Source: Acidobacteriota bacterium (GTDB lineage Bacteria; Acidobacteriota; Terriglobia; 20CM-2-55-15). Taken from it: DNA of 64,000 bases. The DNA lies in assembly GCA_022821145.1 (NCBI GenBank), contig JAJEEE010000051.1, positions 1 through 64,000 of the forward strand, given 5' to 3'. Each line of letters starts with the position of its first letter. The first letter of the stretch is position 1. A model generated the notes under the pieces. That model made no database searches, had not been told where the DNA came from, and saw only the letters and a list, made by a program, of their open reading frames with translations. A program made the translations under genes and the position numbers. Shown piece after piece: positions 1 to 64,000 of this stretch.

Positions 1-393
1 GACCACGTCTCGGTCGTTGACCGCCTTCAACAACGCGTCGAGCTTCTCGATCGTCGGCGTGGAATCGCCCCGTTCGTACCGGGCGTGGGCGTTGCGTGAC
101 TTCGCCCCCAACCGCGCGGCGACATCGTTCAGCGAGAGTCCGCTCCGCTGCCGGCATCGTTTCAGGAGCAGCCCGACCATTCTTCGCAGGTCATTCGCGC
201 TCACCTCGAAATCGCCGCGCCGGCCGGCGTGCACCTCGACCTGAAAGCCGTCGACATGCACCATCGTTTCAAACCAGTCTCGGATCATGTTCAAAGCGTC
301 GTTCTTCGTCCGCCCCTCGGTCATGGCGTCGAAAAGCGGGACCTCCGCCAGCCAGACACTCGCGTCCTTGTAGATCGTTCCCTGGAATCTCAT
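1..393 (-). CDS. HicB-type antitoxin with C-terminal XRE helix-turn-helix, partial
   Basis: Reading leftward from an ATG at 393 the frame is open for 131 codons to the window edge, so the 3-prime end is missing. Residues 1-60 look like a HicB-like fold: a strand motif around FQGTIYKD, then WLAEVPLFDAMTEG and a helix with DALNMIRDWFETMV. From about residue 70 an XRE/Cro-type helix-turn-helix follows (RSGLSLNDVAARLGAKSRNAHARYERG). HicB antitoxins neutralise the HicA RNase toxin and use the DNA-binding part for autoregulation. No HicA-like frame is seen immediately upstream (394-525), so a partner, if any, would be off the left edge. Confidence 0.75.
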   Translation of the reverse strand, partial: MRFQGTIYKDASVWLAEVPLFDAMTEGRTKNDALNMIRDWFETMVHVDGFQVEVHAGRRGDFEVSANDLRRMVGLLLKRCRQRSGLSLNDVAARLGAKSRNAHARYERGDSTPTIEKLDALLKAVNDRDVV

Positions 394-525
394 CGGTTGG
401 TCCCCCGCCGTGCATGTTCCGGTTCGCGCTGCTTCACACGGGAAGCGTACACAAATACGTGGACATTGCGCGGACCGCGATCTGTTGGACAATGTGTGAA
501 TCAAAGCGAAACCGGCGTGCCCGCG

Positions 526-1269
526 ATGTCAGTGAACGACTACGAACCAACGCCCGACGCCCGTACTGAAGAGGAGCGTGCAGTGCGCCAGACGGACGCA
601 TTCGGCGTGAGCGATGTCGTTGCCGGCTACGAGCGCCATGGAGCCGGGCTCGTCGACGCATACGAGCGCCTGTCATTCGAGGACGTGCACGCGAAGGTTC
701 TCGACCTTCTGCCCGAAGCCGCCGGCCGCGTGCTCGACGTCGGCGCCGGCAGCGGGCGCGAAGCCGCGTGGTTCGCCGCTCGTGGGCACGAGGTGGTTGC
801 TGTCGAGCCGTCGGCCGTGATGCGGGACGCGGCTCGGGCGCGGCACGCGTCCCCCCGGATTCGATGGGTTGACGACCGTCTTCCTGCGCTCGACAAGGTG
901 CGTTGGGCCAAGCAGGCTTTCGACTTGGTTTGGGTGAGCGCGGTCTGGATGCATGTGCCGCGCAGCGAGCGGTTCCGGTGCTTCGGCCGGCTGGCGTCCG
1001 TTGTCCGTCCCGGCGGCGGCATGATGGTCAGCCTGCGTCACGGTCCGCCGCCTCCTGGGCGGCCGATGGAGCCGGCGACGGCCGCCGAGATCGAGACGCT
1101 CGCGCGGCGGCATGGGCTTCGGACCGTTCGCGTCGGAAGGTACGCCGACGCCGCCGGGCGGCCCGGCGTTTCGTGGGAAGTCGTCTGGTTGGGATTCCCG
1201 AGTGAGGCGCGGTCGGTTTCGCGCGTTCCGGCGGCGACGAGATACCGGAGAAGTCGACGGCCTGGCTAA
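526..1269 (+). CDS. class I SAM-dependent methyltransferase
   Basis: A 247-aa protein of the Rossmann-fold methyltransferase class. The glycine-rich SAM motif I, VLDVGAGSG, ends at residue 77, and the acidic ribose-binding residue is E94 in VVAVEP. A later strand (FDLVWVSAVWMHV) matches motif IV, and GRLASVVRPGGGMMVSL is the usual post-motif helix-turn. The ATG at 526 is preferred because residues upstream of it are low-complexity and the fold begins after it. The ribosome-binding site is weak. The substrate cannot be told from sequence. It ends 3 nt past the convergent restriction endonuclease stop, so the two genes overlap tail to tail. Confidence 0.8.
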   Translation: MSVNDYEPTPDARTEEERAVRQTDAFGVSDVVAGYERHGAGLVDAYERLSFEDVHAKVLDLLPEAAGRVLDVGAGSGREAAWFAARGHEVVAVEPSAVMRDAARARHASPRIRWVDDRLPALDKVRWAKQAFDLVWVSAVWMHVPRSERFRCFGRLASVVRPGGGMMVSLRHGPPPPGRPMEPATAAEIETLARRHGLRTVRVGRYADAAGRPGVSWEVVWLGFPSEARSVSRVPAATRYRRSRRPG

Positions 1270-2297
1270 CGTGAGCGAAACGCCTTCAATCGGGTGTGGT
1301 GCACCAATTGCGACATGTCCTGCAGCGTAAAGACCTTGCCGCGGGTGGCAAGAAGCAGTTTCTTCATGTCTTCGCGGCGAACGCCGAACCCGCGTCCGGC
1401 GATGCAGGCGATCACCTCGAATCTCGGCCGTCCGGGCAACTGGGCGTCCATGCTGATTGCCCCGAGATGCTGGATGCGGGTCACCTTGTCGCGCGCTGTA
1501 CCGTCGTCCTCCGTGAGCTTCGCTTCGATCACGACCTGAGGGTTGGACTCGTTCGGAACGACGAAGTCCGGCGCTTGGTCGAAGCCGTGCAGACGTTCGG
1601 CCCGGCCCATTTTGCGATAGCTGACGCCGGCCGACGACAGCGTGCCTTCGATGGCGTTATCGACGACGTTGCCGATCAGTTCGCTGATGGAGTCACGATG
1701 GCCGGCGAACGGCCGGCCGAGGAGGCGCTCATAGAGAAGAACGGAGTACGGAACGCCGAATTCCGCCGCCGACTGAACGCTCACCAGTCCCCCCGTCGTG
1801 TCGGCCTTCTCGAGTCGATGAACGGTGTCGTGAGACTGCGCGGGAACACCGGAATCGAGAGCGTGGCAGGCGGCGGCGATAAGTGCCCGGATGCGCCGTT
1901 CGGTCACACCGCCCTTCTTGGGTAGAGCGGCCTCCGGGGCCATGCGGATATTTCGGTCGATCGTGCGGGCCGAACTTTGCGTGACCTCGACTCCCGTGTG
2001 CCGGGTCGCGTAGTAGGCCAGTTCGGGCGGCGTGAACCCGAGCAGGCAGCGCAGGACGATGAGTGCGATCGGCGTTTCGAAAACGGCGCGAGCGACGGTT
2101 TCGGGCGTGACGTTGCGAAACCCTTCGGTGGCCTGCTTCAGCGCCTCGTACCCCTTCTCGAACACCGGGAAATCGACGAAGCCCTCGCCCTTCGGCATCA
2201 CGAGGAACTCCGACTCGAGGCGTCCGAACACGCCGTCGACGTGAGAATCGAGATCGGATCGAAGGGTTTCGAAATCGACCTCAAAAGGGAACGGCAC
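1266..2297 (-). CDS. PD-(D/E)XK restriction endonuclease-like protein
   Basis: A 343-aa protein whose C-terminal third carries a PD-(D/E)XK nuclease core: P243-D244 in APDF, then E258-A-K260 in VVIEAKLTEDD. Downstream are strands FEVIACIAGRGFG and a helix with REDMKKLLLATRG. The N-terminal 230 residues are helical and I do not recognise them. They would be expected to carry target recognition. The start is GTG at 2297, inside the 3-prime end of the methylase gene (17-nt overlap), with AAGGA upstream, so translation is likely coupled. Context and motif together support a type II-like restriction enzyme. The recognition site is unknown. This frame is intact although the methylase partner has an in-frame stop. 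Confidence 0.7.
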   Translation of the reverse strand: MPFPFEVDFETLRSDLDSHVDGVFGRLESEFLVMPKGEGFVDFPVFEKGYEALKQATEGFRNVTPETVARAVFETPIALIVLRCLLGFTPPELAYYATRHTGVEVTQSSARTIDRNIRMAPEAALPKKGGVTERRIRALIAAACHALDSGVPAQSHDTVHRLEKADTTGGLVSVQSAAEFGVPYSVLLYERLLGRPFAGHRDSISELIGNVVDNAIEGTLSSAGVSYRKMGRAERLHGFDQAPDFVVPNESNPQVVIEAKLTEDDGTARDKVTRIQHLGAISMDAQLPGRPRFEVIACIAGRGFGVRREDMKKLLLATRGKVFTLQDMSQLVHHTRLKAFRSR

Positions 2298-4473
2298 AGT
2301 AGATTCCTTCCTCCAGCGTGTCCGCGTTCTGACTGAACAGCGGCGAGTCGCCGCCCGGATCCGGCGCCGTTGTCGACCGCGCGATCTCGTCGGGATCGCC
2401 GAACTCGGTCATCCTTCGACGGAATTCCGCTAACTTCTCCGTTGTCGGCAACGCGCCGTCCCAGGTCGATCGCAGATTCCAGACGGCCATCCGGGTCAGA
2501 TGACCGAAGACGATGCATCGTATGTCGCCGTGGGTGGCCCGCCGGCCCGCCGCGGAGAGTTTCTCCAGATCGGCGTTCACCGTCTCAATCAGTCGTTCGC
2601 GCGAATCGAACAGCCATGCCTTGTCCGTCTCGCCCGCGTCGCGGCAAACGAAGACGGTATCGACGATCGAGGACCCCGTGCCGTGAATATGGATCGAGCC
2701 GCCCATCTCGGCGGGACACGGCAGCGATGCCGAACAGGCCAGCCCGGAATCCAGGATCGCGACGCCGACAGCGCAATAGGCGTCGAGCTTGTTGTGATGG
2801 TAGGTGAAAACCAGCGGTGCGCCGGGTTTCAGCGCCCGCGCCATGCGGACATAGACCTTCGATAGCCCCTCGGCGAATTGCTCCAGGCCGCGCGACTGGC
2901 TGAAGTTGCCGGTCAGTTCCGCCGGTGACCGCGTGGACGGACGGTCGAAGCCGTCGGCGTTCTCCCCGGCGAGGCGGCGGAGCCAAACGTAGCAGAAGTC
3001 CATCAATTCGGCGTATTGCACGTTGCCGAAGTAGGGAGGATCGGTGAACACCGCATCCAGACTGTCCGCGGCCAGTTCGACCTCGGCCGCGTCCGTGCAA
3101 TGGACGACGGCGCGGCGGAGAGCGCCGTTGAGGCGTTCTCCGATTCGTTCGCCTTCGATTGGGACGCGGATCCTGCGTGAGTGCGCGTCGCGGACTTCGT
3201 AGGGCGTCTCGCAATAGCGTTTTGCTCGGACGTACTTGTCGACGATGTTCATCCACCCGCCCGATCCGACGTTGGTTCCGGCGCCGTTGACGATCCCCAG
3301 AATGTTGGACTCGCATTGCACGAGGCTCACGGGAAACCCGTGGACGGAGAAGATGTCCAACGCCTTCAGCGCCGTCGCGTCGTAGCGGCACAACATGTTC
3401 TGATAACGCAACAGGTCGGAGAGATTGGTTGCGAGCGCGCGCCGGATTCGCTCGTCCTTCGTGTCGGCGATGAGCCGGCAGCTCAGTTCCAGTCCGAGAA
3501 GCTGACGTGGGTTGAACATCTCGCGGTAGTGGGAATAGCCCCATCGGTGCAGGCGGGCCGTTTCGTCGCCATCGGGGATGCGTTCTTCCGGCACGAAACG
3601 CGCGCTCGTCCGCCGCCATCGCTCCGTCGCCGACGCCACGCGGGCCAGATCCTCGGCGTCGGGCTTCTTGAAGAAACGGCCCTTGTGTCCGGCCTTGCGT
3701 TGGGGGTTGTAGTACTCGATCGCGACAAGCCGGTGCGCCGGTGGACGGGCGGCCTCGCCGGGATAGGCGTTGGCGTGGCCGCAATGCGGACAATCGCATC
3801 GGCCGCGGTGAGCCGGCCCGCGCTGGAGCAGCGTCGTCCCGCAGGCCGTGCAGCCACCGAAATTCTCGTGGCGTTCGACTTCGTTGAGTTCGCCGCATCC
3901 CGGACAGATCAAAACATGCAGCGGGTGCCGCCGGTTCTCCGCGAGCAAGTATCCGGGAAAAAGGTCGACGGGTTGGCCGCAGGCCTCGCATTCGAGCACC
4001 TTGATCCAGAGAAAGGACTTCACGGGGACGTCCACGTCGCCGTAGAGCGGGCACGTCGTGCGGTAGTAACGGTCGATCTCGGAACGAAGCGCGCCCACTA
4101 AGTCGTGCGCGGCCTCTTGGTAGGCCTCGATGTCCAAATGGCCGACCACCTCGCGGACAATCCATGCGGACATCGGATTGACGTCGAACCCCTCCACGTC
4201 GCACCCGACGCGATTCGCCTCGATGATGGGCGTGCCTCCGCCCATGAACGGATCTACGATTCGGAGTCCGGGCAAACTGTGCGGCCGGTAGAACGCTAAC
4301 GGCAGGCGTTCCTCGGAGAACTCGGAAAGGATGAGGCCGCGAAAGAGCGTCCCCGGCCGCCGGGCGAACCACTTGTGGACACCGATGTTGGGACGTTAGT
4401 TCTGCTGGATCTGCTTCTCCCGAAGCGCGGCTCGCGCGATGAACGGAACGTCAAAACGCCGCTCGATGCTCAT
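2281..4473 (-). pseudogene. DNA methyltransferase (DUF1156-like, zinc-ribbon insert) with in-frame TAA at codon 26
   Basis: From an ATG at 4473 the frame encodes MSIERRFDVPFIARAALREK, and then codon 26 (4398-4396) is TAA. The same frame resumes without a gap into RPNIGVHKWFARRPG and stays open for about 700 codons. Residues in full-length numbering: HKWFARRP at 33-40, SAM motif DPFMGGGT at 74-81, catalytic DPPY at 478-481 (TDPPYFGN). Four CxxC pairs (CEAC, CPGC, CTAC, CPHC) at about 130-210 form zinc ribbons. DPPY is typical of N6-adenine or N4-cytosine methylases. The HKW-ARRP element plus ribbons resembles DUF1156-type enzymes. Only a TTG at 4275 offers re-initiation before motif I, and it would lose HKWFARRP. 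It may be a broken gene, a readthrough case or a sequence error. Confidence 0.75.
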
Positions 4474-4617
4474 CGTGGAGTCGGTCCAGTGGAGGAATCG
4501 TCCGGGGTCGATTTGGGCCGGGCGGGTTCGGAACGTCCTCGGCAGCCGGCCATAGACGCAGGATAATTCAGCACGACACCGCGGGCAATGCCCAGGTTCG
4601 CGGCGACCGCTCCGCCT

Positions 4618-5118
4618 TCAATCGCTCTTGTACTCGATCAGCTCGAACGTGTTGCCCGAGTTGTCCCGTACGAAAAAGAAGATCGCGCCCGGGTTGTCCA
4701 CCGGGCCCATGACGATCTCGGCGCCCTTCGATCGAAGGATCTCCAGCGCCGCCATGGCGTCTTCCACCTGGTAGGCGAAGTGCGCGGTGCCGTGGACGCG
4801 GAGGTCGGCCGACGGGTCGCGCCGGTACTCGGGCAGCGGCGCGGCGTCCGGGATCTCGAACAGCTCGATGAAGGCGCCGCCCCGGCCCAGCAGCGCGATC
4901 GCGCTTTGGCCTTCTGCCTCGCGCTCGCGCATGCGCAGGACCTCGAAGCCGAGCATCTCCCGGTACCACGCGACGGACGCTTCCAGGTCGGGGACGGATA
5001 TCCCGATGTGGTGCGGCGTGATCTCGAACCCGGGGTCGCCGGCCTGCGGGAACGCCGCTGTCGGCGCGGATGCGAGAACGGCGAGCGCGGCTCCGATCGC
5101 GATGGTGCGCCCGTGCAT
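4618..5118 (-). CDS. exported VOC (glyoxalase/bleomycin-resistance fold) protein
   Basis: 166 aa. Residues 1-25 are a signal peptide (MHGRTIAIGAALAVLASAPTA, cleavage near AFPQA). The remainder is one vicinal-oxygen-chelate domain: HHIGISVPDLEASVAWYREMLGF supplies the first metal-ligand histidine, GTAHFAYQVEDAMAALEIL the second, and FELIEYKSD the terminal glutamate. The family includes dioxygenases, glyoxalases and binding proteins, so the reaction is not predictable. Export to the periplasm is unusual for the family but fits the many exported enzymes here. It is transcribed away from the haem-protein operon starting at 5251. Confidence 0.8.
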   Translation of the reverse strand: MHGRTIAIGAALAVLASAPTAAFPQAGDPGFEITPHHIGISVPDLEASVAWYREMLGFEVLRMREREAEGQSAIALLGRGGAFIELFEIPDAAPLPEYRRDPSADLRVHGTAHFAYQVEDAMAALEILRSKGAEIVMGPVDNPGAIFFFVRDNSGNTFELIEYKSD

Positions 5119-5250
5119 TGGGAACCCTCCTCGTCGATGTCAAGTTCAACCAGAACAGAGTCTTGCATTAACCTTGCGCGCGCGCCAGTCTCTGAATAGA
5201 CTCGGTAGGAGTTTTCGGTGGGACGGGTGCGTCCCGGCGGGTATGGCTCG

Positions 5251-7698
5251 ATGAAAAATCGCTCGGTGACGATCGGATTCGCGGGAGCCGGCATGCTTCT
5301 GTGCGTGGCCGTTGCCGGCCATGGTCCGGCCGCGGCCCTCGGCGCCGTGCAGACCGGCGCGGCGGCAATCGACGCGCATCGAGAGCTGATCGACCAGTAC
5401 TGCATGGGCTGCCACAGCGACGCGGCGCGGTCCGGCGGGCTGGCGCTGTCGGAGTTGAACCTGGACGCGGTGGCGGAGAATCCCGAGGTTGCCGAGACGG
5501 TCATTCGCAAGCTGCGCGGCGGTCTGATGCCGCCGGCCGGCGCGCGGCGTCCCGACAACGAGTCCACGGCGGCGCTCGTCGCATGGCTGGAGCGCGAGAT
5601 CGACACGGCCGTCGGGGATCCGGAGCCCGGCCGCGTGGCCCTGCGGCGACTCAACCGCCGGGAGTACGGCTACGCCATACGCGACCTGCTCGGGCTGAAC
5701 GTCGACGCGGAGGCATGGCTGCCCGTCGACAATGTCGAGGGTCACTTCGACAACAACGCGGACGCGCTGCAGGTGTCGCCCGCCTTCATCGACCAGTACA
5801 TCGACGCCGCGCGCGCCATCGCGCTCGAAGCGGTCGGCAACCTCGAGGCGCCTCCCGTCACCACAACGTACGGCGACGTCGCCAACATGGTGATCTCGCT
5901 GCCGCCGCGGGGCGCTCCGGGCACCGGGCGCCAGCAGCATCACGTCGAAGGGATGCCTTTCGGCACGCGCGGTGGATTCATCGTCGAGCACAACTTCCCG
6001 GCCGACGGCGAGTACGAGCTCACGATCGGCGACATGGCGCTTGCGCGCGAAGTCCCGCGGATGGAGTTCGAGAATACGGTGATCGTGTTGCTGGACGGAG
6101 CGGAGATCTACCGTACGAACATCGGCGGCGAGCCCGACCACAAGGCGATCGACCAGTTGCTGGATCCGGCGGTCGAGGAGGTCAACGGGCGGCTTCGGAA
6201 GATCCGCTTCCAGGCGGCGGCGGGGCAGCATCGGCTGGCGGTCACGTTCCAGCATCGAAGCTTCGCCGAGAGCGACGAGCGCACGCGCACGTCCGCGCTC
6301 GAAGGCGGCCAGGAGCGCATCCAGGCCGTGCACGCGCTCCAGATCCGGGGGCCGCTCTCGGTCACCGGCATCGGCGATTCGGCGAGCCGACAGAAGATAT
6401 TCATCTGCCGTCCCGCATCGGCCGTCGAGGAGGAACCCTGCGCGCGCCGGATCCTCGCGAACCTCGCCGAGCGCGCTTTCCGCCGCCCCGTGACCGGCGA
6501 GGATCTCGATCCGCTGATGGCGTTCTACCGGGCTGGACATGAGCGTGACGGTTTCGAGCGCGGCGTGCGCGATGCGTTGAGCGCCATCCTGGCGAGCCCG
6601 CACTTCCTGTACCGTCCGGAATCCGGAGCCGAGGTCGGCGCCGTCGCGCTGGACGACCTGGAACTCGCCTCGCGCCTGTCCTTCTTCCTGTGGAGCAGCC
6701 TGCCCGACGCCGAGCTCCTGGACCTTGCGCGCCGGGGGCGCCTCAACGATCCCGACGCGTTGGCCCTTCAGGTGCGCCGGATGCTGGTGGACGAGCGGGC
6801 CCTGTCGCTGGTGGACGACTTCGCGTTCCAGTGGCTCGACCTTGCCAAGCTGGACGAGATCGTTCCCGACCGGGGCCGATTCCCGCACGCCAGCGGCCTG
6901 CTCGATACGCGCGATCTGCTGAGGCAGGAGCTGCGGCTGTTCGTCGACAGCGTCTTCGGTGAGGGCCGCAGCCTCGTCGAGTTGATGACGGCGGACTACA
7001 CCTTCCTGAACGAGCGCCTGGCGATGCACTACGGCATCGAGACCGTCAAGGGCGCCCGTTTCCGCCGGGTCATGCTGGAGGAGGACGCGCGCCGCGGCCT
7101 GTTGGGGAAGGGCGCCGTGTTGACGTTGACGGCCTACCCCAACCGCACGTCGCCGGTCCTGCGGGGTGCATGGATCCTGGAACGGCTGCTGGGCGCGCCG
7201 CCGCCGGAGCCGCCCGCGAACGTCCCGGAACTCGGTGAGAACGGGCGCGGCCAGCCGGCGCGAACGCTGCGCGAGAGACTCGAGCAGCACAGCGCGAACC
7301 CGGCGTGTTTCGCGTGTCACGGCATCATGGACCCGTTGGGGATGGCGTTGGAGAATTTCAACGCCGTGGGCCAGTTCCGGACGCACGACCCCGAGACCCG
7401 GACTCCGATCGACACCGCGGGCGTTCTGCCCGACGGCGCGCCGATCGGCGGGCCCGCCGAACTCCGGCAAGCGCTCATTGCCCGGCCGGATCGTTTCGTT
7501 CAGGCGTTCACCGAAAACCTGTTGACGTTTGCGTTGGGGCGCAGCCTGGACTATCGCGACATGCCCACGGTGCGCGCGGTCGTCCGGCGCGCGGAGGCGG
7601 ACGATTACCGCTTCGAGTCCATCGTGACGGCCGTCGTTTCGAGCGACGCGTTCCGGAGGCGCGAGGGATGGAGTCCCAACGCGGTTTCCGCCGAGTAG
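5251..7698 (+). CDS. exported multidomain haem protein (DUF1587/DUF1595/DUF1592/DUF1588/DUF1585)
   Basis: 815 aa with an N-terminal signal peptide. A c-type haem motif CMGCH lies at residues 51-55 and is followed by RGGLMPPAGARRPD, a Planctomycete-type cytochrome segment. Next come DUF1587-like (RRLNRREYGYAIRDLLGLN), DUF1595, and DUF1592-like (ILASPHFLYRPE, ASRLSFFLWSSLPDAELL) regions. DUF1588 follows (TANRTSPVLRG-type region at NRTSPVLRGAWILERLLG, with a second CFACH at 686-690 and GIMDPLGMALENF). The C terminus is DUF1585. ATG at 5251 is chosen because a signal peptide starts there, and a GTG at 5218 would add an unlikely charged leader. It is almost always paired with a DUF1552 protein, which follows after 24 nt. 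The biochemical role is unknown, and a periplasmic electron-transfer function is inferred from the haem motifs. Confidence 0.9.
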   Translation: MKNRSVTIGFAGAGMLLCVAVAGHGPAAALGAVQTGAAAIDAHRELIDQYCMGCHSDAARSGGLALSELNLDAVAENPEVAETVIRKLRGGLMPPAGARRPDNESTAALVAWLEREIDTAVGDPEPGRVALRRLNRREYGYAIRDLLGLNVDAEAWLPVDNVEGHFDNNADALQVSPAFIDQYIDAARAIALEAVGNLEAPPVTTTYGDVANMVISLPPRGAPGTGRQQHHVEGMPFGTRGGFIVEHNFPADGEYELTIGDMALAREVPRMEFENTVIVLLDGAEIYRTNIGGEPDHKAIDQLLDPAVEEVNGRLRKIRFQAAAGQHRLAVTFQHRSFAESDERTRTSALEGGQERIQAVHALQIRGPLSVTGIGDSASRQKIFICRPASAVEEEPCARRILANLAERAFRRPVTGEDLDPLMAFYRAGHERDGFERGVRDALSAILASPHFLYRPESGAEVGAVALDDLELASRLSFFLWSSLPDAELLDLARRGRLNDPDALALQVRRMLVDERALSLVDDFAFQWLDLAKLDEIVPDRGRFPHASGLLDTRDLLRQELRLFVDSVFGEGRSLVELMTADYTFLNERLAMHYGIETVKGARFRRVMLEEDARRGLLGKGAVLTLTAYPNRTSPVLRGAWILERLLGAPPPEPPANVPELGENGRGQPARTLRERLEQHSANPACFACHGIMDPLGMALENFNAVGQFRTHDPETRTPIDTAGVLPDGAPIGGPAELRQALIARPDRFVQAFTENLLTFALGRSLDYRDMPTVRAVVRRAEADDYRFESIVTAVVSSDAFRRREGWSPNAVSAE

Positions 7699-7722
7699 AT
7701 TGACGACTGGAGGAATCTCGTC

Positions 7723-9006
7723 ATGTACCTGACCCGAAAGCATCTGTCACGGCGCACGGTCCTGAAGGGAGCCGGCGTGTCGATCGCGCTGCCGTTGCTG
7801 GACGCCATGATTCCCGCGCGCACCGCGCTGGCGCAGACCGCGGCCGCGCCCAGCCCGCGCGTGGGTTTCGTCTACTTCCCGCACGGCGCCCTTCAGGACG
7901 AGTGGGAGCCCGCGGCCGCCGGCCGGGACTTCGAATTTCCGTTCATCCTGGAACCGCTGGAGCCGATGCGCGAGCACGTGACCGTGGTCAGCGGCCTGCG
8001 CAACAAGGGCGGGGAAAGCGCCAGCCCGCATGGCATCATCCAGGAGACGTGGCTGAACTGCGTCAGCCCGCGCCGGCGTAGCAACGAGACCGGCGTCGGG
8101 GTGACCGCGGACCAGATCGCGGCGCGACACCTGGGAGCGGACACGCCGCTGCCGTCGCTGGAGTTGTGCGGCGAGCCGGGCGGCATGATCTCGTTCCGGA
8201 CGCCGGAGCAGCCTTTGCCCATGGAAGGCAATCCGCGCAGGGTGTTCTACACGATGTTCGGGCAGGGTGACACGCAGCAGGAGCGCGAGGCGATTCTCAA
8301 CACGACGAGCAGCCTGCTCGACTACGTGAGGGAGTCCACCGCCAGCCTGAACCGACGGCTCGACGCCGGCGACCGGGCGAAGGTGAGCGACTACCTCGAT
8401 TCGGTCCGCGAGATCGAGGTCCGCGTCCAGCGTCTGGCCGACAGCGCCGAATCGATGGGCGAGTTGCCGGACGCCCCGATCGGGCCGCCGGAGGACTTCG
8501 GCGAGCTGCTCGACCTTCAGTTCGAAATGATCGCGTTGGCCTGGCAGACGAACCGGACGAACGTGGCCTCGATCAAGATGGTCGAGGAAGCCAGCATGCG
8601 GACCTACCCGAACCTGGGCGTCCACGAAGCGTTCCACCCCACCTCCCACTGGGGCGGATACCCGGAACGCGTGGCCAACCTGAGGCTCATCCAGAACTAC
8701 CACACCGCGGTGTTCGCCAAGTTCGCCCAGCGGCTCAAGGACACGCCCGACGGCGACGGCTCGATCCTGGACCACGCGATCGTCCTGTTCGGCAGCAACA
8801 TGGCCAACAGCGACGCCCACAACAACGACCCGCTCCCGCAGGTCCTCGTGGGACGCGGCGGCGGCATACGCGGCGGCCAGCACCTGCGGTATCCGCAGGA
8901 TTCGCCGCACGCCAACATCCTGGTGACGATGCTGGAGCGCGTGGGCGTGCCCGCGGAGGAACTGGAGAACTTTGCCGACAGCACCGGGCCTTTGAGCGAG
9001 GCATGA
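7723..9006 (+). CDS. Tat-exported DUF1552 protein
   Basis: 427 aa. The N terminus holds a twin-arginine signal (SRRTVLKGAGVSIALPLLDAM) with cleavage after about residue 38 (ALAQ). The body matches DUF1552: VGFVYFPHGALQDEWEP, PHGIIQETWLNC, TAIDQIAA-type VTADQIAARHLG, and a C-terminal ILDHAIVLFGSNMANSDAHNNDPLPQVLVG segment with HLRYPQDSPHANI. The latter has the look of the sulfatase/DUF1501 alkaline-phosphatase-like fold. It is the constant partner of the preceding DUF1592 haem protein. Tat export suggests a folded, perhaps cofactor- or metal-bearing, periplasmic protein. Its function is not established. Confidence 0.9.
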   Translation: MYLTRKHLSRRTVLKGAGVSIALPLLDAMIPARTALAQTAAAPSPRVGFVYFPHGALQDEWEPAAAGRDFEFPFILEPLEPMREHVTVVSGLRNKGGESASPHGIIQETWLNCVSPRRRSNETGVGVTADQIAARHLGADTPLPSLELCGEPGGMISFRTPEQPLPMEGNPRRVFYTMFGQGDTQQEREAILNTTSSLLDYVRESTASLNRRLDAGDRAKVSDYLDSVREIEVRVQRLADSAESMGELPDAPIGPPEDFGELLDLQFEMIALAWQTNRTNVASIKMVEEASMRTYPNLGVHEAFHPTSHWGGYPERVANLRLIQNYHTAVFAKFAQRLKDTPDGDGSILDHAIVLFGSNMANSDAHNNDPLPQVLVGRGGGIRGGQHLRYPQDSPHANILVTMLERVGVPAEELENFADSTGPLSEA

Positions 9007-10517
9007 TGACGAGACGCACCGCCATCGCCGCCGTCTGCGCCGCCGCCGCGGCCTTCGGCGCCCCCGTGGCGCATGCACAAGCTCCGGAGATCGACCGCCG
9101 GTACGCCGACGGCAGCACGCCCTTGCAGTGGGCGGTCTTCGAGGGAAACGCCGCCGAGGTCGCGCGCTTGCTGGACGCCGGCGCCGATGCGTCCCTCGCC
9201 AACAACTACGGCGCCTCGCCGATGGGGCTGGCCGCCGAGGTGGCCGACACCGCGATACTCCGCCTGCTGCTGGACGCCGGCGCCGACCCCGACTCGCCCA
9301 ATCCCGAGGGACAGACCGCCTTGATGGCCGTGGCCCGAACCGGCAACGTGGAGGCGGCGCGGTTGTTGATCGACCGCGGCGCGACTGTGGATGCGCGGGA
9401 GGGCTGGGGCGGACAGACCGCGCTGATGTGGGCGTCCGCGCGGCGGCATCCGGAGATGATGGTGTTCCTGATCGCCCACGGCGCCGACGTCGACGCGCGC
9501 TCGATCCATCGCGACTATCAGCGCCACGTGACGGCCGAAGGGCGTCCGAAGAACATGGACAGCGGCGGCTTCACGCCGCTGCTGTACGCCGCGCGCGAGA
9601 ACTGCCGGGCCTGCGTCGACGTGCTGCTCGAGAGCGGCGCGGACATCGACCTGCCCGACCCCGACGGCGTGTCGCCGCTGCACGTCGCGATCATGAACGC
9701 GAACTGGGACCTCGCGAAGCGGTTGATCGAGGCCGGCGCCGACGTCAACCAGTGGGACATGTACGGCGAATCGCCGCTGTTCACCGCCGTCGGCCTCTAT
9801 ACGCGGACCGACGGGGGACGCGCGTCGATCGACCCGTTGAACGCGACCGACGGCCTGACGATCGTCAGGATGCTGCTCGACGGCGGCGCCAACCCGAACA
9901 TGCAGCTCTTCTTCCGTCCGTCCAACGTGCGGGGCTCGACCAACACGCGGGGCTCAACGCCCCTGATCCGCGCGGCCACCAACGGCGATCTCGACATGGT
10001 CCAACTGCTTCTGGAGAACGGCGCGGACGCCACGGTCTACATGGCCGACCGCCAGACCCCGATTCACGCGGTGCTGGCGGGCCGGTCCTCGGAGCCGCAG
10101 GCGCTGGAGCTGATCCGGATCCTTCACGACGCCGGCGCCGACGTCAACGTCGTCGCGCTGGTGAACCACCGGGAGGAGGTCCGGGGCGGCACGGCGCTGC
10201 ACTACGCCGTACGGAAACGCTACCCGGACGTCATCCGCGAGCTCGCCGCCTTCGGCATCGACATGGACGCCCGCGACCAGGACGGCCTGACGGCGCTCGA
10301 CTACACGCAGTCCCGCGGCTTCATGCCGTTCATGGCCCTGCAGACGCCTCACTACGCGGAAGAGGAGGCGCTCCTGCGCGAGTTGGGCGCGACCGCGGAG
10401 ATGGCCGAGGATCCCGTGTGGCCGGTGTTGGGCCCGCCCCAGGGCGTCTGGGCGGACATCTGGCCCGTGGGCGAGGCGCGCGTCCACGATCCGGTCTACA
10501 CGCACGCGTCCGACTGA
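9003..10517 (+). CDS. exported ankyrin-repeat protein
   Basis: 504 aa, starting at an ATG that overlaps the DUF1552 stop by 4 nt (ATGA), so the three genes form one operon. A signal peptide (MMTRRTAIAAVCAAAAAFGA, cut near AHAQA) is followed by at least nine ankyrin repeats. They are seen as recurring GSTPLQWAVFEGNAAEVARLLDAG, GQTALMAVARTGNVEAARLL, GVSPLHVAIMNANWDLAKRL and GGTALHYAVRKRYPDVIREL units (each unit about 33 residues). Ankyrin stacks bind proteins and have no catalytic role of their own. In this operon it may scaffold the DUF1592/DUF1552 proteins in the periplasm, which is inference from linkage. Confidence 0.88.
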   Translation: MMTRRTAIAAVCAAAAAFGAPVAHAQAPEIDRRYADGSTPLQWAVFEGNAAEVARLLDAGADASLANNYGASPMGLAAEVADTAILRLLLDAGADPDSPNPEGQTALMAVARTGNVEAARLLIDRGATVDAREGWGGQTALMWASARRHPEMMVFLIAHGADVDARSIHRDYQRHVTAEGRPKNMDSGGFTPLLYAARENCRACVDVLLESGADIDLPDPDGVSPLHVAIMNANWDLAKRLIEAGADVNQWDMYGESPLFTAVGLYTRTDGGRASIDPLNATDGLTIVRMLLDGGANPNMQLFFRPSNVRGSTNTRGSTPLIRAATNGDLDMVQLLLENGADATVYMADRQTPIHAVLAGRSSEPQALELIRILHDAGADVNVVALVNHREEVRGGTALHYAVRKRYPDVIRELAAFGIDMDARDQDGLTALDYTQSRGFMPFMALQTPHYAEEEALLRELGATAEMAEDPVWPVLGPPQGVWADIWPVGEARVHDPVYTHASD

Positions 10518-10545
10518 GATCCCGCTCGACGTCGAGGCCGCGCGG

Positions 10546-11430
10546 CTACTCCAGCCCGCAGGCGCGGGCCTGTTCCCGGGCCAGCACGGCCTGGTCGCGG
10601 TCGCCGTCGCCGTGCGCGATGGCGCCGAGCAGGCGTTCGCGGTAGACGTCCAGGCTCGGCAGCGGCGCCCGCGCCAGGTCGGCGGCGGCCAGTATCAGGT
10701 TGGCGTCCTTGATCCCGACCCACACCGGCGAGCCCACGTTGTCGAACGTGCCCTCGACCATCGTCTTGCCGTAACCCGAGTACGCCGGCGCGCCCGAGAA
10801 CAGGCCGTCCGTCATGGTGTCGTAGAGGACCCGGGGATCCACGCCGTATTTCCGCACCAGGGAGAACGCTTCGCCTTGAGCGACGATCGCCGCCCCCAGC
10901 GCGAGATTGTTGGCCAGCTTGATCGCGGTGGCCGTCTCCGGCTTCGACCCCGCCTCGAAGACCCGGCGGCCCAACCACTCGAGCACCGGGCGCGCGCGCT
11001 CGACCGCGTCGGGCGGGCCTCCGGCGACGACCCCCAGCTTGCCCGCGGCGGCGAGGTCGGGCCGGCCCAGCACCGGCGCGGCGACGAGCGCCTGTCCGGC
11101 CTTGGCGTGGGCGTCCTCCAGCGTCCGTATGGCCCCGACGCCGTACGTTCCCATGGCCAGGTGGACGCTTCCCGCGGGAAGCGAATCGCACAGTCCGCCG
11201 TCGCCGCAGGCGACCTCGACGACCGACCGGTCCTCGACCAGCATGGTCGCCACCGCCTCGCGGCCGTCGCACAGCTCCGCCACCGACGACGCCACGCGCG
11301 CTCCGGCGGCGCCGAGCTCCGCGGCCGCTTCGGGCACGATGTCGTACACCGTCAGGTCGTGGCCGCCTTCCAGGACACGCCGCGCCATTCCCCTGCCCAT
11401 ACGGCCCAGACCGATGAAACCGACCTTCAT
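10546..11430 (-). CDS. NAD(P)-dependent beta-hydroxyacid dehydrogenase (3-hydroxyisobutyrate dehydrogenase family)
   Basis: 294 aa. The N terminus MKVGFIGLGRMGRGMARR is the dinucleotide-binding GxGxxG loop. DLTVYDIVPEAAAEL supplies the acidic or adenosine-selecting strand. The substrate-binding region APVLGRPDLAAAGKLGVVAGG and the catalytic-lysine helix IKLANNLALGAAIVAQGEAF are both present, followed by the helical C-terminal domain. ATG at 11430 is chosen because it starts exactly at the Rossmann strand. The family reduces or oxidises 3-hydroxyisobutyrate, tartronate semialdehyde, glyoxylate or succinic semialdehyde. The substrate here is not assignable. It converges on the ankyrin gene with a 28-nt gap. 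Confidence 0.85.
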   Translation of the reverse strand: MKVGFIGLGRMGRGMARRVLEGGHDLTVYDIVPEAAAELGAAGARVASSVAELCDGREAVATMLVEDRSVVEVACGDGGLCDSLPAGSVHLAMGTYGVGAIRTLEDAHAKAGQALVAAPVLGRPDLAAAGKLGVVAGGPPDAVERARPVLEWLGRRVFEAGSKPETATAIKLANNLALGAAIVAQGEAFSLVRKYGVDPRVLYDTMTDGLFSGAPAYSGYGKTMVEGTFDNVGSPVWVGIKDANLILAAADLARAPLPSLDVYRERLLGAIAHGDGDRDQAVLAREQARACGLE

Positions 11431-11587
11431 GCGCGCACTCCTTCCGCAATTGGGGCTGAAACGAGCGAACACTATAGCACCGGCGCGAGCACCCGGAGTC
11501 GAGCCCGGGGGCGTTCCGGCGATCACGCCGGCGTCAAGTCCGGCGCGGTGTGATACGTTTCACTTTCGAGCGGTAGGCCGCTTCACG

Positions 11588-12529
11588 ATGCGATCGACAG
11601 GCACTCCAACGACTGCGGACCGGCTTTCGAGGCGCGGCTTTCTGGGCGCGGGCGCGGCCGCGCTGGGCGCGCCCCTGGCGTCCGCCTTCGCCTCCGGTTC
11701 GCGCCAGGCCGCTCGGCTGACATCCACGGACCTCGGGGGCGTCACGCTCATCCAGGGCGCCGGCTGCAACGTGGTCGCGATGGCGGGCCCGGACGGCGCG
11801 CTGATGATCGACGGGGGGCTTGCCGAGAACGCGGACGCCTTGCTGGACGCGGTCCGGGACGCCACGGGAAACAGCCGCGTCCACACGCTGATCAACACGC
11901 ACTGGCATCCCGAGCACACCGGCGCCAACGAGGCCGTCGGCCGCGACGGCGGCGTGATCATCGCCCACGAGACCACGCGGATGTACGTCAGCAACGCGGT
12001 CTATTCGGTGACCTTCGAGGGCCGCCTGGCGCCGCTGCCGCAAGTGGCCCGGCCGAACCGGACGACGCGCGCGGCGGACTCGCTGGAGTTCGCCGGCCAG
12101 CGCGTCGACTACGAACACCTGCCCTCGGCGCACACGGACGGGGACCTCTACGTGCGTTTCCCCTCGCTGAACGTTCTGGCCGCCGGCGGCGTGGTTTCGG
12201 GCGAGGCGTGGCCCATCCTGGACTACCGGAACGGCGCTTGGTACGGCGGCCGCGTGCGCGCCCTCGAACGGCTGGCCGAGATGGTCGACGTCGACACGCG
12301 CGTGGCGCCCGCCCACGGCCGCCCGATCACCGGCGCCGACATCGTGCGCCACCGCGATATCTACCAGGAACTCTTCCTGACGATGATCGACTACATGAAC
12401 CTGGGCCTGGGCCCCGAAGACGTCGTGGAACGCAATCCGCTGTCGGAGTACGAGGCCGAGTTCGGCGACCCGTCGACGTTTCTCGACGGCGCATACCGCA
12501 GCATGCTGATCGCCTATGTCCCGGACTGA
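11588..12529 (+). CDS. Tat-exported metallo-beta-lactamase-fold hydrolase with HxHxEH motif
   Basis: 313 aa. A twin-arginine signal (SRRGFLGAGAAALGAPLASA, R15-R16) precedes an MBL fold. Metal motif: H105-W-H107-P-E109-H110, where the family norm is HxHxDH, so the metal-2 aspartate is replaced by glutamate. Later ligands are in HLPSAHTDGD and PAHGRPI. ATG at 11588 is the first start giving a complete Tat signal. Related proteins sit near PQQ enzymes or act as exported lactonase/phosphodiesterase-type hydrolases. The actual substrate is unknown. It is divergent from the dehydrogenase at 11430, with a 157-nt shared promoter region. Confidence 0.82.
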   Translation: MRSTGTPTTADRLSRRGFLGAGAAALGAPLASAFASGSRQAARLTSTDLGGVTLIQGAGCNVVAMAGPDGALMIDGGLAENADALLDAVRDATGNSRVHTLINTHWHPEHTGANEAVGRDGGVIIAHETTRMYVSNAVYSVTFEGRLAPLPQVARPNRTTRAADSLEFAGQRVDYEHLPSAHTDGDLYVRFPSLNVLAAGGVVSGEAWPILDYRNGAWYGGRVRALERLAEMVDVDTRVAPAHGRPITGADIVRHRDIYQELFLTMIDYMNLGLGPEDVVERNPLSEYEAEFGDPSTFLDGAYRSMLIAYVPD

Positions 12530-12540
12530 GGCGGGCGTCC

Positions 12541-13041
12541 ATGCAGAAGGACAGCGTGGTGACCATCGTTTCCGCCCTCAACCGGCGTGGCGTGCGTTAC
12601 CTGATCGTCGGCGGGCTCGCGGCCGTCGCCCACGGAAGCGTTCGCTTCACGGCTGACGTGGACGTCATGCTGGCATGGGACGAGCCGAACGTGCGGCGGG
12701 CCATCGCGGCGTTGACCGCGCTGGGTTACCGTCCTCGCGCACCCGTGAAGTTCGAGGCCTTGCTGGATCGATCGGAGCGTGAGCGCTGGGCGCGCGAAAG
12801 GAACATGACAGTGTTCTCGCTTTACTCCGACGCGCACCGCCTGACCGAGATCGATTTCCTGCTGGACGCTCCGATCGAGTTCGAGCACGCGTGGGCGCGG
12901 TCGGTTCGAAAGCCGGTTGCGCCCGGTGTGGAGGCCCCGTTCTGCGGTGTCGACGACTTGATCGAATTGAAATCGGGAACCGGCCGCGCCCGGGACCGCG
13001 ACGATGTCGAGCGGCTGAAGCGGTTGACCGAGGATTCGTGA
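12541..13041 (+). CDS. MNT/AbiEii-type nucleotidyltransferase
   Basis: 166 aa. The Pol-beta nucleotidyltransferase signature is clear: G24-G25 in YLIVGGLAAVAHG followed by D39-V-D41 in FTADVDVMLAW, with the third acidic strand in LTEIDFLLD. Such stand-alone enzymes often act as toxins or as antitoxin modifiers (MNT/HEPN, AbiEii) by transferring nucleotides to RNA or protein. It starts 11 nt after the metallo-hydrolase stop and its own TGA overlaps the next gene by 1 nt (TGATG). A two-gene toxin-antitoxin-like unit is therefore likely. Which component is toxic cannot be told from sequence. Confidence 0.78.
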   Translation: MQKDSVVTIVSALNRRGVRYLIVGGLAAVAHGSVRFTADVDVMLAWDEPNVRRAIAALTALGYRPRAPVKFEALLDRSERERWARERNMTVFSLYSDAHRLTEIDFLLDAPIEFEHAWARSVRKPVAPGVEAPFCGVDDLIELKSGTGRARDRDDVERLKRLTEDS

Positions 13042-13226
13042 TGGTCGAGGTCGGAGTCCGGGAGTGGGAGTCGGGGTGGGAAGGCCATGAACGGCTTCAG
13101 ATGCGGCGTTTTGCCGCGCTTCCGATGCCCGAGAAACTGGAGTGGCTCGAAGAAACGCAACGCATGGTGTTGACGCTCCACGCCGAGAACGGGAATCCAG
13201 CCCACTCGGACGTCAAGCTAGAATAG
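13041..13226 (+). CDS. 61-aa partner protein of the nucleotidyltransferase
   Basis: A 61-aa acidic helical protein (WESGWEGHERLQMRRFAALP, then a helix MPEKLEWLEETQRMV). The ATG overlaps the nucleotidyltransferase stop by one base, which indicates translational coupling. Small WEGH..Q.RR....P..EKL.WLEE-type proteins are, from memory, frequent companions of MNT-like nucleotidyltransferases, which suggests an antitoxin or adaptor role. I cannot name a family with certainty. Confidence 0.6.
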   Translation: MVEVGVREWESGWEGHERLQMRRFAALPMPEKLEWLEETQRMVLTLHAENGNPAHSDVKLE

Positions 13227-13254
13227 TCACGATCGCCGCGAAGATGAGTCGAGG

Positions 13255-13410
13255 ATGAAGGACAGGAACAACGTCACGGCGCAAAGTAAGGTTCGCGTCG
13301 ACCCGGTTGCCATCGACGATTCCTTCTGGGATCTGCCGGCGCCTTCCGTGCCTTTCGAGGTATTGATGAAAGCCGTCGAGCAGGAACGCAGTGAGGATCC
13401 GGACGTTTAG
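13255..13410 (+). CDS. small hypothetical protein (51 aa)
   Basis: An ATG at 13255 with GAGG just upstream opens 51 codons ending in TAG. The product is acidic, with the central stretch DDSFWDLPAPSVPFEVLMKAVE and no signal peptide. It lies between the nucleotidyltransferase pair and the rhomboid gene, 28 nt after the first and 6 nt before the second, so it may be co-transcribed. The shape (short, Trp/Pro-containing, helical tail) resembles small antitoxins, but no family is recognised. Confidence 0.4.
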   Translation: MKDRNNVTAQSKVRVDPVAIDDSFWDLPAPSVPFEVLMKAVEQERSEDPDV

Positions 13411-13416
13411 GCTCGC

Positions 13417-14190
13417 ATGTTCCCTATACGAGACGACAACCCGCGGGTCCTGACGCCGTACGCGACGTACGCGATCGCCATGTTGAACGTCGCGGTGTGG
13501 GTCCTGATTCAGGGGATGGGGACCGAGCCGGCGCTGTCGGCGTCGGTATGCCGGCTCGGCCTGATTCCGGGCGACCTGCTCGGCACGGTCCCGGCGGGCA
13601 CGAGCTTCCGGATCGGCTTCGACACCTCGTGCGTCCTGGGCGGAAGCTCGAGCTGGTATACCACGGTCACGTCGATGTTCATGCACGGGGGATGGTTCCA
13701 CCTCATCGGCAACATGTGGTTCCTCTGGATCTTCGGCGACAACGTGGAGAGCTCGATGGGGCACCTCCGCTTCGTGGTCTTCTACCTGCTGTCGGGTTTT
13801 GCCGCCGCCGCGCTGCAAGTGGCGACGAATCCGGAATCGGCGATTCCGATGGTAGGGGCGTCAGGCGCCATCGGCGGCGTCATGGGCGCCTACATCATCC
13901 TGTATCCGCGGGTCCACGTGCACATGCTCATCCCGCTCGGCTTCTTCATCACGACGATCGCCGTCCCCGCGTTCCTGATGCTGGGCTACTGGCTGCTGGT
14001 CCAGCTCGTCAGCGGCGTCGGAACGATCGGCATGGAGGGCGGCGGCGTGGCGTTCTGGGCGCACGTCGGGGGGTTCGTCGCCGGCGCCGTCATGGTCTTC
14101 GGGTTCCGCAAGAGGCGCCTGCTCGAACGCCACCCCTACCACGGCTGGCGCCGCCGCTCGCCCACCCGAAGCTGGCACAGCGTGCGGTAG
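13417..14190 (+). CDS. rhomboid-family intramembrane serine protease
   Basis: 257 aa with six or so membrane segments. The catalytic serine is S149 in GASGAIGG and the paired histidine is H216 in AHVGGF, the rhomboid dyad. The loop MFMHGGWFHLIGNMWFLWIFGDNVE (quoted in part: HGGWFHLIGNMWFL) is the conserved L1/TM2 rhomboid signature. A periplasmic loop of about 45 residues separates TM1 and TM2. The C terminus is basic and cytoplasmic. The family cleaves single-span membrane proteins near their membrane segment. The substrates here are unknown. Confidence 0.92.
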   Translation: MFPIRDDNPRVLTPYATYAIAMLNVAVWVLIQGMGTEPALSASVCRLGLIPGDLLGTVPAGTSFRIGFDTSCVLGGSSSWYTTVTSMFMHGGWFHLIGNMWFLWIFGDNVESSMGHLRFVVFYLLSGFAAAALQVATNPESAIPMVGASGAIGGVMGAYIILYPRVHVHMLIPLGFFITTIAVPAFLMLGYWLLVQLVSGVGTIGMEGGGVAFWAHVGGFVAGAVMVFGFRKRRLLERHPYHGWRRRSPTRSWHSVR

Positions 14191-14226
14191 GGGCCCGGGG
14201 CCGGACGTCGTCACGACGATATGACC

Positions 14227-14646
14227 TCACGGCGTTTCCCATGGATCGACGACGCTGACGTCCAGGCGTTCGAAATCCTTGACGTTGCGGGTCGCCACGG
14301 CCAGATCGTGGGTCTTCGCCGTGCCCGCGATCAGCGCGTCGCCCAAATCCAGCGGACGTCCGAAACCGTGCGCCTGTGACCGAAAACGGGCGGCCCACTC
14401 GGCCCCGACCCTCTCCAGCGGAAGAATGCGATCGTCGAATTCGCCGATAAGACCCCGCAGAGCCTCTTGAAGCTTGCGCCGCCGCCTTCCGTGCGGCATT
14501 CGACGCAATCCGCATTCGAGTTCATGAACGACGATCGACGACAGCCAGAGATCGTCGTGTTCGGTGAGGAATGCGATGACGCGCGCGTGGGGGTCGTGCC
14601 GCACGACCTCGGAGATCACGTTCGTGTCGAGGAGATAGCCCCTCAC
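14227..14646 (-). CDS. vapC: PIN-domain ribonuclease toxin VapC
   Basis: 139 aa, PIN fold. D7 in YLLDTNVISE is the first metal ligand, E in VVHELECGL the second, D in LDLGDALIAGTA the third, and ATRNVKDFERL the terminal conserved block. VapC toxins cleave tRNA or rRNA. The start is GTG at 14646, overlapping the VapB stop (GTGA), so toxin translation depends on antitoxin translation. All catalytic residues appear intact. Confidence 0.88.
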   Translation of the reverse strand: MRGYLLDTNVISEVVRHDPHARVIAFLTEHDDLWLSSIVVHELECGLRRMPHGRRRRKLQEALRGLIGEFDDRILPLERVGAEWAARFRSQAHGFGRPLDLGDALIAGTAKTHDLAVATRNVKDFERLDVSVVDPWETP

Positions 14647-14921
14647 GCGTCCGTTTCGTCAATGAACGGGATCTTTCGATTCGAACGGCGCTCCGGGAGT
14701 TCGAGATCGATGCCTCGCGGCATGTTCTCGACCAGCCATGAGCCCAGCCGTTGACGCGGTGTCTTGGCGTCCCACACGGCGGCGGGCACCACGACGAACG
14801 AACGGCGGGCGCCGATCCGTTGCGGCCCCTCTTCTTCGGCAAGCCTCAGGATTTCGGACAGTCGCGACTTCGCCTCGGCCACGGTCCAGGTGCGGTGGAG
14901 TTCGGAAGATTTGGCAGACAC
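14643..14921 (-). CDS. vapB: Phd/YefM-type antitoxin VapB
   Basis: 92 aa. The N-terminal TWTVAEAKSRLSEILRLAEEEGPQ segment is the Phd/YefM DNA-binding fold and FVVVPAAVW the strand after it. The C-terminal tail (SNRKIPFIDETDA) would wrap the VapC active site. I choose GTG at 14921 because GGAGG lies 4-8 nt upstream. A TTG at 14951 would lie inside the promoter palindrome and lack a ribosome-binding site. The antitoxin-toxin complex usually represses its own promoter through a palindrome such as the one at 14936-14968. Confidence 0.85.
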   Translation of the reverse strand: MSAKSSELHRTWTVAEAKSRLSEILRLAEEEGPQRIGARRSFVVVPAAVWDAKTPRQRLGSWLVENMPRGIDLELPERRSNRKIPFIDETDA

Positions 14922-14935
14922 GCTCCCTCCAGTGG

Positions 14936-14968
14936 AGCCATTATAGTCCAATATGGACTATAATGGCT
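14936..14968. promoter_or_regulatory. 33-bp perfect palindrome with two outward -10 boxes (vapBC / hicB-like divergent promoter-operator)
   Basis: Arms of 15 nt (AGCCATTATAGTCCA) are separated by ATA and are perfectly complementary. Each arm contains a TATAAT on the outward strand: 14958-14963 on the plus strand and 14945-14940 on the minus strand. It therefore looks like one symmetric operator covering the -10 regions of both divergent genes. A VapBC complex bound here would shut off both transcription units. Confidence 0.8.
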
Positions 14969-14986
14969 GCGGAAACGCGTTGGCTA

Positions 14987-15226
14987 ATGAAACGGAGCGC
15001 GCAATACGTCAAGATCGTCGAATGGTCGGAGGAAGACCAGTGCTTCGTGGGTAGCTGCCCGGGTCTGCTTCTCGGCGGGTGTCACGGTGACGACGAGCAG
15101 GCGGTTTTCGCCGAGCTGTGCCAGATCGTGGACGAAACACTCGACCTGTTCGCCAAGGAAGGCAAACCCTTGCCGGCGCCCACGGCCGGCAAGGACTATG
15201 CCAACAAGATGCTGCAGGTTGGGTAA
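14987..15226 (+). CDS. HicB-like antitoxin-fold protein
   Basis: 79 aa. The sequence QYVKIVEWSEEDQCFVGSCPGLLLGGCHGDD followed by the helix AVFAELCQIVDETLDLF (quoted in parts: SEEDQCFVGSCPGL, LCQIVDETLDLF) is the HicB partial-RNase-H-like fold. It lacks a C-terminal DNA-binding domain. The ATG at 14987 is preferred over 14963, because 14963 overlaps the TATAAT box and would precede transcription start. No HicA-like frame is evident in the 160 nt that follow, so this may be a solitary antitoxin. Confidence 0.7.
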   Translation: MKRSAQYVKIVEWSEEDQCFVGSCPGLLLGGCHGDDEQAVFAELCQIVDETLDLFAKEGKPLPAPTAGKDYANKMLQVG

Positions 15227-15388
15227 CCCGCGAGCACTCGCCAGCCTGCAGGCGGCCGGAAGGCACACCCGACCCGCTGCCACAACGCGATGAGACCGGC
15301 GGGCAGGTGTTCCCGGCCCATTGGGCGGCGGACGGCGCGTCCATTCCAGCAACGCGCCCTCCGAGCAACCCGCCAGTCCGTCGTCGCG

Positions 15389-16288
15389 CTAGTCGACCGG
15401 CGCGATCTTCATCACGACGCGGTTCGTCGAGTCCGAAGCGTACAGTGCGCCGTCGCTGTCGATCGTCAGGCCGTGGGGCCGTCCCAATCCGCCGATCGTC
15501 TCGACCACCTCGCCGTCCTTGATGACGGAGACCGCGCCGGCGTTGACGTCGCTGACGTAGACCGTGTCGTCGTCGGCGATGACCATGGTCCCACGCGAGG
15601 GAACATCCCAGGTCTCGACGAACGCGCCGTCCTTGTCGAACACGGAAACGCGCTGGTTGTCGCTGTCGCTCACGATGATGTTGCCCGCGGAATCGATAGC
15701 CAAACCGTGCGGCAGGTCCAGTTGCCCGGGCTCGGAGCCCTCGACGCCGCCGATGATGCGGACCAGCTCGCCTTCGGGGTTGAAGTGCACCACGCGCGAG
15801 TTGGCGTAGCCGTCCGTCACGTAGATGTCGCCGTCCGGCGTGACCGCCACGTGGTTGGGCCGATTGAACATGTCCGTCGAGTCGTTGTCGCCCGCTTCGC
15901 CCCTCTGCCCGAGCGTCATCAGCAGCTCGCCGTCGGCGGTGAACTTGTGGACGACGTGGTCGAACGAATCCGTCGACCAGATGTTGCCCTCGTGGTCGAC
16001 CAGCACGCTGTGGGCCTGGCCGAACAGGTCGCCGTCACCCCACGCCCGGACGAACTCGCCGTCGCGGGTGAACACGCGGTAGTGGGGCGCCGTGCGGACC
16101 AGAACGATGACGTTCCCCTCCCGGTCGGCCGCGACGTCGGTCGTCGAGGCGTCCCACGTCATCCCCTCGGGAAGCTGGGCCCATTCCATGTCGACCGAGT
16201 AGTTGTCGTTCGTGTTCGCGGATTCCTGCGCAACGGCGGCGAAGGCCAGTACGAGGACACCGCCGATTGCCAGCATCGAAGTCTTCAT
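15389..16288 (-). CDS. exported NHL-repeat beta-propeller (peptidyl-amidating-lyase-like)
   Basis: 299 aa. Signal peptide MKTSMLAIGGVLVLAFAAVA, then about six NHL blades. Recurring signatures are QAHSVLVDHEGNIWSTDSFDH, RPNHVAVTPDGDIYVTDGYAN, LPHGLAIDSAGNIIVSDSDN and RPHGLTIDSDGALYASDS. The histidine-bearing blade starts (AHSV, PNHV, PHGL) match the metal-binding core of peptidyl-alpha-hydroxyglycine amidating lyase-like proteins. Catalysis is not demonstrated, and many bacterial members are probably binding or lactonase-like propellers. It diverges from the exported protein at 16407. Confidence 0.82.
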   Translation of the reverse strand: MKTSMLAIGGVLVLAFAAVAQESANTNDNYSVDMEWAQLPEGMTWDASTTDVAADREGNVIVLVRTAPHYRVFTRDGEFVRAWGDGDLFGQAHSVLVDHEGNIWSTDSFDHVVHKFTADGELLMTLGQRGEAGDNDSTDMFNRPNHVAVTPDGDIYVTDGYANSRVVHFNPEGELVRIIGGVEGSEPGQLDLPHGLAIDSAGNIIVSDSDNQRVSVFDKDGAFVETWDVPSRGTMVIADDDTVYVSDVNAGAVSVIKDGEVVETIGGLGRPHGLTIDSDGALYASDSTNRVVMKIAPVD

Positions 16289-16406
16289 GATCGTCACTCC
16301 ATGACCCCGGCCTAGCCGCGCCGAAGCCTTTGATTTCGCGTATACTACACCGCAAACGCCGATCCGGGAAACTGGCCGGATGGGCGGACGCACGGAGAGC
16401 GGGTTC

Positions 16407-17201
16407 ATGACATATCGATCGATCGGCCTGGCGGCGGCGCTCTGGGCCATGACGGGCGCGGGTTGCGCCCCGGAGCCGGCGGATGACGGCCGCATCGCGG
16501 GGCGTCCGGACATGAACGGCGTCTGGAAGGCGATCAACACGGCCAACTGGAACCTGGAAGGGCATTCCGCAGAGGGCCTGGACGAGTTCTGGGAGCTCGG
16601 CGCGATCGCCGCGATCCCGGCCGGGCAGAGCGTCATTCGCGGCGGCGGCGCGATTCCGTACCTGCCGGAGGCGCTGGCCCGGCGCGACGAGAACCAGGCC
16701 AACTGGCCCGCGGAGGATCCCGAGGCGAAGTGCTACATGCTCGGCATCCCGCGCTACACGTACCACGAGCTCCCGTTCCAGATCTTCCAGGGCGACGGCG
16801 ACATCCTCATGGTCTACCCGTTCGCGGCCGGGAACCGGACCGTCTACATGAACGACGATACCGAGCTGCCGCTCGACTCCTGGATGGGCAAGTCCGACGG
16901 GACCTGGGACGGGGACACGCTCGTCGTCGAGACCCGGAACTCGAACGGCCAGACGTGGCTGGACCGCGCCGGCAATCACCACAGTAATCAACTGGTGGTG
17001 ACCGAGCGGTTCACCAAGATCGGTCCGGATCACATCCAGTACGAGGCGACGCTCGAGGACCCCCTGACCTATTCGGAGCCCTGGACGATCGAGATGCCCC
17101 TGTACCGGTTGATCGACGAGAACGCCCAGATACTCGAGCACAAGTGCGTGCCGTTCACGGACCTGCTTTTCTATTCGGATTTGCTGCTGCCCGAAGAATG
17201 A
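16407..17201 (+). CDS. exported GDTLVVET-type protein, family B (MNGVWKA form)
   Basis: 264 aa. The N-terminal signal ends at a lipobox-like cysteine (MTGAGC), so it may be a lipoprotein. The body begins PDMNGVWKAINTANWNLEGHSAE and contains FQIFQGDGDILMVYPFAAGN, DGTWDGDTLVVETRNSN, VVTERFTKIGPDHIQYEATLEDP and a C-terminal EHKCVPFTDLLFYSDLL (segments quoted up to 20 residues). I know this only as an uncharacterised exported family common in Acidobacteriota-like genomes. A close paralogue lies at 38344-39153. GGAGAG precedes the ATG. A DUF6152 gene follows in the same direction. Confidence 0.8.
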   Translation: MTYRSIGLAAALWAMTGAGCAPEPADDGRIAGRPDMNGVWKAINTANWNLEGHSAEGLDEFWELGAIAAIPAGQSVIRGGGAIPYLPEALARRDENQANWPAEDPEAKCYMLGIPRYTYHELPFQIFQGDGDILMVYPFAAGNRTVYMNDDTELPLDSWMGKSDGTWDGDTLVVETRNSNGQTWLDRAGNHHSNQLVVTERFTKIGPDHIQYEATLEDPLTYSEPWTIEMPLYRLIDENAQILEHKCVPFTDLLFYSDLLLPEE

Positions 17202-17262
17202 CGCGGCGCGCGTCGCCGATGCATAATTGTCGGTGAAAAATCGAAGATCAGGAGTTGACCCT

Positions 17263-17661
17263 ATGTACGGCAGACTGACGACGGTCGCGGCCCTCGCCGC
17301 CGCATGGATCCTGTCGGCGTGGCCCGCGTCGGCCCACCATTCCTTCGCCGCCGAGTTCTCCCGCGACCGGCCGGTGTCGCTGGAAGGGGAAGTCCTCAGG
17401 ATGGAGTGGGTCAACCCCCATTCCTGGCTCCACATCAACGTCACGCGAGAGGACGGCACGGTCGAGACGTGGATGATCGAGGGTGGATCGCCGTCCGTGC
17501 TGATGCGCCGCGGATGGAACCGGGATTCGCTTCCGCCAGGAACGCGGATCCGGGTCGAGGGATTCGGCGCCAAGGACGGCGCGCTGCGGGCGCAGTCGCG
17601 GGGGATCGAGTTCCCGGACGGCCGGACACTCGAGCTGGGCGGAACCCAGGCGCCCGACTAG
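17263..17661 (+). CDS. exported DUF6152 protein
   Basis: 132 aa. Signal peptide (MYGRLTTVAALAAAWILSAW, cut at ASA), after which the mature protein begins AHHSFAAEF, the DUF6152 hallmark. It then shows GEVLRMEWVNPHSWLHINV and WMIEGGSPSVLMRRGWNRDS, an OB-like small beta fold. AGGAG lies 8 nt before the ATG. Function is unknown. The HH pair and the conserved NPHS suggest metal or ligand binding. The same gene partner pattern (DUF6152 with GDTLVVET-type proteins) recurs at 38344-40705. Confidence 0.85.
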   Translation: MYGRLTTVAALAAAWILSAWPASAHHSFAAEFSRDRPVSLEGEVLRMEWVNPHSWLHINVTREDGTVETWMIEGGSPSVLMRRGWNRDSLPPGTRIRVEGFGAKDGALRAQSRGIEFPDGRTLELGGTQAPD

Positions 17662-17708
17662 GCCGCGGTCCGAACAGACGCGCGCGGCCGCGCCGCGCCG
17701 ACACCACC

Positions 17709-18545
17709 ATGCGTAGAATCGCCGTTTCGATCGCGGTCCTGGCCTGCGCGCCCGTTGCGCTGGCGGCCCAGCCGCCCGGCTGGAACGACCCGTTCCCTCC
17801 GCACCGGGTGATGGACAATCTCTATTACGTCGGCACGTCGATGCTGGCCAGCTTTCTGGTCGTCACCCCCGAGGGGCACATCCTGGTCAACGGCGGTTAC
17901 GAGTCGACCGTTCCGGTGATCCGCGCCGGCGTCGAGGAGCTGGGTTTCGAGTTCGAGGACATCCGGATGCTGCTCAGCGTCCACGCGCATCCCGACCACG
18001 CCGAGGCGGACGCGCTGATCAAGGAGCTGACCGGCGCGGACGTGGTGACGTCGCGGGCCGAGGCGCCCGCGCTCCGGGAGTTCCGTCCCGGCGGCAAGGA
18101 GCATCCCATCGACCGCATGGTCGAGGACGGCGACACGATCACGTTGGGCGGGACGACGCTCACGGCGCACCTGATGCCCGGACACACGAAGGGGTGCACG
18201 GCCTGGACCCTGGAGCTGGAGGAAGACGGCCGCACCTACCAGGGCCTGATCGAGTGCAGCCTGAACGGCCAGTTCCTGCAACTGGTCGGCAACGAGGACT
18301 ACCCCGAGATCGTCGAGGACTTCCAGGCGACGTACGCCCGGGCGCGCGCGCTGCCGGTGGACGTCTTCGTCAGCTCTCACGGCGTGTTCTACGGCCTGGA
18401 GGAGAAGTATGAGCGGCTGCAGGCGCGCGGGCCCGGGGATCCGAACCCGTTCGTCGATCCCGAGGGGTACCTGGCTCATGTGGACGAGTTCGAGGCCACT
18501 TTCAACAGGACGCTCGAGGAACAGCGAGCCGCGGCCGGCGACTGA
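17709..18545 (+). CDS. subclass B3-like metallo-beta-lactamase-fold protein
   Basis: 278 aa with a signal peptide of about 20 residues. The complete zinc motif is present: H92-x-H94-x-D96-H97 (VHAHPDHAEA), H159 (MPGHTKGCTAW) and H224 (VSSHGVFYG). The NLYYVGTSMLASFLVVTPEGHILVNGG start and GHTxGxTxW element are those of B3 enzymes. True B3 beta-lactamases hydrolyse carbapenems, but chromosomal environmental members often prefer other substrates. Resistance activity is possible, not shown. It follows DUF6152 by 47 nt in the same direction. Confidence 0.85.
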   Translation: MRRIAVSIAVLACAPVALAAQPPGWNDPFPPHRVMDNLYYVGTSMLASFLVVTPEGHILVNGGYESTVPVIRAGVEELGFEFEDIRMLLSVHAHPDHAEADALIKELTGADVVTSRAEAPALREFRPGGKEHPIDRMVEDGDTITLGGTTLTAHLMPGHTKGCTAWTLELEEDGRTYQGLIECSLNGQFLQLVGNEDYPEIVEDFQATYARARALPVDVFVSSHGVFYGLEEKYERLQARGPGDPNPFVDPEGYLAHVDEFEATFNRTLEEQRAAAGD

Positions 18546-18597
18546 ACACGGGAGATGTCGGGAATCCGAACCCCTGGAGCCACGGAGGTGGAGACAC

Positions 18598-19236
18598 ATG
18601 AAGTCGCTGATTTCCGTGCTTGTCGCTCTGGGCGTCTGTTCCGGCATTTTCGCCCACGGTCAGGGCCTCGGCGTCGGAATTAAAGCGGGCGGGAGTCTGG
18701 TCCAACGGAACGACGGCACCAAGCGGTTCGTGCTGGGCCCCTCTCTCGAATTCCCCTTGTCGTCCGCTCTGGCGGTCGAGGCCGCCGGACTTTTCAGGTG
18801 GGGCGAGGCCATTGGTCGGTGTTGCCTCGGGAGGGGCCCGATCATTCCAACGTATCCGTACTACGACACCGATCAGATAACGACGACCCGTCGAAGGTCA
18901 TGGGAGTTTCCGGTCGTGTTGAAGGCCTATTACCGCCAGCCTCGTTCCCCGGTGTTCGGACTCGTTGGATTGGCCGCCCGGCGCCGTAATGCCGAACATC
19001 ACCGTGAAACCAGTGTGGTTGTAGTCCGATACGGTGGGGTGGCAGAGGAACCTCGTGTAACGACGACGCGATCGTCCATGAGTGACTGGAGGGGCGGTGT
19101 CACCCTGGGAGGCGGTTTCGAGTTGTCCCTCGGGGCCCTCCGGTTACAGCCTCAAATTCGCCTCACCCGCTGGTTGAACGAGCCGCGGCGCCCGCTGACG
19201 TCGGACGCTTTGGTGGGGATCGACTTCGGGTCGTGA
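18598..19236 (+). CDS. exported outer-membrane beta-barrel-like protein
   Basis: 212 aa. A signal peptide (MKSLISVLVALGVCSGIFAH) precedes alternating-residue strands: GLGVGIKAGGSLV, RFVLGPSLEFPLSSALAVEAAGLF, WEFPVVLKAYYRQ, FGLVGLAARRR, GGVTLGGGFELSLGALRLQPQIRL and a terminal VGIDFGS. It looks like a small OmpA/OmpW-sized barrel. GGAGGTGGAG precedes the ATG. No specific family is recognised. Confidence 0.65.
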   Translation: MKSLISVLVALGVCSGIFAHGQGLGVGIKAGGSLVQRNDGTKRFVLGPSLEFPLSSALAVEAAGLFRWGEAIGRCCLGRGPIIPTYPYYDTDQITTTRRRSWEFPVVLKAYYRQPRSPVFGLVGLAARRRNAEHHRETSVVVVRYGGVAEEPRVTTTRSSMSDWRGGVTLGGGFELSLGALRLQPQIRLTRWLNEPRRPLTSDALVGIDFGS

Positions 19237-19283
19237 CAACGGCCCGCGTCGGCTCGAGTCACAGGGCAAGCCGGAGACTCGCC

Positions 19284-20582
19284 ATGGGATACATCGTGAC
19301 CGCGCGCCATCGATGCAATGCCGGCGCGTTCGTGCTGGCGTCCATGCTGATCGGTCTGACCGCCGCGCAGCCACTGAAGGCCGGGCAATTGGACGTTGGT
19401 CCGGTCCAGGTCCCCGGCGACGCCGAGTTGACGGACCCCATCGCCGTGCTCCAGCGCGCGATCGACAACGGAGAGGTCCACCTGGACTTCCACCCCGACC
19501 GCGGGTACATCGACGCGGTGATGTCGGCTCTGGACGTTCCCTTCGCCTCACAGACGCTGGTCTTTTCCAAGACCAGCTTCCAGGCCGACCTGATCTCGCC
19601 GGACAACCCGCGCGCGCTTTACTTCAACGACGACGTCTATGCCGCCTGGGTGCCCGGCGGCCGGGTTCTCGAGTTCGTGTCCATCGATCCCCGGTACGGC
19701 ACGCTGTTCTACACGATGGAGCAGACCCGGTCGGAGACGCCGCGATTCGAACGCGAAGGGGCGCGTTGCATCAATTGCCATCTGCCGACGCGCTCGGACG
19801 TGCCCATACCGCGGCTGACCATGATGTCGGTCGTTCCCAACGAAACGGGGGAGGCCCTGGGATCGAACATCCTCGTGACGACCGACCGCAGTCCGGTGGG
19901 ATTCCGGTGGGGCGGCTGGCTCGCGACCGGCGCGCGCGGCGACGCCCACCACATGGCCAATTTCGTTCTCGCCCGCAGCGGCAACGAGCGCGTGGACATC
20001 GACGCCGAGGCTCACCTCCGGAGCCTGGACACGGGACCGGCGGCATACCTGGCCGAGAACGGGAGCGACGTGGCGGCCCTGATGTTGCTGGCGCACCAGG
20101 CCGAAGTCCACAACCGGATCGGCGAGGCGGCCTTCACGGTGCGCGCTCTCGAGGCCGCAAGCCGCGGCGGCGTCCTCTCCGAGCGCGCGATCGAGCAAGT
20201 GGAGGAGGCCGTCGAGCCGCTGGTCCGCGAGATGCTGTTCGTCGACGCCGCCCCGCTGGAGGGGATCGGTTCCGCCGATTCGCCCTACGCCCGCGCGTTC
20301 GCCGCGCCCGGTCCGCGCGACGGCGCCGGGCGTTCGCTCCGCGACCTGGACCTGGAGACGCGGCTGCTCCGATACCCTCTGAGCTATCTCGTCTACACGG
20401 ACGCGTTCGATGAGCTTCCCGACCGCGCCCGGGACTACGTGTACGGCCGTTTTCTGGAAGTCCTCGAGGGCGAAGACGCCTCCGCGGCGTTCGCCCACCT
20501 CGGGGACGCGGACCGGGAGGCCGTTCTCGAGATCCTCATAGACACGAAACCGTCGTTCCGGGAGTGGCTCGCGTCGCGCTAG
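19284..20582 (+). CDS. exported c-type haem protein of unknown function
   Basis: 432 aa with an N-terminal signal peptide. One haem motif is present, C162-I-N-C165-H166 (ARCINCHLPTR), embedded in GTLFYTMEQT...RFEREGARCINCH. The C-terminal half is helical (AVFAL-type helices such as LMLLAHQAEVHNRIGEAAF), and IDTKPSFREWL closes the protein. The HDxHF-like start (VHLDFHPDRGYIDAVMSALD) resembles uncharacterised exported haem proteins near quinoproteins. ATG at 19284 is chosen over GTG at 19233 because the hydrophobic signal core follows it. Confidence 0.7.
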   Translation: MGYIVTARHRCNAGAFVLASMLIGLTAAQPLKAGQLDVGPVQVPGDAELTDPIAVLQRAIDNGEVHLDFHPDRGYIDAVMSALDVPFASQTLVFSKTSFQADLISPDNPRALYFNDDVYAAWVPGGRVLEFVSIDPRYGTLFYTMEQTRSETPRFEREGARCINCHLPTRSDVPIPRLTMMSVVPNETGEALGSNILVTTDRSPVGFRWGGWLATGARGDAHHMANFVLARSGNERVDIDAEAHLRSLDTGPAAYLAENGSDVAALMLLAHQAEVHNRIGEAAFTVRALEAASRGGVLSERAIEQVEEAVEPLVREMLFVDAAPLEGIGSADSPYARAFAAPGPRDGAGRSLRDLDLETRLLRYPLSYLVYTDAFDELPDRARDYVYGRFLEVLEGEDASAAFAHLGDADREAVLEILIDTKPSFREWLASR

Positions 20583-20691
20583 ACGGGGCCGCGGACGAGG
20601 GCGCGCCGCATTCCATGGAACCGATGGTGACGGATCGGTGTCCATCGAGTCGAAGGTAGTTGTCGGTTCGACCCGTGGAGGTGCACCCGGA

Positions 20692-22602
20692 ATGATCCGT
20701 CTCCTTTCCTGTACGCTGCTCCTGTTCCAGGCGCAAGGCGCCCCCCAGAACGCGCTGCCGACTCCGGACGCTCCGCGGGCGGCGGTCGAGGGCACGGTTG
20801 TGCGCCTGGGCGCCGGGACGCCCCTCCGCGGCGCGGAGGTCACGCTCCAGTCGGTGGAGGCCAGCACCGTGCTGTCGGCGGTGACGGACGCCGTCGGCCG
20901 TTTCGTCCTGACCGGCATCGCTCCGGGCGCCCACAGCTTGTCGGTCGACCGGCAGGGCTACGTCCGCGCCGAGTACGGCCAGCGCGCGCCGGATACGCCC
21001 GGCACGCCGCTCGTCCTGGCCGCGGGAGAAACGCGGGACGACGTCGTCGTGGCGATGACCCCCACCGGCGCCATCACCGGCCGTGTGCAGGACGCGTTCG
21101 GCGAGCCCGCGGTCAATGCGCGCGTCCAGGCGCTGCGTTTCGGTTACCGCGACGGGCAGCGTGTGCTTTCCGGCGCGGGCGCGACGGCGCTGACCAACGA
21201 TCTGGGAGAGTATCGTCTGTTCTGGCTGGAGCCGGGAGAATACGCCGTCAGCGTCACGCCGAGCCCGCCGGCCCGCACGGGCGTCATCGCCGTTCCGGAT
21301 GGGGTGGTCACGTTCGAATCGACGGGCGGGAGCGTCCGCGTCCAGGGTCGCGTTTCGCGAGGGGCCGTTCCCCCTCCGCCGGCCCCGCCGCCCCCACCGC
21401 CGCCACCGGGCCAACGGACCGCGCCGTTCGGGTTTCCCGGCGTCGTCCCGCTCTATTATCCGGGAACGACGGATCCCGCATCGGCGGCCCTCATCGAGTT
21501 GCGGCCGGGAACGGATTACCCCGGCGTGGATATGCGGCTCGTCGACACGCCGACGGTCACCGTCCGCGGGCGTGTGGTCGCCGGAGCCGGCATCGACGTT
21601 CGGAACGCCACCGTTCGCCTGGCGCGGCGCGCAACCGTCGGCGTCGGCAACCCGTCGTTCGGAATGGCTTCCGTCGACGATGACGGCGTTTTCGAGATCG
21701 TCGGCGTCGTTCCGGGTTCGTACGACTTGACGGCGGTTCAACTCGTTGTGGCATCGGACCGTGTCGTACGGTTGGGCGACGACGACGGCGACGGCGAGCC
21801 CGCAGTCGCGTTGGCCATCGAGGGTTTGATCACCGCCCTCGGCGCCGCGCGCGGCCGCGATGGAGAGCTGTTGGGCGGTTTGGGGGGAAGTGCAGGCGCG
21901 GAAGCCGGCGCCGAACCCCTGTTCGCCCGTATGCCGATCGAGATCGGATTCGCCGACGTCGACGGCGTCACGTTGACGCTGGCGCCCGGCTACGATCTCC
22001 AGGGGCGTTTTCTGGACGACGGCGCCGACCTGGATCTGTCGGCCGCCCGCGTCGAGCTCGAGGGGCGCCGCGTCGCGTACGGCATTCCGGTGCCGCCCGC
22101 CCGTCAGGGCGAGGACCAGACGTTCACGTTCGAGAACCTCCCGCCCAGCGACTACATCGTGCGAGTGAACGGGCTGCCCGAGAACGCGTACGTCGTCGAG
22201 GCCCGGCTCGGGTCGACGGACGTCCTGAACGGGGGGCTCGACCTCATCTCGGAACCGTCCGGCCGCCTCGACATTCGCGTCGCCGCCACCGGCGGTCGGC
22301 TCGACGTCGCCGTCGTGGACGCGGCCGGCGACCCCGCCGACGGACGGCGCGTCGTCCTGATTCCGAACCCGCCCCGGCGGCAGCGGTTCGACCTCTATCG
22401 CGCCGCTGTCAGCGACGACTCCGGCGCGGTGCGCTTCACGGGCGTCGCGCCCGGAGACTACAAGGTGTTCGCCTGGGAGCGCGTGGACACGGACGCCTGG
22501 CAGGACGCCGACTTCATCCGAATCTACGAGAACCAGGGCGCAACGGTCCGCGTCGAACCGCTCGGCTTCCAGAACGCGACGGTGCGGGTCATACCCGACT
22601 AG
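20692..22602 (+). CDS. exported carboxypeptidase-regulatory-like (Ig-like) repeat protein
   Basis: 636 aa. Signal peptide MIRLLSCTLLLFQAQ; a GGAGG site precedes the ATG. Several CarboxypepD_reg-like domains recur: VEGTVVRLGAGTPLRGAEVTL with DAVGRFVLTGIAPGAHSLSV, then GAITGRVQDAFGEPAVNARV with NDLGEYRLFWLEPGEYAVSV, and later VTVRGRVVAGAGIDVRNATV and GAVRFTGVAPGDYKVFAWE. A proline tract (about residues 227-240) links domains. These domains are binding or structural. A related protein lies at 31045-32760. Confidence 0.8.
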   Translation: MIRLLSCTLLLFQAQGAPQNALPTPDAPRAAVEGTVVRLGAGTPLRGAEVTLQSVEASTVLSAVTDAVGRFVLTGIAPGAHSLSVDRQGYVRAEYGQRAPDTPGTPLVLAAGETRDDVVVAMTPTGAITGRVQDAFGEPAVNARVQALRFGYRDGQRVLSGAGATALTNDLGEYRLFWLEPGEYAVSVTPSPPARTGVIAVPDGVVTFESTGGSVRVQGRVSRGAVPPPPAPPPPPPPPGQRTAPFGFPGVVPLYYPGTTDPASAALIELRPGTDYPGVDMRLVDTPTVTVRGRVVAGAGIDVRNATVRLARRATVGVGNPSFGMASVDDDGVFEIVGVVPGSYDLTAVQLVVASDRVVRLGDDDGDGEPAVALAIEGLITALGAARGRDGELLGGLGGSAGAEAGAEPLFARMPIEIGFADVDGVTLTLAPGYDLQGRFLDDGADLDLSAARVELEGRRVAYGIPVPPARQGEDQTFTFENLPPSDYIVRVNGLPENAYVVEARLGSTDVLNGGLDLISEPSGRLDIRVAATGGRLDVAVVDAAGDPADGRRVVLIPNPPRRQRFDLYRAAVSDDSGAVRFTGVAPGDYKVFAWERVDTDAWQDADFIRIYENQGATVRVEPLGFQNATVRVIPD

Positions 22603-22685
22603 AACGCGCTGTTCGCCGACTCCGCAGACCCGGGTTCCGGGTGGCTTGGATATACACTATCCGGAGTCGAACCTTGGAGGCTCGG

Positions 22686-24458
22686 ATGAAGACGCTCGCC
22701 CGGCATCTGGCCGTGGCTTTCCTCCTCGCCGCACCGGCTCCCGCCGAGGCCCAGACCCCGGCGTTCGCGCCCGTGACCGACGCGATGCTCCAGGACCCGG
22801 ACCCCGCCGACTGGCTGACGTGGCGCCGCACGCCGGACACCTGGGGGTACAGCCCGCTGGACCGGATCGACGACGCCAACGTTCACCGCCTGCAACTGGT
22901 CTGGGCGCGCGGCCTGGGCCCGGGAGACGTCCAGGAGGGAACGCCGCTGGTGCGGAGCGGGGTCCTGTTCATGCCGAGTCCCGACGACCTTATCCAGGCC
23001 ATTGACGCGGCGTCCGGCGACCTGATCTGGGAATACCGGCGGGAGTGGCCCGACGACATCCGCGACTTCATCCGCTTTCCGGGGATCAACCGAAACCTGG
23101 CGATCCACGACGACCTCATCATCGACACCAGCGGCGACGGCTACGTGTTCGCCCTCGACGCGTCCTCGGGCGAGCTGGTCTGGGAAACCGCGGTCGTGGA
23201 TTTCCGCGTCAACACCGTCCAGCAGAGCTCGGGACCCATCATCGCCGACGGGAAGGTGATCGCCGGGAGGAACTGCTATTCCGAGGGCGGACCGGAGGCC
23301 TGCGTCATCACGGCCCACGACGCCCGGACCGGCGAGGAAGTGTGGCGGACGTCGACGATCCCGCGGCCGGGCGAGCCGGGGGACGAGAGCTGGGGCGACG
23401 TGCCCTACGAGAACCGCTGGCACGTCGGCGCCTGGATGATTCCCAGCTTTGATCCGGAGTTCGGCCTGGTCTATTTCGGAACGTCGGTCACGTCACCGGC
23501 GGCCAAGTTCCTGATGGGGTCGAACGACGACAAATACCTGTACCACAACTCCACGCTGGCCCTGGACGTGGATACCGGCGAGATCGCCTGGTACTACCAG
23601 CACCTGGTCGACCACTGGGACCTGGACCATCCATTCGAACGCATGCTGATCGACACCGCGGTCGCCCCCGACGCCGACGCGGTGTCCTGGATCAACCCGG
23701 ACATCGAACCGGGCGAAATCCGCCGCGTCCTGACCGGCATCCCGGGCAAGACCGGCGTCATCTACACGCTCGACCGTGAGACGGGCGAGTTCCTCTGGGC
23801 GCGTCCGACCGTCACGCAGACGGTCGTCGACGACATCGACGGCGCCACCGGCGAGGTGCGCGTCAATCCCGAAATGCTCTTCACCGCGCCCGGCCAGCAG
23901 CGGCGCGTGTGCCCGACCGTCAACGGCGGCAAGCTCTGGCCCGCCGGCGCGTACAGCCCCGTGACCGGCGCCATGTACTTCCCGCTCCAGAACACGTGCA
24001 TGGACACGACTTCGCTCGAGCCGGAGCCGGTATTCTCGTTCCTGGACGACGGCGGCCGGCAAGCGTCCCGATACGGCATCCGGAACGAGACCATGATTGC
24101 GCCGGGGACCGACAACCTGGGAACCGTGCTGGCGGTCTCGGTCGAGACCGGCGAGACGCTCTGGCGCCATGACCAGCGCGCCGGCGTGACCTCGCTGCTG
24201 GCCACGGGCGGAAACCTGCTGTTCGGCGGCGACGCCAACGGCCGTTTCCGCGCCATGGACCCCGAGACGGGCGCCGTCCTTTGGGAAGTGAACCTCGGGT
24301 CGGCCGTGACGGGTTATCCCATCACGTTCGCCGTCGACGGACGGCAGTACGTGGCGGCGAGCACTGGGGCGTCCCTGCTGACCAACGGCCTGAACCGGCT
24401 GACGCCGGAGCTGAGCCCGGGGCAGGCCAACAACCTGTTCGTGTTCGCGCTGCCTTGA
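22686..24458 (+). CDS. PQQ-type quinoprotein beta-propeller (alcohol/sugar dehydrogenase-like)
   Basis: 590 aa; signal peptide of about 22 residues (cut at AEAQ). Propeller blades are marked by tryptophan-docking repeats: QAIDAASGDLIWEYRR, FALDASSGELVWETAV, ITAHDARTGEEVWRTS, TLDRETGEFLWARP and RAMDPETGAVLWEVNLG. VDHWDLDHPFE holds the Asp pair at the position equivalent to the catalytic/metal Asp of methanol dehydrogenases. The vicinal Cys-Cys of XoxF is absent, so the substrate class is unclear. The 3-prime end of this gene has a degenerate second copy at 28471-28530. Confidence 0.82.
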   Translation: MKTLARHLAVAFLLAAPAPAEAQTPAFAPVTDAMLQDPDPADWLTWRRTPDTWGYSPLDRIDDANVHRLQLVWARGLGPGDVQEGTPLVRSGVLFMPSPDDLIQAIDAASGDLIWEYRREWPDDIRDFIRFPGINRNLAIHDDLIIDTSGDGYVFALDASSGELVWETAVVDFRVNTVQQSSGPIIADGKVIAGRNCYSEGGPEACVITAHDARTGEEVWRTSTIPRPGEPGDESWGDVPYENRWHVGAWMIPSFDPEFGLVYFGTSVTSPAAKFLMGSNDDKYLYHNSTLALDVDTGEIAWYYQHLVDHWDLDHPFERMLIDTAVAPDADAVSWINPDIEPGEIRRVLTGIPGKTGVIYTLDRETGEFLWARPTVTQTVVDDIDGATGEVRVNPEMLFTAPGQQRRVCPTVNGGKLWPAGAYSPVTGAMYFPLQNTCMDTTSLEPEPVFSFLDDGGRQASRYGIRNETMIAPGTDNLGTVLAVSVETGETLWRHDQRAGVTSLLATGGNLLFGGDANGRFRAMDPETGAVLWEVNLGSAVTGYPITFAVDGRQYVAASTGASLLTNGLNRLTPELSPGQANNLFVFALP

Positions 24459-24510
24459 CACCCAACAGCCGTCCGCAAGCGTCCATGGTCATGCGCTATG
24501 GGCCATAAAC

Positions 24511-24597
24511 TACTGATCAGTAATAATTTATGATTCGTCGTCCCGGACTGAGCGGGTCGGGACGTGTGGCGGAATCCAGCCCAATCCCGCATATAAT
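24511..24597 (+). promoter_or_regulatory. operator-like palindrome and -10 box upstream of the P-type ATPase
   Basis: TACTGATCAGTA (24511-24522) is a perfect 12-bp palindrome in an A+T-rich patch within otherwise G+C-rich DNA. A TATAAT lies at 24592-24597, about 100 nt before the ATPase start, without a clear -35. The arrangement is compatible with a metal-responsive operator, but no regulator gene lies next to it. Confidence 0.4.
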
Positions 24598-24695
24598 AGG
24601 GGAATCTATGTTGTAGCCAAACCGGCCCCGACACCCTGCAGAACCAAGCGCCGGGGACTCCCTCCCGCTCTGACGCTTAAGGGATGTGAGACGCC

Positions 24696-26906
24696 ATGAG
24701 CATGCAACAGCACACGCACTCCCATCGAGGGCCTGACGACAGCGGCGAGAGCGGGAACCATGACACGGTTCCGGCCGGGCATGCAGGCGTGGTCTATACC
24801 TGCCCGATGCATCCGTCCGTGCGCCAGACGCAGCCGGGCTCCTGTCCGCTCTGCGGCATGGGGCTGGAGCCTGAGTCCGCTGCGATGGCCGAAGACGGCC
24901 CGAATCCCGAACTGGTGGATTTCACCCGGCGGTTCCGCGTCGGCGCCGTGTTGACGCTTCCGCTCCTGGTCCTCGCGATGGGACCCTTCGTGGGCCTGGG
25001 AGGCGTGCGCGAGGCGTTCGGCGAACGCGGAGCGCTTTGGATCGAGGTGCTGCTGGGCACGCCGGTGGTGCTGTGGTGCGGCCTGCCGTTCCTCGCGCGC
25101 GGCTGGACGTCGTTCCGCACGATGAGCCTCAACATGTTCTCCCTGATCGCGATGGGAGTGATGGCCGCCTGGCTCTACAGCATGGTGGCCGTGCTGGCGC
25201 CGGGCATCTTCCCCGACGGCTTTCGCAACGCGGAGGGCCATGTCGGGGTCTACTTCGAAGCGGCGGCCGTGATCGTGACGCTGGTGCTTCTGGGTCAGCT
25301 CATGGAACTGCGCGCCCGGCAGGGCACCGGCAAGGCGATCCGCGCCCTGCTCGACATGGAGGCCAAGGCCGCGCTCGTCGTCCGCGAGGACGGACGCGAG
25401 GAAGAGATCCCGCTCGACGACGTGCAACTCGGCGACCGGATACGTGTGCGGCCGGGTGCCAAGGTGCCGGTCGATGGCCTAGTCGCCGAAGGCCGCTCCT
25501 TCGTCGACGAGAGCATGATCACGGGTGAGCCGATACCCGTGGAGAAGACGCCGGGCGCTCCACTCACCGGCGCAACCATCAACGGCACCGGCAGCCTGAT
25601 CATGGAGGCGACGCGAGTCGGCGCCGGCACGGTGCTGAGCCAGATCGTCGAGATGGTCGAGAACGCGCAGCGGAGCCGGGCGCCCATCCAGCGTTACGCT
25701 GACCGGGTGGCGGGCCTGTTCGTGCCGGTCGTGATCCTGGTCGCGGCCTGCGCGTTCATCGTCTGGGCGATATGGGGTCCCGCACCCTCGCTCTCCTACG
25801 CGCTGCTGGCGGCAGTCGCGGTCCTGATCATCGCGTGTCCGTGCGCGCTGGGTCTCGCGACCCCCATGTCGATCATGACGGCGACGGGGCGCGGCGCTCA
25901 GATGGGGGTGCTCATCAAGAATGCCGAGTCCCTGGAGCGGTTCGAAACGGTCGACACTCTCATTGTCGACAAGACCGGGACTCTGACGAAGGGGGAGCCC
26001 GAGCTAGTGGGTGTAGTCCCCACAACCGGGCACGACGAGGCCACGGTCCTGAAGCTGGCCGCGACCCTGGAGAGGGGTTCCGAGCACCCGCTGGCCGAGG
26101 CAATCGTCCGGGGAGCCGAGAACCGTGGCGTCACGCTGGCCGAGGCGGCGGACTTCGAAGCGGTGACCGGCAAGGGGGTCAGGGGCACCGTCGACGGCAA
26201 GGCCGTCGCGATCGGCAACTTGAAGCTGGTGCAGGACCTCGGGCTGGAGGTCGAAGCACTGACCGGAACCGCCAACGACCGACGCGACGAGGGCGAGACG
26301 GTGATGTTCGTCACGCTCGACGGGAAGCTCGCCGGGATGGTCAGCGTGGCCGATCCGGTGAAGGACTCCACCCCCGGGGCGCTCGAAGCGCTTCATCGGC
26401 TCGGGTTTCGAATCATCATGGCCACCGGCGACAACGAGCGCACGGCAAGGGCGGTGGCGGCCCGTCTGGGCATCGACGATATCCGCGCCGACGTGCTGCC
26501 GGCGGACAAGGCCCGTATCATCAGGGAGCTGCAGGCGGAGGGCCGGAGAGTCGCGATGGCCGGCGACGGGGTCAATGACGCGCCCGCGCTCGCCCAGGCG
26601 GACATCGGGATCGCCATGGGCACCGGCGCGGACGTGGCCATTGAAAGCGCCGGCGTCACGCTGGTCAAGGGGAACCTCGACGGCATCGTCCGTGCCCGAA
26701 GGCTCGCGCGCGCCACCATGCGCAACATTCGCCAGAACCTGTTTTTCGCCCTGGCCTACAACGCCTCGGGCGTGCCGGTGGCGGCCGGGTTGCTCTTTCC
26801 TTTCTTCGGAATCCTGATTAGCCCCATGTTTGCGGCCTTCGCGATGACCGCATCGTCGATTTCGGTAGTCTTGAACTCTCTGCGCCTGCGCAACCTGCGT
26901 TCCTGA
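24696..26906 (+). CDS. CopB/SilP-type heavy-metal P1B ATPase
   Basis: 736 aa inner-membrane pump. The N terminus is His-rich (HTHSHRG) followed by a YHS-like metal-binding domain [23 protein letters not shown] (conserved CPMHP and CPLCGM). Ion-translocation CPC is at 381-383 ([13 protein letters not shown]). Phosphorylated D425 lies in [10 protein letters not shown], and [10 protein letters not shown] is the actuator loop. [12 protein letters not shown] and [20 protein letters not shown] form the ATP-binding and hinge motifs. Length and His-rich/YHS N terminus match copper/silver exporters of the CopB class. It is followed by a MITE-like element, not by other copper genes. Confidence 0.92.
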
Positions 26907-26945
26907 CTCCGAGCGCTGCGCTACGTGGAGGCGAGGCTGCCTTAG

Positions 26946-27104
26946 GAGCCGGTGGTGAAACCCCGCGTCGCACCGAGGCCGGTGAGGCATCCCGTCTGGC
27001 AAGGCGCGAGGAGGGAGCATATTCCCGATATGTGACCGACGAGCAACGCAGTCCAGACGGGATGCGTCGCCGGTCGAATGCAGCAGGGGTTTCACCACAG
27101 GTTC
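26946..27104. repeat. 159-bp MITE-like element forming one long hairpin
   Basis: Terminal inverted repeats of 19 nt (left 26946-26964, right 27086-27104) match at 17 positions and share GTGGTGAAACCCC. A second inner pair (around 26977-26999 and 27052-27074, sharing GCATCCCGTCTGG) matches at about 20 of 23. The whole element therefore folds back on itself. It is flanked on both sides by TTAG (26942-26945 and 27105-27108), a possible target-site duplication. It contains no coding frame. Confidence 0.65.
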
Positions 27105-27108
27105 TTAG

Positions 27109-27710
27109 GGTCTGCGCGTTGGTGGATGACAATGTTGGGATTCAGACTGCCGGCGGCTGGCGCGCGACGATCGAGATCTGCGCCGCGGCCGGTCTTCTCG
27201 ACTCCCCAATCAGACCCGACGACGTGCTACCGCCGTCTCGATAGGGGGCCAAGCCTGACACACGGACTCTCAACGGGGGGAGGTTCCCATGCCCAGAGAC
27301 ATCCGGGCATGGCTCTGATGGTCTCGTGGATTCCCGCCTGGAGAGTGGTAATCGACGGGGGAATAACGGTTCGCTCTGTGAAAGTAAGTCATTTAGTATG
27401 AATAACGTGACGGGATGCAGGAATTAGCGCTGCCCGAGTGAAGTCGAGGCGGACCGCTCCGGGGCATCCCGGCGATCCTGTTCGAGTTGCGCCCCGCTCG
27501 GCGCCGCCGCTCGTATGAGTCCAGCGTTTCCCCGAGTTGTGAGGCGTTCCTCGCACCGGAAGCCAGCTACACGAATTCGTGCTTCGTTCGTCGCGGTCGC
27601 CTGCTCCCGATCACCGGAATGGCCCGCCCCTGGAACTCAGTGACGCGTGACACTCGGCGTATGATCGCGACGATGTCAAGCAGGACTTCGGCGGAAGCCG
27701 GGGCGCCGGC
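27109..27710. other. non-coding stretch between MITE-like element and 5-alpha-reductase gene
   Basis: No convincing gene is seen on either strand. It contains a hairpin with 8-bp arms (CCATGCCC at 27287-27294 and GGGCATGG at 27305-27312, 10-nt loop) and a short A+T-rich patch around 27380-27410. Base composition is more mixed than in flanking genes, consistent with decayed or foreign DNA. Confidence 0.5.
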
Positions 27711-28436
27711 ATGAACCTCGATTCGTCGGGCTTCACCCTGGTCAGCCTTGTCTGGGCCGCCCTGGCCGTGCCGGCGTTCATCTACATTCTGGTCGGGACC
27801 GACTACTCGGGCCGGGTCGGAGGAGAACCTCGTGGTCCGCGCATCACGGCGCGCTGGGGTTGGTTCGGCATGGAACTCCCCGCGCTGTTCGTGCTCCCAG
27901 CCGTCTATCTGTCGGCCGGGAATCGCCATGTGGTGGCCGACCTGCTGGTCGCCGCGTGGATGGTCCACTACGTGAACCGGGTTCTGGTGTGGCCGTGGAT
28001 TTCCCAGCGCTACGGCCGTCCGGTTCCCGTCGCCACGTGTGTCTCGGCCGTGGTGTTCAACGTCATCAACGGCCTGCTCATCGGTTGGCACTTCGCGTAT
28101 GTCGCCGATTACCCGAGCGACTGGTTCCTGGACGCGCGGTTCATCGTCGGCGCCGCGGCGTTTCTCTCGGGAGCGGCCTTGAACCTGACCTCCGACTATC
28201 ACGTGGCGCGGCTGCGTTCCAGGAATCAGGGCCGGTACGTCATGCCCCGGGGCGTTGCGTTCAGGTTTCTTTCGTCTCCGAATCTGGTGGGCGAGATCGT
28301 CGAGTGGATCGGGTTCGCGCTCATGGCATGGTCGCTGCCGGCGGTGGCGTTCGCGATGTGGACGATGGCCAACCTGATCCCCCGGGCTCTCTGGCGGCGT
28401 CGATGGTACCGGGAGACGTTCCCCGAGTCCGTTTGA
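27711..28436 (+). CDS. steroid 5-alpha-reductase-like membrane protein
   Basis: 241 aa with six or more membrane segments. The C-terminal 3-oxo-5-alpha-steroid 4-dehydrogenase signature is clear: GRYVMPRGVAFRFLSSPNLVGEIVEWIGF (parts: YVMPRGVAFRFLSSPN, GEIVEWIGFAL) and RALWRRRWYRETFPE. YVNRVLVWPWISQRYGRP matches the HY.NR...P motif that binds NADPH and substrate in this family (mammalian SRD5A is about 255 aa). In bacteria such enzymes may reduce enone lipids or sterols. The substrate is unknown. Confidence 0.85.
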   Translation: MNLDSSGFTLVSLVWAALAVPAFIYILVGTDYSGRVGGEPRGPRITARWGWFGMELPALFVLPAVYLSAGNRHVVADLLVAAWMVHYVNRVLVWPWISQRYGRPVPVATCVSAVVFNVINGLLIGWHFAYVADYPSDWFLDARFIVGAAAFLSGAALNLTSDYHVARLRSRNQGRYVMPRGVAFRFLSSPNLVGEIVEWIGFALMAWSLPAVAFAMWTMANLIPRALWRRRWYRETFPESV

Positions 28437-28470
28437 ATGGAGTCATGGACCCGTCGACTGGCGCCGTGTT

Positions 28471-28549
28471 AACCGGCTGACGCGGGAGCGGAGCCCGGGA
28501 CGAGTCCGCAACCTGCTCGTGTTCACGCTTCGAACCAAGAGAGCTTGAA
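28471..28549 (+). pseudogene. remnant of a quinoprotein gene 3-prime end
   Basis: The 60 nt at 28471-28530 match 24393-24452, the end of the PQQ propeller gene, at about 49 positions. They translate as NRLTRERSPGRVRNLLVFTL against NRLTPELSPGQANNLFVFAL. The frame continues RTKRA and stops at the start of the next gene. Nothing of the upstream gene body remains. It looks like a degenerate duplicate, about 4.1 kb downstream of its likely parent. Confidence 0.55.
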
Positions 28550-28968
28550 TGGAAAAACAGCCTCCCGTAGATCGACGCGAGTTCGAAGCGAGGTTGTTCG
28601 CACTCTGTCGGAATCGTGAGATCGTACTGCCGCGGAAGCAGCGCGATCGTCACATCCTGTTTCGCGCGATCGCTCAAACGCTGGCGAGCAAGAGTCCGTA
28701 CTCGGAACGAGAGTTGAATGGTTCGCTTGACGCGTGGGCGGCCTCGGTCGGCGTCGATGCGTCCTTGGACCGTGTTTCGCTGCGCCGCTATCTGGTCGAG
28801 TCGGGATATCTCCGGCGCGACGATGCAGGAACACGATACACGGTCCGCCTCGAAGGAAACGAAGCCGTATCGTTCGATGAGGACGTAGAAGCGCTCGACG
28901 TCGTCGACTTCGTTCGGTCTTCGAAGGCGCGCGCCAACGATCGAAAACGTCAACGGCTGAACCGATAG
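28549..28968 (+). CDS. DUF2087 domain protein, copy 1
   Basis: 139 aa, soluble, no signal. The DUF2087 pattern is LPRKQRDRHILFRAIAQTLA, then YSERELNGSLDAWAASVG (winged-helix-like), then DRVSLRRYLVESGYLRRDDAGTRY (key residues RRxLVExG..RRxxxGxxY). The N-terminal 25 residues (MEKQPPVDRREFEARLFALC) differ from those of copy 2. From LPRKQR onward it is 99/113 identical to copy 2 at 33011-33412. Such domains are seen in small transcriptional regulators. The role is unproven. Confidence 0.75.
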   Translation: MEKQPPVDRREFEARLFALCRNREIVLPRKQRDRHILFRAIAQTLASKSPYSERELNGSLDAWAASVGVDASLDRVSLRRYLVESGYLRRDDAGTRYTVRLEGNEAVSFDEDVEALDVVDFVRSSKARANDRKRQRLNR

Positions 28969-29022
28969 AGCGCGGTGGCCGGCTGATGCCCGTCCCGATC
29001 GATCCGGTCGTCCGTCGAGCCG
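28626..29022 (+). repeat. 397-bp direct repeat, copy 1 (DUF2087 gene plus downstream 54 nt)
   Basis: Colinear without gaps with 33070-33466 at a constant offset of 4,444 bp. It covers most of the DUF2087 gene and the following GATAGAGCGCGGTGGCCGGC segment to GAGCCG. The match ends exactly where the IS21-type end begins (29023). Confidence 0.8.
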
Positions 29023-29426
29023 TGTTGGACGACATGGAGAACTGACCCCCTGGCGACATTGAAAACTGACCCCCCTGCGGAGGGAGGAGTCGGAGAGATG
29101 AATCGAATACAGGATCATGCTCCGTGGGAGAGGAGGCCACGGGGAGAGGCGATGATGAATTCGGAAGAGGTGGAGGCGATGCTCCACCTACATGCGTTGG
29201 GATGGGGATTGAAGCGGATCGCGAGGGAATTTGGATGCAGTCGGAACACGGTGAGGCGGTACTTGGCCGTTGGAGGGTGGGTGGCCTACAGTCGGCCGGC
29301 CCGGGGCGGCAAGCTGGAAGATCGGGACGCGACACGCCTTCCCTCGCATCCGCCGTCGGCCCGTTTCGGAGGTCGATACGGCTGGTGTCAACGTTTCACG
29401 CAATCCATGTCAGTTCGATTCCGTTA
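29023..29426 (+). mobile_element. IS21-family left-end remnant
   Basis: Begins TGTTGGACGAC and carries two tandem 24-nt repeats (29031-29054 and 29055-29078) sharing AACTGACCCCC, the layout of multiple transposase-binding repeats at IS21-family ends. These are followed by the start of an istA-like gene, which is cut off. No istB and no right end are seen, so the element is a truncated, immobile remnant. Its right boundary lies somewhere between about 29310 and 29426. Confidence 0.7.
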
Positions 29427-29427
29427 G
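29098..29427 (+). pseudogene. istA: truncated IS21-type transposase istA
   Basis: An N-terminal fragment: EAMLHLHALGWGLKRIAREFGCSRNTVRRYLAVGG is the HTH_21 DNA-binding domain of IstA (key stretch IAREFGCSRNTVRRYL), then YSRPARGGKLED. After about 29320 the frame runs into unrelated sequence and ends at 29427, where a full IstA would need several hundred more residues including the DDE core. Starts at 29098 (good GGAGAG site) or 29152 are possible. Confidence 0.7.
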
Positions 29428-29807
29428 TAGCTGCACCACCAACAATGAGAGAAATCGTAGATGCACCAGCACTCTTCCGAACCGTTGGAGCACCCATATC
29501 CACCGTACGGGTATTCCGGGCACTCAGGGTCCTCATGTTCCCCCGTAGCCATCCAGCCATACCCACACTGGTAAGACGAGGGGTGACCGCTGCAGCAGGT
29601 GTAAGTGCCGCATACTCCGCCCGGGCAAGTCGAAAGGGAATCGCCGAGAATCCGACATTGGAAGGCCGGCTTGGAGAAAGCAGCCAAACTGGCGAACAAC
29701 CCGAACCCTGCGCATCCCGCCAACTTCAGGAACTCTCGGCGATCATCCGGTGTCTTTCGCCCTCCCCCAGCCTTCAACAACCAGCGTGTCATCCGGTCCA
29801 AGAACAT
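29424..29807 (-). CDS. Tat-signal, 12-cysteine exported protein (MauA-like small subunit candidate)
   Basis: 127 aa. Residues 20-45 form a twin-arginine signal, DRREFLKLAGCAGFGLFASL. The mature part of about 75 residues has 12 cysteines (FQC, TCPGGVC, TCC, QC, EC, GC, ECWC, HCWWC) and several Trp and Tyr, ending CWWCSY. Twelve cysteines equal the six disulfides of methylamine dehydrogenase light chain, also a Tat substrate, but this protein is shorter and I cannot claim homology. ATG at 29807 is chosen because AAGGAG sits 7 nt upstream. An ATG at 29813 would be too close. It lies last in an operon with MauE- and MauD-like genes, whose known role is disulfide formation in MauA. Confidence 0.7.
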   Translation of the reverse strand: MFLDRMTRWLLKAGGGRKTPDDRREFLKLAGCAGFGLFASLAAFSKPAFQCRILGDSLSTCPGGVCGTYTCCSGHPSSYQCGYGWMATGEHEDPECPEYPYGGYGCSNGSEECWCIYDFSHCWWCSY

Positions 29808-29825
29808 TGCCATTCTCCTTGTGCG

Positions 29826-30371
29826 TTATTCGCGGACAGCATCAAAGAACACGCGAACTCCGTCCTCGGTGGGGCCGGCCGTTCCTTTGCGCTTGACAAT
29901 GCCGCCCTGATCGGTCGCTATGAAAAAAGGCGTTCCGGGGATTGTCCATTCCCTGAACAGTAGGCTCGATGCGTCCGAGATTGCCACGACATGGGGAGGA
30001 AATCCTTGCAAGAATTCCCTCGCCGACGACCGATCGCCACGGTGCACAAGCACGACGTCAACGTCGTCGTTGCTGGCCGCAACCATGCTCAGTGGCCCCT
30101 TGACCTGTTCACAAGGCTTGCAATCGATTGCCGTGAAAACGACAACGTTCGGCCTGTCGCGTCCGTGTCCGATCCTGTGTTTCGAGCCATCGATACACTC
30201 GAACTCGATTTGCCATGCTCTTCCGGCAGGAGGCCCGCTCGCGTCGCGGCGTTTCTCCGACTCGATCAATTGTTGTCCAAAGTGCCGGTAAAGAAGAAAC
30301 ACCGCCACAAAGAGAAGAGACACCAGTATCCAGAGCGCCACGTAGCTGAGTAGAAATGGGCTCGCTGTCAT
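29826..30371 (-). CDS. MauD-like membrane-anchored thioredoxin-fold protein
   Basis: 181 aa. One N-terminal membrane anchor (LLSYVALWILVSLLFVAVFL) is followed by a periplasmic thioredoxin fold. NVVVFTAIDCKPCEQVKGPL holds the redox CKPC; PHVVAISDASSLLFREWTIPGTPFFIATD holds the cis-proline loop (IPGTPF) and GGIVKRKGTAG the last strand. MauD proteins have this architecture and are needed for correct disulfides in methylamine dehydrogenase light chain. Its ATG overlaps the MauE-like stop (ATGA), and the 12-cysteine gene follows after 18 nt, which strongly suggests a substrate-enzyme pair. Confidence 0.8.
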   Translation of the reverse strand: MTASPFLLSYVALWILVSLLFVAVFLLYRHFGQQLIESEKRRDASGPPAGRAWQIEFECIDGSKHRIGHGRDRPNVVVFTAIDCKPCEQVKGPLSMVAASNDDVDVVLVHRGDRSSAREFLQGFPPHVVAISDASSLLFREWTIPGTPFFIATDQGGIVKRKGTAGPTEDGVRVFFDAVRE

Positions 30372-30922
30372 CCGGTTCGATTCCTCAAGGACAACAATCG
30401 TTGACGTACGGCAACGACTTCGTGCGTGAGCATCTTGACAGCGAGGAGCCACAGGGCGATGCCTCCTCCTGCCAACAACTCGAACACCGAGACGTCCCGG
30501 ACCCGCTTTACGTCATCGAAGGCAAAGAGTGCCACCAGCGACAGGGCCACCAAGGACATGTCGAAGAAGACCGCTGAGCCGTCGACTGGTCCGCGCCACG
30601 GCCCGAAGCACGAACAGCTCCCGGAGTACCCCCGGCCAATTGCAGTCAACAAAAACACGATGAACACGACGAGCAATAACGCCGTTATCGCAAGTGCCGA
30701 ATTCGCAAAGTCCTCAGTCAATATCATACTTCCCAGCACCAGCTCGAACAGGGCCAAGGGAATTCCAGCGGCGCGAGTGAGGACCGGATGCCTCAAACCT
30801 GCTGCATGTAGAACGTTGACTACTTCCATACGGTTCGCGCGCGTCAGCTTCAGCAACCCGGCCATCAGAAACACGCCGGCAAGTACGAGTCGAATGCTCA
30901 GATTGACGTCAAACACTTCCAT
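30368..30922 (-). CDS. MauE-like integral membrane disulfide-relay protein
   Basis: 184 aa with four membrane helices in the MauE/DoxX layout: VNLSIRLVLAGVFLMAGLLKL, LALFELVLGSMIL, ALAITALLLVVFIVFLLTAI and MSLVALSLVALFAF. The GSCSCFGP motif after TM3 is the C-x-C-F-G signature of MauE, comparable to the redox cysteines of quinone-linked oxidases such as DsbB/VKOR. It likely reoxidises the MauD-like thioredoxin. First gene of the three-gene operon; a 22-nt inverted repeat lies 44 nt upstream. Confidence 0.82.
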   Translation of the reverse strand: MEVFDVNLSIRLVLAGVFLMAGLLKLTRANRMEVVNVLHAAGLRHPVLTRAAGIPLALFELVLGSMILTEDFANSALAITALLLVVFIVFLLTAIGRGYSGSCSCFGPWRGPVDGSAVFFDMSLVALSLVALFAFDDVKRVRDVSVFELLAGGGIALWLLAVKMLTHEVVAVRQRLLSLRNRTG

Positions 30923-30965
30923 TGGCTGATCCGGCCACCCGCGTCCCGCGTAGTCCGAAGTGGAA

Positions 30966-30987
30966 CAGTCGTCCTCCAGGACGACTG
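30966..30987. promoter_or_regulatory. inverted repeat upstream of the MauE-like gene
   Basis: CAGTCGTCCT and AGGACGACTG form 10-nt arms with a 2-nt spacer, 44 nt before the mauE-like ATG and 58 nt after the stop of the preceding gene. It may be an operator, or a terminator-like hairpin for the upstream gene. No clear T-run follows on the transcribed strand. Confidence 0.45.
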
Positions 30988-31044
30988 ACCGCAGTTTCGC
31001 TATCCCTCATTTGTGGTCCATCCGCGGACTTCAAGAGCAGTCGC

Positions 31045-32760
31045 CTATAGCACGACGGCTTCTACGTCCAGTGTCGAGGACGATCTTGGGTCCAGGCGGA
31101 TCCGTTCGGAGAATCGTTCGTATTCGTTCAAGAAGCCTGGGTCTTCCCAATAGGGAAGGCGTACGCTCCGTCCGGCTGCATCAAGCGCAAGAACGGAATA
31201 TTCGCCGGGCGGTACGTTCGCGACTGTGAACAAACCGTAGACGTCCGCCGCGGCCGTGGGAAACCGCAGTAGGGGCCCTCTGCGATTCCGTACCGGAATC
31301 AGGACGACTCGCGCGTTGCGAAGAGGATCACCGTTGGCGCTTCGGGCAATCCCGTCCACCGTCGCTGCGTCATCCGAGACGACAATCGATATTGGACTTC
31401 CGTATCCGGCTGCGGCAAGGCCTTCCCGCAACAAGTCGCGCCCTCCTGACACGATACTGCGCACGTACCAGCCTTGAAGTAATCCGAAAACGCCAACGCT
31501 GTAGAGACCGGGAGGAACGCCCTCGAGATCGAACGCGCCGTCCGATCGAACCGATGATTGACGTGCAAGGAGGTAATCGGTGTCTTGAAGCACGACCCGC
31601 AGGTCCGGGGCCGCAAAACGACTCCCATCCGTACTCGAAACAACGCCCGGAAAATCGCTATTTGCGTTTCGGGCGATCACCTCGAGATCGACGGGCCCGT
31701 CCTCCACAACGAAATACTCCTTGGAAATCGGATTGAGTCTCGTCCAGTCGAGTTCCGGAAATGACTGTTGAATCTGGCGGGAGTATTCGAGAAAGAGCTC
31801 GTATTGGCCCGGCGGAAGTCCGGGAATCGACCATGTTTCGACATCGGTCTGCTCGATGATGGCCTGTTGACGCGTTTCGTGGATCCGGCCTCGCCCGATC
31901 GGACGGATGTGCGCATCGAGGGGGTTATTCTCGGTCCAGTCGAGTGGGACTAACGGATCACGTATCGAAACGCGAACTTCGAAGGCTGTGACTTCCCGGA
32001 AAGTAACGTCGAAACCCGGAAAACTCGCCGCAGTTCGAAGATCGAGCGGAACGGCGTCCTCCGCGAACGGCACACCCGGGTAGTAGTAGGAAATCGCGAG
32101 CGGGCCGTCTGCACTGGATGCGCGCAAGTAGTAACGACGGGCGGCGGCTGTCACCGAGAAGCTGCCGTCAGCCATGGTTTCGGTCGTTCCCCCGGCCAAC
32201 GAGTCGTAGAACACACGTGTCGTCCCGTTGAAATATCCGGCTTCGACCATGGACACTTCGACGGCGGCGACAGGCGCGCCGGACGCGTGGACGACCGACC
32301 CGGAAACCGTCCGTCGTGGCTCCAGCCAAAGCTCGATGTCCGGGCCTTCATGAGGTAGCTGCTCGATCCACGCTCTGACGCGCTGATCCCTCGGAGTATG
32401 GGAGTCTCGGAGACGCAATTCGTATGCTCCTGGCGCCAAATCGAGAAATATGAAGCGTCCGGTGGAGTTGGTGGTCGTCGTACGCCGAGTTTGATCGGTA
32501 TAACTCGCAGCTCGCAATTCGACTTCCACTCCAGGAAACGCCGCGCGCGTTCCGACCTCTCGGACAACACCTTCCATGCGCAACCCCTGCCGCATCGTCA
32601 TCGGTTCTGCCCCCCAAGCCTGGAAAGATTCGCCACCAACTGTCTCGGCCAACACAAACAATGGCACGGGGCTATAGTGCTTGAAGAGTCTGAATCGCGC
32701 AAAGTCATCGCCGATCATCTGCCCGGTCACGGTGCACGCCCCGCCCAAGGACATCCACAT
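31045..32760 (-). CDS. carboxypeptidase-regulatory-like repeat protein
   Basis: 571 aa. Domains recur as in the protein at 20692: MEGVVREVGTRAAFPGVEVEL with STGRFIFLDLAPGAYELRL, RRTVSGSVVHASGAPVAAVE, SDGAFDLEGVPPGLYSVGVF and TVDGIARSANGDPLRNARVV with GLFTVANVPPGEYSVLALD. An export signal is not clear with the start at 32760. An internal ATG at 32718 gives a more plausible leader (about residues 15-45). It is in the same direction as the Mau-like operon, 122 nt upstream, and lies in a less G+C-rich segment. Confidence 0.7.
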   Translation of the reverse strand: MWMSLGGACTVTGQMIGDDFARFRLFKHYSPVPLFVLAETVGGESFQAWGAEPMTMRQGLRMEGVVREVGTRAAFPGVEVELRAASYTDQTRRTTTTNSTGRFIFLDLAPGAYELRLRDSHTPRDQRVRAWIEQLPHEGPDIELWLEPRRTVSGSVVHASGAPVAAVEVSMVEAGYFNGTTRVFYDSLAGGTTETMADGSFSVTAAARRYYLRASSADGPLAISYYYPGVPFAEDAVPLDLRTAASFPGFDVTFREVTAFEVRVSIRDPLVPLDWTENNPLDAHIRPIGRGRIHETRQQAIIEQTDVETWSIPGLPPGQYELFLEYSRQIQQSFPELDWTRLNPISKEYFVVEDGPVDLEVIARNANSDFPGVVSSTDGSRFAAPDLRVVLQDTDYLLARQSSVRSDGAFDLEGVPPGLYSVGVFGLLQGWYVRSIVSGGRDLLREGLAAAGYGSPISIVVSDDAATVDGIARSANGDPLRNARVVLIPVRNRRGPLLRFPTAAADVYGLFTVANVPPGEYSVLALDAAGRSVRLPYWEDPGFLNEYERFSERIRLDPRSSSTLDVEAVVL

Positions 32761-33010
32761 GCTTCCAAGCAGCGATCACGGACCCACTATTCGCCTCCAC
32801 ATCGTCGATCTCGATCAATACGATTGGCATCCGTCCAGGAGCATGTCGGACTTTCGGCGTAAGTCCATGGAATTCAAACACAGGCTCTCTTGGGGCGAAT
32901 TTTAAGTGCATTATTTTCAACAAGATAGATGGGTGGGCCATCGCAAGTCCGACAGGCGCCGAGGCCGTAGCCGGATGTCAGCGCGAGCACATGAGGGGCA
33001 TTGTAGTCGG

Positions 33011-33412
33011 ATGACCACGGATGTCAATGGAGACGCGCGAACGGCGGAAGGATCGGCTCAGGCGGTTGCACTGCCGCGGAAGCAGCGTGAGCGGTCCGTC
33101 CTGTTTCGCGCCATCGCTCAAACGCTTGCGAGCAAGAGTCAATACTCGGAACGAGAATTGAACGGTTCGCTTGACGCATGGGCGGGCTCGATCGGCGTCG
33201 ATGCGTCTTTGGACCGTGTTTCGCTGCGACGCTATCTTGTCGAATCGGGATGTCTCCTGCGCGACGATGCAGGAACACGGCATACGGTCCGCCTCGAAGG
33301 AAACGAAGGCGTATCGTTCGATAAGGACGTAGAAACGCTCGATGTCGTCGACTTCGTTCGGTCGCTGAAGGCGCGCGCCAACGATCGAAAGCTTCAACGG
33401 CTGAACCGATAG
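33011..33412 (+). CDS. DUF2087 domain protein, copy 2
   Basis: 133 aa. From LPRKQR onward it is a diverged copy of the protein at 28549 (14 differences in 113 residues, including C for Y and L for R in LVESGCLLRDD). The N-terminal 20 residues (MTTDVNGDARTAEGSAQAVA) are unrelated to those of copy 1. Both copies keep an open frame, so both may function. GTAGTCGGATG is a weak start context. Confidence 0.72.
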   Translation: MTTDVNGDARTAEGSAQAVALPRKQRERSVLFRAIAQTLASKSQYSERELNGSLDAWAGSIGVDASLDRVSLRRYLVESGCLLRDDAGTRHTVRLEGNEGVSFDKDVETLDVVDFVRSLKARANDRKLQRLNR

Positions 33413-33466
33413 AGCGCGGTGGCCGGCTGATGCCCTTTTCGATCGATCCGGTCGTCCGTTGAGCCG
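33070..33466 (+). repeat. 397-bp direct repeat, copy 2
   Basis: Gap-free partner of 28626-29022. After GAGCCG (33461-33466) the sequence departs from copy 1, where the IS21-type end begins. Confidence 0.8.
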
Positions 33467-33774
33467 GACCCCCGCCGAGTATCAAGTGACGTTCAGCTTC
33501 GACGCGGTCAGACTCCAGGGCCGGGTCCTGGGTTGCGGTGATGGACCCGCGGGCTTCAACGCCGGGCCGTCGCCCGAGGGACGTACCGTCGTCTCGGCCG
33601 CCCACATGGTCAGACGACGGCGAAGGCGGGTTGCCGGACGTGAGACGGGTGTCCGTCCGGGTCTTGACGTCGGAGGATTGCGCATGTAATTTGCTTGTGA
33701 GGCGCAAGCAAGTCTTGCCCTCCTTCCGAGGCCCGCGCTCCGGCGCGGGCTTTCGTGTTTTCGGAGGTTCGCGG
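33413..33774. other. non-coding leader region before the DUF3800 gene
   Basis: No gene is seen. It holds a 7-bp hairpin TTGCTTG/CAAGCAA (33691-33697 and 33705-33711) and the terminator-like hairpin described separately. A short frame at 33459-33689 has only low-complexity arginine-rich content and is not supported. Confidence 0.5.
33731..33761 (+). terminator. Rho-independent terminator-like hairpin
   Basis: GCCCGCGC and GCGCGGGC form a perfect 8-bp stem with a TCCG loop, followed by TTTCGTGTTTT. It sits only 13 nt before the GTG of the DUF3800 gene, so it would end upstream transcription or act as an attenuator in that gene leader. Confidence 0.6.
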
Positions 33775-34518
33775 GTGACGTACTTCGCCTACCTGGACGA
33801 ATTCGGACACATCGGCCCCTACGTCAGCCGGACCGACTCGCGATACAAGGACAGTCCGGTTTTCGGCCTTGCGGGATTCGTGATGTCGGCCGCGGAAGTG
33901 CGCGGATTCGGAACATGGTTCTTCCAACGCAAATGCGAGATGCTCGATTTCGAAATCCGGAGATCGGGTGAACACTCCGCGGTGTGGGAGAAGAAGGGGG
34001 CAAGCCTGTTCACGGTCGCGAACGTGACTCGATACCGCGTGCTTCGCCAGTTCACGAATCGACTGTTCAACAAGATCGAAAGGCTCGGCGGTTTCGTGTT
34101 CTACGTCGGGCTCAGGAAGACGGCCGCGCCGGTAGCGCACCGACCGAACCGGCTTTACGTGAGGGTGTTTCTCGAGGCGATCAAGCGGATCGACGAGTTT
34201 TGCGAAGAGGAAGACGACCCGCAAGACAGCTTTGTCGTGATTCTCGACGAGCATGACCAGCGTGCCGCGCTGATTACCGAGGCCGGACGCAGCATGTACG
34301 GCGGGAAAGAACCACGTCGACATCTCAACGAGCCGCCATTCCATGTAGAGAGCCACCGCTATCAGACACTTCAGGCCGCCGACTGGATTGCGGGGTTGGT
34401 GGGAAGACTGGGGGCTGTCTGATCTGATCCGGCGGCCTTTCCCGAGAATCAGGTGTTCCGCCGTTACTTCGAGCACCGGGTTCATCAGGTGAGCCGCCGG
34501 AGCGAAATCCGGACTTAG
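33775..34518 (+). pseudogene. DUF3800 protein gene with in-frame TGA at codon 216
   Basis: GTG at 33775 with GGAGG 7 nt upstream. Protein begins MTYFAYLDEFGHIGPYV, whose YLDE is the DUF3800 acidic motif; VVILDEHDQ and YQTLQAADWIAGLVGRLGA are the other conserved blocks. The frame then meets TGA (34420-34422) and continues SDPAAFPENQVFRRYFEHRV and SRRSEIRT to a TAG at 34516-34518. That continuation looks like the natural family C terminus (PEN..FRRYF...SRRS), so TGA probably replaces a TGG or other sense codon. The truncated 215-aa product may or may not be active. DUF3800 has an RNase H-like fold and is often found in mobile or defence regions. Confidence 0.7.
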
Positions 34519-34714
34519 AATCTTCTCACCGTTCACGTGACGCCGTCAGGAGCCGTCCTGAAAGGGGGCATCTCCATGCCCTTGCAGAAACTACGGCGAG
34601 ACAGCGTTCGGCTCCGGCGAACTCGACGCGGGGTTCACGATCCATGGAGTTGACCGCCGCAGCCGTCCGGAGGAACCGCCTGCGGCGGTGTTCCGATCCG
34701 CGGGAGTGGAAAGC

Positions 34715-35710
34715 CTAATCCAGCTCCCCCGCCGCTTCGGCGCGCTCGTAGCGCGAGGTCTCGATGTAGTTCCGGACGGTCGTGTTGCCCTCGTGGCAGG
34801 CGTATTCGTACGCCTTGTAGTCGTTGTCCAGGAACATCGGATACGCCACGGTGAACGAGCCCGTCGACAGGACCTCGGGGTCCTCGACCGTCATCTCGAA
34901 CTCGATCGTCTGGTCGTCCACGCGCGTGAAGCGCTCGATCGTGCGCATGTTCGGCGTCGACGGTTGCAGCGGGCGCGGCGAGCCGGGCACTCCGGCGCTG
35001 GTCTTGCCGACCCGGCCGTTGTAGTGGGTCGTCTCGACCACCAGCGTGTCGCCCTCCCAGCGCCCGCGCGATTCGCCCAGCCACTGTCGGATCGCGGGAT
35101 CCAGCTGCGGACGCGGCGTGGTGGGGACTATGCGGGCCTCGTGGGCCATCTCGACGATGATGACGACGTAGCCCGGCGACTGCATGATCTGGATGCCGTT
35201 GTTGTAGTTGCGCGGGAGCATCGATGTGGGCATGCCGCGCGTGATGCACCGGTCCCACGCGCTGAAGTCCTCGATCCGGTCGAACACGGTCTGGCCCGGG
35301 TTGTAGCTGCCGCGCATCGCGGCCTGCAGCTCCAGGCCCCGCTCGGTCAGCTCGGGGAAGCTCCCGTCGGGCGGATCGATGATCAGCGACGTCATCCGCA
35401 TGGCGCGTCCGGCCGGATTGGCCACGGGGATCGGGCCGGAGTCGAATCGGGAGTCGCGCCCCGCGACGCTCTCCTCTTCGGCGGCGAATTCCTCGTCGGT
35501 CAGGAACCGGCGTTCGCCGAACTCCGCCGGACGCACCAGCGGCACGCCGATCAGGTGGTTGATGGGCCACATGCCCCGCAGGTCCGGCTCGCCCCAGGGC
35601 GTCATCGGTTGCTCCCAGTCGGGGTCCGTTTCCTGGGCCGCGGTCAGGCCCATACCCGTCAGGCCGATAGCGACAGCCAGCCCGGCAATAACCAGAATAC
35701 GTTGGATCAT
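34715..35710 (-). CDS. exported GDTLVVET-type protein, family A
   Basis: 331 aa; signal peptide MIQRILVIAGLAVAIGLTGM (cut after TAAQ). Conserved segments: WGEPDLRGMWPINHLIGVPL, DRCITRGMPTSMLPRNYNNG, IQIMQSPGYVVIIVEMAHEA, GRWEGDTLVVETTHYNGRVG, RFTRVDDQTIEFEMTVEDPE and EYACHEGNTTVRNYI. A paralogue is at 39150-40265, and family B proteins share the GDTLVVET-ERFT-DP core. Function is unknown. A lipid- or terpenoid-binding beta-barrel is one possibility but is not shown by the sequence. Confidence 0.8.
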   Translation of the reverse strand: MIQRILVIAGLAVAIGLTGMGLTAAQETDPDWEQPMTPWGEPDLRGMWPINHLIGVPLVRPAEFGERRFLTDEEFAAEEESVAGRDSRFDSGPIPVANPAGRAMRMTSLIIDPPDGSFPELTERGLELQAAMRGSYNPGQTVFDRIEDFSAWDRCITRGMPTSMLPRNYNNGIQIMQSPGYVVIIVEMAHEARIVPTTPRPQLDPAIRQWLGESRGRWEGDTLVVETTHYNGRVGKTSAGVPGSPRPLQPSTPNMRTIERFTRVDDQTIEFEMTVEDPEVLSTGSFTVAYPMFLDNDYKAYEYACHEGNTTVRNYIETSRYERAEAAGELD

Positions 35711-35857
35711 CTGAGCAATCTCCCGCGGCGTGCGCCGTCGACGGGCGCATGCGCCAATCCGTGCGCAGATGATACCACCCATCCGGCGGGGCGCGCCCGT
35801 TGAAACGGCGCCGTCCGGAGCCGGGCGGCGCCGGAGGCTTTCCCGTCCGCTACGGCG

Positions 35858-37387
35858 TCAGTTTCGCGGCCGGGCGGACCGGCCCGTCGGCGTTCCGCCC
35901 GAGGACGGCAGGCTGGGCCTGGAGTCGGCCGGAGTCGAGGGCCGCGCCTCGGCCGGGGCGCGGGGCGCGGGGGCCGATCGCGTGACGGGAGTGCGCGCGG
36001 CCGGCGCCGGGGAACGCGTTGTGGACGAGGGCGCCCTGGCCGCGGGCGGCGGGCTCGACGAACGTCCGCGATCCGATATCGTGACGCTTCCGCCGGCCGG
36101 GCGCGCGGTCCGGCCGGTCGCGGTTCCGCGCGAGGACGGCAGACTCGGTCTGGCGTTGGCCGGGGGTGTGGACCGTGCCTCGGCGGGGCCGCGGGGCGAG
36201 GGAGCCGACCGCGTGACGGGAGCGGCGGCCGGCGTGGATGACCGGGTCGTGGACGCGGGCGTCCGGGCGGCGGGCGGCGCGCCCGACGAGTACCCGCGGT
36301 CCGATATCGTGGCGCTTTCGCCGGCCGGGCGCGCGGTCCGGGACGCCGGCGTGCGCGGGACGTAGCCCCGGTCGTTGACCATGCGGCCCCGCGAAGCCGG
36401 TGGGCGGGGTTCGACGACGATCACGGGCCGGGAGTACACGCGGCGGCTCGGATACCAGACCGGACCGTACACGGGATACGGGTAATACACCGGGTATCCG
36501 AACACGTTGTACCGGTAGGAGCCCCAGACGAAGTACGGATCGAAGAACGGGCTCCGGAACACGGGACGGTGCCGGACGGAATAGCGAACGACCTGGGGCT
36601 GGGGTTCCGGTTCGGTGACGACGCCCTGGACCGTCAGGGAAAAGCGCTCCGGATAGGACACGGCCACCATGACGTCGATCACCGACGGCGGCATGCCGCT
36701 TTCGGCCAGGCGGACGATCGTGCGGCCGTCCAGCCCGTACGCGGCCGGCTGAACCGCGACCCAGATTTCGACCGCGTCCGGGGCGACGCGCGACAACGCT
36801 TCCTGGACGTCCCCGATCCCGATCGGCTGGGACGCCCACTGGCGCATCGCCAATACGGATCGGCGATCCGCCGACGCGGGGTCCTGAATGCCGTGCTCGG
36901 CGAACCACTCCAGACCGACCGGACGGTACTCCTGCAACAAGGCCAACGGTTCGCCCGCGATTTCGATCGAGCGCGCGTCGACCCAGGCCTCCGGCGATAT
37001 GAACGCCATCAGGCCGGAGCTGGATCGCGTCTGTCCGTCGCACGTGATCCGCGAGCGCGTGAAGACGCGCCGTCCGTCCGATGAGAACTCGACCGAACGC
37101 GAACCCGTGCAGCCTTCGACCGTTTCGGTCCGCTCGACGCCGTCGGCCACGAGCGTGTCGGTCGAGGTCACCTCGCCGTCGACGACGGTGGACAACTCGA
37201 CGCCCTGGCCAGCGGCCCTGAAACACAGAACCGGGTCCGCGGGGTCGGGTTCGGCCGGCGCCCAGCAACCCAGGTACGGCTGCCACCAGGGGTGGGCCGT
37301 CTGGGCGTGGACGGCATGCGCGGACGCCAGAACGGCGACGATCCCGAAACCGAGGATCGCGGCGTTGTATTGAAGTCCCTTGGTCAT
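35858..37387 (-). CDS. exported protein with C-terminal 76-residue tandem repeat
   Basis: 509 aa. Signal peptide (about 28 residues, cut at VHAQ). Residues 30-255 form a globular region with PWWQPYLGCWAPAE and FISPEAWVDARSIEI. A Tyr/Pro-rich hinge (FGYPVYYPYPVYGPVWYP) follows. The C-terminal 150 residues are two low-complexity repeats of about 76 residues starting RTARPAGESATISDRGYSS and RTARPAGGSVTISDRGRSS. The Tyr/Pro part resembles cell-envelope-associated proteins. Adjacent to, and 12 nt downstream of, the beta-barrel gene at 38185. Confidence 0.7.
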   Translation of the reverse strand: MTKGLQYNAAILGFGIVAVLASAHAVHAQTAHPWWQPYLGCWAPAEPDPADPVLCFRAAGQGVELSTVVDGEVTSTDTLVADGVERTETVEGCTGSRSVEFSSDGRRVFTRSRITCDGQTRSSSGLMAFISPEAWVDARSIEIAGEPLALLQEYRPVGLEWFAEHGIQDPASADRRSVLAMRQWASQPIGIGDVQEALSRVAPDAVEIWVAVQPAAYGLDGRTIVRLAESGMPPSVIDVMVAVSYPERFSLTVQGVVTEPEPQPQVVRYSVRHRPVFRSPFFDPYFVWGSYRYNVFGYPVYYPYPVYGPVWYPSRRVYSRPVIVVEPRPPASRGRMVNDRGYVPRTPASRTARPAGESATISDRGYSSGAPPAARTPASTTRSSTPAAAPVTRSAPSPRGPAEARSTPPANARPSLPSSRGTATGRTARPAGGSVTISDRGRSSSPPPAARAPSSTTRSPAPAARTPVTRSAPAPRAPAEARPSTPADSRPSLPSSGGTPTGRSARPRN

Positions 37388-37399
37388 GGTGTCGTGTCC

Positions 37400-38185
37400 T
37401 TATTGCCGGTCGAAGGAAAAACGGAACGATATGCCCAGCGTCAGCGTCAGACCCGAAAGGTCGGTGTTGCCGAAACCGACGTAGTCGCCGCGCGTCGGAC
37501 CGCTCCCGAAGTTGTAGCGCGCTTCCCCGACGAGGAACGCGGCGCGGCCGAGGGGAAAGTCCGCCCCGGCCCGCACGTCGGCGATCGGCGCCACGCCCTT
37601 GGTCTGGAGGCGGTCCGTGAAGATGTCGAACGTGTCGACGTCGACGAAGTCGCCGTGCTGCGTGAGGTCGTGCCACATGACCCCGACGCCCGCTCCCACG
37701 TAGGGCGCCACCCCGTCCGGGACCCACGCGAACTGGCCGACGCTGCGGCCGCGGTCCTTCAGGTAATACTTGGCGCCGAAGGTCAGCGATGTGCGTTCGA
37801 ACATGGTGTCCTGCTCGATGGGCAGCCCGTCCAGGTCTTCCCAGTCGCGATATTCCGAACGGAGGCGGCTGCGGGTCCAGCCGAGGTCGGTGGCCAGGTC
37901 CACCCGGTCCGTCAAGCGCACGGCGAACTCGGCGCCGAACTGCGGACTTCGAAAGTCGCCCCGATCGAGCGTGAACTCGTCGCGAGTGAAGCCGAAAAGG
38001 TCGCTTCCGACCGACGGCACGTTGTAGCTCAGCTTCGCGCCGATGGACGCGCTCGGCGGGTTGAACAGGAACCCCGGTCCCCCCTGCGCCCACGCGGTCG
38101 CGGGCAACAGAATGCATGCCCCGGCCAGGACCGCGCGCGCGGACCGCGCCGTGTACGTGAAAACGTCGATGAGTGGTGTCTTCAT
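37400..38185 (-). CDS. outer-membrane beta-barrel protein (porin/OmpA-barrel-like)
   Basis: 261 aa, with a signal peptide ending LLPATAWAQ. Amphipathic strands end in aromatic residues: ASIGAKLSYNV, PQFGAEFAVRLTDRVDLATDLGW, TSLTFGAKYYLK, VAPYVGAGVGVMWHDLT, AAFLVGEARYNFG and terminal LTLTLGISFRFSFDRQ, a C-terminal strand of outer-membrane type. It precedes the repeat protein in one transcription unit. A structural or transport role is likely. Confidence 0.75.
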   Translation of the reverse strand: MKTPLIDVFTYTARSARAVLAGACILLPATAWAQGGPGFLFNPPSASIGAKLSYNVPSVGSDLFGFTRDEFTLDRGDFRSPQFGAEFAVRLTDRVDLATDLGWTRSRLRSEYRDWEDLDGLPIEQDTMFERTSLTFGAKYYLKDRGRSVGQFAWVPDGVAPYVGAGVGVMWHDLTQHGDFVDVDTFDIFTDRLQTKGVAPIADVRAGADFPLGRAAFLVGEARYNFGSGPTRGDYVGFGNTDLSGLTLTLGISFRFSFDRQ

Positions 38186-38343
38186 GGTGAGTCGAGCCTC
38201 CGTGTCCGATTCGCGGGTCCGGCGCCTTTTCGCCGCCCTCATCCGTGAATGCGTCGGCTCGTCGGGAAAACTGGCAGTTCGGATGAACGGTTTCCGGGCA
38301 CTGACCTGCCGAAGCCGCGTCTGGGAGTCCCGGGCCGTATCGA

Positions 38344-39153
38344 CTACTGGATCGGTTCCTTGAGAAGGTCGCCGTAGAGCAGCGGCTCGGCGAACTCCAC
38401 GCACTTGTACTCGAAGATCGCCGCGTTGGGCTCGATCCGCCGGTAGAGAGGCATCGACAGGGTCCAGGGGCGGGAGAACGTCGACGGGTCGTCGACGGTG
38501 GCCTCGTACCGGAGGTGGTTCTCGCCCATCGGAGTGAATCGTTCGGTGACGGTTCCGCGGTGGAAGTTGCCCGCGCGGTCGAGCCAGCTCGGTTGTTGGC
38601 CGAACACGTCGACCACCAGCGTGTCGCCGTCCCAGCGGCCGTTCGCCCACCCCAGGTACTGGTCCACCAGCACGTCGTCCGGCGAGATCGGCTCGCCCAT
38701 GTTGACCACGCGGTTCGACGTGGCGAACTCGTACAGGAACAGGATGTCGCCGTCGCCCTGAACGATCTCGAACGGATAGGGCAGGTAGTTCTGGCGGGGA
38801 ATGCCGGTCCGGTAGCAGTTCGTCTCGGGATCCGCCTCGGGCCAGCCGGCCCGGTTGCGCGCGCGCTCCTCGAGCGCCTCGGGGAGGTAGGGCAGCGCGC
38901 CGCCTTCGACCACGCTCTGTCCGGCCGGCACGGCGAACAGCGCGCCGAGCCGCCACCAGTCCTCGATCGCTTCGGCGGCCTGGCCCTCGATGTTCCAGTT
39001 CGCCGTGTTGACGGCTTGCCAGACGCCGTTGATGTTGGGATGGCCGCCGATCCGTTCCGGCCGTTGGGATTCGGCCGGCTGCGCGGCGGCTGCGCCGCCC
39101 AGCGCCAGCCAGGCCGCGACCGACCCCAGGATCGGCCCCGCGCGCCGGCTCAC
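38344..39153 (-). CDS. exported GDTLVVET-type protein, family B
   Basis: 269 aa with a signal peptide (MSRRAGPILGSVAAWLALGG). Starts at GTG 39153, overlapping the stop of the family A gene by 4 nt (GTGA). NINGVWQAVNTANWNIEGQ, FEIVQGDGDILFLYEFATSN, GRWDGDTLVVDVFGQQPSWL, TVTERFTPMGENHLRYEATV and YKCVEFAEPLLYGDLL all parallel the protein at 16407. Third gene of a DUF6152-family A-family B operon. Confidence 0.8.
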   Translation of the reverse strand: MSRRAGPILGSVAAWLALGGAAAAQPAESQRPERIGGHPNINGVWQAVNTANWNIEGQAAEAIEDWWRLGALFAVPAGQSVVEGGALPYLPEALEERARNRAGWPEADPETNCYRTGIPRQNYLPYPFEIVQGDGDILFLYEFATSNRVVNMGEPISPDDVLVDQYLGWANGRWDGDTLVVDVFGQQPSWLDRAGNFHRGTVTERFTPMGENHLRYEATVDDPSTFSRPWTLSMPLYRRIEPNAAIFEYKCVEFAEPLLYGDLLKEPIQ

Positions 39154-40265
39154 AGGCCCTCGCCCGCGTTGACGTCGATGAAGACCGACTCGTCCTCGGG
39201 CAACTGGTCCAGGAATGGCTGGCTCGGAAGCCGCTCCGGAGGGGGTTCGCCGTTGGCGATGGCTTCCTCGACCAGCCGCTCGTACATCCGCTCGCCGCCC
39301 AGGGCGCTGCGGACGGCCGTATTGCCCTCGTGGCACGAGTACTCGAAGATCCGGTAGCCGGGCTGTGTGGTCAGCATCATCCGGACCGTCCACGGCGCCG
39401 TGTAGGTCTCGGGATCGTCGACGGTGGCCACGTACTCGATCATCTCCGGATCGACGCGCGTGAACCGCTCGGTGATCGTCATGGCCTCGCTGTGCCGCAC
39501 GCCGATGCCGTTGCCGCCGATGCTGGTCTTGCCGGTCAGGTTGCGCGTCTCGACGACGAGGGTGTCGCCGTCCCAGTAGCCCCGCGAGTTGCCCAGGTAC
39601 TGCCGGATGTTGTCGGCGGCGTGGGGACGCCCGTCCAGCCGGATGACGCGCGCCTCGGCGAGCATCTCGTAGGCGATGACCACCGAGTCCGGGCTCTGCG
39701 CGATGCGGAGGCCGTTGCCGTAGATCACCGCGAAGGTCGAGCCCAGGATGCCGCGCGTGATGCAGCGGTCGTACAGGTGCATGTCCTCGAACGTGTCGAA
39801 CGGCCCCGGACCGTAGGTGCCCCGGTCCGACGGCCGCGCCCGGGCGAGACCCGTCTCGTTCATGGGCGGGATCCGCCCGTCGGGGGGATCGACGACCTGC
39901 GACGTGTAGCCGAACGTGCGGCTGCCGACGCTGCGCGAGGAGTAGGCGGCCTCGTTCAGGATGCGGTGGCGCTCCTCGGCGTCTTCCAGGGCGCGTTCGT
40001 AGAACTCGCCCTCGGTCAGGCGTTCGCGCGCGCCGAATTCCTCGGGCCGGTCGCGCGGCACGCTCTGCATGTCGTCGGTCGACCAGATGCCTTCCAGGCT
40101 CGGATGGCCCCAGGAGGTTCGCGGCGTTTCCCAGTCGGGATCCACCACGGCCGCCGCGGTCTCCTCGGCGGGGATGGAGTCCACTTCCAGTTGCGCGAAC
40201 GCGCTCGGGCCCGACACGCCCGCGACGAATAGCGCCGTACCGGCGGCGATTGCGATTCTGTTCAC
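39150..40265 (-). CDS. exported GDTLVVET-type protein, family A
   Basis: 371 aa. GTG start at 40265 with AAGGGGGAATC upstream; signal peptide MNRIAIAAGTALFVAGVSGP. Same block order as the protein at 34715: WGHPSLEGIWSTDDMQSVPR, DRCITRGILGSTFAVIYGNG, LRIAQSPDSVVIAYEMLAEA, GYWDGDTLVVETRNLTGKTS, ERFTRVDPEMIEYVATVDDP and FEYSCHEGNTAVRSAL. A C-terminal acidic tail of about 45 residues is extra. The function is unknown. Confidence 0.8.
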   Translation of the reverse strand: MNRIAIAAGTALFVAGVSGPSAFAQLEVDSIPAEETAAAVVDPDWETPRTSWGHPSLEGIWSTDDMQSVPRDRPEEFGARERLTEGEFYERALEDAEERHRILNEAAYSSRSVGSRTFGYTSQVVDPPDGRIPPMNETGLARARPSDRGTYGPGPFDTFEDMHLYDRCITRGILGSTFAVIYGNGLRIAQSPDSVVIAYEMLAEARVIRLDGRPHAADNIRQYLGNSRGYWDGDTLVVETRNLTGKTSIGGNGIGVRHSEAMTITERFTRVDPEMIEYVATVDDPETYTAPWTVRMMLTTQPGYRIFEYSCHEGNTAVRSALGGERMYERLVEEAIANGEPPPERLPSQPFLDQLPEDESVFIDVNAGEGL

Positions 40266-40291
40266 GATTCCCCCTTGCGTTATCCGTGACG

Positions 40292-40705
40292 CTAGTCGGG
40301 CAGTTCCGGCCCCGCTCCGACGCCGGTCGAGCCGACGAACAGCTCCGAGCCGTCCGGCAGGCGGATGTCCCGGCCGGCGGCCCGGCGCGTGCGGTCCCGC
40401 GCCTGGAAGCCCCGCACGCTGATCTCGGTGCCGGCGGGCAGCGAGTTCCGGTTCCAGCCGCGCCGCAACAGCGCGTTCGGCGCCGCGCCCTCGATGGCCC
40501 ATTCCTGGACTTCGCCCGCCTCGGTCGTGACGTCGATGTAGATCCACGAGTGCGGGTTGCTGAACTGCATGCGCTTGACGACGCCGACGAGCGCCACCGG
40601 CCGCGTGGCGTCGAACTCCGATGCGAACGAGTGATGGGCCAGGGAGGGCGGGGCCAGGATCGTCAGGGCCGCCGCTCCCGCCGCGATGCGTGCGATTCCG
40701 TTCAC
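40292..40705 (-). CDS. exported DUF6152 protein
   Basis: 137 aa. GTG at 40705 with GGAGGATCAAC upstream. Signal peptide, then the mature start LAHHSFASEF, followed by FSNPHSWIYIDVTTEAGEVQ and AIEGAAPNALLRRGWNRNSL, parallel to the protein at 17263. It is the first gene of the DUF6152-A-B operon (26 nt before family A). Confidence 0.82.
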   Translation of the reverse strand: MNGIARIAAGAAALTILAPPSLAHHSFASEFDATRPVALVGVVKRMQFSNPHSWIYIDVTTEAGEVQEWAIEGAAPNALLRRGWNRNSLPAGTEISVRGFQARDRTRRAAGRDIRLPDGSELFVGSTGVGAGPELPD

Positions 40706-40806
40706 GGGTTGATCCTCCGTCGGTGAATCATAGGACGAACCGGGGCCCGGCTCCCACGGAATTCGCATCACGCGGCGTCATCCGATCGATCCGGTAGAAT
40801 GGCGAC

Positions 40807-41364
40807 ATGAACGGCATGACACGGCGCTCGATTCCGTATCTGGCCGCCGCCTTCCTGCTCGCGGCCGCGCCGGCGGGGGCCGAGCCGGCGCAGGCGGAGG
40901 CGGATCCCTCACTCGAAACCGCAATCCGGGAATTCCTCGACAAGCCCGAGCTGGTCGAGGATCGGACCACGCGCTACGTCGCGTATCCCGTGGATCTCGA
41001 TGGTGACGGCGTCGACGAGCAGGTCGTCTACGTCACCGGCATCCGGTGGTGCGGCAGCGGCGGCTGCACGACGCTGGTGGCGCGGCGCGCGGGCGCGTCA
41101 TACGAGATCGTCTCGCGGATCCGCGTGACCGAGACGCCCGTCCACGTGCTTGACGCCGCCCCGGGCGCCGGGTGGCGGAGCCTGGCCGTTCCGGTAACCG
41201 GGGCCGGGCCCCGGCCGAGCTACGTGGCCGAGCTGCCTTTCGACGGAACGGGATATCCGGAGAACCCGACGGCTTCCGAGGCCCGTCCCTTGAGCGACGT
41301 GTCCGCGGCCCAAGTGGTCGTCCCGTCCGTACCCGGGGAAGGGCGCCTACTGTACGCGCCTTGA
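40807..41364 (+). CDS. exported hypothetical protein with DLDGDGVDE motif
   Basis: 185 aa. Signal peptide MNGMTRRSIPYLAAAFLLAA. The YPVDLDGDGVDEQVVYVTGI segment followed by WCGSGGCTTLVARR is the pattern of small exported proteins carrying a calcium-loop-like DxDxDGxDE and a WCGSGGC disulfide. Divergent from the DUF6152 operon. Function unknown. Confidence 0.72.
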   Translation: MNGMTRRSIPYLAAAFLLAAAPAGAEPAQAEADPSLETAIREFLDKPELVEDRTTRYVAYPVDLDGDGVDEQVVYVTGIRWCGSGGCTTLVARRAGASYEIVSRIRVTETPVHVLDAAPGAGWRSLAVPVTGAGPRPSYVAELPFDGTGYPENPTASEARPLSDVSAAQVVVPSVPGEGRLLYAP

Positions 41365-41563
41365 GCGCCTCTGCGAAGCCCATTTCCTGTACGTGCTCGT
41401 ATGCGCATTGCACCAACGCCTGACCATCCCCCGGTGTGCGCACTGCGCCGGCCACGATGGAGCGCTCCGCACAAGGCACGGTGTCTGGTTGCTCGCCGAA
41501 AGCCTGCGGCGCGGCGCACAGCAGGATGAACAGAATCAGAAACGGGGAGAGGCTGTGTTTGAT
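41365..41563 (-). pseudogene. truncated tandem copy of the Cache-SodC gene N terminus
   Basis: The minus strand encodes FLILFILLCAAPQAFGEQPD then TVPCAERSIVAGAVRTPGDG and ALVQCAYEHVQEMGFAEAL. These match residues 5-60 of the full protein at 41571-42998 (DIVPCADRSVTAAAV, FVQCAYEYVQEMGFDEA). The codon at the expected start (41563-41561) is ATC rather than ATG, and the frame is cut by the neighbouring gene 3-prime end. It begins 8 nt downstream of the full gene stop. Confidence 0.7.
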
Positions 41564-41570
41564 CCGTGTT

Positions 41571-42998
41571 TCAACGGCTGGCTATTCCACAAGCCACCCG
41601 AGCGCCGCCGCCCCCGAGCGCTGCGGGCATGTCCGAGTAGTTGTCGCCGCCGGCATGGATCATCAGCGAACGACCCACAACGTCGCTCACGCGAACTCGC
41701 CGCGCCACGACCGGAACGGTCGCCATGCCGCCGCCGTCGACCGCCAGCCTCGGCAGGTCCCCAAGATGGCCGTTGCCGTCGGGGCCTTCGTGACTCCCCG
41801 TGTTCGCAGGATCGTAGTGCCCGCCTGCGTTCTGCCCCGACATCCCGCAGTCCGGATTCACGTGAACGTGGAAGCCGTGCTCGCCAGCCGTCAGGCCGCT
41901 CAGATTCGGGGTGAAGCGGGCGCCATCGGCGGTGTCCTCGACAAGGACGGAACCGAGCTTCGCGCCCGAGCCGGTCGCGTGGATGTCCACCGTTAGCGAG
42001 GACATGTCCGGCGCGGCCGCAGGCGAGTAGTAACCGGAGCCGATCAGAATCGGCAGGCCGGAGATCACCACCCTCTTCACGAAGGCCGCCTTGTCCTGCA
42101 TCGCTCCGCTGAAAGGATTGCGTGCCGAGTAGTACAGAGAGGTTTCCCCGAAGGCGTCGCCCACGCCGATGACGTCGCGGCCCAGGAAAGGCCCGTCCGC
42201 GTTCGTGTTCACCTCCGAAACCGCCCCGCCGTACCACAGGCTGTGGGGGTCGCCGGTGAAGATCGTGTTGCCGTAGATGTCCAGGCCGAACAGGTAGATC
42301 GATTGATGCCGCCACCGGGGATCGCTGGTGAGCGCCCGGATTCCGAGGTACCCACCGGTTTCCAGCTCCATGGCGGCGCAGCGGACGAACTCGGCCAGCC
42401 GCATGGGGGAGGGATGGGACTCCAGGCCCACGGCGTGCACTTCGCTGGGCTCGCACGTGCCGGGCAGGTCGCGGCTGTAGACGCCCGCGCCGATCACGGC
42501 CGGCGTCCCGTCCCAGTCCAACCTCTTGATGTAGGACGCCTTCGGTTCGTCCCGGCCGGTCGCCGGGTTCCGGAACGCGTAATAGATCCAGCCCTCGTCG
42601 ATGCCGACCGTGCCCATCAGCCGGTACACTTCCTCGTAGTAGTCGCCGAAAGCGTCCAGCAGCGGGCCCCATGGCTGGCCCTCCAGCGACGGGTCCGGCG
42701 GAAAGACGAACGCCCGGGCGTCCACTCTCGCGGCGGTCACTTCGTCGACGAATACGTAGGTCGGGCCCGTCAGCCAGCGCTCGTCCTCGTTGAACGCGCG
42801 CCGGGCCTCGTCGAAACCCATTTCCTGGACGTATTCGTAGGCGCACTGAACGAACGCTTGGATGTCCTGGCGGTTGGAGACCGCGGCCGCGGTGACGGAG
42901 CGGTCGGCGCACGGTACGATGTCGCCGTCGTTGGCGAAGGCCGACGCGACGCCCCACGTCATCAGGAGAACGGATAAGTAAAGCGGATTGTATTTCAC
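41571..42998 (-). CDS. exported two-Cache-domain protein fused to Cu/Zn superoxide dismutase
   Basis: 475 aa. Signal peptide MKYNPLYLSVLLMTWGVASA. Two Cache-like sensor domains follow, each with ..QAFVQCAYEYVQEMG or ..RLAEFVRCAAMELETGG, WIYYAFRNPATGRDEPKASYIKRL and ..TSLYYSARNPFSGAMQDKAAFV (parts). From about residue 345 a SodC domain has every ligand: H377, H379, H394, H403, H411, D414, H448, plus the disulfide pair C384/C470. Periplasmic superoxide dismutation is expected. Fusion to Cache domains is unusual and suggests ligand- or signal-linked activity. Confidence 0.85.
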   Translation of the reverse strand: MKYNPLYLSVLLMTWGVASAFANDGDIVPCADRSVTAAAVSNRQDIQAFVQCAYEYVQEMGFDEARRAFNEDERWLTGPTYVFVDEVTAARVDARAFVFPPDPSLEGQPWGPLLDAFGDYYEEVYRLMGTVGIDEGWIYYAFRNPATGRDEPKASYIKRLDWDGTPAVIGAGVYSRDLPGTCEPSEVHAVGLESHPSPMRLAEFVRCAAMELETGGYLGIRALTSDPRWRHQSIYLFGLDIYGNTIFTGDPHSLWYGGAVSEVNTNADGPFLGRDVIGVGDAFGETSLYYSARNPFSGAMQDKAAFVKRVVISGLPILIGSGYYSPAAAPDMSSLTVDIHATGSGAKLGSVLVEDTADGARFTPNLSGLTAGEHGFHVHVNPDCGMSGQNAGGHYDPANTGSHEGPDGNGHLGDLPRLAVDGGGMATVPVVARRVRVSDVVGRSLMIHAGGDNYSDMPAALGGGGARVACGIASR

Positions 42999-43352
42999 AA
43001 CGGCGGGAGCCTATCAGGTCCGGCGCCGGACCGGCAAGAATCGATCCGCCGTTTCATCCGCCGGCGGCTGGGAGCCCCCGGAGGCTCCCGGCCGCCTCGT
43101 CACAGGTTCCGCCGCGGTGAGAACTGGAACTGCCGCGGATAGAATGCCGATGTGAACGAGAACGGTGTCTAAGTAAATTTAAATCAATCACTTACGATGA
43201 ATCAAGGCCGGCCCGATGTTACTGTCTCGGGACGACAGCGTCGATGGTCAAGGGTTTGCGAAGGGCCTTGAAGCGTGTCATGGCGGGATTCTTGTGGTAT
43301 CGGTGAGCGTTCCGGGCGCCGGCGCCGTCCGCAGGCGCCGGAAGGAGGCACG
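42999..43352. other. intergenic region between divergent Cache-SodC and cyclase genes
   Basis: No gene is seen. It contains the 14-bp hairpin at 43063-43096 and an A+T-rich patch around 43170-43200 (AAGTAAATTTAAATC), a plausible promoter zone in otherwise G+C-rich DNA. Confidence 0.55.
43063..43096. repeat. strong 14-bp hairpin
   Basis: GGCGGCTGGGAGCC (43063-43076) pairs with GGCTCCCGGCCGCC (43083-43096) around a 6-nt loop, with a single T-G pair. No T-run follows on either side, and the flanking genes diverge, so it is not an obvious terminator for them. It may be a REP-like element or end an unannotated transcript. Confidence 0.6.
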
Positions 43353-44297
43353 ATGCGACAGATGGCGATCATCACGTTTCTGGTCATGGCCGGGGCCCTG
43401 CCCGTGGCCGCCCAGTCCTGGACGCCGCCTGCGGACAGTGAACGCTGCCCGTCCCGTTGGGGCGCCGGCGACGTGCGCGGTTCCGCCAACCACATGGGAC
43501 CCGGCAGCGTCCTTCGCGCGGCCAGCCTCATCCGGACCGGCGCGGTGATCGAGTTGAGCCACGTCCTTACGGGTTCGATGCCGCTGGGCAACCGCCGCTT
43601 CGAGCTGTTCCCCAAGCCCGCTTTCATGAACCCGGAGTCGAACCGACGGGGCTCGAACGAGGACCTGGTCGTGACCGAGCTGGGACAGGTCGGCACGCAG
43701 TTCGACGGGTTCGGCCACCAGACCATCGGCCCGACGATGTACAACTGCGTGCCGGTCGAGGGCACGCTGACGCGCGACGGGTTCACGCGGCTCGGGATCG
43801 AGAACGTCGGCATGCTGATGACGCGCGGCGTCCTGTTGGACATTGCCGCGCTCCGGGGCGTCGACATGCTGGACGAAGACTACGAGATCACGGCGGCGGA
43901 CCTGGAGGACGCGCTGGCGCGGCAAGGTCTGGAGCTCGAGGCGGGCGACGCCGTCATCATTCACACCGGGTGGGGGCAGCTTTGGGACCGGGACGTGGAC
44001 AGGTATTCGAACGCGGGACCCGGCATCGGCGTCGAGGCCGCCGAGTGGCTCGCCGCCCGGGACCCGATGCTGGTGGGTTCCGACACGACGCCCGTGGAGA
44101 TCTCGCCCAACCCGGACCCGGCGATCTCGCTTCCGGTCCATCAGATCATGCTCGTCGTCCACGGCATCCACCTGTTGGAACGGATGAAGCTGGACGAGTT
44201 GGCCGCCAGCGGCGTGCGGGAGTTCGCGCTGATCGTCCAGCCGTTGAAGATCCAGGGAGCGACCGGGTCGACGGTCGCGCCGGCCGCCGTCTATTGA
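43353..44297 (+). CDS. exported cyclase-family (kynurenine-formamidase-like) protein
   Basis: 314 aa; signal peptide MRQMAIITFLVMAGALPVAA; excellent GGAAGGAGG site. The metal region reads GQVGTQFDGFGH, corresponding to HxGTHxDxPxH of the cyclase/KynB family with Gln at the usual His position. DAVIIHTGWGQLW, VGSDTTPVEI and HQIMLVVHGIHLLERMKLDEL are the other family blocks. The enzyme class hydrolyses formamides or acts on cyclic metabolites. The substrate is unknown and export is noteworthy. Confidence 0.82.
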   Translation: MRQMAIITFLVMAGALPVAAQSWTPPADSERCPSRWGAGDVRGSANHMGPGSVLRAASLIRTGAVIELSHVLTGSMPLGNRRFELFPKPAFMNPESNRRGSNEDLVVTELGQVGTQFDGFGHQTIGPTMYNCVPVEGTLTRDGFTRLGIENVGMLMTRGVLLDIAALRGVDMLDEDYEITAADLEDALARQGLELEAGDAVIIHTGWGQLWDRDVDRYSNAGPGIGVEAAEWLAARDPMLVGSDTTPVEISPNPDPAISLPVHQIMLVVHGIHLLERMKLDELAASGVREFALIVQPLKIQGATGSTVAPAAVY

Positions 44298-44389
44298 GTC
44301 GAGCCTGACAGATTGGTCGCGACGGGCCAACCGGTGCGATAATTCACGCGCACCGCAACTGGCTCAGGCTTTCCCGGGAGGCGAGGGAC

Positions 44390-45328
44390 ATGAGGAAACT
44401 GTTTCTGACGGTGGCGTTGGCCGCGGCGCTGGTTCCGGGCCGATCGGCCGCGCAGTCCGCATCCGACGCCGAGCCGCGCATCAACCGCGCCATCGAGCTG
44501 CTCATGGACGGGCAACCCATCTACTACACGCAGATCGCCGGCGGCGGCTACGACGACGGGATGCGGCTCTCCCAGACCGGCGCCGACTATATCACCTATG
44601 AGATGGAGCACGGCGTCTTCGACATGTCCGAGCTTCGGGCCTTCATGCAGGGCCTGGTCGACGGCGGGCCGACGCCGACCGGCCACCGCACGCCGCCCGT
44701 CATCGTGGCGCTGCCGGTTCCGGGACTGGACGAGGCCAGCATGCGGGCGAACGCGTGGGTCGTGCACCAGGTCCTGGCCGCGGGCGTCCACGGTATCCTG
44801 CTGTGCCACGCGCGCGACCCCGAGGCCGCCCGGGTCATGATCGAGGCGAGCCGGTATCCCTTCGCGCCCGAGGCCGAGGGGCTCGACCGGGGGCTGCGGG
44901 GCAGCGGCAGCCAGGGGTTCGCGTCGCGCATCTGGGGCGTCAGCGGGAACGAGTACCTGCGGCGGGCCGATCCCTGGCCGCTCAACCCGGACGGCGAGCT
45001 GTTCTTCGGGGTCAAGATCGAGGACAGCTATGCGTTGGAGACGGCCGAGCAGACGACCCGGGTGCCGGGCATCGCGTTCGCGGAGTGGGGGCCGGGCGAC
45101 ATGGGGTTCTGGCTCCTCGGGATCCCCGAGCCGGGCGTCAACAGCCAGGCGCAGCCGGAGATGGCGGCGGCGCGCGAACGCGTCTTCCAGGCGACGCGCG
45201 ACGCCGACATCTATTTCCTGAACAGTTGCAACGACGCGAACGTGACCGAGATGATCGACGAGGGCGTCATGATCTGCACGGGCGGCGCGGACGTAGGCCG
45301 CGCCTACACCGGCCGGCCGGCGCCCTGA
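44390..45328 (+). CDS. exported HpcH/HpaI-type aldolase-fold protein
   Basis: 312 aa. Signal peptide MRKLFLTVALAAALVPGRSA; GGGAGG before the ATG. The TIM barrel shows ADYITYEMEHGVFDMSEL (acidic substrate strand), VIVALPVPG, WVVHQVLAAGVHGILLCHARDPEAARVMIEASRYPF (part: QVLAAGVHGILLCHARDPEA) with the family Arg, FGVKIEDSYAL (metal-ligand Glu and Asp), and GGADVGRAY. The family cleaves 2-keto-3-deoxy acids to pyruvate. A periplasmic member 92 nt downstream of the cyclase may process an extracellular metabolite, which is inference. Confidence 0.8.
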   Translation: MRKLFLTVALAAALVPGRSAAQSASDAEPRINRAIELLMDGQPIYYTQIAGGGYDDGMRLSQTGADYITYEMEHGVFDMSELRAFMQGLVDGGPTPTGHRTPPVIVALPVPGLDEASMRANAWVVHQVLAAGVHGILLCHARDPEAARVMIEASRYPFAPEAEGLDRGLRGSGSQGFASRIWGVSGNEYLRRADPWPLNPDGELFFGVKIEDSYALETAEQTTRVPGIAFAEWGPGDMGFWLLGIPEPGVNSQAQPEMAAARERVFQATRDADIYFLNSCNDANVTEMIDEGVMICTGGADVGRAYTGRPAP

Positions 45329-45380
45329 CGCGCCGGGAACCCGGAACCGTCCGCCGTTCGCCCCGCTCGTCGGGACGGCG

Positions 45381-47180
45381 TCAGTTGCCCAGCTCGAATA
45401 CGACCAGCGTTCCGCCCAGGTTCGTGTAGTCGCCCAGAGACCGCGTCAGGCCGACGGCCCCGAGTCCTTCCGTCCCCTGCGTGAGCCCTTCGGCAAGCCC
45501 GAGCGCCGCCCAACCCCCGACGCCGCTCAGCACGGCGATGTACTGCGTGCCGTCGTGCATGTAGGTGATGGGGTTGGCGATCACGCCCGATGGCATGCGG
45601 AACTCGTAGAGCACTTCGCCGGTCTGCTTGTCGGCGGCCTTGAGCCAACCGTCCAGCGTCCCGTAGATCACCAGGTTGCCGCTGGTGCTGAGCGGCCCGC
45701 TGTACGCCTGGAAGGTCTCGTTGTTCTCCCACTGCGTCTCTCCGGTCACCGGGTCGAACGCGATCACCCGTCCCCGGATATCGCCGTTGTTGGCCGGGTA
45801 CATGCTCACGATGGCCCCGACGTAGGGGAACCCCGCCCGGTACCGGACGCTGAAGGCCTGGTAGTCCATGCAGATGTGGTTGGTGCCGAGGTAGAAGAGC
45901 CCGGTTTCCGGATCGTAGGACGCCGGTTGCTGGTTCTTCGCTCCCTGGGCCGCCGGACAGATGTTGGTGACGTTCCGGTCCGCCTCGGTCTCCTTCTCGG
46001 GGACGACCTCGGGGCGGCCCGTCTCCATGTTGATCCCGGTGGCCCAGTTCACGCTGGGATCGAACGTGTGCGCCCTCAGAAGCCGGCCGTCGCGGCGGTC
46101 CATCAGGTAGGCGAAGCCGTTGCGGTCGAAATGCGTCAGCGTCGGCAACGTCTCGCCGTCCACCTCGGTCTCGGTGAGCACCATCTCGTTGATGCCGTCG
46201 TAGTCCCACATGTCGTGCGGCGTCATCTGGTACGCCCATGCGGCCATTCCCGTGTCCGGGTTGCGGGCGAAGATCGTCGTGGACCACTTGTTGTCGCCGG
46301 GCCGCTGGCTGGGATTCCACGTTCCCGGGTTGCCCGAGCCGTAGTAGAACAGGTTGAGCTCGGGATCGTAGGTGTACCAGCCCCACGTCGTGCCGCCTCC
46401 GAGCTGCCACTCCTCGTTCTCCCATGTCCGCAGGCTGGAGTTCTCGCCGACGGGCTGCTGGGTCGCCGCGTCGATCGTCGTCTCGGGATCGAACAGGATT
46501 TCCTCGTCCGGTCCCACGCTGTGCGCCCGCCACAACTGCGTGCCCGTCCTCAGGTCGAAGCCGGTCACGTAGCCGCGGACCCCGAACTCGCCCCCCGAGA
46601 TCCCCGCGATCACCTTGTCGCCCACGACCAGCGGCGCCATCGTCATCGTCTGCCCCAGGTTCGGATCGCCGTTCTGCGCGGTCCAGACGATGGCGCCCGT
46701 CTCGGCGTCCAAGGCGTAGAGCGTGGTGTCCAGGGCGGCGACCAGGATCATGCCGTCCCCGTACGCGACGCCGCGGTTGACGAGGTCGCAACACGCCACC
46801 GAGGGCGCGAACGTGTTCTGCTCGGGAGTGAACTGCCAGGCGATCCGGCCGATGTCGTTCAGATCGACCGCGTAGACGTGGTTGGGATAGGCGCTCTGGA
46901 AGTACATCATGTCGCCGATGATCAGGGGCTGCCCCTCGTGCCCCCGGAGCGCGCCCGTCGACATGGTCCATGACACCCGGAGCCGGTCGACGTTGTCGGA
47001 GTTGATCTGGTCCAGCGTGCTGTGGCGCGTGCCGTGGTAGTTGCCCAGCGGTATAACCCACTGGTTGGGGTCCTCGGACATCGCGACGAGATCGTCCTGC
47101 GCGCCCGCCAGGGCCGGAGCGATCAGCAGCGACGCCGAGAGGGCCGCGCTCAGAATCCAGCTTCGTTTCATCCGGTTCAT
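45381..47180 (-). CDS. xoxF: XoxF-type lanthanide-dependent PQQ alcohol dehydrogenase
   Basis: 599 aa periplasmic quinoprotein with a signal peptide of 27 residues. Vicinal cysteines C130-C131 (SVACCDLVNRG), E198 (ISGGEFGVRG), N284 (GSGNPGTWNP) and D326 (PHDMWDYDG) match the PQQ/metal ligands of methanol dehydrogenase. The extra D328 (D-Y-D) marks the lanthanide-using XoxF clade, where calcium MxaF has Ala. Propeller repeats such as YALDAETGAIVWTAQN are regular. GGAAGGAG precedes the ATG. Last gene of xoxJ-cytochrome-xoxF. It oxidises methanol or other short alcohols, passing electrons to the cytochrome encoded upstream. Confidence 0.93.
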   Translation of the reverse strand: MNRMKRSWILSAALSASLLIAPALAGAQDDLVAMSEDPNQWVIPLGNYHGTRHSTLDQINSDNVDRLRVSWTMSTGALRGHEGQPLIIGDMMYFQSAYPNHVYAVDLNDIGRIAWQFTPEQNTFAPSVACCDLVNRGVAYGDGMILVAALDTTLYALDAETGAIVWTAQNGDPNLGQTMTMAPLVVGDKVIAGISGGEFGVRGYVTGFDLRTGTQLWRAHSVGPDEEILFDPETTIDAATQQPVGENSSLRTWENEEWQLGGGTTWGWYTYDPELNLFYYGSGNPGTWNPSQRPGDNKWSTTIFARNPDTGMAAWAYQMTPHDMWDYDGINEMVLTETEVDGETLPTLTHFDRNGFAYLMDRRDGRLLRAHTFDPSVNWATGINMETGRPEVVPEKETEADRNVTNICPAAQGAKNQQPASYDPETGLFYLGTNHICMDYQAFSVRYRAGFPYVGAIVSMYPANNGDIRGRVIAFDPVTGETQWENNETFQAYSGPLSTSGNLVIYGTLDGWLKAADKQTGEVLYEFRMPSGVIANPITYMHDGTQYIAVLSGVGGWAALGLAEGLTQGTEGLGAVGLTRSLGDYTNLGGTLVVFELGN

Positions 47181-47209
47181 TTCCAACTCCTTCCCGGCCG
47201 CGGGCCGGT

Positions 47210-48001
47210 TCAATAGTCCGACGGCGGCCGGCCCCCGGGCACCAGCCCGAGCCTTCTGCCTTCCACGTACATGTAGGTCTGCCGGACCTCCTCCTCGGTC
47301 AGGAACCCGGCCCAACCCGGCATCCCCTGCGCCTCGTCGCCGACCATGGCCATGGCCAGATACTCCTCCACGGTCATGCCGTTGCCCAGCGACACCCGCA
47401 GGTCCGGGGCGAACTGGCTGCCCGTGGCGTCCTGGCCGTGGCATCGGTAGCAGTACGAGTTGTACATCAGGTATCCGCGAAACACGTCCCGCGTGACCGT
47501 CGGCGCCTGCCCTTCGACGAAGATCGGAAACGCCAGCTCGACGTCGGCGCCGTCCGCCAGCGTGTACGCATAGACCGCGGCCGCCGCGTCGCGGGCCGGC
47601 CGGTCCTCCCCCTCGTCGGGCAGCGCGAGAATCCAGGCGACGATGGCTTCCAGGTCCGCGTCCGCCAAGTCCGGGTGCGCGGTCATCGGGATCTCCCCCC
47701 ATCGGCCGGCCCCGCCGTCCCGGATGCTTCGCGCCACGGTTTCCGCGGCGCCGGGCTGCCCCCGATACCGGCCGGCCACTTCGACGTACGAGGGGCCGAC
47801 GACCGTCCGATCGACGGCGTGGCACGAGGCGCAGTCGCTGGCCTCGATCCGCGTTTCCGCGTCGAGCGCCGGGGCGTCGCTGGCCGGTTCCGCGGCCGGC
47901 GCTTGCACAGCGTAAGCGGCCACTGATCCCATGGCCGCGACGAAGGTCGCGCCCATCACGATGCGCCAAACGCCTGGGATTCGTTCCGGGTCCGAGTGCA
48001 C
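47210..48001 (-). CDS. xoxG: two-haem cytochrome c: c551-like domain plus XoxG-like domain
   Basis: 263 aa. After a signal anchor, CASCH in IEASDCASCHAVDRTVVGPS with GGAGRWGEIPMTAHP forms a c551/c552-like domain. CYRCH in FRGYLMYNSYCYRCHGQDAT with PDLRVSL, GMPGWAGFLTEEEVRQTYMY and EGRRLGLVPGGRPP is the XoxG-type cytochrome that accepts electrons from XoxF. I choose GTG at 48001 (7 nt after xoxJ stop, Arg-containing n-region) over ATG 47956. The two-domain arrangement differs from the usual single-haem XoxG. Confidence 0.78.
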   Translation of the reverse strand: MHSDPERIPGVWRIVMGATFVAAMGSVAAYAVQAPAAEPASDAPALDAETRIEASDCASCHAVDRTVVGPSYVEVAGRYRGQPGAAETVARSIRDGGAGRWGEIPMTAHPDLADADLEAIVAWILALPDEGEDRPARDAAAAVYAYTLADGADVELAFPIFVEGQAPTVTRDVFRGYLMYNSYCYRCHGQDATGSQFAPDLRVSLGNGMTVEEYLAMAMVGDEAQGMPGWAGFLTEEEVRQTYMYVEGRRLGLVPGGRPPSDY

Positions 48002-48008
48002 CGATTGC

Positions 48009-48818
48009 CTATTCCGCCGCGTACAGTCCCACGCCATGCCTCCTCAGAATGGCCGTGAGCTCCGCCTGGTTTCTCGCGATCACGTCGTCCAGCCGTCTTT
48101 GCAGCGTAACGTCGTCCTGGCGAACCCCCATCGACATCGGAAACGAGTACTGTTCCGGCGCGCCTAGCGTCCGCTCGTTGGGAACCACCAACGTCTGCAG
48201 GTTGGGATACCGCTCGAGAAAGCCGCCGATGGCGGGCTGCCACGTGATCAACACGTCGATGAGGCCGCTCTCGAGAGCTTCGAGCATGATCTCGGGCGAC
48301 TGCGCGGCGTCCTCGCCCACGTCGAAACCGATTGTTCCGGCCGGGCCGCCGATCAGGCCGCGCCGCTTCAGACCGTCTTCGACGGGCGTCTCCCGTTCGA
48401 AACCGATCGTCAGACTGTCCAGCGCGGGCGAGCTCATGCTTCGAATGTTGTAGTTCCGGCCGCCGTCGAAGACGAAGACATAGGACGAGATGTAGTAGGG
48501 CTGCGTGGATCGCGCCTCCCGGCTCCCGTACGGGACGTTCATCACCACGTCGCAGGCGCCGGCCTCGAGAGTGTTTCCGAGAAACTGCGGGAAACCGCGT
48601 TCCCGGTAGCTGGCCCAGGTGTATTCCAGCGGTTGCCCGAGCGCCCGCGCGACCGCTTCGGCGATCTCGTTCTCGAATCCTTCGCCCGCCTGGTTCGAGA
48701 ACGGCAGGTAGTCGGGGTCGGCGCACACGCGCAGGGCCTCCTGGGCTTCGGCCCGATGCGCGAGCGGCGCCGCCATCGCTCCCAGAACCAACGCGATGCT
48801 GCACAGTGTGAGTCTCAT
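48009..48818 (-). CDS. xoxJ: XoxJ-type periplasmic substrate-binding-like protein
   Basis: 269 aa; signal peptide ends HRAEAQ. LRVCADPDYLPFSNQAGEGF followed by ENEIAEAVARALGQPLEYTW and NTLEAGACDVVMNVPYGSRE are hallmarks of the quinoprotein-dehydrogenase-associated binding proteins MoxJ/XoxJ, thought to help maturation or electron-transfer assembly of methanol dehydrogenase. First gene of the operon, with an 8-nt gap to the cytochrome gene. Confidence 0.88.
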   Translation of the reverse strand: MRLTLCSIALVLGAMAAPLAHRAEAQEALRVCADPDYLPFSNQAGEGFENEIAEAVARALGQPLEYTWASYRERGFPQFLGNTLEAGACDVVMNVPYGSREARSTQPYYISSYVFVFDGGRNYNIRSMSSPALDSLTIGFERETPVEDGLKRRGLIGGPAGTIGFDVGEDAAQSPEIMLEALESGLIDVLITWQPAIGGFLERYPNLQTLVVPNERTLGAPEQYSFPMSMGVRQDDVTLQRRLDDVIARNQAELTAILRRHGVGLYAAE

Positions 48819-49096
48819 AGGCCGTCTCTACAGTCAGATGCGGGAAGGCTAACAGCTTGGCGCGCTTCGGCCCAAGAGGAATCGTTCAGGGGGGCCAACG
48901 GCGAGCGAGGGTGCTTTCGCGCGTGCGGTAACCACGGACGTTCCTCCGATGTTCGGTCCAGAACGATGTGTGGCCGAGTCGCGGCGGCCAAGCGATCCGC
49001 GAGTGCGGCCGATCGGGATGTGACGGGTGGCTATCGAATCTGGAGCACGTAAACTGTGCAGAACGGCTAACGTGCGAATGCTGGAAGGCACATCGG

Positions 49097-49345
49097 ATGG
49101 ACGGGACCCACATCACCATCAGGCTCGATGTGGACTTGGCCAGGGACGCCAGGGCATTCGCGGCGCGGCGCGGAACCTCGCTCAGCCGTCTCGTCGCGGA
49201 GCAACTCGAGACGCTGGTTCGAGCGGATCCGCCCTACGCCGAAGCCAGGCGGCGGGCGTTGGCTCGTCTGAAGCGCGGCTACGACATGCGAGCGAAACGC
49301 CCGCTCGGCCGCGACGAGGTCCACGACCGTGAGAGTCTTCGTTGA
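49097..49345 (+). CDS. ribbon-helix-helix antitoxin (VapB-type)
   Basis: 82 aa. ITIRLDVDLARDARAFAARR is the strand-helix of an RHH repressor, and GTSLSRLVAEQLETLV the second helix. The C-terminal RGYDMRAKRPLGRDEVHDR is the flexible toxin-binding tail. It overlaps the PIN-domain frame by 17 nt. The antitoxin seems intact although its toxin is interrupted. Confidence 0.8.
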   Translation: MDGTHITIRLDVDLARDARAFAARRGTSLSRLVAEQLETLVRADPPYAEARRRALARLKRGYDMRAKRPLGRDEVHDRESLR

Positions 49346-49754
49346 TACCAGCGTGCTCGTCTACGCCTACGACCGTGCGTCCGAGTCGAAGCACGAGCGG
49401 GCGCGCGCGATCGTCGAAGAGTTGTGGAACGCGGGCCGCGGAATGCTGAGCACGCAGGTCTTGCAAGAGTTCTACGTCAATCTTCGGCGCAAGGCCCGGC
49501 CGCCGGTCTCGCGATAAGAAGCCCGGACGCTCGTTGCCGACTACATGTCGTGGAATCCGATTGTCAACGACGGAGCGGCCGTGCTCGAGGCCATCGACAT
49601 GGAACGCCGGCGCCGGCTCTCGTTTCGGGATGCGTGGATAGTGGTCGCCGCCATGAACGGCGGCGCATCGGTGATCTGCTCGGAAGACTTCAACCACGGT
49701 CGGAAGCTCGGATCGGTGCAGGTCCTGAATCCATTCGTCGATACGGAATCGTAA
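49329..49754 (+). pseudogene. PIN-domain toxin VapC with in-frame TAA at codon 63
   Basis: The frame MRVFVDTSVLVYAYDRASES (PIN ligand D6) runs to TAA at 49515-49517 and continues in the same phase: EARTLVADYMSWNPIVNDGA, RRRRLSFRDAWIVVAAMNGG and CSEDFNHGRKLGSVQVLNPF, ending TAA at 49752-49754. All PIN acidic positions (D6, the E in VLQEFYVNL, D in FRDAW, D in SEDF) are present across the stop, so one substitution (perhaps GAA to TAA) has split a normal 141-residue toxin. Confidence 0.82.
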
Positions 49755-49983
49755 GGGTGCACGACTGGATCGTGAGGCGAGGTCGCGTGAACCATCCGCC
49801 CGCTGTCGGGTCCCGCGGAAGACCATGACGTGGAAACCGAGCCCGATGGGGCCCGGTCGCTTGACAACGCACTCATGCCATTGGTCATATAGGCGTAGTC
49901 GGAGGCGGTGAATGCGCGTCCTGCCGGGCCGTGGCCCGGTCCGATCGGCAGCCTCGTGATGCCCCCATCGCCGGAAACGCCGC

Positions 49984-51210
49984 GTGAGTGAGCTCAAGGA
50001 AGAACTGGCTTCGCTGAAGATCGACCGCGGACCCGAGCCGCGCCGTTGGGGTCGATGGGTCGGGTGGATCGTCGTCCTGGCGATCCTTGGCGGCTCGGGG
50101 GCCTACGGCTGGGAGTGGTGGACGCGCGAGCGCCCGGTCCCGGTCGAGGTCGCCGTCGTCACCGAGCGGGCGGCCGGAACGCAGGCCACTGTCCTGAACG
50201 CCACCGGCTACGTCACCGCGCGCCGCCGCGCCACGGTGTCTTCGAAGATCACCGGCAAGGTCATGGAGGTGAACGTCGAGGAGGGCATGCGCGTGGAGGA
50301 AGGCCAGGTTCTGGCCCGGCTGGACGATTCCACGGCGCGGGCGGCCCTGGTTCTGGCGGAAGCGCAACTGGAAGCGTCCCGGCGCGCGGTGACGGAGTTG
50401 GAAGTCCGTCTCGACGAGGCCGGGACGACGCTCGGGCGGCGCGAGCAGCTCATCGTGGACGGTCTGGCTTCCCAGGCCGACGTCGATCAGGCTCGAGCCG
50501 AAGTCGACTCGCTGGCGGCCCGCATCGACGCCGCCGAGAGCCAGGTGACGGTGGCCGAGCGCCAGATCGAGTTGCGGCGGACGGACCTGGACGACACGGT
50601 GATCCGCGCGCCGTTCGGCGGCGTCGTGGTCACCAAGGACGCGCAGCCCGGCGAGATGGTCTCTCCGGTGTCGGCCGGCGGCGGCTTCACGCGCACGGGC
50701 ATCTGCACCATCGTCGACATGGCGTCGCTGGAGATCGAGGTCGACGTCAACGAGAGCTACATCAACCGGGTGCGCGAGAACCAGGACGTCACGGCCGTCC
50801 TGGACGCGTATCCGGACTGGGACATCCCCGCGCGGGTGATCACGACCGTCCCCACGGCCGACCGGCAAACCGCGACCGTGCTGGTCCGGATCGCCTTTCG
50901 GGAGCTCGATCCCCGCATTCTGCCGGACATGGGCGTTGCCATCACGTTCCTGGGCGAGGCGGCCGTCGAGCCGGCGGAGGCGGACAAACCCGTGACGCTG
51001 GTGCCTCGACTGGCCGTCCGGACGCGCGACGGTCAGTCCTGGGTCTATGTGGTCGTTGGAAGCCGGGTCGAGCGCCGGCCCATCGTGACGGAGGGCGCCG
51101 ACGGCGACCGGCTCGAGGTGGCCTCCGGGCTTCAGGCGGGCGAGCGCGTCGTCATGTCGCCGCCGGACATCCTGGCCGACGGCGCCCTCGTCGCGACGAG
51201 CGGAGGCTGA
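49984..51210 (+). CDS. RND/MacA-type periplasmic adaptor (membrane-fusion) protein
   Basis: 408 aa. One N-terminal membrane anchor (WVGWIVVLAILGGSGAYGW), then a biotinyl-lipoyl half (ARRRATVSSKITGKVMEVNV), a coiled-coil hairpin (about residues 110-195, AALVLAEAQLEASRRAVTEL) and the second lipoyl half (DDTVIRAPFGGVVVTKDAQP). Beta-barrel and membrane-proximal domains complete it. GTG start. It opens a four-gene ABC exporter operon of the MacAB/DevBCA kind, and an outer-membrane TolC-like partner is not in the window. Confidence 0.88.
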   Translation: MSELKEELASLKIDRGPEPRRWGRWVGWIVVLAILGGSGAYGWEWWTRERPVPVEVAVVTERAAGTQATVLNATGYVTARRRATVSSKITGKVMEVNVEEGMRVEEGQVLARLDDSTARAALVLAEAQLEASRRAVTELEVRLDEAGTTLGRREQLIVDGLASQADVDQARAEVDSLAARIDAAESQVTVAERQIELRRTDLDDTVIRAPFGGVVVTKDAQPGEMVSPVSAGGGFTRTGICTIVDMASLEIEVDVNESYINRVRENQDVTAVLDAYPDWDIPARVITTVPTADRQTATVLVRIAFRELDPRILPDMGVAITFLGEAAVEPAEADKPVTLVPRLAVRTRDGQSWVYVVVGSRVERRPIVTEGADGDRLEVASGLQAGERVVMSPPDILADGALVATSGG

Positions 51211-51215
51211 CGCCG

Positions 51216-51902
51216 GTGTCCGATCCGCTGGTTCGCATCACCGACCTCGAAAAGCACTTCCGGCGCGGCAACGAGCGCATCGACGTGCTGTCCGGGCTGA
51301 GCCTGGACGTTCCGGCGGGGGACTTCCTGGCCCTGATGGGACCGTCCGGGTCGGGCAAGACCACGCTGCTCAACCTGATCGGCGGACTGGACCGGCCCTC
51401 CGGCGGCCGCGTCGAGGTCGACGGCACGCGGATCGACTCCCTCGGCGGCGGCCGGCTGTCGCGGTGGCGGTCGCGGCACATCGGGTTCGTCTTCCAGCTC
51501 TACAACCTGCTGCCCGTCCTGTCGGCGGAACGCAACGTCGAGTTGCCCCTGCTGTTGACGAAGCTCGGGCGCTCGGAGCGGAGGACGCGGGTGGCGACGG
51601 CGCTCAAGGTGGTGGGGCTCGCCGAGCGGGCGCGGCACTATCCGCGGCAGCTTTCCGGGGGGCAGGAACAGCGCGTGGGCATTGCGCGCGCCATCGTGAC
51701 CGACCCGCTCCTGCTGCTCTGCGACGAGCCCACCGGGGACCTGGACCGGAAGGCCGGCGACGGCATTCTGGATCTTCTCGGTACGCTCAACCGCGAACTG
51801 GGCAAGACGATCGTCATGGTGACCCACGACCCGCGCGCGGCCGAGAAGGCCAACCGCACGCTACACCTGGACAAGGGCGTGCTGACGGGGGCGCCCGCGT
51901 GA
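51216..51902 (+). CDS. ABC transporter ATP-binding protein (MacB/LolD-like)
   Basis: 228 aa, GTG start at 51216, 5 nt after the adaptor stop. Walker A GPSGSGKTT, Q-loop FVFQLYNLLP, signature LSGGQEQR, Walker B LLLLCDEPTGDLD and H-loop VTHDP are intact. The variant signature with E in place of the usual Q/R (GGQEQR) is mild. It powers the two permeases that follow. Confidence 0.92.
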   Translation: MSDPLVRITDLEKHFRRGNERIDVLSGLSLDVPAGDFLALMGPSGSGKTTLLNLIGGLDRPSGGRVEVDGTRIDSLGGGRLSRWRSRHIGFVFQLYNLLPVLSAERNVELPLLLTKLGRSERRTRVATALKVVGLAERARHYPRQLSGGQEQRVGIARAIVTDPLLLLCDEPTGDLDRKAGDGILDLLGTLNRELGKTIVMVTHDPRAAEKANRTLHLDKGVLTGAPA

Positions 51903-53047
51903 AGTTCCTGCCGCTGGTCTGGAAGAACCTCTGGCGCCGGAAGGTCCGGACGCTGTTCACTCTGGGATCGGTCTTCGTGGCGTTCGTCCTGTTCGGCCTG
52001 CTGATGACGATCCGGACGACGTTCTCGCTCGGCGTCGAGATCGCGGGCGCCGACCGCCTGGTCCTGATCCACAAGATCAGCCTGATCATGCCGCTGCCGA
52101 TCGCGTATCAACCGCGGATCCAGGCCGTCGACGGGGTCGAGCTGGCCACGCATCAGACCTGGTTCGGCGGCGTCTACCAGGAACCCGCCAACTTCTTCGC
52201 GCAGATCGTGGTGGAACCCGAGGCCCACCTGCAGATGTACCCGGAATTCGTCGTGCCGCCGGACCAGCGAGAGGCCTGGCTCCAGGACCGCCAGGGCGCC
52301 ATCGTCGGCCGCGACCTGGCGGACCGGTTCGACTGGGAGGTCGGCGACCGGATCCCGATCCAGGGCACGATCTGGCCGTCCCGTTCAGGAGACACGTGGG
52401 AGTTCAACATCGCGGGCATCTATGACGGCGAGGACACGGTCGACAAGACCCAACTGTTCTTCCGTTACGACTACCTGGACGAGAACCGCTCCGACGGCGA
52501 CGGGCTGGTGGGATGGTACATCGTGCGCATCGAGGATCCCTCGCGGGCGACCGAGCTGGCGGCCGTGTTCGACGGGATGTTCGCCAACTCGCAGGCGGAG
52601 ACCCGGACGACGACCGAGAGCGGCTTCATCGACGGATTCGCGCAGCAGGTCGGCGACATCGGCTCGATCATGGTCGCCATCGCCGGCGCCGTGCTCTTCA
52701 CCATGCTGTTGATCGCGGCGAACACCATGGCGCAGTCCGTTCGGGAGCGCACCGGAGAGCTGGCCGTGCTGAAGACGCTCGGGTTCGGGAACGGCGGCGT
52801 GCTCTCCCTGGTCGTGGCCGAGTCGCTGTGCATCACGGTTCTCGCCGGAGGCGCGGGCCTCGGAGCGGCCTGGGCGATCGTTCAGGGCGGCGATCCGACC
52901 GGAGGCATGCTGGGCGTGTTCGCGCTGCCGCCGCGGTACCTGGTTATCGGCGGCGGTCTGGCGGTGCTGACCGGACTGCTGGCGGCGGCCGTGCCGGCCG
53001 TGTCCGCGATGCGGCTGGCGATCACCGACGCCCTGAGGCGCGCGTGA
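51899..53047 (+). CDS. ABC transporter permease (FtsX/MacB-like)
   Basis: 382 aa, starting at GTG 51899 overlapping the ATPase stop (GTGA). One N-terminal helix (RRKVRTLFTLGSVFVAFVLF), a large periplasmic MacB-PCD domain (about residues 40-260) and three C-terminal helices with the FtsX motif ERTGELAVLKTLGFGNGGVL. Likely heterodimerises with the next gene product. Confidence 0.9.
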   Translation: MKFLPLVWKNLWRRKVRTLFTLGSVFVAFVLFGLLMTIRTTFSLGVEIAGADRLVLIHKISLIMPLPIAYQPRIQAVDGVELATHQTWFGGVYQEPANFFAQIVVEPEAHLQMYPEFVVPPDQREAWLQDRQGAIVGRDLADRFDWEVGDRIPIQGTIWPSRSGDTWEFNIAGIYDGEDTVDKTQLFFRYDYLDENRSDGDGLVGWYIVRIEDPSRATELAAVFDGMFANSQAETRTTTESGFIDGFAQQVGDIGSIMVAIAGAVLFTMLLIAANTMAQSVRERTGELAVLKTLGFGNGGVLSLVVAESLCITVLAGGAGLGAAWAIVQGGDPTGGMLGVFALPPRYLVIGGGLAVLTGLLAAAVPAVSAMRLAITDALRRA

Positions 53048-53048
53048 C

Positions 53049-54239
53049 ATGCTCGACTGGCTCCGTCAAACCGTCGCCGTGACCCTGCTGAACCTGAGGA
53101 CCCTCCACCAGAGGCTGTCGTCCTCGGCGGTCGCCATCGTCGGGATCGCCGGCGTCGTGGTCGTCATGGTGTCGGTGCTCTCCGTTGCGCGGGGATTCCA
53201 GGCGGCGATGGAGGCGTCGGGCTCGCCCGAGCGCGCCATTGTCATGCGGGACGGCGCGGACACGGAGATGACGAGCGTCCTGACCGGAGGGGAGGCCGAC
53301 GTCGTGCGGCAGGCGCCCGGGATCCGCGACGACGGCCGGACGCCGCTGGCCTCGGCCGAGCTGTACGTGATCGTCGACCTGCCGAAGATCGCGACCGGGA
53401 CGCCGGCCAACGTGCCGATGCGCGGCGTGGAGCCGACCGCGCTCCAGGTGCGCGACGAGGTGTCGATCGTCGACGGCCGGATGTTCGAGTTCGGGACCAA
53501 CGAGGTCATCGCCGGCCGGGCGGCGGCGGAGCAGTTCGCGGATCTCACCGTCGGCAGCCGCGTCCAGTCCGGCCAGCAGACGTGGCAGGTCGTCGGTGTC
53601 TTCGAGGCCGACGGCGGCGTGTCCGAGACCGAGGTGTGGGCCGACGCGCGGATCCTTCAGGGCGTCTACCGGCGCGGCAACTCGTTCCAGTTGGTCACGG
53701 CGCGTCTGGAAACCGCCGGCGCCTTCGAGGGGTTCCGCGACTGGCTGGTCTCGAATCCCCAACTGGAGGTCAGCGTGCGCCGGGAGCCGGAGTACTACGC
53801 CGCGCAGTCGCAGATGATGTCGACGCTGATCGAGACCATCGGCGTCGGCATCGCCGCGCTGATGGGCGTCGGCGCCGTCTTCGGCGCGATCCTGACGATG
53901 TACACGGCCGTGGCCTCCCGGTCGCGCGAGATCGCCACGCTTCGCGCCCTGGGTTTCAACGCGACCTCGGTCGTGACCTCGGTCCTGGCCGAGTCGCTGG
54001 CGCTCGGGGCCGTCGGCGGCGCCATCGGCGGCGCGGCCGCCTACCTGGCGTTCAACGGCTACCAGGCGTCCACGATCAACTTCCAGACGTTCAGCCAGGT
54101 GGCGTTCGCTTTCCGCGTGACGCCCGAACTGTTGGTGGGCGGGGTGGCCTACGCCCTGGCGATGGGGTTCATCGGGGGCCTGCTGCCGGCCCTGCGCGCC
54201 GTCCGGACGCCGATCCCTTCCGCGTTGCGGGAACTCTGA
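53049..54239 (+). CDS. ABC transporter permease (FtsX/MacB-like)
   Basis: 396 aa; ATG 1 nt after the preceding stop. N-terminal helix AIVGIAGVVVVMVSVLSVAR, a periplasmic core (MRGVEPTALQVRDEVSIVDG, AGRAAAEQFADLTVGSRVQ) and the C-terminal FtsX helices with SRSREIATLRALGFNATSVV. Paralogue and probable partner of the previous permease. The export substrate is not identified. Confidence 0.9.
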   Translation: MLDWLRQTVAVTLLNLRTLHQRLSSSAVAIVGIAGVVVVMVSVLSVARGFQAAMEASGSPERAIVMRDGADTEMTSVLTGGEADVVRQAPGIRDDGRTPLASAELYVIVDLPKIATGTPANVPMRGVEPTALQVRDEVSIVDGRMFEFGTNEVIAGRAAAEQFADLTVGSRVQSGQQTWQVVGVFEADGGVSETEVWADARILQGVYRRGNSFQLVTARLETAGAFEGFRDWLVSNPQLEVSVRREPEYYAAQSQMMSTLIETIGVGIAALMGVGAVFGAILTMYTAVASRSREIATLRALGFNATSVVTSVLAESLALGAVGGAIGGAAAYLAFNGYQASTINFQTFSQVAFAFRVTPELLVGGVAYALAMGFIGGLLPALRAVRTPIPSALREL

Positions 54240-54260
54240 CACGCGGCGGACGGCCCCCGC

Positions 54261-55502
<1,242 letters not shown>

Positions 55503-55580
55503 GAGTCCTCCCGGGCAAGGGAGTGTACCTGATCGGACACTGTTGCATCGGAGGCGATTTTCGGACAGCATGTTCTCGCC

Positions 55581-56408
55581 GTGAGACCGCGAACCGGCAT
55601 CGTCATCGCCCTGCTCGCCGCCGTGATCCTGCTGCCCTCGGAGGGCGCGGCGCAGCGAGGGCGGAGCCCCGCGGCCCAGCCGCCGCCGCCGACGCTGACG
55701 CCCCAGACCTACACGCCGGAAGAGATTGCCGCCGGCGCGCCGCGCTTCACCGCCCGGTGCGGATTCTGTCACGGCCGCGACGCCGCCGGGGGCGAGGCCG
55801 GGCCCGACCTGACGCGCTCGGAGCTGGTGGCCGCCGACGTCTACGGAGACCGCATCGGTGCGCTGCTCCGGTCCGGGGACCCCGGCGACGACCATGCGTT
55901 CGACCTCGACGCGGACGAGGTGCGGGTGATCGCGGCGTTCGTGCACGATCGGAAGGCCGAGGCCGAACGCGTGCTGGGCGGCCGCCGGTTCGTCGAGGCC
56001 GACGACCTCGGGACGGGCGACGCCGCGGCGGGCCGCCGGTTCTTCGAGGGCCGGGGCCGTTGCGTGGAGTGTCATTCCCCGACGGGCGACCTGGCCGGGA
56101 TCGCGGGCCGTTTCGAGGGTCTCGCCCTGATGCGGCGCATGCTGAACCCGGCGTTCGGCCAGCCCGCCCCCGCGCCGGCCATGGTCACCGTGACGTTGCC
56201 TTCGGGCGACACCGTGAGCGGGCCGTTGGCTTACCGGGACGAGTTCCGGATCGAGTTGACCGATGCGGCGGGCGAGACCCGCTCCTGGGACGTCGACGAC
56301 GTCGAGGTCGCGATCGACGATCCCCTCGAGGTTCACTTCGAGCTGTTGGGCGTCTACACCGACGACGACCTGCACGACGTGTACGCATTCCTGGAGACGC
56401 TGCGATGA
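55581..56408 (+). CDS. exported dihaem cytochrome c
   Basis: 275 aa, GTG start, signal peptide of 25 residues. Two CxxCH motifs: C60-C63-H64 (RCGFCHGRD) and C161-C164-H165 ([10 protein letters not shown]), each followed by a class-I-like domain. A C-terminal beta segment ([20 protein letters not shown]) is typical of cytochromes paired with PQQ sugar dehydrogenases. Its stop overlaps the next gene ATG, so it is the electron acceptor candidate of that quinoprotein. Confidence 0.88.
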
Positions 56409-57961
56409 CCCTCACCGGATACGGTTTCGCGACGGGACTGGCGGCGGCCGCGGCGCTGGCCGCCGGCGCGGCGGCTCAGGACGTGGACCCGGCCACGTTC
56501 GCCGATCCTCCCGTCGACGAATGGCCGACCTACCATGGCGACTACTCCGGACGGCGTCACAGCCCGCTCACCCAGATCACGCCCGACAATGTCCACCGCC
56601 TGGTCGAGGCATGGCGCTGGGAGACGGGCGAGCTGCCCCAGATCAAGGCCACGCCGATCCTGTCCGACGGCGTCATCTACGTGACGACGCCGGACAACCT
56701 GTGGGCCCTGGACGCCCGCACCGCCGAGGAAATCTGGCACTACCGGTACCGGGACAACGACGCGTTCCACATCGGTCACCGGGGCGCCGCCGTCTACCGG
56801 GATTTCGTGTACCTGACGACGCCCGACGCCCACCTGCTCGCCTTCGACGCCTCGGACGGCGCCGTTCGTTGGGAAGTCGAGATCGCCGACTCGGACCGCG
56901 GCTACTGGTCGACGTTTGCGCCGATGGTGATTCGCGACAAGGTGATCGTCGGCGTGTCGGGCGACTTCGACAACATACCCGGGCAGCTCAAGGCCGTCCA
57001 CGCCGAGACGGGCGAGACCGAGTGGGTCTTCTACAGCACGCCGCCGCCGGGCACGCCCGGGTCGGTGAGTGGAGGGGCGACCGGCGGACAGATGTGGATG
57101 ACCGGCACCTACGACCCGGATCTCGACCTGCTCTACATCGGGACGGGCAACCCCACGCCCGTCCTGAACGGCGACGCGCGGCCGGGCGACAACCCGTGGA
57201 CGTGCGCCATCGTCGCGTTGGACCCGGACACCGGGGAGCTGGTGTGGGGATACCAGACCTCGCCGCACGACACCCACGACTGGGACGCCAACGAGGTGCC
57301 GGTGCTCGTCGACGGCGTCTTCGACGGCGAGCAACGCCGGATGGTGCTGCAGGCGTCGCGCAACGGCTACTTCTTCGTCCTCGACCGGACCAACGGCGAG
57401 AACCTGCTGACCGCGCCGTTCACCGTCGTGAACTGGGCCCTGGGGCTCGACGAGCGCGGTCGGCCGATCCCGGACCCGGCGAAGGAGCCCACCCGGGACG
57501 GGGTCCTCGTGGCGCCGAACGAGGCTGGCGGAACCAACTACCGGTCTCCGGGCTTCGATCCCGAGACTGGGTACCTGATCGTCAACGCGCAGGACGGCTA
57601 CGGTATCTACTTCTTCAAGCCCGAGCACGGCGCCTACGGGTGGGCCGGGGCCGACTACAACGTCGCCGGCCGCAGTTTCCTGCGGGCCATCGACTACCGG
57701 ACCGGCGAGATCGCCTGGAGCCACCCGATCGGCGGCAACGCGGGCGCGGCCGGTGTCCTGACCACGGCGTCGGGCTTGACGATCTCGGGCGACAATCCAG
57801 GGAACATGCTCATACTGCGGACGCGCGACGGCGAGACGCTGTGGCACGCCCCGACCGGACGCGTCGGCAACGGGCCGATCACGTACGAGCTCGACGGACG
57901 GCAGTACATCGTGGTGGGCGCGCGCAACGCGCTGGTCGCGTTCGCGCTCGCTGAGGAATAG
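56405..57961 (+). CDS. PQQ-dependent dehydrogenase (alcohol/sugar quinoprotein)
   Basis: 518 aa; signal peptide to AAAQDVD. Propeller with [64 protein letters not shown] and [17 protein letters not shown]. The N of GTGNP and the D-W-D pair occupy metal/PQQ positions, but there is no vicinal Cys-Cys. Overlaps the dihaem cytochrome (ATGA). Related enzymes oxidise sugars or alcohols in the periplasm. Confidence 0.88.
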
Positions 57962-57971
57962 GGGGATCGCG

Positions 57972-58928
57972 GTGTCCGGAACGTTGAAGCGCGCGTGGCC
58001 CGTACTGGCCTTCGGCGGCATGGCGGCGGCGTTCGCGGCGCAGGGCCCCGAGCCCATTCGCGTCATGATTCTCGACGGCGAGAGCGCGGGGCCGTATCAC
58101 CAGTGGGCGCTCGTGACGCGCGTCCTCGAGACGCAGCTCGCCGAAACCGGGTTGTTCGACGTGGACGTCGTCACGGCCCCGCCCGCGGACGCCGACTTCT
58201 CCGGCTTCCGGCCCGCCTTCGGCGAATACGCGGCCGTGGTCCTCAACTACGACGCCCCCGACGAACGGTGGCCGCCGGAGCTGAAGGCCTCGTTCGAATC
58301 GTACGTCGAGAACGGAGGCGGGCTGGTCGTCGTGCACGCCGCCGACAACGCGTTTCCGGGCTGGGCGGCCTTCAACGCCATGACCGGCGTCGGGGGCTGG
58401 CGCGGCCGCGCCGAGGAAGCCGGTCCGTTCTGGTACTACCGGGACGGGGCGCTGGTGTCCGACGATGCGCCCGGGCGCGCGGGCAGCCACGGGAGGCGCA
58501 CGCCGTTCCGCATCGACGTCCGCGCCGACCACCCGATCACCGACGGTCTGCCGCCGACCTGGATGCACCAGGGCGACGAGCTGTACGCGCGGCTGCGCGG
58601 GCCGGGCCAGGACATGACCGTCCTGGCGACGGCGTATTCCGACCCCGGCAACAACGGGACGGGACGCGACGAGCCCGTCCTGATGGCCATCGCGTACGGC
58701 GCGGGGCGCGTGTTCCACACGACCCTCGGCCACGATGTCAACGCGTTGAGCTCGGTGGATTTCGTCGCGACGTTCCAGCGCGGCACGGAATGGGCGGCGA
58801 CCGGCGCGGTCACGCAGACCGTGCCGCCGAGCTTCCCGACGGCGAACACGGTGAGCTACCGGGCGGACTTGGCGGCCATGGACCCGCGATACGTCAACGG
58901 GCTCGATCCGATCGACAGGGCTCGCTGA
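57972..58928 (+). CDS. exported ThuA-domain protein
   Basis: 318 aa, GTG start, N-terminal signal ending AFAAQ. ThuA-like glutamine-amidotransferase fold: IRVMILDGESAGPYHQWALV, GGGLVVVHAADNAFPGWAAF, THPI-type DHPITDGLPPTW, and FHTTLGHDVNALSS. ThuA-type proteins are linked to trehalose/sugar utilisation. It lies between a PQQ dehydrogenase and a xylose isomerase gene in the same operon. Confidence 0.88.
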   Translation: MSGTLKRAWPVLAFGGMAAAFAAQGPEPIRVMILDGESAGPYHQWALVTRVLETQLAETGLFDVDVVTAPPADADFSGFRPAFGEYAAVVLNYDAPDERWPPELKASFESYVENGGGLVVVHAADNAFPGWAAFNAMTGVGGWRGRAEEAGPFWYYRDGALVSDDAPGRAGSHGRRTPFRIDVRADHPITDGLPPTWMHQGDELYARLRGPGQDMTVLATAYSDPGNNGTGRDEPVLMAIAYGAGRVFHTTLGHDVNALSSVDFVATFQRGTEWAATGAVTQTVPPSFPTANTVSYRADLAAMDPRYVNGLDPIDRAR

Positions 58929-58959
58929 CGCGCCATCCCGACCGACCATCACACGCGCC

Positions 58960-60198
58960 ATGAAACCCGTACGTCCCGACAGACAACAGGCGCTCGTCGA
59001 GCGTCTCCAGGACATGTGCGGCGGAGCGTTCAGTCCCGAGCGCCGCCGACGGTATTTCATCTCCGGACCGCAGTGGGCCGCCGCCTACCAGGGTCAGGCG
59101 TTGTTCTACGCGCCGACCCGCAAGCCGGTGACCTACGCGGACGTCATCCGCGAATTCGGCCGGATCGGCATCGGGCACTGGACGACCCACGACAGCGACG
59201 TGATCGCCGCCGAGGACCTGGGGACGTACCGGCAGGCGGCGGAGATCGAGCGGATCCGGTCCGCGCTCGCCGGGAACGGCGTCGCCTGCTCGATGGTGAC
59301 GACCGAGACCTTCTTCAACGCCGTGTTCGCGGCCGGACCCGCGCCCGAGGCTCCGGAGCTCCGCGAGTACGTCCGGTTCCGCGTGCGGAACACCGTGGAC
59401 ATCGGGCACGAGCTGGGCGCGCGCTACGCCGTCTACTGGCCTGGATCGCTCGGATATTTCGTTCAGGGCGCCGTCGACGAGATGCAGTCCCTGGAGTGGT
59501 ACGCCGAGGCGCTCGACGCCGCGTGCGAGCGCGACGTCGAGGTCGCGGCCGCGAAGGGGCGGGCCACGCTCCGGCACTGCCTCGAGGCCAAGCCGTTCGA
59601 GCCGCAGGCCGAGATCCTGCTGCCCACCACCGACGCCATGCTCGCCTTCATCGCGTCGGGGCGGCTGAAGCGCCCGGACATGGTGGGCGTCAATCCCGAA
59701 TACCTGCACGAGCTGATGTGGGGCGGAGCGCCGCGCGCCGCGCTGGCCCGCGCCCTGCTCGCCGGCAAGTTGTGGCACATCGACATCAACGACGGTTACC
59801 GGCTCAAGCACGACGTGGACATCGCCGTCGGCATGGTCAATCCGCTGGACTGGTTGAACGTGCTCGTGCTGTTGCGGTCTCAGGGATTCGAGGGCCCGTT
59901 CAACCTGGATTTCAAGCCGTTGCGGACGACCAGCAACTGGGGCGTGTTCGCGGTGAGCTTCGCCACCGCCGTCGACCGTTTCATCACGCTCTGGGAAATC
60001 GCCGGGGACGTCGCCGAAGACCCGGTGATCCGGGAAGCCACCTCCGCGCTGAAGGCCGGTTCCGGCGTGTCCGCGCCGGGCGATGCGACGGCCCTGTTCG
60101 AGGCCAACAAGGAGTTGCTCACGCTCCACGAGCTGGTCGGCCACCGGCTGTTCCAGATCCTGCTGGGCCTCCACCGCGGCCGCGCCATCTTCGACTGA
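58960..60198 (+). CDS. xylA: xylose isomerase-like sugar isomerase
   Basis: 412 aa, the normal XylA length. TIM barrel with GHWTTHDSDVI, HCLEAKPFEPQ (Glu/Lys site, compare EPKPNEP), WHIDINDGYRLKHDVDIAV (parts, metal Asp) and FNLDFKPLRTT (Asp/Lys/Arg-Thr). It converts an aldose to a ketose, most likely xylose to xylulose, which the following kinase would phosphorylate. The sequence is diverged from typical XylA, so the exact sugar is uncertain. Confidence 0.78.
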   Translation: MKPVRPDRQQALVERLQDMCGGAFSPERRRRYFISGPQWAAAYQGQALFYAPTRKPVTYADVIREFGRIGIGHWTTHDSDVIAAEDLGTYRQAAEIERIRSALAGNGVACSMVTTETFFNAVFAAGPAPEAPELREYVRFRVRNTVDIGHELGARYAVYWPGSLGYFVQGAVDEMQSLEWYAEALDAACERDVEVAAAKGRATLRHCLEAKPFEPQAEILLPTTDAMLAFIASGRLKRPDMVGVNPEYLHELMWGGAPRAALARALLAGKLWHIDINDGYRLKHDVDIAVGMVNPLDWLNVLVLLRSQGFEGPFNLDFKPLRTTSNWGVFAVSFATAVDRFITLWEIAGDVAEDPVIREATSALKAGSGVSAPGDATALFEANKELLTLHELVGHRLFQILLGLHRGRAIFD

Positions 60199-60199
60199 C

Positions 60200-61699
60200 A
60201 TGTTCTGGATGGGCGTCGACGTCGGGACCGGCGGCACGCGCGCGCTCCTCGTCGACGCGGACGCCCGCGTGCGCGCGGCGTTCACTTCGCCGCACGCGGA
60301 CATGCGCATGGAACGGCCGGGCTGGGCGGAGCAGGACCCGGCGGACTGGTGGGACGCCGCCACGGCGGCCGTTCGCGGCGTGCTGGCCCGCGCGGAGACG
60401 ACGGGGGAGTCCGTCGCTGGCGTCGGGCTCTCCGGCCAGATGCACGGTCTGGTCGTGCTCGACGACGCCGACCGGGTCATCCGGCCCTCGTTGATCTGGT
60501 GCGATCAGCGCAGCCAGGCGCAGGTCGACGCCGTCGACGCGGCCGTCGGCCGCGAGAACGTCGTCGCCTGGACGGCCAACCCTCCGTTGACCGGCTTTAC
60601 GCTGCCGAAGCTCCTCTGGGTGCGCGACCATGAGCCGGATCGCTTCCGGCGCGTCCGGAGAGTCCTCCTTCCCAAGGACTATGTCCGGTTCCGCCTGACC
60701 GGCGAACGCGCCAGCGACGTGTCCGACGCATCCGGCACCGGGTTGTTCGACGTGGCCGGCCGGACGTGGTCGGACCGGATGCTCGACGCTCTCGATCTGG
60801 ACGTCTCGCTGTTGCCGCGGGTCGTGGAGTCGGACGCCGTGACCGGGCAGGTCACGAACCCGGCGGCGGAGGCGACCGGCCTGTCGCCGGGCACGCCCGT
60901 CGTTGGGGGCGCCGGGGACCAGGCGGCGGGCGGGATCGGCAACGGCATCGTCGACGCGGGCGTGGCGTCCTGCACGCTGGGGACGTCCGGGGTCGTCTTC
61001 GTTCACATGGACGCGCCGGCGTACGATCCGGGCGGGCGCGTCCACACGTTCTGCCACGCCGTGCCCGGGGCGTGGCACGTGATGGGGGTGACGCAGGCCG
61101 CCGGCCTCAGCCTGCGGTGGTTCCGCGACACGCTGGTCCCGGGCGCGGCGTACGCGGACCTGATGTCCGAAGCCGAGCGCGCGGATCCCGGTTCCGGCGG
61201 CCTCTACTGGCTGCCCTACCTGATGGGAGAACGCACGCCGCACCTGGACGCCTCGGCGCGCGGGGGCTGGATCGGCATGTCGGCGCGCCACACGCGCGCC
61301 GACATGATCCGCTCCGTCCTGGAGGGCGTCGCCTACAGCCAGAAGGACTGCCTGGACGTGATCGAGGGCATGGGCGTCGACGTCGGCGCGGTCCGCATCT
61401 CCGGCGGCGGCGCCCGGAGTCCGTTCTGGCGCCAAGTGGTGACCGACGTCCTCGGCAAACCCGTCGCGATGCTCGAGGGCGAGGAAGGCGCGGCGCTGGG
61501 CGCGGCGTTGCTGGCGCTGGCGGGGACGGGCGGCGCGGGCACCGTTTCGGAGGTGGCCGGACGCGCCGTACGCGAAGCCGCCGCGCATGCGCCCGACGAG
61601 ACGAGACACGCCCTTTACCGAAGGGGACATGCGGCGTACGGGTCTCTGTATCCGGCTCTTCGTGAATTCTACCGGAGCGCGGCCGGGGGGATGGGCTGA
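60200..61699 (+). CDS. xylB: xylulokinase (FGGY family)
   Basis: 499 aa. GVDVGTGGTRALLVD is the phosphate-1 motif, SGQMHGLVVLD and SLIWCDQRS the substrate loop, GTPVVGGAGDQAAGGIGNG the catalytic Asp region, and RISGGGARSPFWRQVVTDVL the adenosine motif. ATG 1 nt after the isomerase stop. Together they give a xylose-to-xylulose-5-phosphate route. A glucarate-type or ribulose kinase cannot be excluded. Confidence 0.88.
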   Translation: MFWMGVDVGTGGTRALLVDADARVRAAFTSPHADMRMERPGWAEQDPADWWDAATAAVRGVLARAETTGESVAGVGLSGQMHGLVVLDDADRVIRPSLIWCDQRSQAQVDAVDAAVGRENVVAWTANPPLTGFTLPKLLWVRDHEPDRFRRVRRVLLPKDYVRFRLTGERASDVSDASGTGLFDVAGRTWSDRMLDALDLDVSLLPRVVESDAVTGQVTNPAAEATGLSPGTPVVGGAGDQAAGGIGNGIVDAGVASCTLGTSGVVFVHMDAPAYDPGGRVHTFCHAVPGAWHVMGVTQAAGLSLRWFRDTLVPGAAYADLMSEAERADPGSGGLYWLPYLMGERTPHLDASARGGWIGMSARHTRADMIRSVLEGVAYSQKDCLDVIEGMGVDVGAVRISGGGARSPFWRQVVTDVLGKPVAMLEGEEGAALGAALLALAGTGGAGTVSEVAGRAVREAAAHAPDETRHALYRRGHAAYGSLYPALREFYRSAAGGMG

Positions 61700-62078
61700 C
61701 GAACGGGCGTACGGGGGCGGGGCTGTGTCACGTTTGGTAGTGGGTGGACGGGACTTCTTTCGGGACTGACGCCTCGCCTCGCCGCCTCCATGGCTACGCC
61801 ATGGCGGCGTCCACGCGCGGCGACGGACGCCGCGGGTACGATTGGGAATGCGGCGGCGTTTGGCGTGTCCTCCGTGTCGTGGCATGGCCGTGGGGCCGGG
61901 GGGTCCCGCTTTCGTATGCGGATGGCGAGCATGCTGGTAAGATACGCTCGTCCCGGGGCAGCGGCCACGAATTGCCGTACGACTGGACCTCCGTGATCCG
62001 CCGGCGTCCTTTTCCGACGTGTCCGCCCTGCCCGGCGGTCACGGACTGGGGCCGCGGCCTCCGGCGAGGAGGTGAACG
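61700..62078. other. intergenic stretch before the small membrane protein
   Basis: No gene is supported on either strand. A hairpin with 7-bp arms (CCATGGC/GCCATGG, loop TAC) extended by 4 bp lies at 61783-61809. A purine-rich GGCGAGGAGG near 62070 serves as ribosome-binding site of the next gene. Confidence 0.55.
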
Positions 62079-62351
62079 ATGAGCCCTCTGCTACTGACGC
62101 TGGTCATCATCGAGGCGATGCTGACGCTGGCGGGTACTTTCCTCTACGTCTACCGCGCCCGGCTTGAGTTCAAGGAAGACAACACGCTGATCCTGGACAG
62201 CGCGGAGGCGCACCTGATGTCGGGCCAGGAGGCGATTCACGCCAAGGCCAACCAGGCGAGCGCGATGTTGAAATACGTGGGCGTCGGATGGGTCGTCTTC
62301 GGCGTGGCCGCATTCGGCGTGTTCATCGCCGAGGGGTTGGGCATACTCTGA
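62079..62351 (+). CDS. small two-helix membrane protein (90 aa)
   Basis: Begins MSPLLLTLVIIEAMLTLAGT (TM1), then a polar segment EFKEDNTLILDSAEAHLMSG that ends near KANQASAMLK, and TM2 VGVGWVVFGVAAFGVFIAEG. GAGGAGG lies just upstream of the ATG. No family recognised. The sequence is clearly coding by composition. Confidence 0.65.
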   Translation: MSPLLLTLVIIEAMLTLAGTFLYVYRARLEFKEDNTLILDSAEAHLMSGQEAIHAKANQASAMLKYVGVGWVVFGVAAFGVFIAEGLGIL

Positions 62352-62399
62352 CCGCTCCGGACAGTCGCTTGGGGAACGCGCGGGTCGGCTGCTGAGGGT

Positions 62400-64000
62400 A
62401 TGGGCGCGACCGACTCCAACGTTCTCCTCGAGGCGTGGGCCGGGCCCTGCCAGGGCGTGCCCCCGTTCGACCGGGTCGAGCTCGACCACTTCGAGCCCGC
62501 CCTGGAGGCGGCCATGGCGGCGGCGCTCGACGAGGCCGACGCCGTCGCGCGAAACGCGGATCCGCCGACGTTCGAGAACACGATCGTCGCCCTGGAGCGC
62601 TCGGGCCGCCTGCTCGACCGCGTGCTCCCGGTCTTCGAGGTCTGGCGCTCGAACCTGTCGACGCCCGCGTTCCGCGAGATCGAGCGGCGGATGGCGCCCC
62701 GGCTCGCCGAGTTCGAGACCCGGATCACGCAGAACGCGGATCTCTTCGCCCGGATCCGGGCGGTCCACGAAGGCGGCGAGATCGAGTCTCTGGGACCGGA
62801 CCGGCAGCGTCTGGCGCGGCTGGTTCACGACCGCTTCGCCCGCAACGGGGCCGCCCTGACCGGGAACGCGCGTGAGCGGTACGCCGCGATCGAACGGCGG
62901 CTCGCGGAGTTGTACACGCGGTTCTCCAACAACGTGCTCGGCGACGAGGAGCGCTACGTCCACTACCTGGGGCCGGACCAGCTCGGCGGCCTGCCCGCGT
63001 CGTTCGTGGCAGCGGCCGCCGCGGCCGCGGCGGAACGCGGGCGGGACGGAGAGTACGCCGTCACGAACACGCGCTCGTCGATGGATCCGTTCCTCACGTT
63101 CTCCGGGGAACGCGCCCTGCGCGAGCAGGTCTGGCGCACCTACTACAGCCGCGGCGACAACCGGGACGACCACGACAACAACGCCGTCATCGCCGAGATT
63201 CTCGCGTTGCGGCACGAGCGGTCCCGGCTTCTCGGGTATTCCGGCTACGCCGCGTGGCGGCTGGAGGACCGCATGGCCGGGACGCCCGAGCGGGTGGACG
63301 ACCTGTTGACGGCCGTATGGCCGGCCGCGCTGGCGCGCGTGGACGAGGAAGTCGCCGACATGCAGGCGATCGCCGACGCCGCGGGCGACGGGATCCGGAT
63401 CGCGCCGTGGGACTATCGCTACTACGCCGAGAAGGTGCGCGCGGCGCGCTACGACCTCGACTCGGACGCGGTGCGCCAGTACCTGCAACTGGACAAGCTG
63501 CGCGAGGCGATGTTCTTCGTCGCCGGCGAGATCTTCGACTTCCGCTTCTCGCCGGTCGCACCCGGGTCCGTTCCGGTCTTTCACGACGACGTCGGCGTGT
63601 GGGAGGTGACCCATGGCGGGACCGGTCGCGCGGTCGGGCTCTGGTACCTGGACCCGTTCGCGCGCGCGGGCAAGGAATCGGGCGCGTGGGCCACGACCTA
63701 CCGGGGCCGGGACGTCCTGGACGGCGAACGCATTGTCCTGGCCGCCAACAACGCCAACTTCGTTCCCGGTCCCCCGGGCGCGGCCGTGCTGGTGTCCTGG
63801 GACGACGCGCGGACGCTGTTCCACGAGTTCGGACACGCGCTGCACTACCTTTCGTCGAGGGTCGCGTACCCGACGCTGAACGGCGCGCTGCGCGACTACG
63901 TCGAGTTCCATTCGCAGCTTCTCGAACGCTGGCTTCTGACCGACGCCGTCATCGACAACTATCTCGTCCACCACGAGACGGGAGCGCCCATGCCCGCCGC
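62400..64000 (+). CDS. M3-family oligopeptidase (oligopeptidase A/PrlC-like), partial 5-prime
   Basis: 533 codons are in the window and the frame is open at the right edge. The zinc motif H475-E-F-G-H479 (RTLFHEFGHALHYL) with preceding ILAANNANFV-type region is that of M3A metallopeptidases. The helical N-terminal half (ERRLAELYTRFSNNVL, SFVAAAAAAAAERGRD) fits the family. GAGGGT sits before the ATG. It would cleave short cytoplasmic peptides. The second half of the active site lies beyond the window. Confidence 0.88.
   Translation, partial: MGATDSNVLLEAWAGPCQGVPPFDRVELDHFEPALEAAMAAALDEADAVARNADPPTFENTIVALERSGRLLDRVLPVFEVWRSNLSTPAFREIERRMAPRLAEFETRITQNADLFARIRAVHEGGEIESLGPDRQRLARLVHDRFARNGAALTGNARERYAAIERRLAELYTRFSNNVLGDEERYVHYLGPDQLGGLPASFVAAAAAAAAERGRDGEYAVTNTRSSMDPFLTFSGERALREQVWRTYYSRGDNRDDHDNNAVIAEILALRHERSRLLGYSGYAAWRLEDRMAGTPERVDDLLTAVWPAALARVDEEVADMQAIADAAGDGIRIAPWDYRYYAEKVRAARYDLDSDAVRQYLQLDKLREAMFFVAGEIFDFRFSPVAPGSVPVFHDDVGVWEVTHGGTGRAVGLWYLDPFARAGKESGAWATTYRGRDVLDGERIVLAANNANFVPGPPGAAVLVSWDDARTLFHEFGHALHYLSSRVAYPTLNGALRDYVEFHSQLLERWLLTDAVIDNYLVHHETGAPMPA

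Follow-up and report, generated by a model that had tools for sequence, protein, structure and literature searches.

How can a cell keep an intact putative restriction nuclease beside a methylase gene that is closed by a stop codon near its start? The question is raised by two overlapping genes in a 64,000-nucleotide stretch of DNA (the window) from an Acidobacteriota bacterium (Table 1). The first-pass annotation had offered three answers: that the methylase is made by readthrough or by re-initiation at a TTG codon, that the nuclease is silent, or that the stop is a sequence error. All three are sound as options; the results below favor two of the readings, an operon that was inactivated recently and whose nuclease is silent, or an error in the consensus, and they speak against readthrough and re-initiation.

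Table 1. Coordinates of the features discussed, in window positions.
Feature	Position	Strand	Remark
Cassette segment	1200..4609		Sister species (G001) lacks it, with 77 bp at the same site
Gene for the PD-(D/E)XK nuclease, 343 aa, starting with GTG at 2297	1266..2297	-	Open frame; D244, E258 and K260 present
Gene for the DNA methyltransferase, 730 codons with a stop at codon 26	2281..4473	-	Profiles and motifs
Shine-Dalgarno-like sequence GGAGGAAGGA upstream of the nuclease GTG	2300..2325	-	Read from sequence
TTG, first in-frame restart after the stop, residue 67	4273..4275	-	Without Shine-Dalgarno sequence; unconserved
In-frame TAA, methylase codon 26	4396..4398	- (TTA on +)	Tyr in 43/43 close homologues retrieved

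The methylase frame begins with an ATG at 4473 and ends with a stop at 2281-2283, and the TAA at 4396-4398 lies exactly where it had been annotated. Translation across it reads MSIERRFDVPFIARAALREKQIQQN, stop, RPNIGVHKWFARRPGTLFRG..., after which the frame stays open for 704 codons, from 4395 to 2281-2283; neither a second stop nor a frameshift was found along 4473 to 2281. The profile search returned matches to the D12/N6_N4 adenine methylases and, more weakly, to DUF1156-type defence methylases, so that by profile the enzyme is of the adenine-specific type. Its sequence includes the invariant block HKWFARRPGT, motif I (DPFMGGGTP), Zn-ribbon CxxC pairs and motif IV (TDPPY), with motifs I and IV invariant among 23 homologues. 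As had been claimed, HKWFARRPGT, DPFMGGGTP and TDPPY are all located downstream of the TAA. The fold search retrieved generic Rossmann methyltransferases only, with weak E-values, and the DNA methylases TTHA0409 and M.PvuII appeared within the first 50 rows.

Alignment of codon 26 to homologues, a check that the first-pass annotation had proposed, showed that the methylases begin at the same position (M/V-S-I-E) and have Tyr at this codon. The set of 43 consists of 27 loci spread over many phyla, 7 more genomes of the class and 9 viral or plasmid-like contigs, with some closely related strains among them. A change of one base turns the Tyr codons TAT and TAC into TAA. Judged from this alignment, the codon-26 stop is not a trait of the methylase family.

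The partner nuclease had been described as intact and overlapping, and this was borne out: its frame is open from 2297 to 1266, it overlaps the 3' end of the methylase gene by 17 bp on the same strand, and its PD..EAK residues are conserved, with P243-D244-F245 and E258-A259-K260 invariant in a 31-member alignment. At a threshold of 0.001 the protein had no match in Pfam, in NCBIfam or in PADLOC, and its profile matched nothing among PDB sequences. In the predicted model (mean pLDDT 83, pTM 0.56), the PD motif strand is followed by the ExK strand, a helix and a further strand. The top Foldseek matches were BstEII, EcoT38I and BsoBI, and BstEII, BsoBI, PspGI and Bse634I ranked high with a second structural aligner, in both cases with modest scores. 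The invariant residues, the matching fold order and the structural matches together indicate that the protein is very likely a PD-(D/E)XK nuclease and, as far as the model goes, probably a restriction enzyme.

Both components of a two-gene type II restriction-modification (R-M) system were thus found: an adjacent methylase with AdoMet and catalytic motifs, its gene interrupted in this genome, and a linked PD-(D/E)XK endonuclease with catalytic residues (31 homologues, modest structural scores). As in type II systems, the two genes are adjacent and co-oriented, and the nuclease finds its best structural matches in BstEII, EcoT38I and BsoBI. Unlike in the named systems, the nuclease family has no name in the three collections searched, and the methylase is a long Zn-ribbon enzyme and distant kin of the DUF1156 types. 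It shares a core with these (PADLOC DUF1156_MTase, 4e-22; HmaB, 2e-21; the BREX-related PglXI, 4e-20) but is much shorter than the DUF1156-type defence methylases HmaB and PglXI, and its score for NCBIfam DUF1156_antiphage (NF042963), 100.6 bits, falls far short of the cut-off of 1000. Whereas DUF1156-type methylases are accompanied by helicase or phosphatase genes, this one is paired with a nuclease.

At a strict cut-off and with this genome counted, 12 of 399 class genomes carried the methylase, and among 396 genomes of the phylum 9 carried the nuclease; the pair was found in none of the 10 other family members searched. Phage records searched for methylase relatives yielded distant Sulfolobus virus methylases only. 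By gene content and distribution, the cassette is a patchily distributed two-gene R-M-like unit, in which a Zn-ribbon methylase is followed by an overlapping PD-(D/E)XK nuclease.

Comparison of the window with the sister species G001 showed 98.9% identity to the right of the cassette, 80-83% to the left and 90-93% in another part. The stretch from 4610 to 14968, 10.4 kb at 98.9% identity to another species within the genus, likely reflects a recent recombination and ends where the cassette begins. The identity step coincides with this edge of the cassette, which suggests exchange by recombination. To the left of the cassette are genes for an HTH protein (1-504, minus strand) and a SAM-dependent methyltransferase (529-1266, plus strand), which are also found at the empty site of G001 with 80-83% identity. 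On the right, at 5218-9006, lie two paired genes that show a CMGCH site for haem binding and a twin-arginine-like signal, RRTVLKG; many copies related to this pair, at 64-68% DNA identity, are scattered across G001.

Dead genes gather changes at invariant sites. A leave-one-out decay test was carried out on 224 columns invariant across 22 other methylases, and the window methylase deviated in 2 of them, an average value in a family whose other members deviate in 0-11. This caps its neutral drift at about 1.2% per site with no background subtracted, compared with the ~7-10% by which a different part of the window diverges from the sister species (90-93% identity). The methylase/nuclease terminal-branch ratio of 1.96 falls inside the range of relatives, and the codon-position differences of the methylase look normal. 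Relaxed selection on the methylase was tested in three ways, and none was seen. Given the lack of further decay, the stop is either recent or not real.

Is the stop real? A one-base consensus or assembly error, with an intact methylase in the living organism, is a possible but clearly less probable account. Such an error would fit a lone base in an otherwise pristine methylase whose neighboring nuclease is intact, in an assembly that is a draft of 89 contigs, as would the fact that 228 different single-base changes in the methylase gene would create a stop; an intact methylase would also dissolve the biological puzzle at once. However, substitution errors in a covered consensus are in general rare, and no disabled frame was found among the ORFs of the neighboring 10 kb when compared with G001, which argues that the local sequence is not generally poor. 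A codon-usage scan for mid-gene stops over 347 kb of the genome produced ten candidates, all of them with the look of ordinary gene ends; since it missed the methylase stop itself, the scan is no measure of the error rate. Lesions similar to this one recur in the cassette family in unrelated assemblies, though these too could be errors.

Among the relatives, the nuclease gene carries single nonsense codons in L005 and L039, frameshifts in L020, L023 and L057 and a 5' deletion in L027, and the nuclease match in L024 stops at residue 193. The methylase has a frameshift near residue 448 in L045; in L135 (3001-5080), which lies on a viral or plasmid-like contig next to phage-like genes, TGA replaces Trp35 and the C-terminus is abnormal. 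In L033 the methylase is short by only about the last 8 residues. The TGA of L135 was considered as evidence of recoding and rejected; the normal C-terminus is missing, and we read this locus as a dead copy. Lesions among relatives number 7 in the nuclease versus 2 (L045 and L135) in the methylase, although the nuclease gene is half as long. With the window included, 7 of 10 lesions fall in the nuclease, which makes up 32% of the length (one-sided binomial, 0.015), an excess that is suggestive only, given that the sample is small, that some lesions are perhaps assembly errors and that most loci were found via the methylase. When the search was started from the nuclease, a methylase frame was adjacent in 8 of 8 relatives. 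Both the lesion excess and this adjacency fit a nuclease that is harmful on its own, so the first-pass assumption that the nuclease harms a cell lacking its methylase is plausible from these comparisons, and the window would be unusual but not isolated.

The preserved frame past the stop and the intact nuclease would also be expected if readthrough, a suppressor tRNA or a restart at TTG 4275 still yielded the methylase. The evidence on decoding is against this. No UUA anticodon was found among the 44 tRNA matches of the genome, prfA and prfB (RF1 and RF2) are both intact and above their family cut-offs, TAA is an ordinary gene terminator elsewhere in the genome, and a stop at codon 26 occurs in none of the 43 relatives. 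A suppressor tRNA and the loss of a release factor were rejected on these results, and the hallmarks of stop-codon recoding (a UAA-reading tRNA or altered release factors, and a UAA conserved in relatives) are lacking. Re-initiation at the TTG, named in the first-pass annotation as a source of methylase, is disfavored as well. The codon corresponds to Phe in most homologues, and a restart there would omit residues 1-66, which include the HKWFARRPGT block and which in the methylase model form helices preceding the first core strand (71-74), residues 21-40 being of low confidence; lying downstream of that block, it would not give back a full enzyme. Methylase production by readthrough or restart is unlikely, to the point that we give it hardly any weight. 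The codon-26 stop looks like a recent inactivating mutation of the ordinary kind, with a sequence error as the less likely alternative, and not like a new mode of protein synthesis.

The nuclease could also be active yet harmless, if another methylase protects the same sites or if only modified or foreign DNA is attacked. The genome does encode a second DUF1156-type methylase (G000 C73:57552-60494), in an Hma-like defence island; however, this protein is only 27-29% identical over parts to the cassette methylase, belongs to its own multi-gene island and gives no sign of shared specificity, and in relatives the nuclease adjoins its own methylase. We consider such protection very improbable. The island itself, separate from the cassette, spans C73:57552-65985 (L064:3553-11986, minus strand) and contains the HmaB-like DUF1156 methylase of 981 aa, a GmrSD/Schlafen protein, a HEC-01A/B pair and an HmaA/TmtA-like C-terminal protein.

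The account that we favor, and hold to be probable, is that a single nonsense substitution, which changed the codon of Tyr26 to TAA, has recently put the cassette out of action in this lineage. It is supported by the Tyr26 of the 43 loci, the absence of older decay, the recurrent lesions in relatives, the patchy presence of the cassette and the empty site in G001. A single substitution would have turned Tyr26 into TAA in a volatile R-M-like cassette, and termination after 25 residues would abolish the methylase. With so early a stop, about 2.1 kb of message ahead of the nuclease would also go untranslated, which favors transcriptional polarity. The survival of the cell would then mean that too little nuclease is made to be of use or, alternatively, that the nuclease depends on the methylase to work. 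Two points count against inactivation of the cassette by this route: a Shine-Dalgarno-like sequence of its own precedes the nuclease gene, whose silence is therefore uncertain, and the nuclease is the gene more often broken in relatives, which makes loss of the methylase first the less expected order. A promoter scan yielded nothing useful.

Both polarity and silencing have precedents in such operons. In the PvuII operon, a frameshift in the upstream overlapping gene cut the expression of a nuclease fusion via transcriptional polarity, and nearby stop codons had no effect on translation of the fusion (PMC2997769). Helicobacter pylori has a methylase/specificity pair that is intact yet silent, and a frameshift in the upstream gene is a possible cause (PMC3936762). 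The cassette resembles this system, Hpy99XX, in that one gene of the operon is interrupted while the partner is open and presumably silent, but the roles differ: in Hpy99XX the upstream endonuclease is broken and the methylase/specificity pair is silent (PMC3936762), whereas in the window the stop closes the upstream methylase gene and the nuclease frame is open.

A broader reading, that the nuclease of this R-M-like family is tolerated after loss of its own methylase, either as methylase dependent or as silenced by polarity, and that methylase loss would serve the family as a safe off-switch, is rather unlikely. If the base is real, the locus would be a natural knockout for asking how cells survive losing the protective half of a restriction pair. 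The analysis also outlines a widespread two-gene cassette, composed of a Zn-ribbon methylase and a PD-(D/E)XK nuclease that Pfam, NCBIfam and PADLOC leave unnamed.

Follow-up and report, generated by a model that had tools for sequence, protein, structure and literature searches.

Introduction

What do mauE- and mauD-like genes do in a bacterium whose genome yields no match to methylamine dehydrogenase? The light chain of this enzyme carries six disulfides (PMC7876137); a part for MauE in forming them has been put forward as speculation, and the exact function of MauD has been described as unclear (PMC7794033). Helper genes of this type have been reported apart from the enzyme as well. The decRiPPter study described three candidate RiPP families from Streptomyces with mauE, one of them also with mauD, and with no other mau genes; the precursors of these mauE families hold at least eight cysteines, and the authors inferred that they are modified (PMC7794033).

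The locus considered here lies in Acidobacteriota bacterium (assembly GCA_022821145.1, genome 99% complete), on contig JAJEEE010000051.1, of which positions 1-64,000 form the stretch of DNA that was analysed, hereafter the window (64,000 nucleotides). An original prediction, made from the letters, had read three of its genes as a stand-alone oxidative-folding operon without methylamine dehydrogenase, made up of a MauE-like membrane protein with CxCFG, a MauD-like thioredoxin with CKPC and a Tat-signal protein of 127 residues with 12 mature cysteines and the C-terminus CWWCSY. All three open reading frames were found where it had placed them, on the minus strand.

Architecture of the three-gene block

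The mauE-like gene (30368..30922, minus strand) encodes a membrane protein of 184 aa that belongs to Pfam family PF07291 (E=2e-16, 60.9 bits against a cut-off of 27). The expected motif is present as CSCFG, and its CxC is invariant among relatives. The ATG of the mauD-like gene (29826..30371, minus strand), at 30371, overlaps the mauE stop codon (ATGA). Its product of 181 aa has the features of a tethered MauD-like thioredoxin, namely an N-terminal membrane helix, a thioredoxin-type domain with a CxxC motif and a cis-proline, encoded directly 3' of mauE; translation and alignment place the CKPC active-site codons at 30111..30122. Among named families it matches TIGR02661 MauD best (E=4e-7), scoring 29.6 bits where the equivalog cut-off is 188.6 and other MauD proteins from outside mau operons reach 93-120 bits. 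Because this score falls so far under the cut-off, we class the window thioredoxin, from its sequence, as a distant MauD. Its AlphaFold model, built with three sequences, is of low confidence overall (pLDDT 48), with the N-terminal helix above 90. The CxC of MauE, the CxxC of MauD and the cis-proline position are invariant across the aligned mau and non-mau members.

Twelve nucleotides past the mauD-like gene begins the reading frame of the presumptive client, here called the cargo (29424..29813, minus strand), which has 129 codons when counted from the first ATG. An AAGGAG ribosome-binding site (29815..29820, minus strand) lies 7 nt ahead of Met3, which favours a start at Met3 (29807), and the product is thus probably 127 aa long. 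It opens with RREFLK and a hydrophobic stretch, a predicted Tat signal that scores 16.2 bits with TAT_signal_seq, slightly below the cut-off of 16.7. There are 13 cysteines in total, 12 of them after the signal, in a mature part of about 80 residues that ends in CWWCSY. The description of the cargo in the original prediction is therefore borne out, with this narrow shortfall in the Tat score. No other reading frame in the window passed the combined Tat and cysteine-rich filter (351 ORFs of at least 55 aa), and the cargo ranks 1/233 in the window for cysteine fraction. The three genes run in the order E-D-A, as in real mau operons, and the 12-Cys cargo occupies the mauA slot.

A different protein in the mauA slot

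Searches of the whole 99%-complete genome returned no match to the heavy chain MauB (PF06433, E<=1e-5) and none to the light chain MauA (PF02975, E<=0.01), in keeping with the claim that the block stands without methylamine dehydrogenase; a nearby mauB, which would have turned it into an ordinary mau cluster, was found neither in the neighbourhood nor elsewhere in the genome. The claimed absence of mauG holds for the cluster; the only PF03150 protein of the genome is one di-haem MauG/CCP-family protein on another contig.

The cargo itself has no Pfam match. A sequence search of the PDB gave chance matches only, and searches for direct relatives in 399 genomes of the class, plasmids and about 85,000 species genomes gave chance matches or none. 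Profile comparison with MauA, which the original prediction had proposed, and with MauA-like and 10-Cys cargos from other loci aligned the Tat signal alone, and no homology with MauA was detected. An alignment with other cargos that looked suggestive by eye was rejected, as it did not rise above shuffles in which the cysteines were held fixed. The AlphaFold model of the cargo alone (pLDDT 48) was uninformative. Judged by sequence, the 12-Cys protein is a client of a kind distinct from MauA, and the block differs from a mau operon in that a different protein fills the mauA slot.

The nearest classical counterpart is mauE-mauD-mauA of Paracoccus denitrificans (NC_008688), which the window matches in gene order, in the helper families, in the Tat-type signal and in the 12 cysteines of the mature client. 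The window departs from it in having a client unrelated to MauA, no adjacent mauB, mauG or amicyanin, and helpers outside the mau clade. In an unrooted tree of MauE and MauD with 12 taxa and long branches, the mau clade received 95.8/95 with the window proteins outside it; the same tree joined the window with locus L080 (G056), another block with a Tat cysteine-rich cargo, at 93.9/91. L080, from the same class, thus has the nearest helpers and the same MauE-MauD-Tat Cys-rich order, whereas its cargo is unrelated to that of the window (shuffles, p 0.5) and is followed by an extra membrane gene and a glycosyltransferase.

Recurrence of the pairing

When the window MauD was used as query against 396 genomes of the phylum, three other matches were obtained, all of them E-D-[Tat Cys-rich] blocks, with two tandem 10-Cys proteins (L039), a true MauA with MauB (L040) and a 20-Cys MauA-like protein (L041) as cargos. 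An HMM was then built from these four MauD sequences, all already known to lie beside such cargos, and in the phylum and class it matched 23 genomes at E<1e-15. A Tat cysteine-rich ORF was present at 22/23 loci under a single filter applied to flanks of about 1.5 kb; at the remaining locus (L086) the contig ends 20 nt past the thioredoxin gene, so that 22/22 assessable loci carry one. Independent support is lower than this count, since a single genus contributes 7/23 loci as mau operons and the four sequences in the model cannot be counted as independent. The HMM was built without the nine double-thioredoxin loci and without L079-L081. With the same filter, such ORFs were found at 2/19 loci with weaker thioredoxin matches, 1/30 unrelated control loci and 0/5 MauE-only loci. 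The expectation that other genomes keep the MauE-MauD-Cys-rich trio is thus upheld for the pairing and fails for the window's own cargo family, which has no homologue: what recurs is the pairing of MauE/MauD with a cargo, rather than this particular cargo.

MauE was set aside as a query for such blocks, its matches in the class being mostly DsbA-like/MauE pairs without a cysteine-rich cargo; the plasmid MauD matches that were inspected belonged to MADH-like operons, and the viral contigs scanned gave no matches.

Two architectures are found among the recurring loci, one with MauE, a single thioredoxin and a cargo, the other with an anchored double thioredoxin, no MauE and a CC-repeat cargo. 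In the latter (L082-L090, L104-L109) the double-thioredoxin gene precedes a Tat-type CC-repeat protein with 14-31 cysteines, and several of these loci head what look like exopolysaccharide/polysaccharide gene clusters, the neighbours having been named from reading the sequences. A contig, possibly misbinned, of a metagenome-assembled genome labelled Heimdallarchaeota carries MauE-MauD with two tandem Tat cysteine-rich genes (L078, WAPZ01000105.1), whose products have 17 and 14 cysteines. At L081/L100 (G023) a frameshifted MauE/MauD pair lies beside a 6-Cys Tat protein, which may reflect either decay of the cassette or a mistake in the assembly.

Diversity of the cargos

Across loci the cargos comprise true MauA, MauA-like, 10-, 14- and 17-Cys and CC-repeat proteins, which are mostly unrelated to one another. 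Pairwise alignment of the mature parts against Cys-fixed shuffles detected relatedness only among L041, L079 and MauA, and the window cargo matched none of the other blocks' cargos above the shuffles. L041 (G142) and L079 (G331), both of the same class as the window, share its MauE-MauD-Tat Cys-rich order, but their cargos are MauA homologues (hhalign 98.6%), and both have a MauB-like propeller downstream (PF06433, E=3e-5 and 2e-4, respectively). The full order there (L041/L099, L079/L097) is MauE, MauD, MauA-like protein, small membrane protein, membrane protein (DsbD_2-like in L079) and propeller. By eye, the alignment keeps both tryptophan positions of the TTQ cofactor in L079 and lacks the second in L041. 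Because MauA homologues occur here together with a MauB-like propeller downstream, these blocks possibly encode a divergent amine dehydrogenase or one with an altered cofactor.

Genomic setting

The block lies in a GC-poor segment (28500..33500; 58.8% GC, where the window as a whole has 67.4%), and its GC3 of 0.64-0.69 contrasts with 0.84-0.87 in three neighbouring genes. The segment is flanked by the two copies of a 300-bp direct repeat on the plus strand, 90% identical and 4,444 bp apart, the left copy (28626..28925) inside a DUF2087 gene (28549-28968) and the right copy (33070..33369) inside a second DUF2087 gene (32906-33412). A short helix-turn-helix ORF (HTH_23/HTH_7; 29059-29427), which runs towards the cargo gene from the opposite strand, is perhaps a transposase remnant. 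The low GC and GC3, the flanking repeats and this ORF together suggest that the 28.5-33.5 kb block was probably acquired. Among the same-genus and same-family genomes searched, no MauE-type block was found.

Upstream of mauE lies a gene for a CarboxypepD_reg repeat protein of 571 aa (31045..32760, minus strand; PF13620, E=7e-25). It may belong to the module, because a second gene of this kind precedes a broken fragment of MauE on contig C23 of the same genome (L114:5131-7259, G000:C23); the neighbour of that fragment reads as an IS66-type transposase. Beyond the segment, 3.5 kb from the block, a heavy-metal P-type ATPase with an HMBD domain (24696-26906) has host-like GC. On the other strand, an ORF at 29124-29963 overlaps the cargo gene.

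A probable folding cassette and its alternatives

We consider it likely that the block is an oxidative-folding cassette dedicated to an exported disulfide-rich miniprotein, of a type that appears to be re-used for other clients. The cargo, judging from its signal, would be exported via Tat; outside the cytoplasm its 12 cysteines would be paired, into up to six disulfides, by the membrane-tethered MauD with its CKPC site; and electrons would pass from the client thiols to MauD, on to the CxC of MauE and from there to the respiratory chain, the analogy being with the mauE/mauD pair that accompanies methylamine dehydrogenase. An oxidative direction of flow is most likely on this analogy, and a reductive or metal-related role is its main rival. 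In that rival, MauD and MauE would keep the cargo thiols reduced or assist metal loading of an exported metal-binding protein. It is favoured by the DoxX-like proteins that accompany copper-binding peptides (HvfX family, a weak match in the profile search) and by the nearby heavy-metal ATPase. The bufferin/HvfX copper RiPP systems resemble the window in combining a small cysteine-rich product with a DoxX-like membrane protein (PMC12452194), but the window has a thioredoxin and a Tat signal on the client, and no MNIO (DUF692) enzyme was matched among the neighbouring ORFs scanned. Since, in addition, the GC of the ATPase is that of the host and that of the block is not, and the closest MauE/MauD relatives serve the disulfide-bonded MauA, we think this role unlikely.

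Much of what ties the block to the mau system could also be read as decay, with mauE and mauD remaining from a methylamine (or aromatic amine) dehydrogenase operon and the cargo a shortened, diverged mauA: the gene order agrees, the cargo and MauA have 12 cysteines and a Tat-type signal in common, and the phylum does contain true mau operons. Yet none of the three genes is broken, the cargo resembles MauA in its signal only, the genome has no heavy chain, and the helpers fall outside the mau clade together with another non-MauA block, which makes decay quite unlikely. Even less probable, in our judgement, is a mini-quinoprotein, an electron carrier or small enzyme subunit whose tryptophans (CWC, CWWC) would form a tryptophylquinone-type cofactor. 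Within the cargo this idea draws on tryptophan content and nothing else, namely on tryptophan adjoining cysteine at the C-terminus; the MauA-like light chains and MauB-like propeller of the sister blocks and the di-haem protein of the genome also speak for it, but the cargo is unrelated to light chains and has neither a propeller partner nor a MauG gene beside it, the MauG/CCP-family protein being encoded on a different contig. Finally, the orphan sequence of the cargo and the overlapping opposite-strand ORF could suggest a non-gene, or a gene placed beside MauE/MauD by chance; this we hold to be extremely improbable, given the ribosome site and 12-nt gap after mauD, a Tat and cysteine profile unique within the window, and the recurrence of the pairing elsewhere.

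The folding-cassette reading accordingly keeps from the original prediction what the recurring MauE/MauD/Tat-Cys-rich block supports, and rests on the pairing rather than on cysteine conservation within, or selection on, the cargo family, for which no homologue was found. The reading is further bounded by the weakly recognised MauD, the low-confidence structure models, the double-thioredoxin loci, which have no MauE, and the published view of the MauE/MauD role in disulfide formation as itself speculated or unclear (PMC7794033). As to the function of the cargo, a weak first guess is an effector or surface protein, small, secreted and stabilised by disulfides, and an antimicrobial or signalling miniprotein is a tentative possibility that we rate below an even chance.

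Significance

The bare idea has a precedent, since mauE/mauD clusters with cysteine-rich precursors were known from decRiPPter. Like the window, those Streptomyces clusters have homologues of mauE/mauD next to a cysteine-rich precursor and lack the rest of the mau genes; they belong to another phylum, and the comparison is with their published description (PMC7794033). As far as the open-licence literature goes, the present analysis adds that the clients bear a Tat-type signal, that the E-D-A slot is conserved, that the pairing holds in a second phylum, where it has been quantified, and that unrelated clients take each other's place.

Because related cassettes carry other clients, machinery of the MauE/MauD type seems to serve a variety of exported proteins rich in disulfides. 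The broader proposal, to which we give even weight for and against, is that it constitutes a general client-swapping folding cassette in Acidobacteria-type bacteria, and probably in other phyla, each copy serving one or two co-encoded, Tat-exported, disulfide-rich proteins that are mutually unrelated; methylamine dehydrogenase would then be merely the best-known client, and the 12-Cys protein of the window would represent a new family of exported disulfide-rich miniprotein. Where mauE and mauD occur in genomes without methylamine dehydrogenase they are easily mis-annotated, since the usual reading ties both genes to methylamine. If the cassette reading is right, MauD-like genes would offer a handle for many unnoticed exported disulfide-rich proteins, and two proteins that together introduce six or more disulfides into a Tat client would make a useful system.
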